A stretch of 64,000 nt of DNA from Pseudomonas fluvialis (GTDB lineage Bacteria > Pseudomonadota > Gammaproteobacteria > Pseudomonadales > Pseudomonadaceae). The position numbers and the translations under genes were made by a program. Position 1 is the first letter of the stretch; the number at the start of each line of letters is the position of its first letter. Below are positions 1 through 64,000 of this stretch, piece after piece. The stretch covers positions 1 through 64,000 of the forward strand of contig NZ_NMQV01000003.1 of the NCBI RefSeq assembly GCF_002234375.1. The letters are read 5' to 3'. The notes beneath the pieces are model-generated. The model was not told the origin of the DNA, ran no database searches, and saw only the letters and a list, made by a program, of their open reading frames with translations.

Positions 1-52
1 GCCACGGAGCGGGCCCTGAGCAGCTTGCTCCGCTCAGGGCCCGCTCCGTGGC
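1..52. repeat. Long perfect inverted repeat at window start
   Basis: The 21-base arms at 1-21 and 32-52 are exact reverse complements, separated by 10 bases (22-31). The stem is very GC-rich and no T-run follows on the plus strand, so it is not a classical plus-strand terminator. It could be a transcription stop for a gene left of the window on either strand, or a REP-like element. The first possible start codon (GTG at 48) of the following small membrane ORF lies inside the right arm. Confidence 0.7.
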
Positions 53-356
53 GATTCCGTTGGCTGTGGGGTTGCTGTGTTCGCTGTTGGCGGCGCTGCT
101 GCCGACGCTGGTGGTGCCGTCGTTTTGGCCGATTTTCGAGGCCTTCGGCGAGCACCTGCCCCTGCTTACTGCGCTTGCGCTGAACTACTACTTGTTGCTC
201 TGGCTGTGGCCGCTGGGTTTTGTCGTGGTGTTCCTCTGCTGGCCGGCGGCGCGACGCCGTGGCTGGGTGCCCTGCCTGACGGGCGTGCTGGGCCTGCTGG
301 CCAGCCTGGTATTGCTGGCTGTGTCGATGTATGGGCCGATCTTCAGTTTGGGCTAG
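48..356 (+). CDS. Small hypothetical membrane protein
   Basis: This is a reading frame of up to 102 residues with about three strongly hydrophobic segments (roughly residues 3-25, 40-65 and 75-98), separated by a basic loop containing ARRRGW. I do not recognise a family. The start is uncertain: GTG at 48 is the first candidate and falls in the right arm of the palindrome, but the frame stays open to base 1, so the gene could begin left of the window. No clear ribosome binding site precedes 48. The composition of long hydrophobic runs suggests a genuine inner-membrane protein. Confidence 0.45.
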   Translation: MAIPLAVGLLCSLLAALLPTLVVPSFWPIFEAFGEHLPLLTALALNYYLLLWLWPLGFVVVFLCWPAARRRGWVPCLTGVLGLLASLVLLAVSMYGPIFSLG

Positions 357-442
357 GGCTTGTAAACCGCCTAGTAGCGGGCCATCGAGGCTGCCCTGAC
401 GATCAGGGATGTCGGCATATTGCGATTCATGGAGGCGCAGGC

Positions 443-730
443 ATGTGGGATGACGGTCGTTTGCTGCTGGCCTTGGGGCTGTTTGCCAGCGGGCTGTATC
501 TGTTGGTGAATCTGCTGTTCTGCCCGTTCAGCGCGCTGCAGCTGGGGCTGGCAGTGGCTTGCCTGCTGGCGGCGTACTGGGTGAAGCCGAGGCGGCGCAG
601 CCTGGGCGAGGTGGCCGACTGGCTGGATGTCCTCGATCTGCTCATCGAGTTGCCTGTACGTGCCGTGCTGGGGCTGCTGCGTGGCGTGGCGCGGTTGCTG
701 CGCGGCGATGTGGGTGGCCTGGATTTGTAG
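443..730 (+). CDS. Small hypothetical membrane protein
   Basis: The product is 95 residues starting at ATG 443, with GGAGG ending about 8 bases upstream, which decides the start over a longer upstream frame. Two hydrophobic segments are visible near residues 5-22 and 28-45, followed by a basic PRRRS stretch and an amphipathic C-terminal region rich in Leu, Val and Arg. I do not recognise the family. It lies between another small membrane ORF and a DUF2628-like gene on the same strand, with about 85-110 bases between each, so these may be a loose group of small envelope proteins. Confidence 0.6.
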   Translation: MWDDGRLLLALGLFASGLYLLVNLLFCPFSALQLGLAVACLLAAYWVKPRRRSLGEVADWLDVLDLLIELPVRAVLGLLRGVARLLRGDVGGLDL

Positions 731-838
731 TGGCGTGTTTCGCGAGCCATGCCCGGTTTGTCTGCTGCGCCTCGCGCAGAATGCGTCGTGCCGGTGATGC
801 CGGCCTTGTCCACCCCGCTGCGCTGCAAGGAGAAACGC

Positions 839-1270
839 GTGAGCCAAGCCAATGTGTATGCCCCGCCCCAGGCGGAATTGTCCAACCGGCAGAACGAGAC
901 CCAGGTCATTGATGCGCTGACGGTGTCTGACGGTTGGAAACGCACCTTCCACTTGCTGGTCAAGGCCGGTGGCCCGCGTTTGCCGAATCTGCAGGCCTTG
1001 AGCGGCGGCGAGCGCTTCAAGGTGAGTTTCAACATTCTGGGGTTCCTCTTCGGGCCTTTCTACTACCTGGCCAAGGGCATGTGGAAAAAGGCGCTTAGCC
1101 TGTTTGCCGCCTGCCTGGCGGTGCTCATTCCGCTGAGCCTGACGTTGGAGTATTTCGGCCTGGATGCACTGGCCAACGCCTTGGGTTATGGCGCTGCTGC
1201 GGTTTTCGCGGTGCGTGCGAATATCGATTACTACAAGAAAGCCTGTCTGGACGATAACGGCTGGTGGTAG
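839..1270 (+). CDS. DUF2628-like membrane protein
   Basis: The product is 143 residues. GTG at 839 is preferred because AAGGAG lies 6 bases upstream; a longer in-frame ATG at 749 has no such site. The N-terminal half is soluble (includes SDGWKRTF and a Gly/Glu-rich stretch). The C-terminal half has a short hydrophobic segment containing FGPFYYLAKGMWKKAL, which is typical of DUF2628 proteins, then two further hydrophobic segments and a cytosolic tail ending in NGWW. The family is thought to be an inner-membrane protein of unknown role. The family match is by motif recall only. Confidence 0.7.
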   Translation: MSQANVYAPPQAELSNRQNETQVIDALTVSDGWKRTFHLLVKAGGPRLPNLQALSGGERFKVSFNILGFLFGPFYYLAKGMWKKALSLFAACLAVLIPLSLTLEYFGLDALANALGYGAAAVFAVRANIDYYKKACLDDNGWW

Positions 1271-1379
1271 TGCGCGCGGCCCGCGCCGCGACGCTCTGCC
1301 ACGTCCGGCAGCAGGCAGCGCTGCCGAGTAGCAGCTATGCTCAGGCAACACCTGTCATGTCGTGTTGCTGGAGCTTGCC

Positions 1380-3014
1380 ATGTTGCGCCTGTTTGCTGAT
1401 CTCGCGTTTCGCTGGAAGATTGCCCTGCCGATCATCGGCCTGGCCGTTTTGCTGCTGTTGACCGGAGGGCTGGGTGTGCGCGGCATCAGCCAGGAGGTGG
1501 AGTCGAGCACGCGGCTGACCGAGCGTTACCTGCCGGCCATCAGTCTGTTGCTGAACGCCGACCGTGACTTGTACCAGGCCTTTGTGGCCGAGCGCAGCCT
1601 GCTTGGTGCAGGTAGCGCGGCACATCTTCAGGCGCTGCGCGATAGCCATGCAGAAAACCTGCAGCAGGCCTATGCACGCGTGCATCAGTATGCCGACTTG
1701 CGTCCAGGCGACGATGCGTTGCGCCTGGTGGCCGCATTTGACCGGGATTTTACCCGTTGGCAGGAGACGTCCCGGCAGGTCTTGCAGCTGTCGCAGAGCG
1801 ATGTGCAGGCAGCCAGCGCCCTGAGCTTTGCGCAAAGCGAAGCGCAGTTCGAGGCCATGCGCGATGCCATCGACAAGCTGGGTGAGCTGGAAGACCAGGC
1901 GGCGGCAGCGGAAGGCCGGGCGGCCATCGAGCGGGGCAAGACCGTGCAGTGGCAGCAGTCACTGCTGGTGGCGCTGGGCCTGTTGGGCTGCCTTGTACTG
2001 GTGCTGGGGTTCCCGCTGCTGGTCACCCGGCCCATGCACCGTCTGTTGCAGCGGATCGAGCAAATTGCCGATGGGGACGGTGATTTGCGGGCGCGTGTCG
2101 AGGTTGCCTCCGCCGATGAGCTGGGTCTTCTGGGGCGTGCGTTCAACCGCTTTCTCGACAAGCTGCAGCCGCTGATTGGCGAAGTAGGCGCGGTGACTGG
2201 TGAGCTGTCGCGCGCGGCCAGCGGCCTGTCGGCGGCGGCGGCGGAGAGCCGCCAGGTGATTCAGGAGGAACACCTGGCGGTAGACCAGGTCACCACCGCC
2301 GCCACGCAGATGAGCGCCGCGGTGCATGAGGTGGCGCGCAATGCGCAGGCGGCCGCCGAGGCGTCCCGTCAGGCGGGTGAGCAGTCGCAAGCGGGTGCCC
2401 AGGCGGTCAATGCGACTATCCAGGCCATGCGCGCCATGGCTCGCGAAGTGGAGCAGGCCCAGGCCAGTATCCACGAGCTGGAAGCGGAAACGGCGAGCAT
2501 TGGTGCGGTGCTGGAGGTGATTCGGGGGATTGCCGAACAAACCAATTTGTTGGCGCTCAACGCCGCCATCGAGGCGGCGCGCGCCGGTGAGCAGGGGCGT
2601 GGCTTTGCTGTGGTGGCTGACGAAGTGCGCGCCCTGGCGGCACGCACGCAGGATTCGACCAAGGACATCCAGTCGCGCATCGAGCGCCTGCAGGGCGGTG
2701 TTCAGCAGGCGGTGCGCGTCATGCAGGCGGGTAGTCAGCAGGCGCGTGCCGGGGTGGAGCAAGCCGCGGGAGTCGACCAGGCACTGGTGTCTACCAATGA
2801 GGCGGTGCAACGCATCAGCGACATGGCTGCACAGATCGCCACGGCCTGTGAGCAGCAGAGCAGTGTGACCGAGGAGATCGCCCGCAATATCAGCGACATC
2901 AATACCTTGTCCAACCGTGCCGCGCAGATGTCCGATGACAGTGCGCAGGCCAGCCAGCAACTGACGGTCACCGCCGAGCAGTTGACGCGCCTGGTGGCGC
3001 GTTTCCGCGTCTAG
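1380..3014 (+). CDS. Methyl-accepting chemotaxis protein
   Basis: The product is 544 residues. ATG 1380 is preferred over an in-frame GTG at 1362 because of the TGGAG upstream and because it puts the first membrane segment at residues 13-33. A periplasmic helical sensor domain (about 35-190) looks like a four-helix-bundle type. The second membrane segment is about 193-215, then a HAMP domain (about 216-268) and a long cytoplasmic coiled coil. The signalling tip at about 386-417 carries the [20 protein letters not shown] core. It should relay ligand binding to CheA/CheW. The ligand cannot be told from sequence. It is tail-to-tail with the DUF3422 gene. Confidence 0.93.
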
Positions 3015-3026
3015 TCGGTGGGGGGC

Positions 3027-4337
3027 TCAGCCTTCGCCGAGTTTGAGACGGCGCTTGAGGCGGCGCAGGCTGAACCAGACCAGGCCGATGCATAGTGGCA
3101 CGGCGAGGCCGGTGGCCAGCTGGCTGTCGGCCAGCAGCCCCAGGCTCTTGGCTGATTCCGCAAGATACTTGCACAGGCCGACCAGGTAGTAGCTGATGGC
3201 GGCCACCGACAGGCCTTCGACGGTCTGTTGCAGGCGCAGTTGGGTATGGCTGCGTTTGTCCATGGCCTGCATCAGCTGCTGATTCTGCGTTTCGATGGTC
3301 AGGTCGATCCGCGTGCGCAGCAGCTCGCTGGCCCGCTGCACACGGCGCGCCAGGTCATTCAGGCTTTGCTCGGCGGCTTCGCTGGTCCGCCAGGCCGGCG
3401 TCAGGCGGCGCTGCAGGAACTCGCTGAAGGTCTGCAGGCCAGGGCAGGGCCGCTCGTGCAGTTCGGCCAGACGGTTGCTGATCAGTTCGTGATAGGCGCG
3501 GGTGGCTGAAAAGCGGTAGTTGTGGGTGGCGATCAGTTGCTCGATACCGGCCGCCAGGCTGCCCAGCTCGCCGAGCAGGTGACGTTCGTCGGCCAGGTTC
3601 TGGATCTGGTTGATCTGCTGGATGGCCGTAGCCAGCTGGCGCTCCATGGCCTTGAGCTGCGGAGCCATGGCCTTGGCCTGCGGCAGCGCCAGAAGCAGCA
3701 TCATGCGGTAGGTTTCCATCTCCAGCAGGCTGCGCACCAGACGGCCAGTCTGGCAGGGGTTGAGGCTGCGGTTATGGATCAGCAGGCGTCCGCAGCCGTC
3801 GCTGTGGATGCGATAGGCACTCCACAGGCGGGCCTGGCCATCGCTGACTTCGGCGCTGATCAGGCGTTGTCCCTCAAAGTGCCGGCGCATGTCGTCCGGG
3901 CTGGATTCGCTGGCCGGAGCAGGGTGTATTTCCAGATGGTTGCAGCTGAGTAGTTGGCCGGGCAGCTCGTTGAGCCAGTCGGCCGGCAGCAAGCGGAGGG
4001 CGTTGGCGAGGAAGGGTTCGCTGTCGCTTTGCTTGCTCAGCAGGGTATAGGTGGAGAACTCGGTATGGCGCTCCCAGCGCAGTTCGAAGCCACCGAAGTC
4101 CTGGTAGTAGCAGGAGGATTGCGCGCTGGGTGGCAGGACGGCGTGGCGTTCGCAGAGGCGCAGCAGGTGCTGGTATTCCGCGCCAGGCTGCGCCGGGTCG
4201 GCCAGCAGCACCAGGTGCGACAGGCGCGAAGGGGTGGCCAGCACGGGGAAGGGCCGCGTATGCAGCTCGTTGAACAGTGCTTCGCGCTCGGGATGGAAAC
4301 GCAGTGCAGCGCTACGCGGTAGGGTCAAATCGCTCAT
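3027..4337 (-). CDS. DUF3422 family membrane-anchored protein
   Basis: The product is 436 residues, starting at ATG 4337 (MSDLTLPRS). The longer upstream frame overlaps the preceding dehydrogenase and is rejected. The N-terminal part contains LFNELHTRPFPVL, characteristic of DUF3422, whose members are uncharacterised. A helical middle region follows. Near the C-terminus two hydrophobic segments (from AISYYLVGLC, then LAVPLCIGLVWFSL) are followed by a basic tail RRLKRRLKLGEG, resembling a tail-anchored hairpin with resemblance to some ion-transport accessory proteins. It overlaps the upstream dehydrogenase gene by 26 bases on the same strand, so translational coupling is likely. Confidence 0.85.
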   Translation of the reverse strand: MSDLTLPRSAALRFHPEREALFNELHTRPFPVLATPSRLSHLVLLADPAQPGAEYQHLLRLCERHAVLPPSAQSSCYYQDFGGFELRWERHTEFSTYTLLSKQSDSEPFLANALRLLPADWLNELPGQLLSCNHLEIHPAPASESSPDDMRRHFEGQRLISAEVSDGQARLWSAYRIHSDGCGRLLIHNRSLNPCQTGRLVRSLLEMETYRMMLLLALPQAKAMAPQLKAMERQLATAIQQINQIQNLADERHLLGELGSLAAGIEQLIATHNYRFSATRAYHELISNRLAELHERPCPGLQTFSEFLQRRLTPAWRTSEAAEQSLNDLARRVQRASELLRTRIDLTIETQNQQLMQAMDKRSHTQLRLQQTVEGLSVAAISYYLVGLCKYLAESAKSLGLLADSQLATGLAVPLCIGLVWFSLRRLKRRLKLGEG

Positions 4338-5466
4338 GGGGGCTGTCGGTCGCGGCGTCGGGGTCGCGCATTCTGCCATGCCGGCTGCCTGTGTCGCTGC
4401 ACTGTGCTGCCTGCGACCTGCTGTCGCGGTAGTGCCGGGCGCTGGCACGCAATGTCTGGCGCAGGTCAGGCCAGACCAGTTGGCGGGCCTGCAGCTCGGC
4501 CTGTAGTGGGGTGCAGTCGTAGCGCTCGCGACGTATGAAGGCCAGGCTTTCCCGGCGGCTATGCAGTAAACGCTCGGCGCCGGGCAGGCGGAGCAGTGCG
4601 GCGAGCAGGCCCATGGGGACGTATCGGCTGGGCGCCGCTACGTCAAGCTCCTCGGCGAGCAGGGCGAGCAGTTCGCCCAGGCTGGGGCTGTGCGGGTCAA
4701 GGGCGAGCAGCTCGCTGCCGTTGGCCAGTGGTCGCTCGACCAGGCTGGCCAATAGCGCGACGAGCAGGTCGACGCTGATCAGTGGCAGCCAATGTGCCGG
4801 GCTGCCGGGTATGCCATGCAGGCGCCCCTGGGCCAGGTTGTCGAGTAGTTCGTAGAGTGGCTGGCTGGGATTGAGATGGCCGCTCTGGCTGTGGCCGCAC
4901 AGGGTGCCGGGGTGGACCACGTTGTAGGGCACTTGCAGCTGGCGGGCCAGGGCGCAGCTCTGGTAGTGGGCTTGTAGCTTGCTGGCCTCATAGGTGCCGG
5001 CGCGCCGGTACAGCCTGTCCCAGTCGCTGTGTGCGGGGTGCTGCGGATCGATGCCCAGTTCGGCCAGGTGTGCCGGGTTGCCCAGCATGAAGCCGCCGAC
5101 CAATAGCAGGCGGGCCTGCAGGCGGCTGGCCAGCTGGGTCAGGGCCAGGCTGCCGGCGACATTGCAGCGTTCGGCCTGCTCGCGCGGCAGGCCCCAGGCA
5201 AACTGCGCGCCGAGATGGATGATCTGGCTGATGCCGCGTGCGAGCAACGGGGGCTCATCAAGCCCCAGCCCGGGGTGCTGCAAATCACCGGCGAGTGCGT
5301 GCAGGTGCGCGGGGTTGCCGCCGCGTGCCTGGCACTGTGCGCGCAGTGCCGGCAGTTGCCCGGGTTGCCGCAGCAGCAGGTAGAGCGAGTGTCCCTGGCG
5401 GCTGAGGGTGGCGGTCAGCCAGCTGCCGATGAAGCCACTGGCGCCGCTGATGAGAAGATTGGCCAT
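4312..5466 (-). CDS. NAD-dependent epimerase/dehydratase (extended SDR)
   Basis: The product is 384 residues. It opens with a Rossmann fold motif GASGFIGSWL at residues 8-17, and the SDR catalytic pair is visible as YEASK, with a preceding RAGT. A substrate-binding C-terminal half follows. The last roughly 35 residues (rich in Ser, Arg, Asp) look like an unstructured extension. AGGAAAA lies just upstream of ATG 5466. The substrate is unknown; the family acts on nucleotide sugars, steroids or similar carbonyls. It is divergent from a MerR gene across 76 bases holding a perfect dyad, so regulation by that MerR is likely. Confidence 0.85.
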   Translation of the reverse strand: MANLLISGASGFIGSWLTATLSRQGHSLYLLLRQPGQLPALRAQCQARGGNPAHLHALAGDLQHPGLGLDEPPLLARGISQIIHLGAQFAWGLPREQAERCNVAGSLALTQLASRLQARLLLVGGFMLGNPAHLAELGIDPQHPAHSDWDRLYRRAGTYEASKLQAHYQSCALARQLQVPYNVVHPGTLCGHSQSGHLNPSQPLYELLDNLAQGRLHGIPGSPAHWLPLISVDLLVALLASLVERPLANGSELLALDPHSPSLGELLALLAEELDVAAPSRYVPMGLLAALLRLPGAERLLHSRRESLAFIRRERYDCTPLQAELQARQLVWPDLRQTLRASARHYRDSRSQAAQCSDTGSRHGRMRDPDAATDSPHERFDPTA

Positions 5467-5506
5467 GTGCGTTTTCCTGTGTTGGGAAGCATCGCCGGGG
5501 AGCCTA

Positions 5507-5530
5507 AACTGTCGAGTCAGATCGACAGTT
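5507..5530. promoter_or_regulatory. Dyad operator between SDR and merR-type gene
   Basis: Nine-base arms AACTGTCGA (5507-5515) and TCGACAGTT (5522-5530) are perfect inverted repeats separated by 6 bases. The dyad ends immediately before the AAGGAG ribosome binding site of the MerR-type gene and lies about 40 bases upstream of the divergent dehydrogenase start. Position and symmetry fit a MerR-family operator controlling both genes. The assignment to this MerR protein is inference. Confidence 0.65.
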
Positions 5531-5542
5531 AAGGAGTGTCTG

Positions 5543-5938
5543 ATGCGAGTTGCCGACGTGGAGAGGGCCTCCGGGCTGAGTCGCCATACCCTGCGCTTCT
5601 ATGAGGCTCGCGGGCTGATCGCCGCACCGCAGCGGGCGGCCAATAACTACCGGATCTATCCGCCGCAGGTGCTGGAGCAGCTGGCGTTCATCCGCGAGAC
5701 GCAGGGCATGGGCTTTAGCCTGGAGGAAATCGGCGAACTGCTGCGCTTGCGCCGAGAGGCACGCCTGGATTGCGCGCAGGGGGCGTTGTTGCTGCAGGGC
5801 AAGCTGCAGGAGGTGGAGCAGCGCTTGCGCCAGTTGCGTCGTTTGCGCAATTACCTACGTGCTGAACGTGATCGTCTGCGCGACAGTGCGTTGGCGCATG
5901 GCCTGCCGCTGGCGCCTGAACTGCAGCGGCGCCGCTGA
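5543..5938 (+). CDS. MerR family transcriptional regulator
   Basis: The product is 131 residues from ATG 5543, with AAGGAG 6 bases upstream. The N-terminal winged helix-turn-helix is typical of MerR proteins: RVADVERASGLSRHTLRFYE, then the wing with NNYRIYPP and the helix EQLAFIRETQGMGFSLEEI. A C-terminal coiled coil (about residues 80-115) would dimerise it. A single Cys near residue 78 is present, but there is no metal-binding Cys pair at the C-terminus, so it is probably not a metal sensor of the CueR/ZntR kind. It likely regulates itself and the divergent dehydrogenase gene. Confidence 0.88.
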   Translation: MRVADVERASGLSRHTLRFYEARGLIAAPQRAANNYRIYPPQVLEQLAFIRETQGMGFSLEEIGELLRLRREARLDCAQGALLLQGKLQEVEQRLRQLRRLRNYLRAERDRLRDSALAHGLPLAPELQRRR

Positions 5939-5976
5939 GACCTGCGCCGGGAGGGCCTGGGGCTTTTTACCGCCGG

Positions 5977-6372
5977 CTAGAGGTTGGGCTTGTAGGCGCA
6001 GTAGCCGGGGCGCGGGCCGATGCGCGGGTGGTTGCGACAGGTGTCCGGACGCTTGTCATAGACGGTGCACAGGCGGGTCTTGCGGTCCAGGTAGAGGCAG
6101 TCGTTGTTGCTCATGCGGGTGAGCGTGAAGATGCCGCTTTTCTGGTGAAAACGCTCGATCACGCCATCCTTCTGCAGGCGTTTGGCGATGTTTTTCAGCG
6201 GCTCGCCGCGTTCGAATTCATCGACCAGGCCGAGGCGGATCAGGTCGCTGAGGCGTGCCTCGACCGGCATGGTGCAGCAGCTGGAGATGCAGCTGTGGCA
6301 CATGCTTTTCTCGTAGCGAATCCAGGTTTCGGTGCGATCGAGGTCGGCGCCGAGAATCAGCAGGGGTTTCAT
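5977..6372 (-). CDS. YkgJ family cysteine-cluster protein
   Basis: The product is 131 residues. Eight cysteines are arranged as in the YkgJ zinc/iron-chelating family: CHSCISSCC near residues 25-33, then NNDCLYL, RLCTVY, DTCRNHP and GYCAYK in the second half. Such clusters bind zinc or an iron-sulfur centre; the biological role is not established. The gene is convergent with the merR-type gene (38 bases between stops). ATG 6372 gives the conserved N-terminus MKPLLILG. Confidence 0.85.
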   Translation of the reverse strand: MKPLLILGADLDRTETWIRYEKSMCHSCISSCCTMPVEARLSDLIRLGLVDEFERGEPLKNIAKRLQKDGVIERFHQKSGIFTLTRMSNNDCLYLDRKTRLCTVYDKRPDTCRNHPRIGPRPGYCAYKPNL

Positions 6373-6521
6373 GGCGTGGGTCGTGGCGGTGGTGAGGGGC
6401 GCGCATCATAACCAGCCGCTGCCGGGCTGCCCAGTACGCTCCGTCAGGCGCGGCTTGCTGGACAGCGTTGTGTCCGTCACGTCTCTGGCAAGCGTCTGTG
6501 GGTTGTCGACAGGCGGCTGGA

Positions 6522-6527
6522 TATACT
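6522..6527 (+). promoter_or_regulatory. Possible -10 element before DUF2339 gene
   Basis: TATACT at 6522-6527 is the only good -10 match in the 187-base gap before ATG 6560. No well-spaced -35 hexamer is visible; TTGTCG at 6503-6508 is only 13 bases away. This is a weak call. Confidence 0.3.
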
Positions 6528-6559
6528 CGCCGCCGGCAGGGACAGGGGAGTGCCACGCG

Positions 6560-9500
6560 ATGCAATGGATTTTCATGCTGATAGGACTGGTGCTGGGTGC
6601 CAGTATCGGCGAGTCATTTTCCGCCGGGCTGTTTGGCATCCTGTTCGGCCTTGGGCTGGCGCAAGCCTTGCAACAGCGTCAGCTGCAGGCCGCCAACAGC
6701 GCGCTGCACAAGGAGCTGCAGCAGCTTGGCCAGCGCCTGAAGCGTCTGGAACAGGACGCAGCAGCGCCAGCCGAGCCGCTAGCACAGGCCGCCAGGCCCG
6801 CGCAGCCGGCGTCGCAGGTTGCCGAGCCGCCCATGCCGGCTGCGTCTGCGCCTGAAACTGCCGCGGTGCCGGCTGACGAGGCGCTGCAGTTCAGTCTCGA
6901 TGAGATTAGCCCGGCAGCCGAACCCGTCAGCCCGGCCAACAGCCAGCCGCTGCCAGAGCGTATCTGGCGCGCCGCCCCGGCAGCCCCTGAACCTGCTGCG
7001 CCGCGTGCTCCCGCGCCGGTTGCCGCGCCGCGCGAGCCGGGTTTCCTGGTGCAGGCCTGGGGCTGGGCCCGTGACTGGTTACTGGGTGGCAACACGGTGC
7101 TGCGTGTCGGCCTGCTGCTGCTGTTCCTCGGCCTGGCCTTCCTGTTGCGCTATGCCACGGAGGGCATGGTGGTGCCCGTGGCGCTGCGTTACAGCGCAGT
7201 GGCCGCCAGCGCCCTGGCCCTGCTCGGCCTCGGCTGGTGGCTGCGCTTGCGGCGCCCCGGCTATGCCTTGTTGCTGCAAGGCACCGGGGTGGCGGTGTTG
7301 TACCTGACCATCTTTGCCGCCTTGCGTCTGCATCCGCTGCTCGATAGCCAGCCGGCCTTTGCCCTGCTGGTGCTGGTGACGGCCTCTGCCTGTGTGCTCG
7401 CGGTGGCACAGAATGCCCAGGGCCTGGCGGTGGCGGCGGCATTGGGCGGCTTTGCCGCGCCAATCCTTACCTCCAGCGGCAGCGGCAATCATGTCGCGTT
7501 GTTCAGCTATTTCCTCCTGCTCAATGCCGGGATTCTTTCGGTGGCCTGGTTCAAGGCCTGGCGACTGCTCAACTTGGTCGGTTTTGTCGGCACTTTCGGT
7601 ATCGGCCTGGCCTGGGGCTGGCGCTCCTACCAGCCGGAGCTGTTGTGGAGCAGTGAACCCTTCCTGGTGGCGTTTTTCCTGATCTATGTGCTGATCGGCC
7701 TGCTGTTCACCCGGCGTAGCCTGCGCCAGGCCGGCGAAGCCCCGCAGGAGCGTGAGGCGCTGTTGCGCTGGTCGCTGGGGCGTACCGATTATGTGGATGC
7801 CACGGCAATGTTCGGCCCGCCTCTGGTGGGCTTTGCCCTGCAGGTGGGCCTGGTGCGGCATATCGAGTTTGCCGTGGCCTTCAGTGCCCTGGCACTCGGC
7901 GGCTTCTACCTGCTGCTGGCGCTTTGGCTGCGCCAGCGGGCCGGAGCGCGGGCGCTGTTGCTCACCGAAACCTGCCTGGCGCTGGGGGTGATCTTTGCCA
8001 GCCTGGCCATTCCGCTGGGCCTGGATGCGCAGTGGACTTCGGCGGCCTGGGCGGTCGAGGGCGCCGGTATCTACTGGCTCGGCCTGCGTCAGCAGCGCCG
8101 TCTGGCCCGGTTGTTTGCCCTGCTGCTGCAACTGGCGGCCAGCCTGGCCTATCTGTCTACCCTCGGCCTGGCCAGCCAGACCGTGTTGGCCGGTTCGGCG
8201 CTGGGCGCCGCCATGCTGGCCGGCGCCTGGCTATGCAGCTATGGGTTGTTGCGTCGTCACCAGGCTGCGCTGCCGCTGTGGCCTTGGGAGGCGCGTTTGC
8301 AGCCCTGGCTGGCGCTGGCCGGCCTGCTGTGTGCCTACCTGATCGCGCCACTCCTGTTATCCGCCGATTTCACCGCCATGGCCTGGGCACTGGGCGGCCT
8401 GCTGACCCTGCTGCTGGGCCTGCGCCTGCGCGCCCGAGTCTTCCTCTGCGCAGCGTTTGCCGTGCAGTTGCTGGGTGGCGTGTTGTTCGTCGGCCAGCTG
8501 GATGGGGCCAGCAGCGGCCAGGGCATGCTGGCTTCGGGCTGGAGCGGCTTGTTGCTCAGCCTGCTGATCGGCCTGGCGCTGATTGGCAGCATGCTGCTGG
8601 CCTCGCGTGATGCCCTGGTGCGTGAGGACCGTCGGCTGTTGCGCGGTCTGGCGCTGGTGCTGCTGGCCGGCCTGTTGCTGATCAACCTGGCGGTGTTGTT
8701 CGTCTTGCCCTGGCGTACGGCCTGTGCGGTTTGGGCTGGCAACGGTCTGGTGATTCTCTGGCTGGCCCTGCGTCTGCAGCAGCGCGCGGCCTTTGTATTT
8801 GCCCTGCTGCTGCAGGGCGTGGCGGGTTGCAGTTTCTTCCTTGCCGCGCCGCTCTGGCAGGTGGCCGGTCAGGCTGAAGCGGCAGCGCTGGCCCACGCCG
8901 GCTTCTGGACGCCGGCGCTGCTGGGTCTGGCGGCGCTGCTGGGGGCCTGGCGCTTGTGGCGGGAAAATCAGCACGGACAGGCCGCCGAGTGGCGCGTCAG
9001 CCTGCTGCAGCTGTCCTGGCTGTTGCTGGCCTGGGGCCTGGCCTGGTGGGTGTTCGCCTGGGTCAGCGAGATTGACCGGCTGTTTAGTGGTGCAGCACAA
9101 AGCAGCGCGTTGCTCGCCCTGGCGGCGGCCTGTGCGGCGCTGGCCGGCTGGTTGGCCGGGCGCCTGCGCTGGGCCGAGCTGGGCCTGGCCAGCCTGCTGC
9201 TGGTGCCGGCAGCCTGGGCCATCCTGGCGGGCGCGGCGCATGCGCTGTACCAGCCGGCTGCCGCCTGGGGCTGGCTGGCCTGGCTGGCGGTCGGCGTGGT
9301 GCATATGCGCAACCTGCGTCAGCTGGCCACGCAATTGCCGGGTGGCGCGTGCAGTGCTGCGCATGTGCTGGGTCTGTGGCTGCTGTTGCTGGTGCCGACG
9401 CTGCAGCTGCGCTACCTGCTGATGCAGTTGGCCGAACAATACAACGCCTGGCGCTGGCTGGGCTGGGCGCTGCTACCGAGCCTCTACCTGCTGTGGGTGG

Positions 9501-10153
9501 CCCGTGCCTCGCGCCTGCCCTGGCCGCTGGCCAGCTATCCCTGCGAGTATCGCCTGTGGGCGGCGGCGCCGCTGGCCGGGTTGTTGCTGGTGTGGTTCTG
9601 GCTGGCCAATGCCTTCAGCGGCGGTAATGCCGATCCTCTGCCGTACCTGCCGCTGCTCAATCCTCTGGAACTGGGCCTGTTGCTGGCGCTGAGTGGTGCA
9701 GCGCTGTGGGCCTGGCAGGCCGGGCAGGCATGGAACTGGCCGGCAGCCCTGTACCGCCAGGGCGTGCAGGGCGTGCTGGGGCTGTCGCTGTTCGCCCTGG
9801 CCACGGCCATGGTGTTTCGCAGTGCCCATCACTGGGGGGATGTGCCGTACGCCCAGCCGGAATTGTTGCGCTCGATGCTGGTGCAGGCCGGGCTGTCGCT
9901 GGTGTGGACCAGCATTGCGCTGGGCCTGATGATTGCCGGTCACCTGCGCGTGCGCCGGCAGTGGTGGCTGTTGGGCGGGCTGCTGATTGGCGTGGTGGTG
10001 GCCAAGCTGTTCTTTGTCGAGCTGGGCAACCGCGGTGGCCTGGAGCGTATCGTGTCGTTTATCGGGGTTGGCGTCCTGCTGCTGGTGGTGGGCTACTTTG
10101 CCCCGCTGCCGCCGCGCCAGGATGAGGCCCCTGCGCAAGGAGTACAGGGATGA
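6560..10153 (+). CDS. Very large polytopic membrane protein, DUF2339
   Basis: The product is 1,197 residues, starting at ATG 6560 with GGGGAG upstream; longer upstream frames lack a site. Order of parts: a Gly-rich hydrophobic segment at about residues 2-30, a short coiled coil (about 33-70, Gln/Leu-rich), a Pro/Ala/Glu-rich linker to about 170, then a continuous series of some two dozen or more membrane segments to the C-terminus. This architecture matches DUF2339 proteins. Their biochemical function is unknown. The last four bases overlap the start of the DUF3999 gene (ATGA), so the two are translationally coupled and presumably act together in the envelope. Confidence 0.88.
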   Translation: MQWIFMLIGLVLGASIGESFSAGLFGILFGLGLAQALQQRQLQAANSALHKELQQLGQRLKRLEQDAAAPAEPLAQAARPAQPASQVAEPPMPAASAPETAAVPADEALQFSLDEISPAAEPVSPANSQPLPERIWRAAPAAPEPAAPRAPAPVAAPREPGFLVQAWGWARDWLLGGNTVLRVGLLLLFLGLAFLLRYATEGMVVPVALRYSAVAASALALLGLGWWLRLRRPGYALLLQGTGVAVLYLTIFAALRLHPLLDSQPAFALLVLVTASACVLAVAQNAQGLAVAAALGGFAAPILTSSGSGNHVALFSYFLLLNAGILSVAWFKAWRLLNLVGFVGTFGIGLAWGWRSYQPELLWSSEPFLVAFFLIYVLIGLLFTRRSLRQAGEAPQEREALLRWSLGRTDYVDATAMFGPPLVGFALQVGLVRHIEFAVAFSALALGGFYLLLALWLRQRAGARALLLTETCLALGVIFASLAIPLGLDAQWTSAAWAVEGAGIYWLGLRQQRRLARLFALLLQLAASLAYLSTLGLASQTVLAGSALGAAMLAGAWLCSYGLLRRHQAALPLWPWEARLQPWLALAGLLCAYLIAPLLLSADFTAMAWALGGLLTLLLGLRLRARVFLCAAFAVQLLGGVLFVGQLDGASSGQGMLASGWSGLLLSLLIGLALIGSMLLASRDALVREDRRLLRGLALVLLAGLLLINLAVLFVLPWRTACAVWAGNGLVILWLALRLQQRAAFVFALLLQGVAGCSFFLAAPLWQVAGQAEAAALAHAGFWTPALLGLAALLGAWRLWRENQHGQAAEWRVSLLQLSWLLLAWGLAWWVFAWVSEIDRLFSGAAQSSALLALAAACAALAGWLAGRLRWAELGLASLLLVPAAWAILAGAAHALYQPAAAWGWLAWLAVGVVHMRNLRQLATQLPGGACSAAHVLGLWLLLLVPTLQLRYLLMQLAEQYNAWRWLGWALLPSLYLLWVARASRLPWPLASYPCEYRLWAAAPLAGLLLVWFWLANAFSGGNADPLPYLPLLNPLELGLLLALSGAALWAWQAGQAWNWPAALYRQGVQGVLGLSLFALATAMVFRSAHHWGDVPYAQPELLRSMLVQAGLSLVWTSIALGLMIAGHLRVRRQWWLLGGLLIGVVVAKLFFVELGNRGGLERIVSFIGVGVLLLVVGYFAPLPPRQDEAPAQGVQG

Positions 10154-11526
10154 AGCTGTCGTTTGCCATCATGTTCGGGCTGTGTGCCAGTCTGTTGCAG
10201 GTTCAGGCCCGGGCCGAGGCCCCGGAAGATTATCGCTACCGGCTGCCGCTGACCCTGCAGGGCGATGGCCCCTGGTATCGCCTGACGCTGCCCTTTGCCG
10301 TGCAGCAGGCGGCCAGTCATGACGATCTGCGCGACCTGCGGGTCTTCAACGCGGCTGGCGAGCCGTTGGCCTTCAGCCTGCAGCACAGCAGTGGTCAGCA
10401 GGCCGAGCAGCGCAGCAGCCGCAGCGTGCCGCTGTTCGCCTTGCAGGGTCCGGCGCAGCAGGCGGCCAGCGCGGCGCGGATTCGCGTGCAGCGCGCCACG
10501 GACGGTACCCTGGTGGAGCTGCTCGACAGTCCGGCGCACGCTGAGTCCGAGGTGCTGCGCGGCTGGTTGCTGGATGTCAGCGCTATCGAGCAACCGCTGA
10601 TCGAGCTGGAACTGGACTGGCAGGCCGAGGATGGCTTCCAGCGTTTCAGCATCGAGGCCAGCGACGATTTGCAACACTGGCGCGCGCTGGGCGAAGGGCA
10701 GCTGGTTCGCCTGACGACGGCGGGTGAGCGTATCGAGCAGCGCCACGTGCGCTTGCCGGGGCAGCGTGCCCGCTACCTGCGTCTGCTCTGGCGGGATGCC
10801 CCGGCAGTGCCGTTGAGCAATGCCGTGGTGCACAGCGCCACTGCCGAGTGGCGCGCCGCCGAGCTGGCCTGGTCCGACGTACTGACGGGACAACGCCTGG
10901 ACTCCGGGGAGTACCACTGGGAGTTGCCGCGCGCCCTGCCGGTCAGCCGCCTGCGTCTGGCTCTGGAACAGCCGAACATGCTCCTGCCGTTGCGCGTGCA
11001 GAGCCGCCGCGAGGGCCAGCCGCACTGGCAGGGGCTGGCGGCCGGGGTGTTGTACCGCGTGCCGGGCGAGCAGGCGGAAAGTCGCAACGACGAGCTGGCC
11101 TTGCCGGGGCGCAGCGTACAGCAACTGCGTCTGCACATCGATGCGCGTGGCGGTGGTCTGGGCAACCAGCCGGCGCAGTTGCAGCTGGCTTTGCCGGGGC
11201 GCGAGCTGTTGTTCCTGGTGCGCGGTGCAGGGCCTTACCAGCTGGCGCTGGGCCAGGCGCAGGCCGAGCCGGCCAGCCTGCCGCTGAGTACGCTGCTCGG
11301 CGGGCGCAGCCAGCCACTGGCGGCGCAGACGGGCGAGGCGCGCTTGACCGACATGCCGCAGCACCTTGCCGAAGTGGCCAGCGAACAGGCCAGCGAGCGT
11401 CTGGGTGGCGCGGGGCAACGCCTGGCGCTGTGGATCATACTGCTGCTCGGGGTGGCCCTGCTGGGTGGCATGGCCTGGAGTCTGCTACGTGACAAGGGGC
11501 GTACGCCGGGGCCGCCAAGCGCCTGA
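10150..11526 (+). CDS. DUF3999 family exported, membrane-anchored protein
   Basis: The product is 458 residues. A signal peptide spans about residues 1-22, cleaving after ARA. The bulk is a periplasmic region rich in beta-type sequence (for example [25 protein letters not shown] and a repeated [10 protein letters not shown]-type pattern). A single C-terminal membrane segment (about 427-447) is followed by a short basic cytosolic tail, giving a type I anchored topology. It matches DUF3999, a family of unknown function commonly next to DUF2339 genes. Start and DUF2339 stop overlap by four bases. Confidence 0.85.
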
Positions 11527-11606
11527 AGCGCGTCGGTCGCCGGCAGAGGCGGCCGGCGGCATTCCGGGTTAAACTGCCGCGGTTTTTTCATTCCCTGGAG
11601 CCTTCC

Positions 11607-12614
11607 ATGTCGCGCGTCACCCTCAGCCGCTATCTGATCGAGCAGACCCGCAGCCACCATACCCCGGCTGATCTGCGTTTCCTTATCGAAGTCGTGGCGC
11701 GGGCCTGCAAGGCGATCAGCCATCAGGTCTCCAAGGGGGCGCTGGGTGGCGTGCTGGGTAGCCTGGACAGCGAGAACGTGCAGGGTGAGGTACAGAAGAA
11801 GCTCGACGTGATCTCCAACGAGATCCTCCTCGAAGCCAACGAGTGGGGCGGCCACCTGGCCGGTATGGCGTCCGAGGAAATGGACAACGCCTACCAGATT
11901 CCCGGCAAGTATCCGAAGGGTGCCTACCTGCTGGTCTTCGATCCGCTGGACGGCTCCAGCAACATCGACGTCAACGTCTCGGTGGGCACCATCTTCTCGG
12001 TGCTGCGCTGCCCGGACCGTAACGGCGAGACGGGTGATCTTGGCGAGGAGGCTTTCCTCCAGCCGGGCACCGAGCAGGTGGCCGCCGGTTATGCCATCTA
12101 CGGCCCGCAGACCATGCTGATGCTGACCCTCGGTGACGGCGTCAAGGGCTTCACCCTGGATCGTGAGCTGGGCAGTTTCGTGCTGACCCACGACAACATC
12201 CGTGTGCCGGAGTCGACCAAGGAGTTCGCCATCAACATGTCCAACCAGCGCCACTGGGAGGCGCCGGTGCAGCGCTATGTCGATGAGTTGCTGGCCGGTG
12301 AGACCGGTCCGCTGGGCAAGAACTACAACATGCGCTGGATCGCCTCGATGGTCGCCGATGTGCACCGTATCCTCACCCGCGGCGGTATCTTCATGTACCC
12401 GCGTGATGCCCGTGAGCCGGAAAAGCCCGGCAAGCTGCGCCTGATGTATGAGGCCAACCCGATGTCGATGATCATCGAGCAGGCCGGTGGTGCTGCCACC
12501 AACGGTACGCAGCGTATTCTCGACATCCAGCCAACCTCGCTGCACCAGCGGGTGGCGGTGTTCCTTGGTTCCAAGGAAGAAGTGCTGCGCATCAGCGCCT
12601 ACCATCGCGGCTGA
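11607..12614 (+). CDS. fbp: Class I fructose-1,6-bisphosphatase
   Basis: The product is 335 residues, standard for the family. It hydrolyses fructose 1,6-bisphosphate to fructose 6-phosphate in gluconeogenesis. Visible signatures are SEEMDNAY, the metal-binding [13 protein letters not shown], the substrate-binding NMSNQRHW and the C-terminal [15 protein letters not shown] with EQAGGAA. CTGGAG lies 9 bases before ATG 11607. It is in the cytosol. The gene follows DUF3999 by 80 bases; the gap holds TTTTTT at 11582-11587 and a TAAACT, so it probably has its own promoter. It matters in Pseudomonas because sugars are made gluconeogenically from organic acids. Confidence 0.96.
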
Positions 12615-12628
12615 TAATAGCGGCTGAC

Positions 12629-12658
12629 CTGACGCTCACCCATTTGGGGGAGCGTCAG
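12629..12658 (+). terminator. Stem-loop after fbp
   Basis: CTGACGCTC (12629-12637) and GAGCGTCAG (12650-12658) pair perfectly with a 12-base loop, starting 15 bases after the fbp stop. Only a weak, interrupted pyrimidine stretch follows (CTTGCTCGGGCTCTTTT), so termination efficiency is uncertain. Confidence 0.5.
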
Positions 12659-12716
12659 CTTGCTCGGGCTCTTTTAGGCTTCGTGGCTCTTATAAAAACA
12701 AGAACCCGGAGTGCTC

Positions 12717-14639
12717 ATGTTCAAGCCTTACAAAGCCCTGGTCGCCGCCATCGCCCTAGCTAGTTTGCCCCTTACCAGCTCGGCAATGCCCTACTCGCAG
12801 TTCATCGTTTTTGGTGACTCATTGAGTGATAGTGGGCAGTTTCCGGATTTCGGCAGTCCCCTTTTGGCTGGTAATCCTACAGGTGGGAACCGGTTTACCA
12901 ACCGCACAGGCCCCAACTATCTGGCGAACAATACCGAGTACTTTGACTTGGTTGTCACGCAACGCTTGGCCGCCCAGCTTGGCTTGCAAGCCTTTGCTTC
13001 TACACCTGCATTGCCTCAGGTACTGACAGGTAATCCTGACGGTACCAACTACGCCGTAGGTGGTTACCGAACCGAGCAGGTGCTGGCCTCGATTACTACA
13101 ACCTCTGAAACGATTGTTCCGGTGGGACAGGTAGGTGCTGGAACAGTCTTGCGAACGCGGCAGGGCTACCTGGCGCAGTTTGGTAGCGCCGATCCCAATG
13201 CGCTGTATTACATCAATGGCGGCGGCAACGATGTGCTGCAGTCAGTCGTAATTGACCAAGCGAGCGCCGCCACGGCGGCTGCCAATTTGGTTACAGGCGT
13301 TGCAGCACTGCAGGCGGCCGGTGCACGCACCATCATCGTTTCTGATCTTCCAGATGTGGGCATGACTCCGGCGGGGTTTGCCAGTGGTAGTCGAGCGGCC
13401 TGGTCGACGGCATCCGGGCTGTTTAATGACGAGTTGGGTCGTCAGTTGGCTGCATTGGGCGGTAATGTCATTCGCTTGAATTTCCGTGGACTGCTGTCTG
13501 AAGTGCAAGGCGATCTGGCGACGTTTGGTTTTGATCCCCTAGTGGTACAAACCGATGTTTGTTTCAGTGGATCCAGCTGCTTGGCCGATCCTACTTGGGG
13601 AATTAGTGGAGTAACGCCCAACCCTAACCGTCTCATGTTCAATGACGGTGTTCACCCAACAGGTGCTGTGCAGCAGATCAGTGCGGACTATATCTATTCG
13701 ATCATCTCCGCACCCTGGGAAGTCAGCCTGCTGCCGGAAATGGCGCTGTCCAGTCTCATCAGTCATCAGCAACAATTGCATAGTCAGTTGCAGGATCAGT
13801 GGCAGACGAGCGGTCAATGGCGCAGCTTCGTGAGTGCTAACGGTATGCGTCGTGAATTCGAACGTAATGCTGGTGTAGCGGCCGGTGACAGTGATGGCTT
13901 GGGGTTGACCCTGGGTAGCAGCTACCGACTGACTGACCAGTGGCGTGTTGGCCTTGCTCTCGGGCTGCAGTCGCAGCAACTGGAAACAGATAGCAAGTCC
14001 GAGTATGACCTGCGCAGTTATTTGCTGAGTGGTTTCGCTCAGTTCCGGCAGGATCGTCTGTGGGCCAATGGCAGCGTTAGTGTTGGCCATCTCGACTATC
14101 AGAACCTTGAGCGGCAGTTCGCCTTGGGCATCGCCAAACGCAGCGAGAAAGGCGATAGCGATGGCAAACTCTATGCCTTGTCTGCGCGCATTGGTTACGA
14201 CTTGGCCAATGAAGGTACTGGTTGGCAGGTGAGTCCGTTTATCAGCGCCGATTACGCGCGTATTGATGTGGAGGGCTACCGTGAAAGTGGCAACCGCTCA
14301 ACGGCGTTGAACTTTGCTGATCAGCAGCGTGACAGCCAGCGTCTGGGGCTAGGTTTGCAATTGAGTCGACAAATCACGCCAAGTACCCAGTTGTTTGCCG
14401 AAGTGTCCCGTGAACGCGAATTTAAGGATGATCCTCAGCAGCTGCGCATGGGCCTGAATAGCGTGGCCAACAACAGCTTCGAACTGCAGGGTTACATGCC
14501 GCAAAATGGGCAAACCCTGGGCAGTCTGGGTGTTAGCCATCGCCTGGGCAACGAGCTGGCGCTGTCGGCTAGCTACCACTTCCGCGGTACTGAGGACCGC
14601 CAGCACGGCCTCAACCTGGCGCTCAGCTGGGACTGGTAA
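12717..14639 (+). CDS. estA: GDSL esterase autotransporter EstA
   Basis: The product is 640 residues from ATG 12717, with GGAG nearby. A signal peptide covers about residues 1-23 (cleavage after SSA). The GDSL passenger follows at once, with the nucleophile Ser35 in FGDSLSDSGQF, the block III GGGNDVL and the catalytic Asp/His in FNDGVHPT. The C-terminal roughly 270 residues form an autotransporter beta-barrel with alternating strands ending LALSWDW. It should be an outer-membrane-anchored lipase/esterase. In P. aeruginosa EstA affects rhamnolipid production and motility. Base composition is visibly less GC-rich than its neighbours. It has the terminator at 14657-14685. Confidence 0.92.
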   Translation: MFKPYKALVAAIALASLPLTSSAMPYSQFIVFGDSLSDSGQFPDFGSPLLAGNPTGGNRFTNRTGPNYLANNTEYFDLVVTQRLAAQLGLQAFASTPALPQVLTGNPDGTNYAVGGYRTEQVLASITTTSETIVPVGQVGAGTVLRTRQGYLAQFGSADPNALYYINGGGNDVLQSVVIDQASAATAAANLVTGVAALQAAGARTIIVSDLPDVGMTPAGFASGSRAAWSTASGLFNDELGRQLAALGGNVIRLNFRGLLSEVQGDLATFGFDPLVVQTDVCFSGSSCLADPTWGISGVTPNPNRLMFNDGVHPTGAVQQISADYIYSIISAPWEVSLLPEMALSSLISHQQQLHSQLQDQWQTSGQWRSFVSANGMRREFERNAGVAAGDSDGLGLTLGSSYRLTDQWRVGLALGLQSQQLETDSKSEYDLRSYLLSGFAQFRQDRLWANGSVSVGHLDYQNLERQFALGIAKRSEKGDSDGKLYALSARIGYDLANEGTGWQVSPFISADYARIDVEGYRESGNRSTALNFADQQRDSQRLGLGLQLSRQITPSTQLFAEVSREREFKDDPQQLRMGLNSVANNSFELQGYMPQNGQTLGSLGVSHRLGNELALSASYHFRGTEDRQHGLNLALSWDW

Positions 14640-14656
14640 GGCATACGGCCTGACTG

Positions 14657-14685
14657 AAAACGGGGTAGCCTAGCTGCCCCGTTTT
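14657..14685 (+). terminator. Intrinsic terminator after estA
   Basis: AAAACGGGG (14657-14665) pairs with CCCCGTTTT (14677-14685) around an 11-base loop, 17 bases beyond the estA stop. The stem ends in a T-run followed by GCTTT. Confidence 0.8.
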
Positions 14686-14705
14686 GCTTTCCCGGAGAAT
14701 TAACC

Positions 14706-14954
14706 ATGCGCCGTTCCCTGCTCGCCGTCGCTGCCCTACTGCTGGCCGGCTGCAATCCGCTGACCCAGGATAACTACCAGCAACTCAAGCCGGGCATGCC
14801 GCGTGCCGAGGTGGAGCAACTGCTGGGCAGCCCGCGCGAGTGCAGTGGTGCGCTGGGTATGAGTAGCTGTCGCTGGGGTGACGAACAGCGCTACATCAGC
14901 GTGCAATATGCCGCCGACAAGGTCGTGCTGTTTTCCGCCAGGGGGCTCAAGTAG
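14706..14954 (+). CDS. Small lipoprotein with BamE/SmpA-like fold
   Basis: The product is 82 residues. The N-terminus MRRSLLAVAALLLAGC is a lipoprotein signal with lipobox LAGC, making Cys16 the lipidated residue. The mature part has the pattern YQQLKPGMPRAEVEQLLGSP seen in BamE-like small beta proteins, followed by a Cys pair (ECSG and SSCRWGD) that may form a disulfide. CGGAG lies about 8 bases upstream. It probably sits in the outer membrane or periplasm. The specific function is unknown; it is too short and divergent to be called BamE itself. Confidence 0.78.
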   Translation: MRRSLLAVAALLLAGCNPLTQDNYQQLKPGMPRAEVEQLLGSPRECSGALGMSSCRWGDEQRYISVQYAADKVVLFSARGLK

Positions 14955-14960
14955 CGGCGA

Positions 14961-15425
14961 CTATTCCCAGTGCAGGCGTGCCAGCTGCCAGCGCCCGTCT
15001 TCGTACCACCACTCCAGCTCGACCTGATAAAGGCGCGCGCTGTCCGGCAGCAGGCCTTCGGCACCGCTGAGCGCGACATCGGCGCGGGTATGCCCGCGCG
15101 TGCTGTAGGTCGGGTCGAGGCGGCTCTGGCGCAGGGGTGCCAGCACGGCAATCTGCCGGTGGCGCAGGAACACCAGGCGCATGGTTTGCTGGGCCCATTG
15201 GCGGTCTTGGCCGGCATGTGTCTGGAACTCATCATGCAGCTGCTGCAGCACGGCCTGGGTACGGCGTTGTTGCAGGTTGTCCTGCAACTGCGTGACGGCC
15301 TCTTCCAGTTGCGCCAGGCGATCATCTTGCCCGCAGCCGCCGAGCAGCCAGGTTAGACAGAGCAGCATGGCCAGGCTGGCATGACGTATCAGTGACCTGT
15401 GCAAAGGTAGTTTCCCCGTTATCAT
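14961..15425 (-). CDS. Hypothetical lipoprotein
   Basis: The product is 154 residues with a hydrophobic N-terminus and lipobox LGGC around Cys31 (WLLGGCGQDD). A Gln/Leu-rich coiled coil (about 35-75) follows, then a small C-terminal domain with paired aromatic residues (YQVELEWWYEDGRWQLARL), reminiscent of NTF2-like or SnoaL-type accessory folds. No ribosome binding site is convincing, so the start could also be the internal Met20. It converges with the BamE-like gene (6 bases apart) and is divergent from pip. No function can be assigned. Confidence 0.7.
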   Translation of the reverse strand: MITGKLPLHRSLIRHASLAMLLCLTWLLGGCGQDDRLAQLEEAVTQLQDNLQQRRTQAVLQQLHDEFQTHAGQDRQWAQQTMRLVFLRHRQIAVLAPLRQSRLDPTYSTRGHTRADVALSGAEGLLPDSARLYQVELEWWYEDGRWQLARLHWE

Positions 15426-15493
15426 GGCGGTCAGCGTATTTGCCGTGAGTCGGCACTTGCCTGGCGTGCCGCCAGGCCTATCAGGAGTAGACC

Positions 15494-16459
15494 ATGCAGA
15501 GCCTGTATCCGGAAATCAAACCCTATGCGCGTCATGCCCTGGCCGTGCAGGAGCCGCATATCCTGTATGTGGACGAGAGTGGTTCGGCCGATGGCCTGCC
15601 GGTACTGTTCGTGCATGGTGGTCCGGGCGCCGGTTGCGATGCCCTGAGCCGGCGCTTCTTCGATCCGGCGCTGTACCGTATCGTGACCTTTGACCAGCGT
15701 GGCTGTGGCCGTTCGACCCCGCATGCCTGCCTGGAGCACAACGACACCTGGGCACTGGTCGAGGACATGGAGCATATTCGCCAGCAACTGGGCATCGAGC
15801 GCTGGGTGTTGTTCGGCGGCTCCTGGGGTTCGACGCTCAGTCTGGCCTATGCGCAGCGCCACCCCGAGCGGGTGCAGGCGCTGATCCTGCGCGGTATCTT
15901 CCTCTGCCGACCAGAGGACTTCCGCTGGTTCTACCAGGAAGGTGCCAGCCGCCTGTTCCCCGATTACTGGCAGGATTACCTGGCGGTGCTTCCGCCCGCC
16001 GAGCGCGGCGACCTGATGCAGGCCTACTACAAGCGCCTGACCGGCAGCGATGAAATTGCCCAGATGCAGGCTGCCAAGGCCTGGTCCTGCTGGGAAGGGC
16101 GTACCGCCAGCCTGCGCCCCAATCCGCAACTGGTCGAACGCTTCCATGAGCGCGCCCTGTCGATTGCCCGCATCGAGTGTCACTACTTCGTCAACCAGGC
16201 CTTCCTCGAGCCGGACCAGCTGCTCCGCGACATGCCGCGCATTGCCCACCTGCCGGGGATCATCGTGCATGGCCGCTATGATGCGGTGTGCCCGCTAGAT
16301 AACGCCTGGGCGCTGCACCAGGCCTGGCCGGGCAGCGAGCTGCAGATCATCCGCGATGCCGGTCACGCGGCCTCCGAGCCGGGTATCGCCGATGCCCTGG
16401 TACGCGCGGCCGACAGCCTGGCGCGCCGCCTGCTCGACCTGCCGCTGGAGGATGCATGA
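15494..16459 (+). CDS. pip: Proline iminopeptidase
   Basis: The product is 321 residues. It is a cytosolic alpha/beta hydrolase of the S33 family that removes N-terminal proline from peptides. Seen motifs are the oxyanion region HGGPGAGC (41-48), DQRGCGRS (67-74), the nucleophile elbow GGSWGS with Ser110, the acid in GRYDAVCP and the histidine in [15 protein letters not shown] lies 6 bases before ATG 15494. A small stem-loop (CCTGGC/GCCAGG, 15460-15476) precedes it. Its last four bases overlap the dtd start, so the two are one operon, as in other pseudomonads. Confidence 0.95.
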
Positions 16460-16893
16460 GGGCGCTGATCCAGCGCGTCCGCGAGGCACGCGTGGAGGTA
16501 GACGGCGCCTGCGTCGGAGAAATCGGCCAGGGCCTGCTGGCGCTGGTTGGCGTACAGCCGGCGGATGATGCGGCCAGCGTGCAACGCCTGTTGCAGCGCC
16601 TGCTCAACTACCGGGTGTTCAGCGATGCCGACGGCAAGATGAACCTGTCGCTGCGCGATGTGCAGGGCGGCCTTTTGCTGGTTTCACAATTTACCCTGGC
16701 GGCCGATACGCGCAGCGGCTTGCGCCCGAGCTTTTCCACGGCGGCGCCGCCGGCGCAGGGCCGGGAACTGTTCGAGCTGTTGCTGAGCGAAGCGCGTGCG
16801 CAGCACGTGCCGGTGGCCAGTGGCCGCTTTGGGGCAGACATGCAGGTGCAGCTGATCAACGATGGGCCGGTGACCTTCCTGCTGGAAGTGTAG
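16456..16893 (+). CDS. dtd: D-aminoacyl-tRNA deacylase
   Basis: The product is 145 residues, the normal length. It hydrolyses D-amino acids mischarged onto tRNA in the cytosol. The two active-site signatures are present: SQFTLAADT in the middle (the SQFTL motif) and NDGPVTF close to the C-terminus, which contains the Gly-cisPro specificity loop. It begins at ATG 16456 inside the pip stop (ATGA overlap). It is tail-to-tail with rsmE; the 63-base gap has no clear terminator. Confidence 0.96.
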
Positions 16894-16956
16894 GTCCTGC
16901 TACCGCTGATATTTGCCTGCGCCAACAACAGCGCGGTGTTCTGTGTGCGCAGCGCT

Positions 16957-17664
16957 TCAGAACAGGCGGGCCAGCAGGGCCGGAACAGCCGTTTCCACGC
17001 GCAGAATGCGCGGGCCAAGCTGCACGGCCTGCAGGCCGGCCTGCTCCAGTAGCGTGACCTCATAGGGAATCCAGCCGCCTTCCGGGCCGATGGCCAGAGT
17101 GACCGGGCCGCTCACCGCGCGCGGGCAGGCCGGGTAGTCGCCCGGATGGCCAAGCAGGCCCAGAGTGCCGGCGGCCAGTCCGGGCAGGCGGTCTTCGACA
17201 AAGGGCTTGAAGCGCTGTTCGATGTGCACCTCAGGTAGCAGGGTATCGCGTGCCTGTTCCAGGCCGAGCAGCAACTGCTCGCGAATCGCCTGCGCGTCGA
17301 GGAAGGGGGTTTGCCAGAAACTCTTTTCCACGCGGTAACTGTTCAGCAGTACCAGGCGCGGCACGCCCATGGCCGCAATGGTCTGCAGGGTGCGCTTGAG
17401 CATCTTCGGGCGGGGCAGGGCCAGCACCAGCGTTACCGGCAGCTTGGCGGGTGGCGGCTGATCCAGCGCCACGCGCAGTTCGGCCTGCTGAGCGTCCAGC
17501 TGCAGCAGCTGGCCCTGGCCCATCAGCCCGCCGATCCGGCCGACCCGCAGCGTGCTGCCGACCTCGGCGCGATGCACTTCGCGCAGATGCTGCAGACGCC
17601 GGCCCTGCAGGCGTACATGGCAGGCATCGAGAAAGTCGGCGTCTTCCAGGAGCAGCAGGTTCAC
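16957..17664 (-). CDS. rsmE: 16S rRNA m3U1498 methyltransferase
   Basis: The product is 235 residues. It methylates N3 of U1498 in 16S rRNA using SAM. The N-terminal PUA-like part is followed by a SPOUT fold; recognisable pieces are [35 protein letters not shown] (SAM knot) and [16 protein letters not shown] near the C-terminus. The start ATG 17664 overlaps the tatC stop by four bases. It is the last gene of the ubi-his-tat-rsmE minus-strand series. Confidence 0.95.
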
Positions 17665-18440
17665 GACTGTGCTGCAGGCGGCTGGTCGCTGGGCTCGCTA
17701 TCCTCAGTCGGACGCTTGCTGACCAGGCGGCCGAAGATCAGTCCGGCTTCGAACAGCAGCCACATGGGGATGGCCAGCAAGGCCTGGGAAAATACATCCG
17801 GGGGGGTCAGGAACATGCCGACCACGAAGCAGCCAACGATCACATAGGGACGGCTCTTGACCAGGGTTTCCACGCTGACGATACCGGCCCAGATCAGCAG
17901 GAAGGTGGCGATGGGGATCTCGAAGGCTACGCCGAAGGCGAAGAACAGGGTCAGGACGAAGTCCAGGTACTGGCCGATATCGGTCATCATGGCCACGCCG
18001 TCGGGGGTCACGCTGGCGAAGAAGCCGAACATGATGGGGAACACCACGAAATAGGCGAAGGCCATGCCGGCGTAGAACAGCAGGATGCTAGAGATCAGCA
18101 GGGGAACGGCGATGCGTTTCTCGTGCTGGTAGAGCCCCGGTGCGATGAAGCCCCAGATCTGCTGGAGCACCACCGGCATGGCGAGGAACAGCGAGATCAC
18201 CAGGGTCAGCTTGAACGGGGTGAGGAACGGCGAGGCAACCCCGGTGGCGATCATCGTCGCGCCTTCGGGCAGGTAGGCACGAAGTGGTGCGGCAACCAGT
18301 GCGTAGATGTCCTGCGCGAAGTAGAACAGGCCGATGAAGATCAGCAGCACCGCGACCACGCAGCGCAGCAGGCGGTCACGCAGTTCGCTGAGGTGGGCAA
18401 CCAGCGGCATTTCCTGGTCGGAGGTCAGCTTTTCGGTCAT
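17661..18440 (-). CDS. tatC: Sec-independent translocase subunit TatC
   Basis: The product is 259 residues with six membrane segments. TatC is the receptor for twin-arginine signal peptides in the inner membrane. The N-terminal cytosolic segment [16 protein letters not shown] and the first periplasmic loop ending in SPFLTPFKL are family signatures, and the conserved Glu/Pro residues of the second loop ([15 protein letters not shown]) are present. A Ser/Pro-rich tail follows the last segment. The gene overlaps tatB and rsmE by four bases each. Confidence 0.96.
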
Positions 18441-18757
18441 GGCGGCGTGCTCTTGTCCGGGGCCGTCGATGCATCGGCCGCGCTCTTGCTCGCGGCGCTG
18501 CTGCCGGGCGTGGGCGGCAGTACGCTTTGCGACAGTTCGCGTTCCATTTCCAGGATGCGTTCGTTATGCAGTTGCCGGCGAATTTCGTCGGCACCGATCT
18601 CGCGCTCCACTTCGGCCTTAAGATTGCTGAAGCTACGCTTGAGGCGCCCGATCCACAGGCCGGCCATGCGTGCGGCCACCGGCAGGCGCTCCGGACCGAG
18701 CACCAGCAGGGCCACCAGGCCGACTACCAGTAGTTCGGCAAATCCGACATCGAACAT
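18437..18757 (-). CDS. tatB: Sec-independent translocase subunit TatB
   Basis: The product is 106 residues. One N-terminal membrane helix ([21 protein letters not shown]) contains the conserved Glu8, followed by the hinge GPERLP that distinguishes TatB from TatA, then a long amphipathic helix and a Ser/Pro/Ala-rich disordered tail. TatB joins TatC to form the signal-peptide receptor. It sits between tatA (12 bases) and tatC (four-base overlap). Confidence 0.95.
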
Positions 18758-18769
18758 GGCGTGGCGCCC

Positions 18770-19000
18770 TTAGTCTTTCTTGGCCGGTTCTTCGACCTTG
18801 CGTGCTTCGCCCTGCAGGGTTTGCCCGGCCTTGTCTTCCACCGCCGGCTTGTCTTCTTCGGTGTTCATCGACTTGCGGAAGCCCTTGATGGCGTCACCCA
18901 GGTCGGAGCCAAGGCTTTTCAGGCGCTTGGTGCCGAACAGCATGATGACGATGAGCAGGATGATGAGTAGTTGCCAGATACTGATGCCGCCGAGACCCAT
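18770..19000 (-). CDS. tatA: Sec-independent translocase subunit TatA
   Basis: The product is 76 residues with a single N-terminal membrane helix ([17 protein letters not shown]), the FGTKRL hinge and an amphipathic helix [19 protein letters not shown], then a charged tail. Many copies polymerise to make the Tat pore. ATG 19000 has GGAG-type purines upstream (ATCTCCC on the plus strand). tatA follows hisE by 28 bases on the same strand. Confidence 0.95.
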
Positions 19001-19028
19001 GGGGATATCTCCGTGAGGTAGGGTGTAT

Positions 19029-19361
19029 TCAGGAAGGTTGCCGGGCGGCTTTTTCCGCGTGCCCGGAGAGGCCGAAACGGCGCTCCAGTTCGTCGAGCAC
19101 CGCCTGCGGGTGCTGGCCCAGTGCGGCCAGCATGACCAGGCTGTGGAACCACAGGTCGGCGGTTTCGTAGATCAGCTCGCTGCAATCGCCGCTGAGCGCG
19201 GCATCCTTGGCGGCCAGGATGGTTTCCACCGATTCCTCGCCGACCTTTTCGAGAATCTTGTTGAGACCCTTGTGGTACAGACTGGCCACATAGGAGCTGT
19301 CGGCAGCGGCGCCCTTGCGGGCTTCCAGTACATCGGCCAGGCGGCTGAGGGTGTCACTCAT
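19029..19361 (-). CDS. hisE: Phosphoribosyl-ATP pyrophosphatase
   Basis: The product is 110 residues. It converts phosphoribosyl-ATP to phosphoribosyl-AMP in histidine synthesis. The all-alpha MazG-like fold is recognisable by [22 protein letters not shown] and the metal-binding Glu/Asp residues of [17 protein letters not shown]. Separate hisE and hisI genes, rather than a fused HisIE, are typical of Pseudomonas. It overlaps hisI by eight bases. Confidence 0.96.
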
Positions 19362-19755
19362 GGGTATGTCCTGCGTGATAGATGGCCTGCGGATCCTTGA
19401 GCACCGGGTCTACGGCCACCCAGGCACCTTCGCGCAGAACCTTGTAGAAACAGCTCTGCCGGCCGGTGTGGCAGGCGATGCCGCCCAGTTGCTCGACCTG
19501 CATGATGATCACGTCGGCATCGCAGTCCAGGCGCAGTTCGTGAAGTTTCTGCACGTGGCCGGAGTCCTCGCCCTTGCGCCACAGTTTGCCACGCGAGCGC
19601 GACCAGTAGATGGCGCGTTGCTCAGCCACGGTCAGGGTCAGGGCCTCGCGGTTCATCCAGGCCAGCATGAGGATGCGGCCGCTCTGATAGTCCTGGGCAA
19701 TGGCCGGGATCAGGCCGTCGCTGTTCCAGTTGATGTCGTCGAGCCAGTCGCTCAT
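19354..19755 (-). CDS. hisI: Phosphoribosyl-AMP cyclohydrolase
   Basis: The product is 133 residues. It opens the adenine ring of phosphoribosyl-AMP, the third histidine step, in the cytosol. The [15 protein letters not shown] region, the metal-binding DCDAD and the C-terminal [10 protein letters not shown] with zinc-binding cysteines are all present. It follows ubiB by 58 bases and overlaps hisE by eight, fitting joint expression. Confidence 0.96.
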
Positions 19756-19813
19756 GGGCTATTCCGTGGCTGGGTCAAGGTCGGGGTAGTCTGCCAGTCT
19801 GTGCGCGGGCTGG

Positions 19814-21391
19814 CTATCGGCGCAGCAGCAGCCACAGGCCGCCGCCCAGCATCAGCCAGGCCGGCCAGGCGGCCATGCTCAGTAGCAGGCCCTGGCTGGC
19901 GGCGCCCAGCAGGAGGGCCGCGCCGATCAGGCGGCCCGGCCAGCTGGCGCGAAGCGGCGCGGCGGGCTGCGGGTGGTTGAGACGATCCAGGGTCTGCCGG
20001 GCCATCTGGGACAGTTGCGGTACTTGTTCGGCCTGGTTCTGCAGGTTGCGCAGCAGTTGCAGCGGGCTGATGCGCTCGCGCATCCAGCGTTCGAGGAATG
20101 GCTGTGCGGTGCTCCACAGGTCGAGGTCCGGGTACAGCTGGCGGCCCAGCCCTTCGATATTCAGCAGGGTCTTTTGCAGCAGTACCAGCTGTGGCTGCAC
20201 TTCCATGTTGAAGCGCCGGGCGGTCTGGAACAGGCGCAGCAACAGCTGGCCGAAGGAAATGTCTTTCAGCGGGCGTTCGAAGATTGGCTCGCAGACGGTA
20301 CGAATGGCCGCTTCGAACTCGTTGACGCGGGTGTGCGCCGGCACCCAGCCGGAATCGATGTGCAGCTGTGCAACCTTGCGGTAGTCGCGCTTGAAGAAGG
20401 CCAGCAGGTTGCGCGCCAGATAGTCCTGGTCCTCGGCGGTGAGGCTGCCGACGATGCCGCAGTCGATGGCGATGTACTGCGGCTCCCAGGGGGTGCGGGT
20501 GCTGACGAAGATGTTGCCGGGGTGCATGTCGGCATGGAAGAAGCTGTCGCGAAACACCTGGGTGAAGAAGATTTCCACGCCGCGTTCGGCGAGTTTCTTC
20601 ATGTCGGTGCGTTGTGCGGCCAAGGCGTTCAGGTCGGTGACCGGGATGCCGTAGATGCGCTCCATCACCAGCACCTTGTGGCGGCACAGCGGCCAGTGAA
20701 TCTGCGGTACGTAAATCAGCGGCGAGGCTTCGAAATTGCGCCGTAGCTGACTGGCATTGGCGGCTTCGCGGAGCAGGTCGAGCTCGTCGTAGATGGTCTT
20801 CTCATAATCTTCGACCACCTCCAGCGGGCGCAGGCGGCGGGCATCGGCGGACAGTCGCTCGGCGCTGCGGGCAAGCAGGAACAGCCAGGCCAGGTCCTGA
20901 CGGATGATCGGCTTGAGGCCGGGGCGGATGACCTTGACCACCACTTCCTCGCCGCTTTTCAGTTGTGCGGCGTGCACCTGGGCCACCGAGGCGGAGGCCA
21001 GCGGTTGCTCGTCGAAACGGGCGAACAGTTGCGAAACCGGCGCGCCGAGCTGCTGTTCGATACGTGCGATGGCCTGGGCCGGCGGGAAGGGCGGAACCTG
21101 GTCCTGCAGGCGTGCCAGCTCGTCGGCGATATCCAGCGGCAGCAGGTCGCGGCGGGTGGAGAGCAGTTGGCCGAACTTGATGAAGATCGGCCCGAGGTCC
21201 TCCAGCGCCAGGCGCAGGCGTTCGCCACGGCTCAGCGCCAGGGGTTTGCGCGGCAGCCAGCGCCACGGCAGCAGGGCGCCGAGCAGGCGCAGTGGCCAGG
21301 GCAGCGGCAAGGCCAGCAACAGGTCGTCGAGGCGGTAGCGGATCACTACACGGAGGATGCGCAGCAGGCGGCGGGTGGCAAGCAGCTTCAT
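19814..21391 (-). CDS. ubiB: Ubiquinone biosynthesis kinase-like protein UbiB
   Basis: The product is 525 residues of the ABC1/ADCK/UbiB family, an atypical kinase-like ATPase needed for ubiquinone synthesis. The family KxGQ motif is seen in [17 protein letters not shown], the Ala-rich nucleotide loop in [11 protein letters not shown], the catalytic-type HADMHPGN and the metal-binding DCGIVG. Two hydrophobic segments at the C-terminus anchor it in the inner membrane. The start overlaps the ubiJ stop by four bases, placing it with its accessory partners. Confidence 0.96.
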
Positions 21392-22005
21392 GCGTCGGGC
21401 TTGGCTCGTTGGGCGAGACGCTGCAGGCGCGCCTCCAGGCGGTCGAGGGCCAGGTTGAGCTGGTCCAGTTCGGTAAAGCGCGCTTCAGCCTCGCGGCGGC
21501 CGACCAGGGTGCGGGTTTCTTCGGCCAGGTAGTCGGCGAACATCTGCTGCAGGCGTCCGGCGCCCTGTTTCATCCAGCTGGCGCGGCTCTGCACATGGCC
21601 GGCGAGCAGCGGGCCGGCCACCGGGCCGAGCCAGCGGGCCAGTTCGTACTGCCAGTCCAGCTCCAGGTCCTGGAGGATGGCCGCCAGCTCCAGCAGCACG
21701 CCGCTGTCGCCTTGCAGGGTCAGCTGGTCGCTGTGCAGCAGGCTGGTCTTGTCGTCGGCCAGCGCCAGGCGCAGCAACACGGCAGCCGGGCCCTGCAGGC
21801 GGCAGTCGGCCTCGGCTTCCCAGTGTGTGGCCAGTTGCAGGCCGTCGGCGCCGGGGAGCAGGTACAGCTGGATGGCCGGTGCGCTGCACTGCACGGCAAT
21901 CACCCGGCCGCTCAGACGGGCCAGGCGTGGCAGTGCGGTGCTGTCCATGGCCAGCAGTCGGTTCAGGCCGAGTTCGACCCCGGCATACAGCCCGCTGAGC
22001 AGCAT
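21388..22005 (-). CDS. ubiJ: Ubiquinone biosynthesis accessory factor UbiJ
   Basis: The product is 205 residues. It has an N-terminal SCP2-type lipid-binding domain (about residues 15-115, with [15 protein letters not shown] and the following hydrophobic pocket) and a C-terminal helical region ending in a coiled coil ([23 protein letters not shown]). UbiJ binds polyprenyl intermediates and holds the soluble Ubi complex together. Its ATG overlaps the ubiE stop by one base and its stop overlaps ubiB by four. Confidence 0.93.
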
Positions 22006-22775
22006 CAGGGCTTGATACCGCGGTGCAGGGCGACGATGCCGCCGGTCATGTTGTGGTAGCTAACGCGCTCGAAGCCGGCCTCGGCCATCATCGCCTTGAG
22101 GGTTTCCTGATCCGGGTGCATGCGGATCGACTCGGCCAGGTAGCGGTAGCTGTCGGCGTCGTTGGTGATCAGCTTGCCGGCCAGCGGCATGAAGCGGAAC
22201 GAATAGGTGTCGTAGAACTTCGACAGCAGTTCGCTGGACGGTTTGGAGAATTCCAGGACCAGCAGGCGGCCGCCCGGCTTGAGCACGCGCAGCATGGAGC
22301 GCAGGGCGTCGTCCTTGTGCGTCACGTTGCGCAGGCCGAAGGCGATGGTCACCACATCGAAATGATTGTCCGGGAACGGCAGTTTCTCGGCATCGGCCTG
22401 TACGAAACAGACGTTGCCGGCGACGCCCTTGTCGAGCAGGCGGTCGCGGCCCACCTTGAGCATCGAATCATTGATATCGGCCAGCACCACTTCACCGCTG
22501 GGGCCGACCAGGCTGGCGAACTTGCGGGTCAGGTCGCCGGTGCCACCGGCAATATCCAGTACCCGGTTGCCCGGGCGTACGCCGGACAGTTCGATGGTGA
22601 AACGCTTCCACAGGCGGTGCATGCCACCGGACAGTACGTCGTTCATCAGGTCGTACTTGCTGGCGACCGAGTGAAAGACTTCCGCGACCTTCTGCGCCTT
22701 CTGGCTTTCCGGCACGCTCTGGAAACCGAAGTGGGTGGTGGGTTCCTGCTCTGTGGCCTTGCGTGCGTCGCTCAT
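22005..22775 (-). CDS. ubiE: Ubiquinone/menaquinone C-methyltransferase
   Basis: The product is 256 residues. It is a SAM-dependent class I methyltransferase acting on the quinone ring. Seen are [19 protein letters not shown], the SAM motif [20 protein letters not shown] and the family signature [13 protein letters not shown]. The C-terminus [17 protein letters not shown] is characteristic. It is the first gene of the ubiE-J-B-hisI-E-tat-rsmE series; a TAGAAT -10 element is placed at 22806-22811. Confidence 0.96.
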
Positions 22776-22805
22776 CTTGCTCTCACCTGGGAAAGTTCGC
22801 CGGGC

Positions 22806-22811
22806 ATTCTA
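22806..22811 (-). promoter_or_regulatory. -10 element for ubiE operon
   Basis: On the minus strand TAGAAT lies 31 bases before the ubiE start codon, giving a short leader. The -35 region 17 bases further upstream is poor (GACAAA-like), so this may need an activator or be weak. Confidence 0.4.
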
Positions 22812-22893
22812 ACACCCCACTTGGCGCCTTTGTCTGCGCGGCTGTCCAGCGGATGCCGGGCGAGCGTGCGGCTGGTAGAGTTGTGTGACGACA

Positions 22894-22924
22894 TGCCGCA
22901 CCTCCGGAGCCAGCCGGTGCGGCA
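22894..22924 (+). other. Stem-loop in leader of PHA-system gene
   Basis: TGCCGCACC (22894-22902) and GGTGCGGCA (22916-22924) pair perfectly with a 13-base loop, ending about 20 bases before the AAGGAG of the 22956 gene. It may be in the 5' leader of that mRNA. Function is unknown. Confidence 0.5.
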
Positions 22925-22955
22925 GACTTTCCACCGTATGTATTAAGGAGCGGCG

Positions 22956-23231
22956 ATGTCCCGTATCAGTGTTGCACGCCATCACACCCTGGGCCTGGAA
23001 CAGGCGCGCGGCAAGGCGCAGGCGCTCGCCGAGCGTCTGGCCAGCCAGTACCAGGTTAAATACCGCTGGGTCGGTGACACCCTGGAGTTCAAGCGCAGCG
23101 GTGCCGACGGGCAGATCGCGGTGAGCGCCGATCAGGTCAGCGTGCAGCTCAAGCTGGGCCTGTTGCTCTCCGCGCTGGGTGGCACCATTCAGCGTGAAAT
23201 CGAAGAGGTGCTGGATCGCGAGTTGTGCTGA
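22956..23231 (+). CDS. Polyhydroxyalkanoic acid system family protein
   Basis: The product is 91 residues with AAGGAG 6 bases before ATG 22956. The sequence HTLGLEQARGKAQALAERLASQY followed by a short beta region (YRWVGDTLEFKRSG) and AVSADQVSVQLKLGLLLSALGG matches the small family called PHA system protein in Pseudomonas, found beside phaF/phaI. It may be a phasin-like or regulatory accessory factor; the molecular role is not known. It reads in the same direction as phaI, 110 bases upstream, and is divergent from ubiE. Confidence 0.85.
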   Translation: MSRISVARHHTLGLEQARGKAQALAERLASQYQVKYRWVGDTLEFKRSGADGQIAVSADQVSVQLKLGLLLSALGGTIQREIEEVLDRELC

Positions 23232-23341
23232 GCTTCGGGCGACCTTGCACTCTAGGGTGTGATTTCTAATTTTCCTCGCTACCTTGGCCCCAAGCCTGTG
23301 AAAGGCGATGACTCCACTTCATCACGTATGCGAGGTGCAAC

Positions 23342-23770
23342 ATGAGCAAGGTTGCCGTCAAGAAAGACACTGCTGAACAAGACAAGGCTGGCGCGCTGGC
23401 TGACGTAAAAGCCTATGCGCGGAAAATCTGGCTGGCGGGCCTGGGCGCTTACGCCAAGGCAGGCCAGGAAGGCGTCGAGTACTTCAAGGACCTGGTCAAG
23501 GCCGGCGAAGGCGTCGAGAAGAAAGGCAAGAAGCTGGTTGACCAGCAGGTCGACGCGGCCAACAGCCAGATCGATGCAGTGAAAAACAGCGTCGCCGAAG
23601 CCAAGGGCAAGGTGGAAGGTCGTTTCGAGCAGATCGAGCAGGCTTTCGACAAGCGCGTGGCCAGCGGCCTGAACCGCCTGGGCATTCCGTCGCGCCAGGA
23701 CATCGATGCACTGTCTGCTAGGCTTGATGCGCTGAACGCGCTGCTTGAGCAAGCGGCTAAGAACAAGTAA
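23342..23770 (+). CDS. phaI: Phasin PhaI
   Basis: The product is 142 residues. It is a small amphipathic granule-associated protein that coats PHA inclusions. Features are the conserved AYARKIWLAGLGAYAKAGQEG near residues 22-42, followed by long Ala/Lys/Glu helices with heptad character ending near DIDALSARLDALNALLEQAAK. It is closely similar to the N-terminal part of PhaF encoded 11 bases downstream (AxKIWLAGLGAY shared), so the pair arose by duplication. GAGGTGC lies upstream of ATG 23342. Expression in P. putida is controlled by PhaD. Confidence 0.94.
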   Translation: MSKVAVKKDTAEQDKAGALADVKAYARKIWLAGLGAYAKAGQEGVEYFKDLVKAGEGVEKKGKKLVDQQVDAANSQIDAVKNSVAEAKGKVEGRFEQIEQAFDKRVASGLNRLGIPSRQDIDALSARLDALNALLEQAAKNK

Positions 23771-23781
23771 GGAGAACGAAT

Positions 23782-24444
23782 ATGGCTGGCAAGAAGAAAG
23801 TCGAGAAAGTGGAAAAGGACAGCAGCTCCTGGGTTGGCGAGATCGAAAAATACTCGCGGCAGATCTGGCTGGCTGGCCTGGGTGCCTACTCCAAGGTGAG
23901 CAAGGACGGCAGCAAGCTGTTCGACACCCTGGTCGAAGACGGCCACAAGGCTGAAAAACTGGCCAAGAAGGAAGTCGAGAAGCAGGTTGGCGTGGTCAAG
24001 CACAGCGTCGATGCCGCCAAGTCCAAGGTGGAAGAGGTCAAGGACAAGGCCCTGGGCAAGTGGAGCGAGCTGGAAGAGGCCTTCGACAAGCGCCTGAACA
24101 GCGCGATTGCCCGCCTGGGTGTGCCCAGCCGCAACGAAGTGAAGGCACTGCAGAACAAGGTTGATACCCTGACTGCCCAGCTGGAGAAGCTCACTGGCCT
24201 GAAGGCCGAGTCGGCCAAACCCGCCGTGCGCAAAGTGGCTGCCAAACCGGCTGCCAAAGCCGCTGCCAAGCCGGTAGCCGCCAAGCCTGCGGTGAAGAAG
24301 CCGGCCGCTGCCAAACCGGCCGCTGCCAAGCCCGCCGCGAAACCCGCTGCCAAGCCGGTAGCCGCCAAGCCGGCCGCCGCGCCGAGCGAGGCTCCGGTGG
24401 CCGCTCCGGCTGCCCCGGCTGCTACGCCGAGCAGCGCTTCCTAA
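23782..24444 (+). CDS. phaF: Phasin PhaF with histone-like Lys/Ala/Pro tail
   Basis: The product is 220 residues. The N-terminal part (about 1-140) is a PhaI-like granule-binding phasin with QIWLAGLGAYSKVSKDGSK. The C-terminal part (about 145-205) consists of AAKPA, AKPAAK and related repeats, the histone-H1-like DNA-binding tail that helps partition granules to daughter cells. The last 20 residues are Ala/Pro-rich without Lys. AAGGAG lies before ATG 23782. It ends 17 bases before a strong terminator shared with phaD on the opposite strand. Confidence 0.95.
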   Translation: MAGKKKVEKVEKDSSSWVGEIEKYSRQIWLAGLGAYSKVSKDGSKLFDTLVEDGHKAEKLAKKEVEKQVGVVKHSVDAAKSKVEEVKDKALGKWSELEEAFDKRLNSAIARLGVPSRNEVKALQNKVDTLTAQLEKLTGLKAESAKPAVRKVAAKPAAKAAAKPVAAKPAVKKPAAAKPAAAKPAAKPAAKPVAAKPAAAPSEAPVAAPAAPAATPSSAS

Positions 24445-24460
24445 GCGCGGCGCTCTCGAC

Positions 24461-24493
24461 AAAAGCCCGGCCTTGTGCCGGGCTTTTGTTTTT
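24461..24493. terminator. Bidirectional terminator between phaF and phaD
   Basis: AAAAGCCCGG (24461-24470) and CCGGGCTTTT (24478-24487) form a 10-bp stem with loop CCTTGTG, followed by GTTTTT on the plus strand. The AAAA flank gives a T-run on the minus strand too, so it can end both phaIF and phaC1ZC2D transcripts. Confidence 0.88.
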
Positions 24494-25107
24494 CAGGCCT
24501 GCAGGTAGCTGTGCGCCAGCTGCTCGACCAGCTGGCGGGGTTGCTCCTGTAGGTGTGGTGCAGCCAGCATCATGACTTGGAATACCACCAGCTGGCTGTT
24601 GCCCGGGGTGCCGAGGATGCGTTGGTAATCCAGGGAAAACAGCAGGGTCAGGGTGATCTGCTCGACCAGCTGCCCTAGCGCCTGCGCCTCACTGACCAGC
24701 AGTCCTTCGGCCTTGAGGCGGGCCAGCAGGCTGGCCAGGGTGCGCTTGAGCGTGTTCAGCCAATGGCGCATGCCCTGGGCCAGGCGTGGCAGGCGGCTGG
24801 CCAGGTTGGAGAGGTCCTGGAAGAGGAAGCGGTACTGCGCCATGCGCTCGACGATCAGGTGCAGGAACAGCCAGTAGTCTTCGACGTCCAGGCGGGCTTC
24901 CAGCGGCGGGTCGAGCAGCGGCGCCATGTCTGCCTGGAAGCGTTCCAGCAGCTGCATGGTCAGCGGTTCCTTGCCGTGGAAGTGGTAGTACAGGTTGCCC
25001 GGGCTGATGCCCAGCTCGTTGGCGATGTCCAGCGTGGTGACATTCGGCTCGCCATCACGGTTGAACAGTTCGAGGGCGCAGTTGAGGATGCGGTCGCGGG
25101 TTTTCAT
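24493..25107 (-). CDS. phaD: TetR-family regulator PhaD
   Basis: The product is 204 residues. The N-terminal TetR helix-turn-helix is seen in RDRILNCALELFNRDGEPNVTTLDIANELGISPGNLYYHF. The C-terminal ligand domain is helical. In P. putida PhaD is an activator of the pha genes sensing fatty-acyl-CoA-type ligands. Its position as last gene of phaC1-phaZ-phaC2-phaD and next to phaF is the standard arrangement. It lies 39 bases after phaC2 on the same strand. Confidence 0.93.
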   Translation of the reverse strand: MKTRDRILNCALELFNRDGEPNVTTLDIANELGISPGNLYYHFHGKEPLTMQLLERFQADMAPLLDPPLEARLDVEDYWLFLHLIVERMAQYRFLFQDLSNLASRLPRLAQGMRHWLNTLKRTLASLLARLKAEGLLVSEAQALGQLVEQITLTLLFSLDYQRILGTPGNSQLVVFQVMMLAAPHLQEQPRQLVEQLAHSYLQA

Positions 25108-25146
25108 GCCTTGCCTGTGTTCCCGTGCAAGAAGTGCTGAGCGGGC

Positions 25147-26820
25147 TCAGCGAACATGGACGTAACTGCCTGGAGCGGCCTGCAGTGGCGGATATTGAGC
25201 GTTGCCCAGTTGCTCGGGGCTGTCCTGCAGCTCACCGCTACGTGCCTGTAGCCAGCTCATCCACTCAGGCCACCAGCTGCCAGGCTGGCGAGTCGCGGTG
25301 CTCTGCCAGTCCTCGGGCGATGCAGCGCGATGTGCTGCGCTATAGAACCAGCCCCGGGTATTGTCCGGTGGGTTGAGGATGCTCTGGATATGCCCGTTGT
25401 TGGCCAGCACGAAATGCTGTTGCCCGCCGAGCAGCAGGCCGGAGCGATGAACCGCCTGCCAAGGCGTGATGTGGTCGCTGATGCCGGCCACGCTGAAACT
25501 GTCCAGGCGTACCTTGCGCAGGTCGATGGCTTTGCCGCAGACCTGCAGCGTGCCGGCGTTACGCAGCGGGTTGTACTGGAAGAAATCCAGCAGCTCGCCA
25601 TGCAGCGCGGCGGGCAGGCGGGTGTTGTCACTGTTCCAGTAGAGAATGTCGAATTCCGGAGGGCGCCGGCCGAGCAGGTAGTTGTTCACCCAGTAGTGCC
25701 AGATCAGGTCATTGGGGCGCATCCAGGCGAACACCCGGGCCATCTCCTTGCCATCCATCACGCCTTCCAGATAGCTGCGGCGCTTGGCCTCCTGCAGGGC
25801 CGCTTCGCTGGCGAACAGGCTTAGCGGGTTGTCCAGCTGGCTGTCCAGCAGGGTCACCAGATAGGTGGCGCTGGCCACGCGGCGCAGTTGTCGGCGCTGC
25901 TGCAGGTAGCCTTGCAGCAGCGCCATACACAGGCCGCCGGCACAGGCGCCCATCAGGTTGACCGGCTGCTGCTGACAAATGTCGCGGCACACTTCCAGGG
26001 CCTGGGCGAGGGCGGCGACATAGTCGTCCATACCCCACTCGCGATGCGCGGGGTGCGGATTGCGCCAGCTGACCATGAATACCGCGATGCCTTGTTGCAG
26101 GGCATAGCGCACCAGGCTGTTATGTGGACTCAAGTCGAAGATGTAGTACTTGTTGATCTGCGGCGGCACGATCAGCAGCGGCCGCTGGTACTGGCGTGCC
26201 TGCTGCGGATGGTACTGGATCAGCTCCAGTTGCTCGTTGCGCCAGACCACCTGGCCGGGTGTGCAAGCCAGGTTGCCGCCGACACTGAAAGCCTGCTCGT
26301 CGACCTGGCGCGGCAGGCCATGGTTGTCACGCAGGTCGGCGAGCAGCTGACAGGCTCCCTTGAGCAGGCTGTGCCCGCCGGTGTCCAGCAACTCCTTGAT
26401 GGCTTGCGGATTGAGCGGGCTGTTGGACGGGGCGAGGGCGTCGCCCAGCAGACGCAGGACAAAGTGCGCGCGGGCCCGGTCATCGTCGCTCAGGCTGTTG
26501 TCGTCCAGCCAGGCATGCAATTGCTGTTGCCAGGCCAGGTAGGCTTGCAGGGCGCGCCGGTACAGCGGGTTGTGGCGCCAGGTCGGGTCGCTGAAGCGAC
26601 GATCCTGCGGATCGGCCTGCAGCGTGCTGCGGCCGAGCAGGACCTGGAGTAATTGCGCACTGAGCTGCAGCAGGTGATGGCTGCTGGTCATTGGCTGGCG
26701 CAGCCCCTGCAGCAGCAGGAGTTTGAGGGTATCCAGCAGGTCGCGGCCCGGCAGACCGAGCAAGCTCTGCTGCACGCTAAGGGTGGTGTCCGTTGACAGC
26801 TTCTGCGGCTGTTCGGGCAT
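25147..26820 (-). CDS. phaC2: Class II poly(3-hydroxyalkanoate) synthase 2
   Basis: The product is 557 residues from ATG 26820, chosen because GGAG lies 7 bases upstream; an in-frame ATG at 26907 gives an implausible N-terminus. It polymerises medium-chain 3-hydroxyacyl-CoA on granule surfaces. Seen are RPLLIVPPQINKYYIFDLSP, the lipase-like box GACAGG with the nucleophilic Cys, the Asp in ISDHITPW and the His in NNGHIQS. It is a paralogue of PhaC1 in the same operon, separated from it by phaZ. Confidence 0.95.
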   Translation of the reverse strand: MPEQPQKLSTDTTLSVQQSLLGLPGRDLLDTLKLLLLQGLRQPMTSSHHLLQLSAQLLQVLLGRSTLQADPQDRRFSDPTWRHNPLYRRALQAYLAWQQQLHAWLDDNSLSDDDRARAHFVLRLLGDALAPSNSPLNPQAIKELLDTGGHSLLKGACQLLADLRDNHGLPRQVDEQAFSVGGNLACTPGQVVWRNEQLELIQYHPQQARQYQRPLLIVPPQINKYYIFDLSPHNSLVRYALQQGIAVFMVSWRNPHPAHREWGMDDYVAALAQALEVCRDICQQQPVNLMGACAGGLCMALLQGYLQQRRQLRRVASATYLVTLLDSQLDNPLSLFASEAALQEAKRRSYLEGVMDGKEMARVFAWMRPNDLIWHYWVNNYLLGRRPPEFDILYWNSDNTRLPAALHGELLDFFQYNPLRNAGTLQVCGKAIDLRKVRLDSFSVAGISDHITPWQAVHRSGLLLGGQQHFVLANNGHIQSILNPPDNTRGWFYSAAHRAASPEDWQSTATRQPGSWWPEWMSWLQARSGELQDSPEQLGNAQYPPLQAAPGSYVHVR

Positions 26821-26946
26821 GGGCGCTCCGTTGTCGTTCCGTGGTGCGGGAGCTGCAAGGCCTGTGCCTGTGTGCACGGCCAGCAGGTAGCCCGGCGAGG
26901 CGGGCATCTACACCCTGCCTGTTGTCCCGGAACGGGTCAAGCAGCA

Positions 26947-26965
26947 AGGCCCGACAAACGGGCCT
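26947..26965 (-). other. Short stem-loop after phaZ
   Basis: AGGCCCG (26947-26953) pairs with CGGGCCT (26959-26965) around ACAAA, beginning four bases after the phaZ stop on the minus strand. A weak TTGCT follows, so it may attenuate transcription between phaZ and phaC2, where a 148-base gap without a gene is found. Confidence 0.45.
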
Positions 26966-26968
26966 GGT

Positions 26969-27826
26969 TCAGCTTGTACGGCTTGGTGCGGCGTGCGGAT
27001 GAATGATGGCGCGGCGTTTTTCCTCGGCAAGGAAGCGCAGGATGATCGGTGCCACGCTTTCCGCGCGGGTCACCAGAAACAGGTGGCCATCGTCGATCAC
27101 GTGCAGTTCCGAGTTGGGAATGCGCCAGGCCAGCATCTTCATGTTGATCAGCGGGATGATTGGATCATCATCGCCGGCCAGTACCAGAGTGGGCTGCTTG
27201 ATGCGGTGCAGCCAGTGGAAACTGGTCCAGCCCAGGCCGGCGAACAGCTGCCAGTAGTAACCCAGTTTGCCACCCGAGCGCACCTTGCTGGCGTGTGCCA
27301 GGGCCAGCTTGGGGTCGCGGCGGAACGCCCCACCATAGATATCCGGGGCGATATGTACGCCGTAGGACGGCTGGATGTAGCGGCGCGGGCTGGCCATGCG
27401 CCAGAGTACCTTGGGTTTGCCGGGAACCATGATCGCCCCCGCGGCGGTCGCGGCAAGAATCAGTTTCTTGCAGCGCTCGGGGTAGTCGTGGGCAAACTGC
27501 TGGGCCAGTGCCCCCCCCCAGGACACGCCAATCACGTTGACCTGGCCGTAGTCGAGGTAGTCGAGCATGCGTGCGGCCAGCTTGGCCAGGCCGGGAAAGC
27601 GGTAAGGCGTGCTGGGAGTGTCGGAGCCACCCACGCCAGGCACGTCGAAGGCGATGATCTCCAGATTGGGATCCAGGGCGCGAACGAACGGCATGACCAG
27701 TTCGAGGTTGGCGCCGATGCCGTTGAAGATCAGCAGCGGCGTCATGGAGCCATCGCCTGGGCGTACCGCAGTACGCAGCGACTGGCCGCCAAGCTCGATG
27801 GTACGAAAAATGAAAGGTTGCGACAT
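26969..27826 (-). CDS. phaZ: Intracellular PHA depolymerase
   Basis: The product is 285 residues of alpha/beta hydrolase fold. It mobilises stored polymer. The nucleophile elbow is VIGVSWGGA (Ser102 in the family), the Asp is in AGDDDPIIPL and the His in DDGHLFLV. The N-terminal MSQPFIFRTIELGGQSLR is highly characteristic of medium-chain PhaZ. It lies between phaC1 and phaC2. The gap to phaC1 contains a 12-bp stem-loop. Confidence 0.95.
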   Translation of the reverse strand: MSQPFIFRTIELGGQSLRTAVRPGDGSMTPLLIFNGIGANLELVMPFVRALDPNLEIIAFDVPGVGGSDTPSTPYRFPGLAKLAARMLDYLDYGQVNVIGVSWGGALAQQFAHDYPERCKKLILAATAAGAIMVPGKPKVLWRMASPRRYIQPSYGVHIAPDIYGGAFRRDPKLALAHASKVRSGGKLGYYWQLFAGLGWTSFHWLHRIKQPTLVLAGDDDPIIPLINMKMLAWRIPNSELHVIDDGHLFLVTRAESVAPIILRFLAEEKRRAIIHPHAAPSRTS

Positions 27827-27864
27827 CGGTGCGAGGCCCTATGTAGTGGCTTGCGGCGTGCCGA

Positions 27865-27893
27865 CGCCCATCCGGCATCGGGCCGGATGGGCG
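27865..27893. repeat. 12-bp perfect stem-loop between phaC1 and phaZ
   Basis: CGCCCATCCGGC (27865-27876) and GCCGGATGGGCG (27882-27893) are exact inverted repeats with a 5-base loop ATCGG. It sits in the 112-base phaC1-phaZ gap. No T-run follows on the minus strand, so an mRNA-stability or attenuation role is more likely than simple termination. Confidence 0.6.
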
Positions 27894-27938
27894 GGCGGCG
27901 TGGTGTGCCGCAAAGGGGTGAAGGTCGGGCCGGACCGC

Positions 27939-29615
27939 TTAGCGCTCGTGCACATAGGTGCCGGGAGAGGCTTCGGCGGGCGGGAAGGCCTTGCTGCCCA
28001 GGTTGAAGTTGGTTTTCTTCAGCTTGCCGGAGCGTTCCTGCACCCAGCTCTGCCAGTGCAGCCACCAGGAGTCGGCGTGCTTGCTGCAGCTGGCCAGCCA
28101 GGCCTGCGGGTCGGCAGGCAGTTCGCTGTTGGTCATGTAGCGTGCCTTGGGGTTGCCCGGCGGGTTGAGGATGCTCTGGATATGCCCGCTGTTGGACAGT
28201 ACGAACTCACACTTGCCGCCCAGCAACAACGCCGAGCGATAGCAGGCCTCCCAGGGCGTGATGTGGTCGGTAGTGCCGGCGACGCAGAAGAAGTCGCAGG
28301 TGACTTGCTTGAGGTCGATCGGCGTACCGCACACTTCCAGGGCATTGGCGCGCAGCAAGGGGTTGGTCTTGAACATTTCCACCAGTTCGCCGTGGAAGGC
28401 GGCCGGCAGGCGCGTGGTGTCATTGTTCCAGTAGAGGATGTCGAACACCGGCGGTTCGTTGCCGAGCAGGTAGTTGTTGACCCAGTAATTCCAGATCAGG
28501 TCGTTGGGACGCATCCAGGCGAACACCTTGGCCATGTCCTTGCCTTCCAGCACGCCGGCCTGGTAACTGCGCCGCTTGGCGGCTTCCAGGGTCTGCTCGT
28601 CGGCAAACAGGGCCACCTGGCTGTCCAGGGTAAAGTCGAGCACGCTGACCAGCTGGGTGAAGGCATTGACCTTCTTCTCGCCGGTGGCCTGCAGGTGGCC
28701 GAGCAGGGCGGCGGTGGTGATGCCGCCGGAGCAGGCGCCGAGCATGTTCAGGTCGCTAGCCCCGGTGATTTGCAGGATGGCGTCGATGGCTTCCTTGAGC
28801 GCATCGATATAGGTCGACAGACCCCACTCGCGCTGTGCCTTGGTCGGGTTGCGCCAGCTGACGATGAAGGTCTGGATGCCACTGCGCAGGCAGAAGCGCG
28901 CCAGGCTTTTCTCTGGCGACAGGTCGAAGACGTAGAACTTGTTGATCTGCGGCGGTACCACCAGCAGCGGACGCTCGTGCACCTGCTCGTTGGTCGGCTT
29001 GTACTGGATCAGCTCCAGCACCTCGTTGCGAAACACCACGGCGCCTTCCGTAGTGGCCAGGGTCTTGCCGACCTCGAAGGCGGTCATGTCGGTCTGGCTG
29101 GGCATGCCACCGTTGTTGACCAGGTCCTTGGCGAGGTGCGACAGGCCGTCGAGCAGGCTCTTGCCGCCGGTTTCGAAGAAGCGCTTGACCGCTGCGGGGT
29201 TGGCCATGCTGTTGGTCGGCGCCATGGCTTCGGTCATCAGGTTGATGACGAAGTGGCCGCGACTGATGTCCTTTTCCGGCAGGTTGCTGTGGTCAATCCA
29301 TTCATGCAGTTCCTTGCGCCAGGCCAGGTAGGTCTGCATGTAGCGCTTGTACAGGGGGTTCAGGCTCCAGGCCGGGTCGTTGAAGCGACGGTCGTCGCTT
29401 TCCGGGCTTAGCTCCGAGCTGCCCAGCAGCACGTTCTTCAGTTCCACGGCAAAGTGCGCGACATGCTTGGTGCTGTGGATCGGCTGGCGAATGGCCTGGC
29501 CCAGCACCATGCGCGCGCTGGACAGCAGGTCTTTGCCGCGCATGCCGATTACCGGATTGAGGCCGAGGGTGCTTTCTGCGGCTTGTAGAGGCAAGTCTTT
29601 ATTCTTGTTGGTCAT
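27939..29615 (-). CDS. phaC1: Class II poly(3-hydroxyalkanoate) synthase 1
   Basis: The product is 558 residues from ATG 29615, matching the known N-terminus MTNKNKDL; an in-frame start at 29657 is rejected. It polymerises medium-chain 3-hydroxyacyl-CoA. The nucleophile is Cys295 in LGACSGG; the Asp is in GTTDHITPW and the His in NSGHIQS. Family phrases such as PLLVVPPQINKFYVFDLSPEKSLARF are present. It is the first gene of phaC1-phaZ-phaC2-phaD. The 271-base gap upstream would hold its promoter. Confidence 0.96.
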   Translation of the reverse strand: MTNKNKDLPLQAAESTLGLNPVIGMRGKDLLSSARMVLGQAIRQPIHSTKHVAHFAVELKNVLLGSSELSPESDDRRFNDPAWSLNPLYKRYMQTYLAWRKELHEWIDHSNLPEKDISRGHFVINLMTEAMAPTNSMANPAAVKRFFETGGKSLLDGLSHLAKDLVNNGGMPSQTDMTAFEVGKTLATTEGAVVFRNEVLELIQYKPTNEQVHERPLLVVPPQINKFYVFDLSPEKSLARFCLRSGIQTFIVSWRNPTKAQREWGLSTYIDALKEAIDAILQITGASDLNMLGACSGGITTAALLGHLQATGEKKVNAFTQLVSVLDFTLDSQVALFADEQTLEAAKRRSYQAGVLEGKDMAKVFAWMRPNDLIWNYWVNNYLLGNEPPVFDILYWNNDTTRLPAAFHGELVEMFKTNPLLRANALEVCGTPIDLKQVTCDFFCVAGTTDHITPWEACYRSALLLGGKCEFVLSNSGHIQSILNPPGNPKARYMTNSELPADPQAWLASCSKHADSWWLHWQSWVQERSGKLKKTNFNLGSKAFPPAEASPGTYVHER

Positions 29616-29886
29616 CTTCTTCGAACGCTCCATTGTCCTGAGACGGTTACCGGCCACGGCTGAGCAAGGCGCAGGGCAAGATCCGGTACGGCTCGGGTTC
29701 TTATTGCAGGGGTGCGAAGCGAGCTTCGCGCACTTTCATGACGCGTACATGGCCGTGTCGATGCAAGCTGCTGTTTTCCTGATTACCCGGCTTTCGGAGA
29801 TTGCGCAAGCACTGCCTGGCGAGAGAATGGCACTGAGTATGACGGTGCGGATTAGAAAAAGCCTACTAACCGCGAGGCTGTAGGGC
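29616..29886 (-). promoter_or_regulatory. phaC1 upstream region
   Basis: This gap between phaC1 and the DUF971 gene must hold the phaC1 promoter. I looked for a sigma-54 (-24/-12) element and did not find a convincing one. A weak sigma-70 pair, TTGCGC then TAATCA with a 17-base gap, is possible on the minus strand. A small inverted repeat (GTGCGAAG/CTTCGC-GCAC) lies at 29712-29733. Nothing here is decisive. Confidence 0.35.
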
Positions 29887-30258
29887 TCAGTCGAGCAGGC
29901 GCACGATACTTTCGTCCGGATCACGCCGCCGCCCGGCGGCATGCAGCTGTTGCAGATAGCGCTGCCACAGGCTGTCATGCTCGGTCGCCAACTGGTACAG
30001 GTAGTCCCAGTGGTACAGGCCGCTGTCGTGGCCGTCGTCGAAGATCAGCTTGAGTGCGTAGTTGCCAGCTGGCTCCACCGCCAGCAGGGCAACGTGCTGC
30101 TTGCCGTATTGCAGGATTGGCCGGCCATGCCCGCGCACCTCGGCAGAGGGCGAGTGGACGCGCAGGAATTCGGCATCGAGGCGATAGCTCTGCTCGCCGT
30201 AGCGCAGCTCGAGGATGCGAGAGGCTTTGTGCAGCTTGATGGCACTGGGGATGGGCAT
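29887..30258 (-). CDS. DUF971 (gamma-butyrobetaine hydroxylase N-terminal-like) protein
   Basis: The product is 123 residues from ATG 30258 (MPIPSAIKL), chosen because TTTGGAG lies 7 bases upstream; a TTG four codons earlier would extend it by four residues. The domain (KASRILELRYGEQSYRLDAEFLRVHSPSAE, then FDDGHDSGLYHWDYLYQL) is the small beta domain found alone or at the N-terminus of some iron-oxygenases. Standalone copies have been linked to iron-sulfur or metal handling, but no role is proved. It is 74 bases after hslU on the same strand. Confidence 0.85.
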   Translation of the reverse strand: MPIPSAIKLHKASRILELRYGEQSYRLDAEFLRVHSPSAEVRGHGRPILQYGKQHVALLAVEPAGNYALKLIFDDGHDSGLYHWDYLYQLATEHDSLWQRYLQQLHAAGRRRDPDESIVRLLD

Positions 30259-30276
30259 GAGCAGCTCCAAACGCCA

Positions 30277-30321
30277 AGCGCCAAGCCAACAGTCGCCGCG
30301 GTGTGCTTGTGGCTTGGCGCT
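30277..30321. repeat. 12-bp stem-loop downstream of hslU
   Basis: AGCGCCAAGCCA (30277-30288) pairs perfectly with TGGCTTGGCGCT (30310-30321) around a 21-base loop. It begins 10 bases after the hslU stop on the minus strand. No good T-run follows. It could end or trim the hslVU transcript. Confidence 0.5.
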
Positions 30322-30331
30322 GGTGGTTTTG

Positions 30332-31669
30332 TTAGAGGATGTAGCGCGACAGGTCTTCGTCCTGGGCCAGCTCGCCGAGGTGACTGTTCACATAGGCTGC
30401 GTCGATGCGAATGGGCGCCTCGTTGTGCTGCGCGGCCAGGTCGGCGGCACTGAACGATACTTCTTCGAGCAGACGCTCAAGCAGGGTGTGCAGGCGGCGC
30501 GCGCCGATGTTCTCGGTTTTTTCGTTGACTTGCCAGGCTATCTCGGCCAGGCGCTGGATGCCCTCTTCGGCAAACTCGATGCGCAGGCCTTCGGTCTGCA
30601 GCAACGCCGCATACTGCTCGGTCAGCGAGGCATGCGGTTCGCTGAGAATACGCTTGAAGTCATCCGGCGAGAGGGCCTTGAGTTCCACGCGGATCGGCAG
30701 GCGGCCCTGCAGTTCGGGAACCAGGTCGCTGGGCTTGCTCAGGTGGAAAGCCCCCGAAGCGATGAACAGGATATGGTCGGTCTTGACCATGCCCAGCTTG
30801 GTGTTAACCGTGCAGCCTTCGATCAGCGGCAGCAGGTCGCGCTGCACGCCTTCGCGGGACACGTCGGCACCGCCAACATTGCCGCGCTTGGCGACCTTGT
30901 CGATTTCGTCAATGAACACAATACCGTGTTGCTCGACCGCTTCCAGGGCGCGAGCCTTGAGTTCTTCCTCGTTGACCAGTCGCGCGGCTTCCTCGTCACG
31001 GATCAGCTTGAAGGCGTCCTTGACCTTGAGCTTGCGGGTTTTTTGCTTGCCCTTGCTGAGCCCGGAGAACAGGTTTTGCAGCTGGCTGGTCATTTCCTCC
31101 ATGCCGGGCGGGCTCATGATTTCCACGCTGGCCGGGGTGTCGGCCACCTCGATGTCGATTTCCTTGTCATCGAGCTGGCCTTCGCGCAGGCGCTTGCGGA
31201 ACAACTGGCGGGTGTTCGACTCGCCGCTGCCGGAAGCTTCTTCGCCAAAGCTGCGCGCGGGCGGCAGCAGGGCGTCGAGGAGGCGTTCCTCGGCGGCATC
31301 TTCGGCGCGAAAGCGCATCTTCTGGACTTCCTGCTCGCGCAGCATCTTTAGTGCGGCGTCGGCCAGGTCGCGGATGATCGACTCGACGTCACGCCCGACA
31401 TAGCCGACCTCGGTGAATTTGGTGGCCTCTACCTTGAGGAAGGGCGCATTGGCCAGCTTGGCCAGGCGGCGGGCGATCTCGGTCTTGCCGACCCCGGTCG
31501 GGCCGATCATCAGGATGTTCTTTGGCGTGACTTCCTGGCGCAACTCGGCAGGCAGCTGCATGCGCCGCCAGCGGTTGCGCAGGGCAATGGCCACGGCGCG
31601 CTTGGCGTCATCCTGGCCGATGATGTGGCGGTCGAGCTCGGAAACGATCTCGCGGGGTGTCATGGACAT
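30332..31669 (-). CDS. hslU: ATP-dependent protease ATPase subunit HslU
   Basis: The product is 445 residues. ATG 31669 (MSMTPREIV) is preferred over ATG 31687, giving the conserved N-terminus and a GGAG site upstream. It is the AAA+ unfoldase of the HslVU protease. Walker A is GPTGVGKT (56-63), Walker B is IVFIDEID, and the sensor and C-terminal parts ([22 protein letters not shown], then the end SRYIL) match the family; the C-terminal residues dock on HslV. It is 23 bases after hslV. Confidence 0.96.
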
Positions 31670-31692
31670 GGCAAGGCTCCGCTGCATTCGGC

Positions 31693-32229
31693 TCAGACGG
31701 CCGAGTCCAGCTCTTCAAGGGTGAGATTCTGGTTGGTGAACACGCAGATGCTGCCGGCGATATGCAGCGCGGTTTCGGCGATCTCGCGGGCGCTCATGGC
31801 CGCATCGCCTTTCTGCAGCAGGGCCAGGGCGGCCGCCTGGGCAAAGCCGCCGCCGGAGCCCATGGCGATCAGACCGTGTTCCGGTTCGACCACGTCGCCA
31901 TTGCCGGTGATGATCAGCGAGGCGTCCTTGTTGGCCACCGCCAGCATCGCCTCCAGGCGGCTCAGGCTGCGGTCGGTGCGCCAGTCCTTGGCCAGTTCCA
32001 CGGCAGCACGCACCAGGTGACCCTGGTGTTTTTCCAGTTGTCCTTCGAAACGCTCGAACAGTGTGAAGGCGTCGGCGGTGGCTCCGGCAAAGCCGGCCAG
32101 TACCTGGCCGTGATAAAGGCGGCGGACTTTCTTGGCGTTGCCTTTCATCACGGTGTTGCCCAGGGAAACCTGGCCGTCGCCGCCCATGACGACTTTGCCA
32201 TTGCGGCGTACGGAAACGATGGTGGTCAA
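31693..32229 (-). CDS. hslV: ATP-dependent protease peptidase subunit HslV
   Basis: The product is 178 residues. After removal of Met1 the N-terminal Thr is the nucleophile ([20 protein letters not shown]). The proteasome-like fold is supported by [19 protein letters not shown] and [16 protein letters not shown]. It forms the dodecameric core clipped by HslU. A sigma-32-like promoter lies just upstream, consistent with heat-shock control. RBS: AGGAG lies about 17 bases before the ATG, further than usual. Confidence 0.96.
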
Positions 32230-32264
32230 GGGAGGCTGCTCCTGCTGGCGACTGATGCAGGACT

Positions 32265-32293
32265 ATATGGGGCGACATGCCGCCCGCTTCAAG
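32265..32293 (-). promoter_or_regulatory. hslV: Sigma-32 (heat-shock) type promoter for hslVU
   Basis: On the minus strand CTTGAAG (-35, plus 32287-32293) and CCCCATAT (-10, plus 32265-32272) are separated by 14 bases. This is a near-perfect match to the RpoH consensus. The predicted transcript begins around 32258, leaving about a 30-base leader before the ATG. The consensus is established; that this is the start site is inference. Confidence 0.8.
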
Positions 32294-32316
32294 CCGCTGC
32301 CAGCAAGAAAGCGTCT

Positions 32317-33006
32317 TTAACGCTGTTGCAGAAGCAGGTTGCCGAAGCCATCGGCGGCCAGGGCCTTCTGAGCGCTGGCCAGTTGTTCGCGGCTGGCATA
32401 GGGGCCGATAAGCACGCGGTGCCAGGTCTCCTCGCGCACCTTGCCGGACTCGATTTGCACGCTTTGCCCGAGCAGAATCAGCTGCGCGCGCATGCGGTCG
32501 GCTTCCTCGCGCTTGCGGAACGAACCGGCCTGCAGGAAAAACCGGCTGCCTGGCTGGGCGGCGGGTGGCGTGCTGGCAGTCTGCGCGCTGGCGACCTGCG
32601 GAGGCGGCGGCGGTACTTCGCCGCGTAGCGCGGCTTCGGCGCGTGCCTGGTCGATGCGCGCGGCTTCCTCGGCGCTGACGGTGGCCGGTGGTGGCGGTTC
32701 GTCGACCTTGGGTGAGCTGACCGGTGACTCCGGCAGCAGGGTGTAGAAGTCGTATTTGGGCTTGACCGGCTCCGGGCGTGCGCTCGGCGCGCTGCTCTGT
32801 GCCTGCGCTTTCGGTGCCTGGCGGGCCTGTTCCGGCTTGTTGCGGCGCACCTCGTCACGGCCTGGTTCCAGGCTGAACAGGAACATGAAGAAACCGCCGA
32901 TCACCAGCCCGCAGGCCAGCCATACCCAGCCAGGCACCGGCTTTTTCGCCGGGGCCTGATAGCGGCTGGCGCCGCGTTTCGGGGCCGGTTTCTTGCGCGC
33001 CGCCAT
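32317..33006 (-). CDS. SPOR-domain membrane protein (FtsN-like)
   Basis: The product is 229 residues. A basic cytosolic N-terminus precedes one membrane helix (about 27-46). A Pro/Gln/Ala-rich periplasmic linker follows, and a C-terminal SPOR peptidoglycan-binding domain (about 154-229; FFLQAGSFRKREEADRM and RVLIGPYASREQL). The topology is that of FtsN and relatives that bind denuded septal glycan. It is one base after argS, so they are probably one operon. I do not claim it is functionally FtsN. Confidence 0.85.
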   Translation of the reverse strand: MAARKKPAPKRGASRYQAPAKKPVPGWVWLACGLVIGGFFMFLFSLEPGRDEVRRNKPEQARQAPKAQAQSSAPSARPEPVKPKYDFYTLLPESPVSSPKVDEPPPPATVSAEEAARIDQARAEAALRGEVPPPPPQVASAQTASTPPAAQPGSRFFLQAGSFRKREEADRMRAQLILLGQSVQIESGKVREETWHRVLIGPYASREQLASAQKALAADGFGNLLLQQR

Positions 33007-33007
33007 G

Positions 33008-34747
33008 TTACATGCGCTCCAGCGGCTGCAGGCCGAGCAGCTCCAGGCCCTGCTTCAGGGTGCGCCCGCACAGGGCGGCCAGGCGCAGGCGGCTGCTGCG
33101 CTGCTGCGGGTCTTCGCAGGCGAGGATCGGACAGTGTTCGTAGAAGCTGGAGAACAGTCCGGCCAGGTCGTACAGGTAGGCGCACAGCAGGTGCGGCTCG
33201 CCCTTGTCGGCGACGTTGCCAAGCACTTCGGCAAACTGCGCGAGCTTGCCGGCCAGTGCCTGCTCCTGTTCGCTGTGCAGGCTGATCTGCCCGTCCAGTT
33301 GCTCGATGCTCTGGCCCAGCTTGCGGAAGATGCTGGTGATGCGCGTGTAGGCGTAGAGCAGGTAGGGCGCGGTGTTGCCTTCGAAGCTGAGCATCAGCTC
33401 GAAATTGAAGCGGTAGTCGCTGCTGCGGTGTTTGGACAGATCGGCATATTTCACCGCGCCGATGCCCACCGCACGGGCGATATGGCGCAGGCTTTGCTCG
33501 TCCAGTTGCGGGTTTTTGCCCTTGACCAGCGCATAGGCGCGCTCTTCGGCCTCGTTGAGCAGGTCGATGAGTTTCACCGTGCCGCCGTCACGGGTCTTGA
33601 ACGGCCGGCCGTCGGCGCCGTTCATGGTGCCGAAGCCCATGTGTTCCAGCTGCATGCCGGGGTGTACGAAGCCGGCGCGGCGCGCCACCTCGAAGACCAT
33701 CTGGAAGTGCAGCGCCTGGCGCTGGTCGACGAAGTACAGTGCGCGATCCGCCTTGAGCACTGCGCTGCGATAACGCATCGCAGCCAGGTCGGTGGTGGCG
33801 TAGAGGTAGCCGCCGCCGGCTTTCTGCACGATCACCGGCAGCGGATTGCCTTCGGCGTTCTTGAAATCGTCGAGGAATACGCACTGGGCGCCATTGTCTT
33901 CGGTCAGCAGGCCCTTGCTGCGCAGGGCTTCGACAATTCCTGGCAGTTCGGCGTTGTAGGCGCTTTCGCCCTTGACGTCGGCCATGCTGAGTTTCACCCC
34001 CAGGCGGTCGTAGACCTTCTGGCAGTGCGACAGCGAGATGTCGTTGAAACGGTGCCACAGGCGCAGGCATTCGGCATCACCGGCCTGCAGCTGGACGACC
34101 AGCTCACGGGCCCGTTCGGCAAACGCCGGTGCGGCGTCGAAGCGCTGTTTGGCGGCGCGATAGAAGCCTTCCAGGTCGGACAGCTCGCTTTCCGCGGCAG
34201 CCGGGTTTTCCTCCATGAAGGCCAGCAGCATGCCGAACTGGGTGCCCCAGTCGCCGACATGGTTCTGGCGGATCACTGTGTCGCCGAGGAATTCCAGGAC
34301 CCGCGCCACGGCATCACCGATGATCGTCGAGCGCAGGTGGCCAACGTGCATTTCCTTGGCCAGGTTGGGCGAGGACAGGTCAATCACTACAGTCTGCGTC
34401 GGTCCGTTCTTGCGCACGGCAAGCTGGGCGTCGGCGAGTGCCGCTTCAAGGCGCTGGGCCAGGGCGTCGCTGTTCTGGAAGAAATTCAGGAAGCCCGGGC
34501 CGGCGATCTCCACCTTGCTGATCTGGCTGTCGGCGGGCAGGGCGGCGACGATCTTTTCCGCCAGCTCGCGCGGTTTCAGCCCGGCCGGCTTGGCCAGCAT
34601 CAGGGCGATGTTGCTGGCGAAATCGCCGTTGCTTTTGTCCTTGGTGTTTTCCACCTGGATGCTCGGGGTCAGTCCGGCCGGCAGCTCGCCGGTCGCGACG
34701 AGGCTGGACAGGGCGTGCTGGATCAAGTGGCGAATGGTGTCTTTCAT
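33008..34747 (-). CDS. argS: Arginyl-tRNA synthetase
   Basis: The product is 579 residues, the normal length. It charges tRNA-Arg. Visible are the N-terminal tRNA-binding region ([21 protein letters not shown]), the class I HIGH-type motif [17 protein letters not shown], and a catalytic-domain [11 protein letters not shown] in place of a typical KMSKS, plus the C-terminal anticodon-binding helical domain with ALLY-type contacts ([16 protein letters not shown]). A TATAAT lies 39 bases upstream. Confidence 0.97.
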
Positions 34748-34785
34748 GGTCTGCTCGGTCGGCCGCGGCTGGTCGAAAACTGCGC

Positions 34786-34791
34786 ATTATA
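34786..34791 (-). promoter_or_regulatory. argS: -10 element for argS
   Basis: On the minus strand the hexamer is TATAAT, the consensus. The -35 region is weak: GGCTTG and TTGCCG-like hexamers lie at 17 and 14 bases. It is 39 bases before the argS ATG. It probably also serves the downstream SPOR gene. Confidence 0.55.
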
Positions 34792-34856
34792 CGAGCAGCG
34801 GCAAGCGGCAAGCCATAACCGACAAGGAAAAGCGCATGACGCGGCGTGCCGGATGC

Positions 34857-37076
<2,220 letters not shown>

Positions 37077-37140
37077 GGTGGGCTCCATCAGGCTGCGGCG
37101 ATCCTAGCATTTCCGCGTGTCGGGCCAAGCCGTGGCGCGC

Positions 37141-37168
37141 TTGCATCCGCTTTTTGCTCTGGTATGAT
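37141..37168 (+). promoter_or_regulatory. rpmE: Sigma-70 promoter for rpmE
   Basis: TTGCAT (37141-37146) and TATGAT (37163-37168) are separated by 16 bases. The predicted start is about 64 bases upstream of the rpmE ATG. It leaves a leader that includes GGGTCGGGTGGCGGC, and a GAGGAA site near the start codon. Confidence 0.65.
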
Positions 37169-37239
37169 CGCCCGCCTGTTTGCGTGCGGTACTCGACATA
37201 GGGTCGGGTGGCGGCACAAATCTACCCGAGGAATCCTCC

Positions 37240-37452
37240 ATGAAAGCCGATATCCACCCGAATTACGTTGAGATCGAAGCCACCTGCAGCTGCGGCAACG
37301 TGATCAAGACCCGTTCCACCCTGGGCAAGAACATCAGCCTCGACGTGTGCAACGAGTGCCACCCGTTCTACACCGGTAAGCAGAAGGTGCTGGACACCGG
37401 CGGCCGTATCGATCGCTTCAAGCAGCGTTTCGGCGTGTTCGGCACCAAGTAA
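37240..37452 (+). CDS. rpmE: 50S ribosomal protein L31
   Basis: The product is 70 residues. Cysteines at 16, 18, 37 and 40 (TCSCGN and [13 protein letters not shown]) are the zinc-binding set of the C+ type of L31. The start ATG 37240 has GAGGAA 7 bases upstream; an in-frame ATG at 37180 is an artefact. It is a single-gene unit with a promoter at 37141-37168 and a strong terminator at 37499-37529. L31 is often zinc-regulated, but I saw no Zur-type site. Confidence 0.97.
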
Positions 37453-37481
37453 GCCGAAGCATGCTCAGGACAGTGCACCTT

Positions 37482-38270
37482 ATGCCTGGCCTGCTGCGAA
37501 AAAAGGCGCCCCTGCTGGGCGCCTTTTTTATCGCCTGGCTTTTCTCGCCCGCGCTGCAGGCCTTCTGCCCGCCGCCGCCGGCCGGTCTGCCGCAGGTGCG
37601 TGTGGAGCGGGTGGTCGATGGTGATACCTTGCGCCTGCAGGATGGGCGCAGCGTACGGCTGATCGGCATCAATGCGCCGGAGCTGGCGCGCCGTGGCCAG
37701 CCGGCACAGCCCCATGCCCAGGCGGCTCGGCAGTACCTTGCGCAGCTGGTTGCGGCCAGTGGCGAACGGCTCTACCTGCAGGCCGGTCGGCAGGCGCGGG
37801 ATCGCTACGGACGCAGCCTGGCGCACCTTTACGACCGCCAGGGTGGCAGCCTGGAAGCGCAATTGCTGGCTGCCGGCATGGGCTGGCAGGTGGTGGTGGC
37901 GCCCAACACCGCGCAGGCTGCCTGCCTGCAGCGTGCTGAGCGGCAGGCGCGTGCGCAGCGCCTGGGGGTGTGGCGTCAGCCGCAGTGGCTGCAGCCGGCG
38001 CAGTTGCAGCGCGGCGGCTTTGCATTGATCGCCGGGCGTGTGCAGCGTGTGGAGCGTAACCGGGGTGGCCTGTGGCTGGAAATGGGCGAGCTGGTGGTAC
38101 GTATTGCCAGGCCGCGGGCGGCAGAATTCGCCGCCATCGACTGGCCCGCGCTGCAGGGACAGCGCGTGGAAGTGCGTGGTTGGGTTGTCGAGCGACGTTC
38201 TGTCGCAGCGGGTCGTGCACGCTGGCAGTTGTCGCTGGAGCACCCGCTGCTGCTGCAGCCGGTGCGCTAA
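37482..38270 (+). CDS. Secreted thermonuclease-like (SNase) protein
   Basis: The product is 262 residues from ATG 37482; ATG 37461 is in frame but has a poorer site. Residues 1-27 are a signal peptide (RKKAPLLGAFFIAWLFSPALQA). The SNase core is seen in VDGDTLRL, RLIGINAPE, DRYGRSLAHLY and AAGMGWQVVV; the fold is OB type with calcium-dependent phosphodiesterase activity. A C-terminal 80-residue segment is additional to the core. The rpmE terminator lies within the signal-peptide codons. Export to the periplasm or beyond is predicted. Confidence 0.82.
   Translation: MPGLLRKKAPLLGAFFIAWLFSPALQAFCPPPPAGLPQVRVERVVDGDTLRLQDGRSVRLIGINAPELARRGQPAQPHAQAARQYLAQLVAASGERLYLQAGRQARDRYGRSLAHLYDRQGGSLEAQLLAAGMGWQVVVAPNTAQAACLQRAERQARAQRLGVWRQPQWLQPAQLQRGGFALIAGRVQRVERNRGGLWLEMGELVVRIARPRAAEFAAIDWPALQGQRVEVRGWVVERRSVAAGRARWQLSLEHPLLLQPVR
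37499..37529. terminator. rpmE intrinsic terminator inside downstream nuclease gene
   Basis: AAAAAAGGCGCC (37499-37510) and GGCGCCTTTTTT (37518-37529) are perfect inverted repeats around CCTGCTG, ending in six T. It begins about 46 bases after the rpmE stop. It lies entirely inside the reading frame of the nuclease gene, in its signal peptide codons. Confidence 0.85.
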
Positions 38271-38311
38271 GCGGCAGGCTGCCGTGTCGGGCCGTGGCGC
38301 GGCGGGCGGTC

Positions 38312-38340
38312 TTGTTCGTGGACGGTATCTTCCGTATGCT
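38312..38340 (+). promoter_or_regulatory. Sigma-70 promoter for malic enzyme
   Basis: TTGTTC (38312-38317) and TATGCT (38335-38340) are separated by 17 bases. The leader to ATG 38383 is about 36 bases. No operator is visible. Confidence 0.5.
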
Positions 38341-38382
38341 CGGCCGCCTGCACGTCAACCAAAAAAAGCGGAAACCACCGAC

Positions 38383-39651
38383 ATGTCCGATCTGAAAACA
38401 GCCGCGCTTGACTATCATGCCCAGCCCCGTCCGGGCAAACTGAGCGTCGAGCTCACCAAGCCCACCGCCACCGCACGTGACCTGGCCCTGGCCTACAGCC
38501 CGGGTGTTGCCGAGCCGGTGCGGGAAATCGCGCGTGATCCGGAGCTGGCCTACCGCTATACCGGCAAGGGCAACCTGGTGGCTGTCATTTCCGATGGTAC
38601 GGCGATCCTTGGCCTGGGCGATCTCGGCCCGCTGGCCTCCAAGCCGGTCATGGAAGGTAAGGGCGTGTTGTTCAAGCGTTTTGCCGGCATCGACGTGTTT
38701 GACATCGAAGTCGAGGCAGAAAGCCCGCAGGCCTTCATCGATACCGTTCGCCGTATCTCCATCACCTTCGGTGGTATCAACCTGGAAGATATCAAGGCAC
38801 CCGAGTGCTTTGAGATCGAACGCACGCTGATCGAGCAGTGCGATATTCCGGTGTTCCACGATGACCAGCACGGCACCGCCATCGTCACTGCGGCCGGCAT
38901 GCTCAATGCCCTGGAAATCGCCGGCAAGACCCTGCCGGAAGCCAGGATCGTCTGCCTGGGTGCCGGCGCTGCGGCCATTTCCTGCATGAAGCTGCTGGTC
39001 AGCATGGGCGCGAAGATCGAGAACATCTTCATGATCGACCGCAAGGGTGTGATCCATGCCGGTCGCGACGATCTCAACCAGTACAAGGCAGTCTTCGCCA
39101 GCGAAACCGACAAGCGCACCCTGCAGGATGCCTTGACCGGTGCTGACGTGTTCGTCGGCCTGTCCGGTGCCAACCTGCTGAGCCCGGATGACCTCAAGCT
39201 GATGGCCGACAACCCGATCATCTTCGCCTGCTCCAACCCGGACCCGGAGATCAAGCCGGAGCTGGCCCGCGAAGCGCGCCCCGATGTGATCATGGCTACC
39301 GGCCGTTCCGATTACCCGAACCAGGTCAACAACGTACTGGGCTTCCCGTTCATCTTCCGCGGCGCTCTGGACGTACGTGCCACGCGCATCAACGAAGAGA
39401 TGAAGATCGCGGCTGCGCTGGCGTTGCGTGATCTGGCCAAACTGCCGGTACCGCAGGAAGTCTGTGACGCCTATGGCGGCATGGCGCTGTCCTTCGGTCG
39501 CGAGTACATCATTCCCAAGCCGATGGACCCGCGCCTGATCACCGAAGTGTGTGATGCCGTAGCCAAGGCCGCGCTGGAAAGTGGCGTAGCAACCCTGCCG
39601 TATCCGAAGAACTATCCGCTCAAGTCGGTAGATGACGTGTTCAACGGCTGA
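38383..39651 (+). CDS. maeB: Malic enzyme
   Basis: The product is 422 residues from ATG 38383, the standard length of the short bacterial form (no PTA domain). It decarboxylates malate to pyruvate with reduction of NAD(P). Visible are ARDLALAYSPGVAEP, LGDLGPLASKPVMEGKG, DDQHGTAIV, the Rossmann GAGAAA and SGANLLSP with FACSNPDPEI. The upstream ribosome binding site is weak (AGCGGAAACC). A strong terminator follows at 39666-39692. Pyruvate and NADPH from this step feed PDH and PHA or lipid synthesis. NAD or NADP preference is not decided here. Confidence 0.95.
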   Translation: MSDLKTAALDYHAQPRPGKLSVELTKPTATARDLALAYSPGVAEPVREIARDPELAYRYTGKGNLVAVISDGTAILGLGDLGPLASKPVMEGKGVLFKRFAGIDVFDIEVEAESPQAFIDTVRRISITFGGINLEDIKAPECFEIERTLIEQCDIPVFHDDQHGTAIVTAAGMLNALEIAGKTLPEARIVCLGAGAAAISCMKLLVSMGAKIENIFMIDRKGVIHAGRDDLNQYKAVFASETDKRTLQDALTGADVFVGLSGANLLSPDDLKLMADNPIIFACSNPDPEIKPELAREARPDVIMATGRSDYPNQVNNVLGFPFIFRGALDVRATRINEEMKIAAALALRDLAKLPVPQEVCDAYGGMALSFGREYIIPKPMDPRLITEVCDAVAKAALESGVATLPYPKNYPLKSVDDVFNG

Positions 39652-39665
39652 GTGTCGTGCTGCAG

Positions 39666-39692
39666 AAAAACCCGCCGCTGGCGGGTTTTTTT
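39666..39692 (+). terminator. Intrinsic terminator after maeB
   Basis: AAAAACCCGC (39666-39675) pairs with GCGGGTTTTTTT (39681-39692) with a 5-base loop. It lies 15 bases after the maeB stop and ends in seven T. The A-run on the other side could serve the convergent gene as well. Confidence 0.88.
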
Positions 39693-39729
39693 ATGCGTGG
39701 TCGTCCCGTGTGCTGGCACGCCTCTGACG

Positions 39730-40287
39730 TTACCAGCTACAGAAGCAACCAACCGCTAGGTTGTTGCCGACCTTGACCTGGCGGCCGGCGACCAGTGCCT
39801 CGAGAACCGGGTCGATGAAGCTGTTGCTGCTGTTGCAGCTGGCGCCTTCGCTGTAGGGGCCGAAGTAGGCCAGGCGGCCCTGGCGATCCCACAGGGCGAC
39901 GGCCGGGCTGGCCGGCAGGCTGGCACTGCCCGGCAGCTCCAGAGGTTGCAGGGTTGCCAGCATGGCCGGTAGCTGGCCGCGCGTACCGGGTTTCTGCACA
40001 TGGTGGAAACGCACGCCCTGTACGGCGAAACGCTTGACCAGATCAGCCAGGTGCTGCTGGTTGCCACGGTTGCAGGGGCAGGCTGGGTCCCAGAAATGCA
40101 CCAGATGGATTTCCCCGTTGCCGGCCAGGGCGCCGGGCAGCTGCAGGGCGCTGCTGTCGAATAGGGCTGCCTGCTCGTCGAAGGCGCGCAGGTAGCGTGC
40201 CTGGTACCACCACAAGGCGGCCAGCAGCGCGGCTACCCAGAGCAGTACGGCAAGGATCAGCAGGAGATTTTTGCGCGCAGGCTTCAT
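39730..40287 (-). CDS. DUF6436-like thioredoxin-fold membrane protein
   Basis: The product is 185 residues from ATG 40287. An N-terminal membrane helix (about 8-28) is followed by a periplasmic domain with a thioredoxin-like opening (HLVHFWDPACPCNRGNQQHL), in which CPCN takes the place of a CxxC redox pair. The C-terminal part has ASCNSSNSFIDP and ends CFCSW. It converges with maeB and is divergent from the hydrolase gene. It may be a disulfide or cofactor-handling protein in the envelope; no substrate is known. The start has only a weak upstream site. Confidence 0.72.
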   Translation of the reverse strand: MKPARKNLLLILAVLLWVAALLAALWWYQARYLRAFDEQAALFDSSALQLPGALAGNGEIHLVHFWDPACPCNRGNQQHLADLVKRFAVQGVRFHHVQKPGTRGQLPAMLATLQPLELPGSASLPASPAVALWDRQGRLAYFGPYSEGASCNSSNSFIDPVLEALVAGRQVKVGNNLAVGCFCSW

Positions 40288-40399
40288 GGCAACCACACTG
40301 GCAAGAGGGCTGCATAGCTTGCCATGTTGCGCTGTGCAGCAGAACCTGTAGTGTCGCACCGGGCGCTGTTCCGGCTATTTGACCCGCGAGGCTGTCGTC

Positions 40400-41365
40400 A
40401 TGTCGTTGTCGTTTGATCCCGATGTATTGCGCGACCTGCTGCCCCCGCTGGAGCAGGCTGTGGAATTGCCGGCGATGCAGGCCTACCGGCAGTTCTATGG
40501 CCTGGAGTTTGCGGGTGTACAGCAGGTACGCCTGGGGCATGTCGAGGCCGCCGGCTATCGCCTGGCCGTGCAGTGCTGGCAGCCAGCCGCGGCGACGGCC
40601 AGCCTGTTGCTGCTGCATGGTTACTACGACCACATGGGCTTGTACCGGCACATCATCGATTGGGCCTTGCGTCAGGGCTTTGCGGTGCTGGCCTGTGATT
40701 TGCCCGGGCATGGCCTGTCCACGGGCGAGCGAGCCAGCATCAGTGACTTTGCCGAGTACCAGGCAGCCCTGCAGGCGCTGTTTGCCCAGGCCGAACGGAT
40801 GGCCTTGCCCAAGCCCTGGCATGTGCTGGGACAGAGTACCGGCGGCGCGATCCTTCTGGATTACCTGCTCACTGGCGAGCCGCGTCCGGAGCTGGGGCAG
40901 AGCATCCTGCTGGCGCCGTTGGTGCGTCCGCGCGCCTGGAACTGGTCACGGCTCAGTTATCGCTTGCTGGCGCCGTTCGTCGATGCGGTGCCGCGCCGTT
41001 ATACGGTCAACTCCAGTGACAGTGCGTTCATCGACTTCGTGCATAACCAGGACCCGCTGCAGCCACAGGTTTTGCCGGTGGCTTGGGTGGCGGCGCTGGA
41101 GCGCTGGATCGCGCGGATCGAGCAGCTGGCCCGGCCGGCGCCAGGTGGACTGCGCCCGCCGCTGATCGTGCAGGGTGGGCTGGATCGCACGGTTGATTGG
41201 CGGCATAACCTGGCGGTTCTGCAACGCCAGTTCCAGGGGGCGGAAGTCTTGCTGCTGGAACAAGCCTCGCACCACCTGGCCAATGAGCAGGCGGCACTGC
41301 GTGAGCAGTATCTGGGGTTTCTCAGTCGACGGCTGCAGGCGCCGGGCTGGCCGGCGCTGGGTTGA
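40400..41365 (+). CDS. Alpha/beta hydrolase
   Basis: The product is 321 residues from ATG 40400, preferred over a TTG at 40379. It has an LLLLHGYYDHMGLYR oxyanion loop, the nucleophile elbow VLGQSTGGA, the acid in QGGLDRTVDW, and a His in ASHHLANEQ. It resembles monoacylglycerol-lipase or lysophospholipase-type hydrolases (PF12146 style), but a substrate is not clear. It is 112 bases from the divergent DUF6436 gene. Its stop lies 44 bases inside the DUF2059 gene on the other strand (tail-to-tail overlap). Confidence 0.85.
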   Translation: MSLSFDPDVLRDLLPPLEQAVELPAMQAYRQFYGLEFAGVQQVRLGHVEAAGYRLAVQCWQPAAATASLLLLHGYYDHMGLYRHIIDWALRQGFAVLACDLPGHGLSTGERASISDFAEYQAALQALFAQAERMALPKPWHVLGQSTGGAILLDYLLTGEPRPELGQSILLAPLVRPRAWNWSRLSYRLLAPFVDAVPRRYTVNSSDSAFIDFVHNQDPLQPQVLPVAWVAALERWIARIEQLARPAPGGLRPPLIVQGGLDRTVDWRHNLAVLQRQFQGAEVLLLEQASHHLANEQAALREQYLGFLSRRLQAPGWPALG

Positions 41366-42074
41366 GGGCGGCGCGCAGGGCACCGAGTGCCGCCTGGTAG
41401 TAGGCCTGGCCCTCTGCGGATTCGGCGAAGGTGACAAACTCGGCCAATTCCTGGTCGTTGAGGTCGCGATAGATGAACAGCAGGCTGTTGCCCAGGTCGC
41501 TGTCGATTTGCGCAATCAGCTTTTGCCGCGGGCCGTCCAGCAGGTTATCGCTGATCTGGTAGTCGGCCAGCCCAGGGATCATCTGACCCAGGCTGTCGGC
41601 GGCGATGCCGGCGATGGCCAGGCTGACTTCGGCGGCGGCGGCACTGGCCGGCAGTGCCTGGCCGAGGCGCTGTGCGAGTGCCTGGCGTGGCGCGCTGGCC
41701 TGATTGCGCGGGATCACCCCGAGGGCGACTTCCTCGCTGGCACTGGCCTGCAGTTCGGCACGCACTACCTTGCGGCCCAGTGGCGAGTCAAAGAACGTCT
41801 GTGCGGCCTGCGGATCACGCAGCTGTTCACGCAGGTGTTGCGCAACGCGCGACTGCAGGGCATCGGCGGCAAAGCGGCGGTTGCTGGACTCGACCATCAC
41901 GCGGTACAAGGCATCCGGCAGGTTGCCCTGGTAGCGTTGCTGGGCGGCCTGTAGTGCCTTGCTGAAATTGACCTGGTGTTGCGCCCAGCCGGCGCTGCGG
42001 TACAGCTCGGCATGTGGATCGGCGCTGGCGAGCAGGGGTGTGAGGCAGAGCAATGCAGCAAGCAGCAGGCGCAT
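41322..42074 (-). CDS. DUF2059 exported protein
   Basis: The product is 250 residues. A signal peptide ends after ASA (about residue 18). The mature part is mainly helical with a DUF2059-like segment toward the C-terminus (DQELAEFVTFAESAEGQAYYQAALGAL), followed by a short Pro/Ala tail. It should be periplasmic. It overlaps the convergent hydrolase gene by 44 bases. It is divergent from the DUF523 gene across 96 bases. Confidence 0.75.
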   Translation of the reverse strand: MRLLLAALLCLTPLLASADPHAELYRSAGWAQHQVNFSKALQAAQQRYQGNLPDALYRVMVESSNRRFAADALQSRVAQHLREQLRDPQAAQTFFDSPLGRKVVRAELQASASEEVALGVIPRNQASAPRQALAQRLGQALPASAAAAEVSLAIAGIAADSLGQMIPGLADYQISDNLLDGPRQKLIAQIDSDLGNSLLFIYRDLNDQELAEFVTFAESAEGQAYYQAALGALRAALNPAPASPAPAAVD

Positions 42075-42170
42075 GAAAACTCCCAGGAGCGACGGCCAGA
42101 TGATAATGCGCGCTATTCTGCGCAGCGCCAGACGGCTTGTCGAGGCGCCAGGACGACGCAGGAGTCGGTG

Positions 42171-42659
42171 ATGCAGAAGATATTGGTGAGCGCCTGCCTA
42201 CTCGGTGAAGCGGTGCGCTACGACGGTGCCGCTCATGGTCCTTTTGCCCAGTTGCAGGCCTGGCAGGCCGAAGGGCGCGTACTGGCGCTGTGCCCGGAAA
42301 TGGCCGGCGGCCTGCCGACGCCGCGGCCGCCGGCAGAAATTCTCGGTGGCCAGGGGCGCGCGGTGCTGGCCGGGCAGCAGGTGGTGCGTGATTGTCATGG
42401 CCGGGATGTCAGCGATGCCTTCCGGGCAGGCGCCGCACGGGCGCTGGCATTGGTGCGCGAGCAGGGCATCGGTATGGCCGTGCTCAAGGCGCGCAGCCCG
42501 TCCTGCGGCAACCGGCAGACCTATTCCGGCGAGTTCTCGGGCCGTCTGGTCGAGGGTGCCGGGGTCACCGCCGCAGCCCTGCAGGCGGCGGGGGTGGTGG
42601 TGTTCAACGAGTATGAGCTGGAGCAGGCAGCCGCCTGGTTGGCCCTGCAGGCCGACTGA
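42171..42659 (+). CDS. DUF523 family protein
   Basis: The product is 162 residues from ATG 42171 with GGAG 6 bases upstream. Conserved pieces are SACLLGEAVRYDGAAHG, ALCPEMAGGLPTPRPPAEI and KARSPSCG, with the conserved cysteines in CLLG, LCPE and SPSCG. The three cysteines suggest a metal or iron-sulfur site. The family has no settled activity. The stop lies 6 bases from the stop of the AhpA-like gene on the opposite strand. Confidence 0.85.
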   Translation: MQKILVSACLLGEAVRYDGAAHGPFAQLQAWQAEGRVLALCPEMAGGLPTPRPPAEILGGQGRAVLAGQQVVRDCHGRDVSDAFRAGAARALALVREQGIGMAVLKARSPSCGNRQTYSGEFSGRLVEGAGVTAAALQAAGVVVFNEYELEQAAAWLALQAD

Positions 42660-42665
42660 AGCGAA

Positions 42666-44150
42666 TCAGCGGCCTTCCTGCATGCGCACCAGCTGGCGTT
42701 CGAGGAGTGCCGGGTAGGGATCGAGCAGGCGCTCCACGCAGCTGCAACCGGCCGGACTGGCGATGCTGCGGATGCGTGCATGGCTACGCAGGGCTTCCTG
42801 GCTGGCTATGCTCTGGTCGAGCAGCAGCAGGTTGCGGCTGTGCTGGCTAAGTGCCAGGGCGGCCTGGCTGCTGGCGGCCAGCAGCAGCTGTCCCTGGCCG
42901 AGCGCGCTGAGGTCTTCGCCCAGGCTCAGGCCCAGTTGCAATTGCAGGGTGAAGCCGCTGTCGGCCACTTCGATCTGCAGTGCATGACCCAGTGCCCGCA
43001 GCAGCTCGCCGCAGCACAGCGCATGGCTGAGGAATTGCTGTTCATCCTGGCTGCTGTGGAACAGCAACAGGCTGCTGCCATCGTTGAGGGTATGCAGTTC
43101 CCCCTGGTACAGCGTGGCAGCCTGTTGCAGGCAGTCACGGTAGCGCTCCAGCAACTGCACCAGGCGCGGGCGTGGCAGGTGGCGTAGTTGCTCCTGCGCG
43201 CCCAGCTGTACGGCGAGTACGGCGGTCTGACCGGGCGTGACAGAGGGCAGGGGTGCGGGCTCATCCGGCTGACGCAGCTCGGCGAACGGATCATGTTCGT
43301 CAGGCGTTGCGGGGAAGTCGTCAGTATCGCCTAGCGCAGTCCGTTCGGCGGAGAGCGGCTCTTCGTCGAATGCAGGCTCATCCGTCCAGTCGTCGAGAGT
43401 CGGTGCGTCGTCTGCCAACGGCACGCTTTCGCTGGCCATGGAGGGCGCCGCTGGCTTGGGTGGTAGCAGGCGCGCCTGGAGCTGACGGGCCAGATCGCCG
43501 ATCTCATCCTGACGGCCGCTGCCGGGCGCCGGGTCATCCGGATCGCGCAGCCACAGGCGCAGCTGCAGCAGCGGGGTGGACAGGTGACGACCAAGACGCA
43601 GGCTTAGTGACAGGGTCAGGGCCAGCAGGATCAGGCTGAGGATGCCCATGCTTTGCAGGCTGATGGTCATCGGCTGCTGGAACTGGCGCATATCCAGGCT
43701 GATGTGCAGGTGGCCGGCGATCACCTCCTGAAAGGTGATAGGCGTGGTGAACAGCCCGCTCTGCTGGTCGAGCATGCCATGGCCGGGACGTGAGCCGGCC
43801 TCGGCGAGCAGGCGATTATCCACGCTGTAGATGGCGGCGTGCGCCACCAGTGGGTTTCTCACCAGATTGTTGAGCAGGACGTTGAGACTGAGGATGTCGT
43901 TGGCGACCAGCAGTTCGGTGGCCGAGGCGGCGGTCTGCACGATCAGGCTCTGTCCCAGGGCGTCGGACTGCTGCTGCATGGCATGCTTGAACTGCATGCC
44001 GATGACCCAGGCATAGATCACCAGGGCCAGGGCGACCAGCAGCAGGCTGTGGCTGGCAATACGCAGGGTCAGCGGTACGCGGCGCTGGCGCAGGGCGTTG
44101 AACAGCAGCAGGAACAGGTTGTCGGGCTTGACAGATGACGGCCGGGGCAC
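42666..44150 (-). CDS. AhpA/YtjB family membrane protein
   Basis: The product is 494 residues from GTG 44150. A longer frame to 44741 is rejected since it would run over serB. The N-terminal SVKPDNLFLLLFNALRQRRVPLTLRIASHS, one helix at about 33-54, a periplasmic region and a second helix at about 165-187 match the AhpA/YtjB (SMP_2) family, which is divergent from serB in many proteobacteria. The C-terminal cytosolic part is Asp/Glu/Pro-rich, then a folded domain similar to a degenerate cyclase-like fold. The role is unknown; some members were described as haemolysin regulators. The GTG has a weak site. Confidence 0.72.
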   Translation of the reverse strand: MPRPSSVKPDNLFLLLFNALRQRRVPLTLRIASHSLLLVALALVIYAWVIGMQFKHAMQQQSDALGQSLIVQTAASATELLVANDILSLNVLLNNLVRNPLVAHAAIYSVDNRLLAEAGSRPGHGMLDQQSGLFTTPITFQEVIAGHLHISLDMRQFQQPMTISLQSMGILSLILLALTLSLSLRLGRHLSTPLLQLRLWLRDPDDPAPGSGRQDEIGDLARQLQARLLPPKPAAPSMASESVPLADDAPTLDDWTDEPAFDEEPLSAERTALGDTDDFPATPDEHDPFAELRQPDEPAPLPSVTPGQTAVLAVQLGAQEQLRHLPRPRLVQLLERYRDCLQQAATLYQGELHTLNDGSSLLLFHSSQDEQQFLSHALCCGELLRALGHALQIEVADSGFTLQLQLGLSLGEDLSALGQGQLLLAASSQAALALSQHSRNLLLLDQSIASQEALRSHARIRSIASPAGCSCVERLLDPYPALLERQLVRMQEGR

Positions 44151-44320
44151 AGGGCGTAGCTCGGGCAGGGAAAAGAGCCGGCAGTATACCCAGCGCCCTC
44201 TATGCGGCAAAGCGCGCCGGGCGCGGCGCACCAGGCAGCCTGCAGACTGCGCGCTGGCGCACGTTTTGCGCGTAGCGTCCGGGTGGCCGGGCAGCGGAGG
44301 CATGCGTGGCACTTTGCAGG

Positions 44321-44326
44321 TAGAAT
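44321..44326 (+). promoter_or_regulatory. serB: -10 element for serB
   Basis: TAGAAT is the best -10 match before the TTG start at 44358. The -35 region (AGGCAT at 17 bases) is poor. Confidence 0.4.
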
Positions 44327-44357
44327 GCCGGCCTCTTTCTGACAGCGGAGGTGTGCC

Positions 44358-45572
44358 TTGCGCGAGATCGTCCTGATCAATATCACCGGGGAAGACCGTC
44401 CCGGGCTGACCGCAGCGATTACCGGGGTGCTGGCCCAGGGCGGGGTGAATATCCTCGACATCGGCCAGGCGGTGATCCACGACACCCTGTCGTTCGGCAT
44501 CCTGGTGGAAATTCCGGCTACCGAGCAGGCCTCGTCGGTACTCAAGGACCTGCTGTTCACCGCCTATGAGCTCGACCAGCAGGTGCGTTTCACGCCGGTG
44601 GCGGAGAGCGATTACCAGCAGTGGGTGGATGGCCAGGGCAAGCCGCGGCATATCGTGACCCTGCTGACCCGCAAGGTCACGGCCGAACAGCTGCAGCGGG
44701 TGAGTGCGATCACCGCGCGCTATGGTCTGAACATCGACCATATCGATCGCCTGTCCGGGCGCATGCCGCTGGATACCCCGGATGAGCGCAGTAAGGGCTG
44801 CATCGAGTTTTCCGTGCGTGGCGAGCCGGCCGATACGGCGGCGCTGCGTGCCGAGTTTCTCCGCGTGGCCCAGGAGCTGAATGTCGATATCGCCTTCCAG
44901 CGTGATTCGCTGTTCCGCCGCAACCGTCGTCTGGCAGTCTTCGACATGGACTCGACGCTGATCGAGGCCGAGGTGATCGACGAACTGGCCAAGGCCGCCG
45001 GAGTCGGTGAGCAGGTGGCAGAGATCACCGAGCGCGCCATGCGCGGCGAGCTGGACTTCCGAGCCAGCTTCAAGGAGCGTCTGGCCCTGCTCAAGGGGCT
45101 GCCGGAAGAGGTGCTGGAGCAGATTGCCGAGCGCCTGCCGCTGACCGAGGGTGCCGAGACACTGTTCGCCGAGCTCAAGCGCCTGGGCTACAAGACCGCC
45201 ATCCTGTCGGGCGGCTTTACCTATTTCGCCAAGCGCCTGCAGGCGCTGCTGGGTATCGACTACGTGTATGCCAACGAGCTGGAGATCGTCGACGGCCGGC
45301 TCACCGGCGTCGCCATCGAGCCCATCGTCGATGCCCAGCGCAAGGCCGACCTGCTGCGCGAACTGGCCCAGCGCGAGGGGCTGCAGCTGGAACAGACCAT
45401 TGCCGTGGGCGACGGGGCCAATGACCTGCCGATGCTGGGCCTGGCCGGCCTGGGCGTGGCGTTCCGCGCCAAGCCGCTGGTCAAGCAGTCGGCCAAGCAG
45501 GCGATTTCCACCCTGGGCCTGGATGGCATCCTCTATCTGCTCGGCTACCGCGACCGCGAAGGCCTGGAGTAA
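44358..45572 (+). CDS. serB: Phosphoserine phosphatase
   Basis: The product is 404 residues from a TTG start at 44358; GGAG lies 7 bases upstream and the frame gives the conserved MREIVLINITG N-terminus. It performs the last step of serine synthesis. Two ACT-type domains (about 1-170) precede the HAD phosphatase: DMDSTLIEAEVIDELA with the nucleophilic Asp, ILSGGFTYFA and GDGANDLPML. The ACT-fused form is the one usual in Pseudomonas. It converges on msrA (6 bases). Confidence 0.95.
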   Translation: MREIVLINITGEDRPGLTAAITGVLAQGGVNILDIGQAVIHDTLSFGILVEIPATEQASSVLKDLLFTAYELDQQVRFTPVAESDYQQWVDGQGKPRHIVTLLTRKVTAEQLQRVSAITARYGLNIDHIDRLSGRMPLDTPDERSKGCIEFSVRGEPADTAALRAEFLRVAQELNVDIAFQRDSLFRRNRRLAVFDMDSTLIEAEVIDELAKAAGVGEQVAEITERAMRGELDFRASFKERLALLKGLPEEVLEQIAERLPLTEGAETLFAELKRLGYKTAILSGGFTYFAKRLQALLGIDYVYANELEIVDGRLTGVAIEPIVDAQRKADLLRELAQREGLQLEQTIAVGDGANDLPMLGLAGLGVAFRAKPLVKQSAKQAISTLGLDGILYLLGYRDREGLE

Positions 45573-45578
45573 CCCCTG

Positions 45579-46166
45579 TCAGGGGTAGGCGACCCCGCTA
45601 CCACGTAACCCGCAGTAACCCTGCGGGTGACGGTCGAGGTACTGCTGATGGTAGTCCTCGGCGTAGTAGAACGGCCCGGCCAGGGCAATCTCGCTGGTGA
45701 TCGCCGGATAACCGGCGCGGCTCAGCGCCTGCTGGTAGGTGTCGCGGCTGGCCAGTGCCTGGGCGAGCTGCGCGGCGTCGCGACAGTAGATCGCTGAACG
45801 GTACTGGCTGCCGATGTCATTGCCCTGACGCATGCCCTGGGTCGGATCGTGTGCCTCCCAGAACACCTTGAGCAGGCTGGCGTAGTCGGTCTGTTGTGGG
45901 TCGAAGACCACCAGTACGGCTTCGCTGTGGCCGGTCAGGCCGCTACACACCGCTTCATAGCTGGGCTGGACGGTATCGCCCCCGCAATAGCCGACGGCCG
46001 TGCTGTACACCCCAGGTTGTTGCCAGAAGCGCCGCTCAGCCCCCCAGAAGCAGCCCATGGCAAAGATTGCCCAGTGCAGGCCCGGGGCGAAGGGCGGCTG
46101 CAGGGGCTGGCCGGTGACCCGGTGGCGTTCGGGCAGGCTGTGCGGGGGGCTGATCAGACGTTGCAT
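45579..46166 (-). CDS. msrA: Peptide methionine sulfoxide reductase A
   Basis: The product is 195 residues. The catalytic motif [10 protein letters not shown] has Cys39. The conserved [37 protein letters not shown] and [11 protein letters not shown] follow. The end ([12 protein letters not shown]) lacks a longer resolving-Cys tail but has a Cys in GYCGLRG. The N-terminus is shorter than that of some Pseudomonas MsrA proteins. It is 12 bases after the dipA-like gene on the same strand, so they may be cotranscribed. Confidence 0.93.
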
Positions 46167-46178
46167 GGCGGGTACACC

Positions 46179-48254
46179 TCAGACAGGGCGCTGATAACGG
46201 GATAGCCGTTGTAGGAGTTCGTCGGCGGGCAGCGGGCGATCGAACAGGTAGCCCTGGCCGATATCGCACTGCTGGCGGCGCAGGAAGGCCAGCTGCTGGC
46301 GATCCTCGATGCCTTCGGCCACTACCTGCAAGCGTAGCTTGTGGGCCATGGCAATCACCGCGGCAATGATCTCCATATCGTCGTCACAGTGCGGTACATC
46401 ACGTACGAAGCTGCGGTCGATCTTGATCACGTCGATGGGAAACTTCTTCAGGTAGCCCAGCGACGAATAGCCGGTGCCGAAGTCGTCCATGGCCAACTGT
46501 ACGCCCAGTTGCTTGAGCTGGTGCAGCTGCTGGCGAGTGGCCTCGCTGGCTTCCAGTAGTAGCGACTCGGTCAGTTCCAGCTCCAGCTGGCTGCCGGGCA
46601 GGCCTTCTTCGGCGAGGATGTCGCTCAGTGAACGGCACAGCTCGGGATCGGCAAATTGTCGTGAAGACAGGTTGATGGCCATGTGCAGCCTGCCCAGACC
46701 GGCATCCGCTAGCTGGCGGGCCATGCGGCAGGCGGTGCGCATCACCCATTTGCCGATGGGGATGATCAGCCCGCTTTCCTCGGCCACGGCGATGAAGCTG
46801 TCCGGGCTGATCATGCCGCGTTGCGGATGCTGCCAGCGCAGCAGGGCTTCCAGGCCGAGCAGGCGACCGCTGTGCAGGCACAGCTTGGGCTGGTAGTGCA
46901 GGCGCAACTCATCGCGCTCCAGAGCCAGGCGCAGGTTGTTGTCGAGGAACAGCTTGTCCTGGGCTTCGGCATTCAGCGTTTCACTGAATACCTGCAGTTG
47001 CTGTTTGCCGTTGGCCTTGGCCTTGTGCAGGGCCAGACCGGCATGTTTGAGCAGGGTCGGCGTATTGCTGCCGTGCAGGGGGGCCTGGGCCAAGCCGATG
47101 GAGCCGCTGATGCTGATCAGCTGGTTGTCGACGAACAGCGGCTTGCCGAGGGTTTCCAGCAGTTGCCGGGCCTGCTGCTGGCCACTGTGCAGGCTGCAGT
47201 CTTCCAGCAGCAGGGCGAACTCGTTGCTGGCAAAGCGGGCCAGCGGGGTCTGGTTGGGCAGGCTGTTGCGCAGGCGCCGGGCCAGGCTGGCGAGCAGTTT
47301 GTCGCCGCTCTGGTGGCCCAGGCTGTCGTTGATGCGTTTGAAGTTGTCGATGTCCACCAGCAACAGGCAGCCATTGCCTGGCGCCTGGCGCTGGAAGTGC
47401 TGGTCGAGACGGTTGATGAAGAACGCGCGGTTGCCCAGCCCGGTCAGGGTGTCGGTGTAGGCAAGCTTTTCCACGCGCTGCTGCTGGAGCTTCTCGTCGG
47501 TGATGTCCTGGTAGATGCCTAGGTAATGGCTGAGCTGGCCCTGCGCGTCAAATACCTTGGAGATATTCAGGCGTCCCCAATAGGGTTCATGGTTCTTGCG
47601 CCGGCTCTTGAATTCACCCTGCCAGCTGTTGTGGCTGGCCAGCCCGCTATGGCTGTCGAACAGTCGCTCGGCGAGGTTTTCCATGGCGGCCAGCTCGGTG
47701 ATCGAACGGCCCAGCACCTCGTCGGTGCTGTACTGGGTGATCTGGCTGAAGCTGGCATTGACGTAGTCCAGGCGCCCCTCGGGGCTGACCAGCAGGATCG
47801 CGCAGGCGCTTTGCTGCAAGCCGGCGAGCAGGGCGGCGTGTTGCGGGTTGGGCAGGGTAAGGTCGTCCTGACAGATCAGGTAGCCCTGCAGGCGCTGCCG
47901 TCCGGGGCCGGGCAGCGGCTGGCCAAGCTCGCAGAGTTGCAGCGGACCCAGTGGGCTATGCAGGCGATACTGCACCCGATAGTGCCCGTGCTGCTGCAGT
48001 TGTTGCTGGATCTGCTGGTGCAGTTGCAGGCGCTGCGCCGGCTGCATGAGACTGGCGTAGGGGGCTTCCAGCAAGTCGCACAGCTGGCTGGCGGGCAGGC
48101 CCAGGCGGGCCTGGCAGGCCGGGTCGAGGTAGAGCAGCTTCCAGCTCGCCTCGTTGAGCCGTTCGAAACGCAGCAGGCCCAGGCGTGCGGGGTCTGGCAA
48201 CTGCGTCACAACATCGGCCAGCTTGCGACCGGCGGCTTCTGGATGACTTGTCAT
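46179..48254 (-). CDS. dipA: PAS-GGDEF-EAL c-di-GMP phosphodiesterase (DipA-like)
   Basis: The product is 691 residues. A PAS-type sensor region ([25 protein letters not shown]) is followed by a GGDEF domain in which the catalytic motif is ASNEF (342-346), so no cyclase activity is expected. The EAL domain starts near residue 455 with EALLRW at 469-474; [13 protein letters not shown] is intact, so hydrolysis of c-di-GMP is expected. The ASNEF motif and neighbours aceF, aceE and msrA match P. aeruginosa DipA, which promotes biofilm dispersal. The symbol is by that homology. Confidence 0.88.
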
Positions 48255-48329
48255 CGATGGGCGGGCTTCCAGTATGCTGGGCAGGAACTACCAATGGCCT
48301 GCTCAGCTGAGCGACGACAAGGGTGCACC

Positions 48330-48851
48330 ATGCACAAGTCACTGACAAGACAGATAAAAACATTGCTCGCCGGGATCTGCCTGAGCGCCTTGGGCAGCAC
48401 CGCGCTGCAGGCTGGCGAAGGTTTGGAGTCCGCCGAGGCCGCCCAGTACCTGAGCGAGCTGAAGCGTCTTTACCTGAGTAGCGATGATCGCCAGGCCCTG
48501 CTGGCGCATGGCAACAGCCTGCTGCACAGCTATGCGCTATTGGCCGGCTACCAGCCCGGGCGTGCCGATGCCGTGGATCTGCGTTACCAGCTGAGCAGCC
48601 CGCAAGCCGGCGAGCTGCGTGTGCGCGAGGAGCGTCGGGCCCGCGATGGCAGTCTGCAGGTCAGCAACAAGGTCTTGCCGGTGTTTGGCGTCGACCCGTT
48701 CATTCGCTACGAATGCCCGCAACAGGGCCAGCAGTGTGTGATCCTCGACCCGCGCGACGGCAGCCCGCTGCTCAGCATCGTGCGTGACCACCAGGGTGCG
48801 GCGGAGCTGGCCAAGGCGCTGAGCTACCTGCTGCGCAACCTGCAGAAGTAG
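48330..48851 (+). CDS. Hypothetical secreted protein
   Basis: The product is 173 residues from ATG 48330 (AAGGG 7 bases upstream). A signal peptide of about 27 residues ends in ALQA. The mature part has Ala/Leu-rich helix, then a beta-rich part RVREERRARDGSLQVSNKVLPVF and a Cys pair (YECPQQGQQCVIL) likely disulfide-bonded in the periplasm. I do not recognise a family. It is divergent from dipA and convergent with aceF (17 bases). Confidence 0.72.
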   Translation: MHKSLTRQIKTLLAGICLSALGSTALQAGEGLESAEAAQYLSELKRLYLSSDDRQALLAHGNSLLHSYALLAGYQPGRADAVDLRYQLSSPQAGELRVREERRARDGSLQVSNKVLPVFGVDPFIRYECPQQGQQCVILDPRDGSPLLSIVRDHQGAAELAKALSYLLRNLQK

Positions 48852-48868
48852 CCGCAGCGCCGGCACCC

Positions 48869-50512
48869 TCAGAGCAGCAGGGTGCGGATGTCGCCGAGCA
48901 GGTCAGCAAGGCGCCGGGTGAAGCGCGCGGCGGCAGCGCCGTTGATCACCCGGTGGTCATAGGACAGTGACAGCGGCAGCATCAGGCGTGGCTGGAAGGC
49001 CGCACCGTCCCACACCGGCTGCATGCTGGCCTTGCTCACCCCGAGGATGGCCACTTCGGGCGCATTGACGATTGGCGTGAAGCCGCTGCCACCGATATGA
49101 CCGAGGCTGGAGATGGTGAAGCAGGCACCCTGCATGGCATCCGCCGAGAGCTTCTTGCTGCGCGCTTTCTCGGCTAGCTCGGCGGCCTCGCCGGCCAGCT
49201 GCAGCAGGCTCTTCTGGTCAACATCGCGGATCACCGGCACCAGCAGGCCGTCCGGGGTATCCACGGCAAAGCCGATGTGCACGTAGCCCTTGCGGATCAG
49301 TGCCTTGCCCGAGGGCGCCAGCGAGCTGTTGAAGTCCGGCAGCTCGCGCAGCAAATGCGCGCAGGCCTTGAGCAGAATGGGCAGGATGGTCAGCTTGACG
49401 CCGGCTTTCTCGGCAGTGGCCTTCTGTGCCACGCGGAAGGCCTCCACCTCGCTGATGTCGGCGCTGTCGAACTGGGTGACATGCGGCACATTGAGCCAGC
49501 TGCGGTGCAGGTTGGCGGCGCCGACCTGCATCAGGCGGGACATCGCTACCTCTTCGACCGGGCCGAACTTGCTGAAGTCGATTGGCGGGATCGGCGGAAT
49601 GCCGGTCGCACCACTCGCTGCAGCGGCTGGCGCTTCCTTGGCCTTGTGCAGCATGGCCTTGACGTAGTTTTGCAGGTCCTCCTTGAGGATGCGCCCCCTG
49701 GGACCGCTGCCGCTGACCGCGGCCAGTTCGACACCCAGTTCGCGGGCCAGCAGGCGTACTGCCGGGCCGGCGTGCACCTTGCTGCCGGCGCGTGGCGGCG
49801 GGGTGGCGGGCGAGCTGGCGGCGGCGGCCGACAGGGCGGCAATCGCGCCGACTTCGGCGGCTACCGTCGGCTCGGCGTTGGCCGGCAGGCTGTGAATGGG
49901 CGCGGCACTGCCGGCAGTTTCGGCCTGGGCAGCGGGCGCTCGGCGGCGCAGGCGCAGGATCAGATCGCCGCTGGCCACCTCGCTGTCCAGACGGGTGAGG
50001 ATTTCCTCGACCACGCCGGCGGCCGGCGAGGGAATTTCCATGCTGGCCTTGTCCGATTCCAGGGTCAGCAGCGATTGCTCGGCGTCGATCTGTTCGCCGA
50101 CCTTGACCAGCAGTTCGATGACCCGTGCCTTGCCGGCGGCGCCGATGTCCGGCACATGGATGTCCTGCAGTATCTCGTTACCCTCGCTCGGCGCGACTGG
50201 CTGGGCGGCTGGCGTCAGGTCGTCATGGGCCGCGGGTGCTGCGGTCTGCGTGGTGCTGGCTGCCGTGGCAGGTTGGGTGTCGGCGGCCTGCAGCTCGAGC
50301 AGCGGGTCGCCCTCCTTGAGGCGGTCGCCGAGCTTGACCAGCAGGCGACTGACCACCCCGGCGCGCGGGGCGGGAATCTCCATGCTGGCCTTGTCCGATT
50401 CCAGGGTCAGTAGCGACTGGTCGGCTTCGATCGCATCGCCAACCTTGACCAGCAGTTCGATCACTTCGCCTTCGCCGTTGCCGATGTCCGGTACGCGAAT
50501 CAACTCACTCAT
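48869..50512 (-). CDS. aceF: Pyruvate dehydrogenase E2, dihydrolipoamide acetyltransferase
   Basis: The product is 547 residues from ATG 50512 (AAGGAG upstream). It is the acetyltransferase core of PDH. Two lipoyl domains are seen, each with DKASMEIP (Lys41 is the first lipoyl lysine), joined by Ala/Pro-rich linkers. A peripheral subunit-binding domain follows (VRLLARELGVELAAVSGSGPRGRILKEDL). The catalytic C-terminal domain ends with DHRVINGAAAARF, the Asn variant also known from Azotobacter. It is 107 bases after aceE, a spacer with three stem-loops. Confidence 0.96.
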   Translation of the reverse strand: MSELIRVPDIGNGEGEVIELLVKVGDAIEADQSLLTLESDKASMEIPAPRAGVVSRLLVKLGDRLKEGDPLLELQAADTQPATAASTTQTAAPAAHDDLTPAAQPVAPSEGNEILQDIHVPDIGAAGKARVIELLVKVGEQIDAEQSLLTLESDKASMEIPSPAAGVVEEILTRLDSEVASGDLILRLRRRAPAAQAETAGSAAPIHSLPANAEPTVAAEVGAIAALSAAAASSPATPPPRAGSKVHAGPAVRLLARELGVELAAVSGSGPRGRILKEDLQNYVKAMLHKAKEAPAAAASGATGIPPIPPIDFSKFGPVEEVAMSRLMQVGAANLHRSWLNVPHVTQFDSADISEVEAFRVAQKATAEKAGVKLTILPILLKACAHLLRELPDFNSSLAPSGKALIRKGYVHIGFAVDTPDGLLVPVIRDVDQKSLLQLAGEAAELAEKARSKKLSADAMQGACFTISSLGHIGGSGFTPIVNAPEVAILGVSKASMQPVWDGAAFQPRLMLPLSLSYDHRVINGAAAARFTRRLADLLGDIRTLLL

Positions 50513-50526
50513 CTTGTACTCCTTCA

Positions 50527-50598
50527 GCACCCGCCTGGGCGGGTGCGTTGCAGAGAGGGCTCTGCGCTGTTCGGTGGAGCGGCCGGTATTGTGCCGGC
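50527..50598 (-). other. Three consecutive stem-loops between aceE and aceF
   Basis: Stem 1: GCACCCGCC (50527-50535) with GGCGGGTGC (50538-50546), loop of two bases. Stem 2: GCAGAG (50550-50555) with CTCTGC (50560-50565). Stem 3: GCCGG (50582-50586) with CCGGC (50594-50598). They fill most of the aceE-aceF spacer. Stem 1 stands just before the aceF AAGGAG site. No T-run is present; likely they protect or tune the aceF message. Confidence 0.6.
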
Positions 50599-50619
50599 TG
50601 CAGTCAATGCGCTGCTGGC

Positions 50620-53265
50620 TCAGCAGTCCAGCGGATTGGGCTTGTCCGGGTCGAGGCCGAAGCGGGCAATGGCTTCGGCCACCACCTTGGCGTCGATCTC
50701 GCCGCGGTCAGCCAGTGCTTCCAGCGCCGCCAGGGCCACCCAGTAGCGGTCCACCTCGAAGAAATGCCGCAGCTTGCGACGGCTGTCGCTGCGCCCGAAA
50801 CCATCGGTGCCGAGCACCTTGTATTCCTTGCTCGGCACCCACTGGCGCACTTGCTCGGCGAACAGCTTCATGTAGTCGGTGCTGGCCACCACCGGCCCCT
50901 TGCGGCCGTTCAGACATTGCTCCAGGTAACTCAGCTGCGGGCTTTGCAGCGGGTGCAGGCGGTTGTGGCGCTCCACGGCCAGGCCGTCGCGGCGCAGTTC
51001 GTTGAAGCTGGTAACGCTCCATACGTCGGCGGCCACGTTGAATTGCTCGCGAAGAATCTGCGCGGCCTCGCGTACTTCGCGGAGGATCGCACCGCAACCG
51101 AGCAGCTGTACGTGGTGGGCGGCGGCGCGCGTGTCCTCTTCGAGCAGGTACATGCCGCGGATGATGCCGTCCTCGACGCCCTCTGGCATGGCCGGCTGGG
51201 CATAGGCTTCGTTCATCACGGTGACGTAGTAGAAGATGCTGTCCTGCTCCTCGAGCATGCGCCGCGCGCCCTCGCGGATGATCACCGCCAGCTCGTAGCC
51301 GTAGGTCGGGTCATAGCTGTGGCAGTTAGGGATGGTGCTGGCGAGGATGTGGCTATGCCCGTCCTCGTGCTGCAAGCCCTCGCCGTTGAGCGTGGTGCGC
51401 CCGCTGGTGCCGCCGATCAGGAAACCCCGTGCGCGGCTGTCGCCGGCCGCCCAGGCGAGGTCGCCGATGCGCTGGAAGCCGAACATCGAATAGAACACAT
51501 AGAACGGCAACATCGGCTGGTTGTGCGTGGAGTAGGCGGTGCCGGCGGCAATCCAGCTGGACATGGCGCCCGCTTCGTTGATGCCTTCTTCGAGGATCTG
51601 CCCTTTCTTGTCTTCGCGGTAGAACATCACCTGGTCCTTGTCGACCGGCTCGTACAGCTGGCCGACCGAGGAGTAGATGCCCAGTTGGCGGAACAGCCCT
51701 TCCATGCCGAAGGTACGCGCTTCGTCCGGGACGATGGGCACAATGCGCGGACCGAGCTGCTTGTCCTTGAGCAACTGCGAGAGGATGCGCACGAAGGCCA
51801 TGGTGGTGGAGATTTCCCGCTCGCCGGTGCCGTCGAGGATGGCCTTGAGGGTGTCCAGTGGCGGTATCGGTACACGGAAGCTTTGCTGGCGGCGCTGCGG
51901 CACCACGCCGCCCAGCCGGGCGCGCCGTTCCTGCAGATAGCGCGCCTCGGCGCTGCCTTCGGCCGGGCGGTAGAACGGCAGCTTCTCCAGGTCGGCATCG
52001 CTGACCGGGATGTCGAAGCGGTCGCGGAATTTCTTCAGGCTGGCGATATCCACCTTCTTGACGTTATGCGCGGTGTTCTGCGCTTCGCCGGCGCCGATGC
52101 CGTAGCCCTTGATGGTCTTGGCCAGCACCACGGTCGGTTGACCCTTGTGGTTAACCGCCGCGTGGTAGGCGGCGTAGACCTTGTACGGATCGTGGCCGCC
52201 GCGGTTGAGGTTCCAGACTTCCTGGTCGGAGAGGTCCTTGACCATCTCCTTGAGTTCGGGGCTGTTGAAGAAGTGCTCGCGGACGAAGGCGCCGTCCTTG
52301 GCCTTGTAGTTCTGGTAGTCGCCATCGACCACCTCATCCATGCGGCGCTGCAGGATGCCGTCGTGGTCCTTGGCAAACAGCGGGTCCCAGAACCGTCCCC
52401 AGATGACTTTCTTGACGTTCCATTCGGCACCGCGGAACACCCCTTCCAGCTCCTGGATGATCTTGCCGTTGCCGCGTACCGGGCCGTCCAGACGCTGCAG
52501 GTTGCAGTTGATGACGAAGATCAGGTTGTCCAGTTTCTCGCGCCCGGCTAGGGCAATCGCGCCCAGCGATTCCGGTTCGTCGCACTCGCCGTCGCCCATG
52601 AAACACCAGACCTTCTGTTTGCCGGCCGGGATGAAGCCACGATGCTCCAGATACTTCATGAAACGCGCCTGGTAGATGGCCTGCAGGGGGCCGAGCCCCA
52701 TGGATACCGTGGGGAACTGCCAGAAATCGGGCATCAGCCAGGGATGCGGGTAGGAGGGGAGGCCCTGGCCGTCGGTTTCGCGGCGGAAGTTGTTGAGCTG
52801 CTCCTCGCTGATTCGCCCTTCCATGAAGGCGCGCGCGTAGACCCCGGGCGAGGCATGGCCCTGGAAGAAGATCAGGTCGCCGCCGTGTTCTTCGCAGGGC
52901 GCCTGGAAGAAGTAGTTGAAGCCCACGTCATACAGCGTAGCGCTGGAGGCGAAGGTGCCGATGTGCCCGCCCAGGTCAGGGTCCTGCTGGTTGGTGCGCA
53001 TCACCATGGCCAGGGCATTCCAGCGCACCAGCGAGCGAATCCGCCGTTCCATGAACAGGTCGCCTGGCATGCGTGCCTCCTGCGCCACCGGGATGCTGTT
53101 GCGGTAGGGCGTGGTGATCGCATAGGGCAGCTGGGTGCCGCTGCGCGTGGCCAGTTCGCCCATGCGGGTCAGCAGGTAGTGCGCGCGGCTTTCGCCTTCC
53201 TTGTCGACGACCGACTCAAGGGCGTCCAGCCATTCCTGGGTTTCGACGGGATCGAGGTCTTGCAT
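50620..53265 (-). CDS. aceE: Pyruvate dehydrogenase E1 component
   Basis: The product is 881 residues of the homodimeric E1 type. It decarboxylates pyruvate with thiamine diphosphate and acetylates the E2 lipoyl group. The thiamine diphosphate motif is GDGECDEPESLGAIALAGREK with downstream NCNLQ. HHVQLLG-type and YGYELAVIIREG are present in the second half. The start ATG 53265 has a GGAG nearby (CTGGAG on the minus strand). It is the first gene of aceE-aceF. Two dyads with HexR-like look lie upstream. Confidence 0.96.
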   Translation of the reverse strand: MQDLDPVETQEWLDALESVVDKEGESRAHYLLTRMGELATRSGTQLPYAITTPYRNSIPVAQEARMPGDLFMERRIRSLVRWNALAMVMRTNQQDPDLGGHIGTFASSATLYDVGFNYFFQAPCEEHGGDLIFFQGHASPGVYARAFMEGRISEEQLNNFRRETDGQGLPSYPHPWLMPDFWQFPTVSMGLGPLQAIYQARFMKYLEHRGFIPAGKQKVWCFMGDGECDEPESLGAIALAGREKLDNLIFVINCNLQRLDGPVRGNGKIIQELEGVFRGAEWNVKKVIWGRFWDPLFAKDHDGILQRRMDEVVDGDYQNYKAKDGAFVREHFFNSPELKEMVKDLSDQEVWNLNRGGHDPYKVYAAYHAAVNHKGQPTVVLAKTIKGYGIGAGEAQNTAHNVKKVDIASLKKFRDRFDIPVSDADLEKLPFYRPAEGSAEARYLQERRARLGGVVPQRRQQSFRVPIPPLDTLKAILDGTGEREISTTMAFVRILSQLLKDKQLGPRIVPIVPDEARTFGMEGLFRQLGIYSSVGQLYEPVDKDQVMFYREDKKGQILEEGINEAGAMSSWIAAGTAYSTHNQPMLPFYVFYSMFGFQRIGDLAWAAGDSRARGFLIGGTSGRTTLNGEGLQHEDGHSHILASTIPNCHSYDPTYGYELAVIIREGARRMLEEQDSIFYYVTVMNEAYAQPAMPEGVEDGIIRGMYLLEEDTRAAAHHVQLLGCGAILREVREAAQILREQFNVAADVWSVTSFNELRRDGLAVERHNRLHPLQSPQLSYLEQCLNGRKGPVVASTDYMKLFAEQVRQWVPSKEYKVLGTDGFGRSDSRRKLRHFFEVDRYWVALAALEALADRGEIDAKVVAEAIARFGLDPDKPNPLDC

Positions 53266-53372
53266 GGCTTGCTCCAGGGCTTAAAGGCACACAGAATCGG
53301 GCCTTAGTGACGTCGCCTGGCCTTGTGGGCGGGCAACTGGAATTCATCGGGATAGCGGTGCTACCAGAGGCT

Positions 53373-53387
53373 TGTAGTTTTACTACA
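53373..53387. promoter_or_regulatory. HexR-like operator, site 1
   Basis: TGTAGT and ACTACA form a perfect dyad with TTT between (53373-53387). It is 53 bases (centre to centre) from site 2 in the 234-base aceE-glnE intergenic region. The form is close to the reported HexR consensus of gamma-proteobacteria. HexR identity is inference. Confidence 0.65.
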
Positions 53388-53425
53388 TTGCGACGCCTTG
53401 ATCAGCCCCCCGCGGCACATCTTTT

Positions 53426-53440
53426 AGTAGTAAAACTACA
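53426..53440. promoter_or_regulatory. HexR-like operator, site 2
   Basis: AGTAGT and ACTACA with AAA between (53426-53440); five of six positions per arm are symmetric. It has the same half-site ACTACA as site 1. It lies 60 bases before the glnE ATG and about 160 before the aceE ATG. Confidence 0.6.
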
Positions 53441-53499
53441 ATTTTCTGTCTGCCCGCTTGACAGGCCCGACAGAACCGCCTGAGCCAAAAGGATAGACC

Positions 53500-56427
53500 A
53501 TGAGCTTGCCGTCACTGCTGGACCTGTCTCCCGCCCTGCATGGGCTGGCCGAACGCGCCGAGCCGAGCGTGTTGCAGGCGCTGGGGGGGGCGCAGGCGCT
53601 GGCCGACTGGCCGGCGCAGCGTCGTGAACAGTTGCCCCGGCTGCTGGCCTGCAGCGATTTCGTACACCAGCAGATCCTCCGCGCTCCGGCAGACTTTCTG
53701 GCACTGGCTGCCAGTGGCGAGCTGGAGCGCCCGCTGGGGCCTGGGGAGTTGCGTGAGGCGTTGCAGCAGGCCCTGCAGGACTGTGCCGACGAGGACACCC
53801 TGGCCCGTCAGTTGCGGCGCTTTCGCAACCGTCAGCAGCTGCGCATCATCTGGCGTGACATCAGCCGCCAGGCCAGTCTGCAGCAGACCTGCCTGGAGCT
53901 GTCGGCACTGGCCGACGCCTGCGTCGACCAGGCGTATGCCTGGCTGTACCGCCAGCATTGTGCGCAGTTCGGCACGCCCATCGGGCGGCGCTCCGGCGAG
54001 CCGCAGCATCTGGTGATCCTCGGGATGGGCAAGCTGGGTGCCTTCGAGCTCAACCTGTCTTCGGATATCGACCTGATCTTCGGCTATCCCGAAGGCGGGG
54101 AAACCCAGGGCGCACGGCGTGCACAGGACAACCAGGAATTCTTTACCCGCCTGGGGCAGAAGCTCATCAAGGCGCTGGATGCGATTACCGTGGATGGCTT
54201 CGTGTTTCGCGTCGACATGCGCTTGCGCCCCTATGGCGACAGTGGTGCCCTGGTGCTTAGCTTCAATGCCCTGGAGCAGTACTACCAGGACCAGGGGCGT
54301 GATTGGGAACGCTACGCGATGATCAAGGCACGGGTCATCGGCGGCGACCAGCAGGCCGGTCGCCAGTTGCTGGAGATGCTGCGGCCGTTCGTCTACCGCC
54401 GTTACCTGGATTTTTCTGCCATCGAGGCGCTACGCGCCATGAAGCAGCTGATCCAGCAGGAAGTGCGCCGCAAGGGTATGAGCGAGAACATCAAGTTGGG
54501 GGCGGGAGGCATTCGGGAGGTCGAGTTTATTGCCCAGGCTTTCCAGCTTATCCATGGTGGCCGTGACCTCAGCCTGCAGCAGCGCTCGTTGCTCAAGGTG
54601 CTGGATACCCTGGACGGGCAAGGTTACCTGCCTGGCGAGGTGGTCAACGAACTGCGCGAGGGCTATCACTTCCTGCGTTACACCGAACATGCTCTGCAGG
54701 GCATCGCCGACCGGCAGACGCAGATGCTTCCCGAGGATCCCCAGGAACAGGCGCGGGTGGCGCAGATCATGGGTTTTGCCGACTGGGCGGCCTTTCATGC
54801 TGAGCTGATGCGCTGGCGGGCACGGGTCGATCACCATTTTCGCCGGGTCATTGCCGACCCCGACGAGGACGTCGATGCCGAGCAGGAAACGCCCGGCGGC
54901 GAGTGGTTGCCGCTGTGGAGCGAAGCGCTGGACAGCGCTGCCGCCGAGGAGCAACTGGCCGAGGCGGGCTTGCAGAATCCGGCACAGGCCTACAAACGCC
55001 TGCTCGATCTGCGTCATGGCGGCCAGGTGCGTGCCATGCAGCGCCTGGGGCGCGAGCGTCTGGATGCCTTCATGCCGCGCCTGTTGGCGCAAGCAGTGAG
55101 CCAGCCTGATCCTGACCTGGTACTGGAGCGGGTCATGCCGCTGGTGGAAAAGGTGGCACGGCGCTCGGCCTATCTGGTGTTGCTCAGCGAAAACCCGGGT
55201 GCCCTGCAGCGCCTGCTCAGCCTGTGTGCCGCCAGTCCGTGGATCGCCGAGCAGATCGCGCGTTTCCCACTGCTGCTCGACGAGCTGCTCAACGAGGGAC
55301 GGCTATTCAGCCCGCCGCAAGGCGAAGAGCTGGTGGCCGAGCTGCGCGAACGGCTGATGCGCATTCCCGAAGATGATCTGGAACAGCAGATGGAGGCCTT
55401 GCGCCACTTCAAGCTGGCCCACCGTCTGCGCGTGGCGGCGTCGGAGATTGCCGGCAGCCTGCCGCTGATGAAAGTCTCCGACTACCTCACCTGGCTGGCC
55501 GAGGCGATTCTCCAGCAGGTGCTGCAGCTGGCCTGGCGGCAACTGACCAGCAAGCATGGCGTGCCGCGGCGCAGCGACGGCAGCCTGTGCGATGGCGACT
55601 TCATCATCGTCGGCTATGGCAAGGTCGGCGGCATCGAGTTGGGGCATGGCTCCGACCTCGATCTGGTGTTTATCCATGATGCCGACCCGCAGGCGGAAAC
55701 CGACGGCGCCAAGCCGCTGGATGGTGCGCAGTTCTTTGCCCGCATGGGCCAGCGCATCATTCACATGCTCAATACCCTGACCACCTCCGGGCCGCTCTAT
55801 GAGGTGGATATGCGTCTGCGTCCCTCCGGCGAGTCCGGCCTGCTGGTCAGCTCGCTGAGCGCCTTCGCCCGCTACCAGCAGCAGGAAGCCTGGACCTGGG
55901 AGCACCAGGCCCTGGTGCGTGCCCGTGTGCTGGTGGGCTGTCCGCGGGTCGCCGCCGGTTTTGCGGCGATACGCGCCGAGGTATTGGGTCGGGCGCGTGA
56001 CCTTGATCAGCTGCGCCGCGAAGTCAGCGAAATGCGCGGCAAGATGCGCGACAACCTGGGGACGCGTGCGACCCAGGCCGGCCTCGGCGAGCTGGCCGAA
56101 GACCCGGCGCAGCGCTTCAACCTCAAGCAGGACGCCGGCGGTATCGTCGATATCGAATTTATGGTGCAATACGCGGCCCTGGCCTGGTCCCACGAACACC
56201 CGCAGCTGCTGCGTTACACCGACAACATCCGCATTCTGGATGGCTTGCGCGAGGCGGCGTTGCTCAGCGCCGAGGACGTTACGGCGCTGCAGGAAATCTA
56301 CAAGGCCTACCGCGCCACCGCGCATCGCCTGGCCCTGCAGAAACAGGCCGGCGAGGTGAGTGCCGACCAGCTGCTTGCCGAGCGCCGCAAGGTGCGGCAC
56401 ATCTGGCAGGCGCTGGGGCTGAACTGA
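53500..56427 (+). CDS. glnE: Glutamine synthetase adenylyltransferase/adenylyl-removing enzyme
   Basis: The product is 975 residues. It carries two nucleotidyltransferase domains: the N-terminal adenylyl-removing half (LSSDIDLIFGYPEG) and the C-terminal adenylating half (GHGSDLDLVFIHD), separated by a helical regulatory region. The ends of each domain (GGIREVEFIAQ and AGGIVDIEFMVQY) are conserved. It sets glutamine synthetase activity in answer to PII signals. AAAGGA lies before ATG 53500. It is divergent from aceE; a weak stem-loop follows at 56436-56452. Confidence 0.95.
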   Translation: MSLPSLLDLSPALHGLAERAEPSVLQALGGAQALADWPAQRREQLPRLLACSDFVHQQILRAPADFLALAASGELERPLGPGELREALQQALQDCADEDTLARQLRRFRNRQQLRIIWRDISRQASLQQTCLELSALADACVDQAYAWLYRQHCAQFGTPIGRRSGEPQHLVILGMGKLGAFELNLSSDIDLIFGYPEGGETQGARRAQDNQEFFTRLGQKLIKALDAITVDGFVFRVDMRLRPYGDSGALVLSFNALEQYYQDQGRDWERYAMIKARVIGGDQQAGRQLLEMLRPFVYRRYLDFSAIEALRAMKQLIQQEVRRKGMSENIKLGAGGIREVEFIAQAFQLIHGGRDLSLQQRSLLKVLDTLDGQGYLPGEVVNELREGYHFLRYTEHALQGIADRQTQMLPEDPQEQARVAQIMGFADWAAFHAELMRWRARVDHHFRRVIADPDEDVDAEQETPGGEWLPLWSEALDSAAAEEQLAEAGLQNPAQAYKRLLDLRHGGQVRAMQRLGRERLDAFMPRLLAQAVSQPDPDLVLERVMPLVEKVARRSAYLVLLSENPGALQRLLSLCAASPWIAEQIARFPLLLDELLNEGRLFSPPQGEELVAELRERLMRIPEDDLEQQMEALRHFKLAHRLRVAASEIAGSLPLMKVSDYLTWLAEAILQQVLQLAWRQLTSKHGVPRRSDGSLCDGDFIIVGYGKVGGIELGHGSDLDLVFIHDADPQAETDGAKPLDGAQFFARMGQRIIHMLNTLTTSGPLYEVDMRLRPSGESGLLVSSLSAFARYQQQEAWTWEHQALVRARVLVGCPRVAAGFAAIRAEVLGRARDLDQLRREVSEMRGKMRDNLGTRATQAGLGELAEDPAQRFNLKQDAGGIVDIEFMVQYAALAWSHEHPQLLRYTDNIRILDGLREAALLSAEDVTALQEIYKAYRATAHRLALQKQAGEVSADQLLAERRKVRHIWQALGLN

Positions 56428-56487
56428 CGGGGCTGCCGGGCAGGCTGCCCGGGCCGAGAATCCATGAGTAACCGAGGAGTAGGCAAG

Positions 56488-57411
56488 ATGTCGATGTCCG
56501 ACCGTGATGGCGTGATCTGGTACGACGGCGAACTGGTGCCGTGGCGCGACGCCACCACCCATGTGCTGACCCACACCCTGCACTACGGCATGGGCGTGTT
56601 CGAGGGCGTGCGCGCCTACAACACCCCGGACGGCACGGCGATCTTCCGCCTGCAGGCGCACACCGACCGCCTGTTCGACTCGGCGCACATCTTCAACATG
56701 CAGATCCCTTTCTCCAAGGAAGAGATCAACGAGGCGCAGCGCGCCGCGGTGCGTGAGAACGGCCTGGAAAGCGCCTACCTGCGCCCGATGGTGTTCTTCG
56801 GCAGCGAAGGCATGGGCCTGCGCGCCTCGGGCCTCAAGGTGCATGTGATCGTCGCCGCCTGGCACTGGGGCGCCTACATGGGCGAGGAAGCCCTGCAGAG
56901 CGGTATCAAGGTGCGCACCAGTTCCTACACTCGCCACCACGTCAACATCGCCATGACCCGCGCCAAGGCCAACGGCAACTACATCAACTCCATGCTGGCC
57001 CTGCAGGAAGCCATTTCCGGCGGCGCCGACGAGGCCATGCTGCTTGACCCGGAAGGTTATGTGGCCGAGGGTTCGGGCGAGAACATCTTCCTGGTCAAGG
57101 ACGGCGTGGTGTACACCCCGGAAGTGACCTCCTGCCTGAACGGCATCACGCGCAGCACCATTCTGACCCTGGCTGCCGAGCATGGCATCAAGGTGGTGGA
57201 GAAGCGCATCACCCGTGACGAGGTGTATATCGCCGACGAGGCCTTCTTCACCGGCACGGCCGCCGAAGTGACGCCGATCCGTGAAGTGGATGGCCGGAAA
57301 ATCGGTGCCGGACGTCGCGGCCCGGTCACCGAGAAGCTGCAGAAGGCCTACTTCGACCTGGTCACTGGCAAGACCAGCGGCCACGCCGAATGGCGCACCC
57401 TGGTTAAATAA
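56488..57411 (+). CDS. ilvE: Branched-chain amino acid aminotransferase
   Basis: The product is 307 residues from ATG 56488; this start matches the conserved MSMSDRDGVIWYDGEL and has GAGGAG upstream (an in-frame ATG at 56464 lies before it). It transfers the amino group to make Ile, Leu and Val. The PLP lysine is Lys160 in TRAKANGNYINSM. Further marks are HYGMGVFEGVRAY, EGSGENIFLV and TGTAAEVTPIREV. A stem-loop follows at 57430-57452. It lies directly upstream of the waa genes. Confidence 0.96.
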   Translation: MSMSDRDGVIWYDGELVPWRDATTHVLTHTLHYGMGVFEGVRAYNTPDGTAIFRLQAHTDRLFDSAHIFNMQIPFSKEEINEAQRAAVRENGLESAYLRPMVFFGSEGMGLRASGLKVHVIVAAWHWGAYMGEEALQSGIKVRTSSYTRHHVNIAMTRAKANGNYINSMLALQEAISGGADEAMLLDPEGYVAEGSGENIFLVKDGVVYTPEVTSCLNGITRSTILTLAAEHGIKVVEKRITRDEVYIADEAFFTGTAAEVTPIREVDGRKIGAGRRGPVTEKLQKAYFDLVTGKTSGHAEWRTLVK

Positions 57412-57429
57412 GCGGTCATTAGGTCGAGA

Positions 57430-57458
57430 CAGGGAGGCATCGCGCCTCCCTGCGCATT
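57430..57458 (+). terminator. Stem-loop after ilvE
   Basis: CAGGGAGGC (57430-57438) pairs with GCCTCCCTG (57444-57452), loop ATCGC, followed by CGCATTT. It lies 18 bases after the ilvE stop and 18 bases before the waaF start. The T-run is weak, so read-through into waaF is likely. Confidence 0.5.
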
Positions 57459-57470
57459 TCTGGAATTGGC

Positions 57471-58505
57471 ATGAATATTCTGATCATCGGCCCTAGCTGG
57501 GTAGGCGACATGGTGATGGCGCAGACGCTGTTCACCTGCCTCAAACAGCGTCATCCCGACTGCCAGATCGATGTGTTGGCCCCCGACTGGAGCCGGCCGA
57601 TCCTCGAACGCATGCCCGAGGTGCGCAATGCGCTGAGCTTCCCACTCGGTCATGGCGTGCTGGAGCTGGCCACCCGGCGCAAGATCGGCAAGTCCCTGGC
57701 CGGCCAGTACGAGCAGGCGATCCTCCTGCCCAACTCGCTGAAGTCCGCGTTGGTGCCGTTCTTTGCCGGTATCCCCAAGCGCACCGGCTGGAAGGGCGAG
57801 ATGCGCTACGGCCTGCTCAACGATGTCCGCAACCTGGACAAGCAACGCCTGCCGCTGATGATCGAGCGCTTTATGGCGCTGGCCTATGAACCCGATGCAG
57901 CGCTGCCCAAGCCCTATCCGCAGCCGCGCTTGGTTATCGACAATGCCAGTCGCGAGGCCGCCCTGGCCAAGTTCGGCCTGAGCCTGGATCGTCCGGTGCT
58001 GGCGCTGTGCCCCGGCGCCGAGTTCGGTGAAGCCAAACGCTGGCCGGCCGAGCATTACGCCAAGGTCGCCGAGCTGAAAATCCGCGCCGGCTGGCAGGTC
58101 TGGCTGTTCGGCTCGAAGAACGATCATCCGGGCTGCGAGGAGATTCGTGCTCGGCTGATTCCCGGCCTGCGCGAGGAGTCGGTGAACCTGGCCGGCGAGA
58201 CCTCGCTGGCCGAAGCCATCGACCTGCTGTCCTGCGCCGGCGCCGTGGTGTCCAACGACTCCGGGCTGATGCACGTGGCCGCCGCACTCAACCGTCCGCT
58301 GGTGGCGGTGTACGGCTCCACCTCGCCGCAGTTCACCCCGCCGCTGGCCGATCAGGTGGAGATCGTCCGCCTGGGCCTGGAGTGCAGCCCGTGCTTCGAG
58401 CGCACCTGCCGCTTCGGGCATTACGACTGCTTGCGCGAACTCAAGCCGCGCCCGGTGATCGAGGCGCTGCAGCGCCTGGTTGCCGATCCGCTTGAGGTGG
58501 AATAG
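57471..58505 (+). CDS. waaF: LPS heptosyltransferase II
   Basis: The product is 344 residues of glycosyltransferase family 9. It adds the second heptose to the LPS inner core from ADP-heptose at the cytosolic face of the inner membrane. Visible are ILIIGPSWVGDMVMAQTLF, the central LPGAEFGEAKRWPAEHYAKV-type ADP-binding region (LCPGAEFGEAKRWP) and SNDSGLMHVAAALNRPLVAVYGSTSP. It is separated from waaC by 7 bases. Confidence 0.95.
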   Translation: MNILIIGPSWVGDMVMAQTLFTCLKQRHPDCQIDVLAPDWSRPILERMPEVRNALSFPLGHGVLELATRRKIGKSLAGQYEQAILLPNSLKSALVPFFAGIPKRTGWKGEMRYGLLNDVRNLDKQRLPLMIERFMALAYEPDAALPKPYPQPRLVIDNASREAALAKFGLSLDRPVLALCPGAEFGEAKRWPAEHYAKVAELKIRAGWQVWLFGSKNDHPGCEEIRARLIPGLREESVNLAGETSLAEAIDLLSCAGAVVSNDSGLMHVAAALNRPLVAVYGSTSPQFTPPLADQVEIVRLGLECSPCFERTCRFGHYDCLRELKPRPVIEALQRLVADPLEVE

Positions 58506-58512
58506 CCCGCCG

Positions 58513-59517
58513 ATGCGTGTGCTGCTGATCAAGACCTCGTCGCTGGGCGATGTCATCCATACCCTGCCGGCGCTCACCGATGCGGCGGCGGCGATTCCCG
58601 GCATCCAGTTCGACTGGGTGGTGGAGGAGGGTTTTGCGGAGATCCCTGCCTGGCACCCGGCCGTGGCCGAGGTGATCCCGGTGGCCATTCGTCGCTGGCG
58701 CAAGAATCTGCTTGCCACCTGGAAAAGCGGCGAGTGGGCGGGCTTCAAGCGCCGCCTGCGCGAGGGCCGCTATGACCTGGTGATCGATGCCCAGGGCCTG
58801 CTGAAAAGCGCCTGGCTGAGCCGCTACTGCGTAGCGCCCGTGGCCGGCCTGGACCGCGCCTCGGCACGCGAGCCGCTGGCCAGCCGCTTCTACGATCGCC
58901 GCTATGCCGTGGCCTGGGGCCAGCACGCCGTTGAGCGCACCCGCCAGCTGCTGGCGCAGGCGCTGGGCTACCAGGTGCCGGCGTCGGTGGGGGATTACGG
59001 ACTGGATCGCGCGGCCATGGCCGGCGCACCGGCCGGCGAGCCTTATGTGCTGTTTCTGCACGGCACCACCTGGGCCAGCAAGCACTGGCCGGAAGCCGAC
59101 TGGCGCGCCCTGGCCGAACACCTGGATGCCCGTGGCATGGCCGTGCGCCTGCCCTGGGGCAACGAGGCCGAGAAGGCCCGTGCCGAGCGTCTGGTCGAAG
59201 GCCTTGCCCATGCGCAGGTGCTACCCAAGCTGAACCTGCGCGGCGTAGCAGCGGTGATCGCCGGCGCGCGCGCCTGCGTGGCGGTGGACACCGGCCTCGG
59301 CCACCTGGCCGCCGCGCTGGATGTGCCGAGCATTTCCCTCTACGGCCCGACCCTGCCGATCAAGGTCGGCGCCTACGGTCGCGGGCAGGTCCACCTGTGC
59401 GCCACGGGGCCGCTGGCCGGTGGCGGCGACCGCGACAAACCCTGTTTTGACGGCCTGGACGCGGCGCGCGTGGCGCCCGAGCTGGACCGTCTGCTGGCCA
59501 GTCTGGAGACTCGCTGA
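58513..59517 (+). CDS. waaC: LPS heptosyltransferase I
   Basis: The product is 334 residues of glycosyltransferase family 9; ATG 58513 (MRVLLIKTSSLGDVIH) is chosen over an in-frame start at 58480. It adds the first heptose to Kdo. LFLHGTTWASKHWP and AVDTGLGHLAAALDVPSISLYGPT are the conserved pieces. Its TGA stop overlaps the waaG ATG by one base. Confidence 0.95.
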   Translation: MRVLLIKTSSLGDVIHTLPALTDAAAAIPGIQFDWVVEEGFAEIPAWHPAVAEVIPVAIRRWRKNLLATWKSGEWAGFKRRLREGRYDLVIDAQGLLKSAWLSRYCVAPVAGLDRASAREPLASRFYDRRYAVAWGQHAVERTRQLLAQALGYQVPASVGDYGLDRAAMAGAPAGEPYVLFLHGTTWASKHWPEADWRALAEHLDARGMAVRLPWGNEAEKARAERLVEGLAHAQVLPKLNLRGVAAVIAGARACVAVDTGLGHLAAALDVPSISLYGPTLPIKVGAYGRGQVHLCATGPLAGGGDRDKPCFDGLDAARVAPELDRLLASLETR

Positions 59518-60641
59518 TGCAACTGGCCTTCGTGCTCTACAAGTATTTCCCCTTCGGTGGGCTGCAGCGCGACTTCATGCGCATCGCCCTGGAGTGTCAG
59601 GCGCGCGGCCACGCCATCCGCGTCTACACGCCGATCTGGGAGGGCGAGGTGCCCGCCGGCTTCGACGTGCGGGTGGCGCCGATCAAGGCGTTCTTCAATC
59701 ATCACCGCAACGAGAAGTTCAGCGCCTGGCTGGCGGCGGACCTGGCCCGTGATCCGGTGGACCGGGTGGTCGGTTTCAACAAGATGCCGGGCCTGGACGT
59801 CTACTACGCTGCCGACGGCTGCTACGAGGACAAGGCGCAGACCCTGCGCGCGCCTATCTACAAGCGCTGGGGCCGCTACAAGCACTTCGCCGATTACGAG
59901 CGCGCGGTGTTCGCGCCGCAGTCGAAGACCGAGATCCTGATGATCTCCGAGGTGCAGCAGCCGCTGTTCATCAAGCACTACCAGACGCCGCGCCAGCGCT
60001 TTCACCTGCTGCCGCCGGGCATTGCCCAGGATCGCCGTGCCCCGGCCAACGCCGCGGAGATCCGCGCCGAGTTCCGTCGCGAGTTCCAGCTGGCGGACGA
60101 TGAGCTGCTGCTGGTGCAGATCGGTTCCGGCTTCAAGACCAAGGGGCTGGACCGCAGCCTCAAGGCGCTGGCCGCGTTGCCGCACGCGCTGAAAAAGCGT
60201 ACCCGGCTGATCGCCATCGGCCAGGACGATCCGCGTTCTTTTCAGTTGCAGGCCAAGGCGCTGGGCGTGTCCGATCAGGTGCAGATCCTCAAGGGGCGCA
60301 GCGACATTCCGCGTTTCCTGCTTGGCGCCGATCTGCTGATCCATCCGGCCTACAACGAGAACACCGGCACCGTGCTGCTCGAGGCGCTGGTCTCCGGCCT
60401 GCCGGTGCTGGTTACCGACGTGTGCGGTTATGCCCACTACATTGCCGAGGCGGATGCCGGACGTGTGCTGCCCAGCCCCTTCGACCAGCAGCAGCTCAAC
60501 CAGTGGCTGGCCGACATGCTCGCCGACGATGAGCGCCGCGCCTTCTGGGGGCGCAATGGCCTGGCCTTTGCCGATTGCGCCGACCTTTACTCGATGCCGC
60601 AGAAGGCTGCCGATGTGATTCTCGCGGAGAAACGCCCGTGA
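59517..60641 (+). CDS. waaG: LPS core glucosyltransferase WaaG
   Basis: The product is 374 residues of glycosyltransferase family 4 (GT-B). In P. aeruginosa WaaG adds the first hexose of the outer core. Visible are FPFGGLQRDFMRIALECQARGH, IGSGFKTKGLDRSLKALAAL and HPAYNENTGTVLLEALVSGLPVLVTDVCGYA with the EX7E-type motif. It overlaps waaC and waaP by one and four bases, so the set is one operon. Confidence 0.94.
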   Translation: MQLAFVLYKYFPFGGLQRDFMRIALECQARGHAIRVYTPIWEGEVPAGFDVRVAPIKAFFNHHRNEKFSAWLAADLARDPVDRVVGFNKMPGLDVYYAADGCYEDKAQTLRAPIYKRWGRYKHFADYERAVFAPQSKTEILMISEVQQPLFIKHYQTPRQRFHLLPPGIAQDRRAPANAAEIRAEFRREFQLADDELLLVQIGSGFKTKGLDRSLKALAALPHALKKRTRLIAIGQDDPRSFQLQAKALGVSDQVQILKGRSDIPRFLLGADLLIHPAYNENTGTVLLEALVSGLPVLVTDVCGYAHYIAEADAGRVLPSPFDQQQLNQWLADMLADDERRAFWGRNGLAFADCADLYSMPQKAADVILAEKRP

Positions 60642-61444
60642 AGCTGATGCTTGCCGAGCCGTTCAAAAGCCTGTGGGCCGGCCAGGACGCCTTCACCGCC
60701 GTCGAGGCACTGCAGGGTCAGGTCTACCGCGAACTGGAAGGCCGCCGCACGCTACGCACCGAGGTGCAAGGGCGCGGCTACTTCGTGAAGATTCACCGCG
60801 GCATCGGCTGGGGCGAGATCATCAAGAACCTGCTCACCGCCAAGCTGCCGGTGCTCGGCGCCGCTCAGGAATGGCAGGCCATCGCCCGCCTGCAGCAGGC
60901 TGGTGTGCCGAGCATGACCGCCGTGGCCTATGGCGAGCGCGGTGCCAATCCTGCCCGGCAGCATTCCTTCATCATCACCGAGGAGCTGGCGCCGACCACC
61001 GATCTGGAACAGTTCAGCCTGAACTGGCGCGAGCAGCCGCCCGAGCCACGTCTCAAGCGTGCGCTGATCGGCGAGGTGGCGAAGATGGTCGGCAACATGC
61101 ACCGCGCCGGGGTCAACCACCGCGACTGCTACATCTGCCATTTCCTGTTGCACACCGACCGGCCGGTGACAGCAGATGACTTCCGCCTCTCGCTGATCGA
61201 TCTGCACCGCGCGCAGACCCGCGCCGCCACCCCGCGCCGCTGGCGCGACAAGGACCTGGCCGCGCTGTATTTCTCCGCGCTGGACATCGGCCTGACCCGC
61301 CGCGACAAGCTGCGCTTTTTGCAGGGGTACTTTCAGCGCCCGCTGCGCGACATCCTGCGCGACGAAGCGCGGCTGCTGGCCTGGCTGGAGCGCAAGGCCG
61401 CCAAACTCTATGAGCGCAAGCAGCGTTACGGGGATGCGCTCTGA
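60638..61444 (+). CDS. waaP: LPS core heptose I kinase WaaP
   Basis: The product is 268 residues. GTG 60638 overlaps the waaG stop (GTGA) and gives the known length of P. aeruginosa WaaP; a longer frame from 60575 is rejected. It phosphorylates the heptose of the LPS inner core. It has a eukaryotic-like protein-kinase fold: Lys51-containing RGYFVKIHRG, catalytic Asp163 in HRDCYICHFLL and SLIDLHRAQ. In P. aeruginosa this gene is essential, being needed for membrane stability. The next kinase gene begins at its stop. Confidence 0.95.
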   Translation: MKLMLAEPFKSLWAGQDAFTAVEALQGQVYRELEGRRTLRTEVQGRGYFVKIHRGIGWGEIIKNLLTAKLPVLGAAQEWQAIARLQQAGVPSMTAVAYGERGANPARQHSFIITEELAPTTDLEQFSLNWREQPPEPRLKRALIGEVAKMVGNMHRAGVNHRDCYICHFLLHTDRPVTADDFRLSLIDLHRAQTRAATPRRWRDKDLAALYFSALDIGLTRRDKLRFLQGYFQRPLRDILRDEARLLAWLERKAAKLYERKQRYGDAL

Positions 61445-62178
61445 TGGCCGGCTGGACTCTCAATCCGGCCTACGCCGCGCGTGCTGCAGAGTTTGCCAGC
61501 CTGGAGGCGGTGTTTGCCCTGTCGGGCGAGCGGCTCACCTCGGACCCGCTCTCCGAGGTCATTCGCATCGAGCGGGACGGCGTGCGCTATTACGTCAAGC
61601 GCTACTGGGGCGCGGGCAAGGGCTTGCGGCGCTTCATCGGCCGGCCACGGGTCAAGGCCGAGTGGCAGAACCTCAAGTATTTCGCCAAGTGGGGAATTCC
61701 CACCGCGGAAATCGTTGCCTACGGCCTGGAGCGTCGCGCCGGGGCCTTCCTGCGCGGCGCGCTGATCACGCGTGAGCTGGAGAATACCTGCGACCTGGCG
61801 ATGATGGCCTGGCATGGCGATGCGCGCCTGCGCGATGCCGCCTGGGTGGACCATGTCAGTCGTCAACTGGCGCGAGCTACTCGTACCCTGCATGACCACC
61901 ATTTCACCCATAACGACCTGAAGTGGCGCAATCTGCTGGTCAACGAACGCGCCGAGCTGTTCTTCATCGACTGCCCGACCGGTAGCTTCTGGTGGGGACC
62001 CTTGTTGCGCTACCGCATGGCCAAGGACCTGGCCTGTCTGGACAAAGTGGCCAAGCAGGTACTGTCACGCACGCAGCGACTGCGCTTTTATCTGCAGTAT
62101 CGTGGCCGCCAGCGCCTGAATCAGGTCGACAAACGGCGGATTCGCCAGGTGCTGCGCTTTTTCGAGGGGCGTGAATGA
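61444..62178 (+). CDS. LPS core kinase-like protein
   Basis: The product is 244 residues of the Kdo/WaaP-type kinase fold. It shows VRYYVKRYWG for the nucleotide lysine, HNDLKWRNLLV with the catalytic Asp158 and FFIDCPTG for the metal-binding Asp. Orthologous to the P. aeruginosa gene usually placed after waaP (PA5008). It likely phosphorylates another core heptose or Kdo position. ATG 61444 overlaps the waaP stop by one base. Confidence 0.9.
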   Translation: MAGWTLNPAYAARAAEFASLEAVFALSGERLTSDPLSEVIRIERDGVRYYVKRYWGAGKGLRRFIGRPRVKAEWQNLKYFAKWGIPTAEIVAYGLERRAGAFLRGALITRELENTCDLAMMAWHGDARLRDAAWVDHVSRQLARATRTLHDHHFTHNDLKWRNLLVNERAELFFIDCPTGSFWWGPLLRYRMAKDLACLDKVAKQVLSRTQRLRFYLQYRGRQRLNQVDKRRIRQVLRFFEGRE

Positions 62179-62227
62179 AAACTCCATGCGGGTCCGCCGT
62201 CACCCCTCCGCCGGGGAGCCTGTGGCT

Positions 62228-62974
62228 ATGAGCGACTTTATTGCCGCGGCAGACCGCGCCCTGCTTGAACAGCACGGCCTGAACAGTTTCGAGGCGCTCT
62301 GGGCGTTGCAGCTGGAGGCGGTGGACGAGCCGAATACTGAGCGTGGCGGCTGGAGCAGCGTGTATCGCCTGGAGCTGGGCGAGCGTGCCTACTACCTCAA
62401 GCGGCAGAGCAATCACCTGACCCGCAGCTTGCGCCACCCCTGTGGCGAGCCAACCTTTGCCCGCGAGTTCCGCAATATCCAGCGCTATGCCGAGTTGGGG
62501 ATTCCCGCACTGCAGGCGGCTTTTTTTGCCGCGCGCCGTGTGCCGGGCGAACAGCGCGCGGTGCTGCTGACCCGTGCCCTGGATGGCTGGCAGGAGCTGG
62601 GTGACTACCTGGCCTGCTGGAGCCAGTTGGCCGTAGCGCAGCAGCAGGCCATCCTGCGTGCCTGTGGCGAACTGGCGCGTCGCCTGCATGGTGCCGGTCA
62701 GCTACATGGCTGCTTCTATCCCAAGCACATCTTCCTGCAGGCGCAGGGTGAACGCTTCGCCGCCTGCCTGATCGACCTGGAAAAGACCCGCCCGCTGTTG
62801 CTGGGTCGTCGCGATCGCATCAAGGATCTCGAACCGCTGCTGCGTCGTGCGTCGCGCCAGTGGGGAGGCGACGAATGGCGTGTACTGCTGCAGGCCTATC
62901 TGGATGATCCGCTCAGCATGCCGCAGTGGCTGACCTATTTGCGTGCCCGACTGGCCGACAAGGAGGGACGTTGA
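62228..62974 (+). CDS. InaA-type LPS kinase-like protein lacking catalytic Asp
   Basis: The product is 248 residues from ATG 62228, with GGGGAG 9 bases upstream; in-frame GTG 62171 and ATG 62186 exist but have poor sites. It has a kinase-like fold: SVYRLELGERAYYLKRQ holds the ATP lysine, HGCFYPKHIFL takes the catalytic loop position and CLIDLEKTR the metal loop. Aligned with WaaP HRDCYICH, the catalytic Asp is Cys162. It follows PA5007-like gene order after waaP. Activity may be altered or lost. Confidence 0.85.
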   Translation: MSDFIAAADRALLEQHGLNSFEALWALQLEAVDEPNTERGGWSSVYRLELGERAYYLKRQSNHLTRSLRHPCGEPTFAREFRNIQRYAELGIPALQAAFFAARRVPGEQRAVLLTRALDGWQELGDYLACWSQLAVAQQQAILRACGELARRLHGAGQLHGCFYPKHIFLQAQGERFAACLIDLEKTRPLLLGRRDRIKDLEPLLRRASRQWGGDEWRVLLQAYLDDPLSMPQWLTYLRARLADKEGR

Positions 62975-64000
62975 TGCAGCTGTCGCAATTGGTAACGGCA
63001 GGACGCGCCCCTGTGCTACCGCTGCATCTAGAGGTGGCTGATGAAGCGTTGCAGATGCAGCAGCTGTTGCGCGTATTGCCGGGGCAGCGCTATGTCGGCG
63101 TAGCCGACTGGCAGGGGCGCCGGGTGCTGGCCAAGCTGCTGGTCGGCGGTAAGGCCGAGCGGCATTTTCAGCGGGAGCTGGCCGGAGCCCGGATGCTGGC
63201 CGAACAGGGCCTGAACACGCCGGCCCTGCTCGCGCAGGGTTTCCGCGAAGGGCAGGGCGGCTGGTTGCTGTTCGACTACCTGGAAGAGGCCGAAAGCCTG
63301 TGGGCGCGCTGGCAGGCCGTGGCGCACCAGCCACTGCTCAGTGCGGCGCAGCAGGCGGTGCTTGGCGAGGCCCTGGGCTGCATTGCCCGAATGCACGGCA
63401 AAGGCTTGTGGCAGGCCGATCTGCACCTGGACAACCTGTTGCGTCAGGCCGATCGCCTGTGGGTGATCGATGGCGGTGGCGTGCAGGTTGAAAACGCCGG
63501 CCAGCCGCTGTCGCAAGCGCGGGTGCTGGAGAATCTCGGGGTGTTCTTTGCCCAGTTGCCGGCTGAACTGGATGAGTTTCTCGAGGAGTTGCTGGTGCAT
63601 TACCTGCTGGTCAATGGCGAACACGCCTTGCCGTTGGAATTGCTGCAGGGCGAGATTGCCAAGGTGCGGCGCTGGCGGCTGCGCGATTATCTGAAGAAGG
63701 TCGGCCGTGATTGCAGCCTGTTCAGTGCGCGCGTCGGCGCGTTTGGCCTGCGTGTGGTGCGCCGCGAGGCGCAGGCAGCGCTGCAGCCGCTGCTCAATGA
63801 CCTTGATCAGGCCATCGAAGCCGGGCATATCTACAAAACCGGCGGTGCGGCCACCGTGGCGCGGGTTGAGCTGGACGGCCAGCCGCTGGTGGTCAAACGC
63901 TACAACATCAAGAACGCCTGGCATGCCTGCAAACGTTTCTGGCGTGCCAGTCGTGCCTGGCACAGCTGGCGCGAAGGGCATCGCCTGCAACTGCTGGGCC
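62974..64000 (+). CDS. Tandem-kinase LPS core protein, cut by window end
   Basis: At least 342 residues; the reading frame continues without a stop to the right edge. ATG 62974 overlaps the stop of the previous gene by one base. The first kinase-like domain has QADLHLDNLL (Asp149, Asn154) and WVIDGGG (Asp166). A second begins near residue 295 (KTGGAATVARVELDG, VVKRYNIKN with Lys308) and is truncated. This agrees with the two-domain layout of the P. aeruginosa PA5006 family. It is probably a further LPS-core phosphorylation enzyme. Confidence 0.88.
   Translation, partial: MQLSQLVTAGRAPVLPLHLEVADEALQMQQLLRVLPGQRYVGVADWQGRRVLAKLLVGGKAERHFQRELAGARMLAEQGLNTPALLAQGFREGQGGWLLFDYLEEAESLWARWQAVAHQPLLSAAQQAVLGEALGCIARMHGKGLWQADLHLDNLLRQADRLWVIDGGGVQVENAGQPLSQARVLENLGVFFAQLPAELDEFLEELLVHYLLVNGEHALPLELLQGEIAKVRRWRLRDYLKKVGRDCSLFSARVGAFGLRVVRREAQAALQPLLNDLDQAIEAGHIYKTGGAATVARVELDGQPLVVKRYNIKNAWHACKRFWRASRAWHSWREGHRLQLLG

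Follow-up and report, generated by a model that had tools for sequence, protein, structure and literature searches.

The paired 15-bp sites upstream of aceE in Pseudomonas fluvialis are almost certainly a conserved double operator for RccR before aceEF, which RccR leaves when KDPG is present. RccR is a KDPG-sensing repressor of the RpiR family and a relative of HexR (PMC5489143). Observed here were the two sites and how well they are conserved, an rccR gene that keeps the KDPG residues, edd and eda, and operators before further published targets. Binding, the KDPG response, and repression come from published work on P. fluorescens and P. aeruginosa (PMC5489143, PMC10810197), and we infer by analogy that the system works in the same way in P. 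fluvialis. When KDPG is absent, for example during growth on acetate, RccR dimers would occupy both 15-bp sites, probably cooperatively and with the DNA bent between them, and the aceE promoter would be shut. Sugars would raise KDPG, RccR would leave the aceE sites, and pyruvate dehydrogenase would be made. RccR would then hold more tightly to long-spacer sites before aceA and glcB.

The two sites lie in the sole gap between the divergent genes aceE and glnE. Within the 64,000-nucleotide stretch of DNA that was analyzed (the window), the sequence reads TGTAGTTTTACTACA at 53373-53387 (centre 53380) and AGTAGTAAAACTACA at 53426-53440 (centre 53433). The centres are 53 bp apart, about five helical turns, and the outer span is 68 bp. 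These positions and this spacing bear out the first-pass annotation, which also described the first site as perfectly symmetric; both of its half-sites (TGTAGT and ACTACA) are perfect, while the second site has a single outer-base mismatch to TGTAGT-N3-ACTACA. On the aceE strand the distal site reads TGTAGTTTTACTACT and the aceE-proximal site TGTAGTAAAACTACA. The gap is 234 bp long (53266-53499) and separates the aceE ATG (53265, minus strand) from the glnE ATG (53500). The only other site in the window with two mismatches or fewer is at 16017 (two mismatches). A scan of 53200-53560 against the sigma-70 consensus gave no promoter-like match. The pair ends 59 bp before the glnE ATG and no other gap is available, which is consistent with the earlier proposal that the operators also set glnE, so that KDPG would reach nitrogen control. 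This proposal is very improbable, however. Where RccR peaks of P. fluorescens SBW25 lay between divergent genes, just one of the two genes responded in the rccR mutant (PMC5489143), and glnE is not retained as a target.

Features of the aceE-glnE region and of the icd operator pair. Positions are those of the window unless a locus is named.
Feature	Position	Strand	Evidence
aceE-proximal 15-bp RccR-type operator, TGTAGTAAAACTACA	53373..53387	.	sequence; identical in 36/36 congeners; letters equal a published RccR site
distal 15-bp RccR-type operator, TGTAGTTTTACTACT	53426..53440	.	<=1 mismatch in 34/36 congeners; letters equal a published RccR site
38-bp inter-operator DNA	53388..53425	.	length kept (offset 52 or 53 bp), letters not
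aceE, pyruvate dehydrogenase E1; regulated gene according to published work	50620..53265	-	NCBIfam TIGR00759, 1488.8 bits
aceF-like ORF 3' of aceE, 553 aa	48869..50530	-	two lipoyl-type N-terminal stretches; named by eye from the translation
glnE, divergent neighbour; RccR regulation not supported	53500..56427	+	NCBIfam NF008292, 1307.8 bits
second RccR-type pair, before icd	L002:5274-5391 (G000:C15:18773-18890)		distal site composite; proximal site within a conserved promoter-like module

Judged by sequence, the regulator of the twin sites is RccR, not HexR, and the name HexR given to it earlier should be replaced. The genome (3,291,143 bases in 69 contigs, an assembly listed as 100% complete) has one gene with an RpiR HTH_6 domain. 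It encodes 288 amino acids and is divergent from a zwf-type gene. Its product is 88.9-90.6% identical to those of the RccR-type genes of four congeners and 41.6-43.9% identical to those of three HexR-type genes. It also matches PDB entries 8k3b_A (534.8 bits) and 8ju9_A (527.1 bits) over nearly the full length; these are listed as an RpiR-family or probable regulator, and we infer that they are P. aeruginosa RccR. Residues R152, K270, and R277 are kept in the P. fluvialis protein, and alanine at any of these positions abolishes KDPG sensing by RccR (PMC10810197). The TGTAGT/ACTACA 15-mer is present at all four of the congener RccR-type loci, and TTGT-N7-ACAA is found between hexR and zwf at two of the three HexR-type loci. 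The HTH_6 search, which returned the single RccR-type gene, found no HexR-type gene in the genome. The HexR motif of Pseudomonas, TTGT-N7-8-ACAA (PMC5489143), is absent from the window, from the region between rccR and zwf, and from the stretch with edd, eda, and pgl; gap-1 was not located.

The first-pass annotation had compared the form of the sites with the HexR consensus, and HexR itself might be supposed to bind them. HexR belongs to the same family and has the same ligand as RccR (PMC5489143), and NCBIfam model NF008451 labels the RccR-type protein (L001:4729-5595) HexR with 305.2 bits, above the cut-off of 296. Because this model scores above its cut-off on an RccR-type protein, the two regulators may be mistaken for each other in automatic annotation. 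Against HexR, its motif is missing from the window, the sole RpiR-family gene is of the RccR type, and the letters of the sites are those of RccR; a second RpiR gene would have to lie outside an assembly listed as complete. HexR is therefore the wrong protein, and its binding here is very improbable. The broader claim that a KDPG-sensing repressor acts on pyruvate dehydrogenase stands, as it has been published for RccR at the same letters (PMC5489143). This small-genome Pseudomonas thus lacks HexR but retains the half of the KDPG circuit that belongs to RccR.

The conservation of the region is concentrated in the two sites, and it was measured in 36 congeners (30 aceE loci, with the P. fluvialis genome included, and six loci fetched separately). 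The aceE-proximal site is identical in every one of them. The distal site has one mismatch in 34 genomes, two in one, and three in one, so that the sites are retained upstream of aceE in relatives, a point on which the earlier proposal had been made to depend. Thirty-two congeners have the sites at an offset of 52 bp, and four, P. fluvialis among them, at 53 bp. Averaged over alignment columns, conservation reaches 0.989 within the two sites but only 0.722 in the DNA that separates them and 0.785 elsewhere in the gap. Four genomes of other families were read out of 21. In one of them (G036) two perfect sites stand at a distance of 51 bp, and the other three have no aceE site within two mismatches in 330 bp, so outside the family the pair is not a general feature. 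Perfect matches to TGTAGT-N3-ACTACA are rare. Three were seen in the 3.29-Mb genome with about 0.03 expected at the window's 65.1% G+C, and they lie in the aceE-glnE gap, beside the RpiR-family gene, and before icd. With two mismatches the pattern is noise (40 genome sites and 131 in the reversed control), and only the strongest sites were therefore used. Each dyad could, by eye, form a short A+T-rich stem, but a hairpin, a terminator, or chance can be dismissed almost entirely, given a probability of about 5e-9 that one gap would hold two sites of no more than one mismatch each (independent bases, computed post hoc), the near-complete conservation of the sites against weak flanks, the failure of a scan of the aceE-glnE region to find a terminator-like site, and the footprints published at the same letters (PMC5489143).

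RccR-type operators are found before other known RccR targets in the genome. The published targets include aceA, glcB, pckA, pntAA, gap, rccR, and PFLU2154 (PMC5489143), and operators were found before rccR, aceA, glcB, pckA, and, with one mismatch, pntAA; gap was not located in the genome. The published long RccR site of 28 bp includes flanking bases, so its core gap is N14. Perfect N14 sites precede pckA (C12:133560) and glcB (C23:186209). The rccR promoter has a perfect 26-bp N14 site (C14:102627) that encloses the 15-mer, as described for the SBW25 rccR promoter, where the 15-mer is inside a longer site (PMC5489143). The long-spacer site of aceA has an N15 gap (C15:10831), and the one-mismatch site of pntAA is at C9:84875. 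A search for N14 sites with up to two mismatches gave 42 sites and 43 in the reversed control, so that one-mismatch N14 sites prove nothing alone; the sites before pntAA and aceA are credited because both genes are published targets.

Sites were also found at genes outside this list. A perfect 26-bp RccR-type site (C14:71738-71763, L071:2739-2764) precedes a 130-aa SCP2-like ORF (Pfam 22.2 bits, cut-off 21.3) that adjoins an HU-like ORF. The SCP2-like ORF is possibly a target of RccR, like the uncharacterized PFLU2154. At the start of a ppsA ORF, a gluconeogenic gene with PEP synthase domains, there is a one-mismatch N14 site (C36:15947-15972, L073:2948-2973), which is weak evidence. Further 15-bp sites occur at C45:250944 and C56:70049 (one mismatch) and at C6:149031 (two mismatches), a one-mismatch N14 site is at C12:112603, and a site at C22:18960 falls within a long ORF. 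The genes edd and eda (scored with NCBIfam) and a pgl-like ORF are clustered in the genome, and KDPG can therefore be made. The stretch read around this cluster (L009:6005-9215) contains neither hexR nor zwf, and the cluster has no recognizable RccR or HexR site. The first-pass annotation had suggested checking whether the motif occurs close to zwf, edd, gap, and eda. A site is present between rccR and the divergent zwf-type gene, but none with two mismatches or fewer occurs across the 12.5 kb that hold edd, eda, and pgl.

A second pair of RccR-type sites is found directly before icd, the gene for NADP-isocitrate dehydrogenase. It is probable that in part of the Pseudomonadaceae, P. fluvialis included, RccR also governs icd through this pair, which would consist of a composite distal site (a 15-mer within 26 or 27 bp) and a proximal site that fills the spacer of a conserved promoter-like element, nine or ten helical turns apart according to the clade. 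One KDPG sensor would then set both branches at isocitrate in opposite directions. In P. fluvialis the sites are TGTAGTTTGACTACA and TGTAGAAAAACTACA, with centres 92 bp apart and icd identified by NCBIfam. The 49 loci with the pair represent 47 genomes, since L041 equals L120 and L042 equals L127. The centre spacing in these genomes is 92 (one genome), 93 (four), 94 (25), 95 (one), 96 (one), 103 (eight), or 104 (seven), and it is 105 in one further genome (G261). The scan accepted any spacing from 77 to 107, so it did not itself create the two groups, which differ by about one helical turn; no p-value is given because related genomes are not independent. A third TGTAG precedes the distal site in all 49 loci, 11 bases before it in 38 and 12 in 11, and the distal site is therefore composite and resembles the operator of rccR. 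The proximal site is surrounded by GCGTGAC and a far-end AANAAT, both of which are invariant in 43 distinct sequences. GTGACT may be a -35 element and AANAAT a -10 element, with the operator lying in the 17 bp that separate them, although both are weak matches to consensus. The promoter spacer is a usual place for the operator of a simple repressor. GCGTGAC occurs in three of 26 congener loci without the pair, in another context.

The icd pair has a patchy distribution. A match to icd was found in 31 of the 36 congeners, and four of these 31 have the pair; the remaining 27 have no 15-bp site within two mismatches in 700 bp upstream of icd. A scan of genome contigs for the exact pair, independent of genes, found 54 stretches, of which 45 are directly before icd (60-123 bp away), in Pseudomonas, Halopseudomonas, and a few metagenome-assembled relatives. 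The adjacent icd genes are 88.7-96.2% identical to that of P. fluvialis, the closest being P. alcaligenes loci (up to 96.2%) and P. subflava (95.5%). The nine stretches with no icd match belong to Hoylesella (seven), Clostridium (one), and Granulosicoccaceae (one). Of 398 genomes sampled from the family, 48 (in three of 19 genera) have the exact pair and 67 (in six genera) the proximal promoter module with up to three mismatches; neither was found in the reversed controls. The module is present in 34 of the 37 genomes of genus g26, as counted from the listing, while most sampled genomes of the genus of P. fluvialis have neither the pair nor the module.

Many of the genomes with the icd pair have no HexR-type gene. 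With HTH_6 above 100 bits as the criterion, which was checked on three proteins only, the gene is absent from 35 of the 47 genomes (G000 and G027 included). Among the 45 named genomes, 12 have it and 33 do not, and one of the 33, a metagenome assembly, has no HTH_6 match at all. One of the 32 congeners without the icd pair lacks the gene; five of these 32 gave no icd match. These counts are not taken to tie the icd pair to HexR loss, because some genomes have both the gene and the pair, G014 has neither, and kinship confounds the comparison.

The control of icd by RccR has been hinted at in print. A ChIP-seq paper of 2026 hints at icd for PA5438 in P. aeruginosa (PMC13086498), and PA5438 is rccR (PMC10810197). 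The parts consulted of PMC5489143, PMC9755347, and PMC13086498 do not contain the icd sites, their mechanism, or their distribution. The main text of PMC10810197 does not mention icd, and this counts against strong targeting of icd in P. aeruginosa in the conditions of that study. Overall icd is a strong candidate target of RccR in lineages other than that of the strain used to map the regulon.

The isocitrate branch point is usually explained by phosphorylation of isocitrate dehydrogenase. With RccR on the icd pair, icd would be off and aceA on when KDPG is absent, and the reverse would hold when it is present, so that the branch would be set by transcription and not only by enzyme phosphorylation. 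If this is true, the branch point gains a transcriptional switch for which a single protein and a single metabolite suffice as a test, and the icd pair is the part of this analysis that deserves a bench test.

The twin aceE sites are confirmed and real, and they are already known, because both 15-mers are printed as RccR sites (PMC5489143). The HexR operator of Pseudomonas is also a dyad of an RpiR-family protein released by KDPG, but its half-site and spacing differ from those of the twin sites (PMC5489143). P. aeruginosa RccR (PA5438) binds the aceE promoter and is released by KDPG, and aceE, aceF, aceA, and glcB are raised in an rccR mutant (PMC10810197). It has the same three KDPG residues as the P. 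fluvialis protein; the text compared gives no promoter letters. The nearest likeness is the aceE double operator of P. fluorescens SBW25, where two 15-bp RccR sites have a double ChIP-seq peak, SPR binding, and a pair of DNase I footprints flanking a stretch with many hypersensitive bands, and where KDPG lowers the affinity of RccR (PMC5489143). For SBW25, binding that seems cooperative and indications that the DNA bends between the sites have also been published (PMC5489143), in agreement with the looping or cooperative binding suggested by the first-pass annotation, and both may apply by analogy to P. fluvialis. RccR sites occur in almost all Pseudomonas species searched (PMC5489143). The two systems differ in species, in the absence of hexR from the P. 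fluvialis genome, and in the printed distance, as the SBW25 sites are given as "68 bp apart" (PMC5489143) and those of P. fluvialis cover 68 bp from end to end, with an offset of 53 bp. The printed value is probably the outer span, because the 36 congeners have an offset of 52 or 53 bp. The 15-mers, their order, the gene, and the regulator family are the same, and the aceE result confirms the published circuit in another species.
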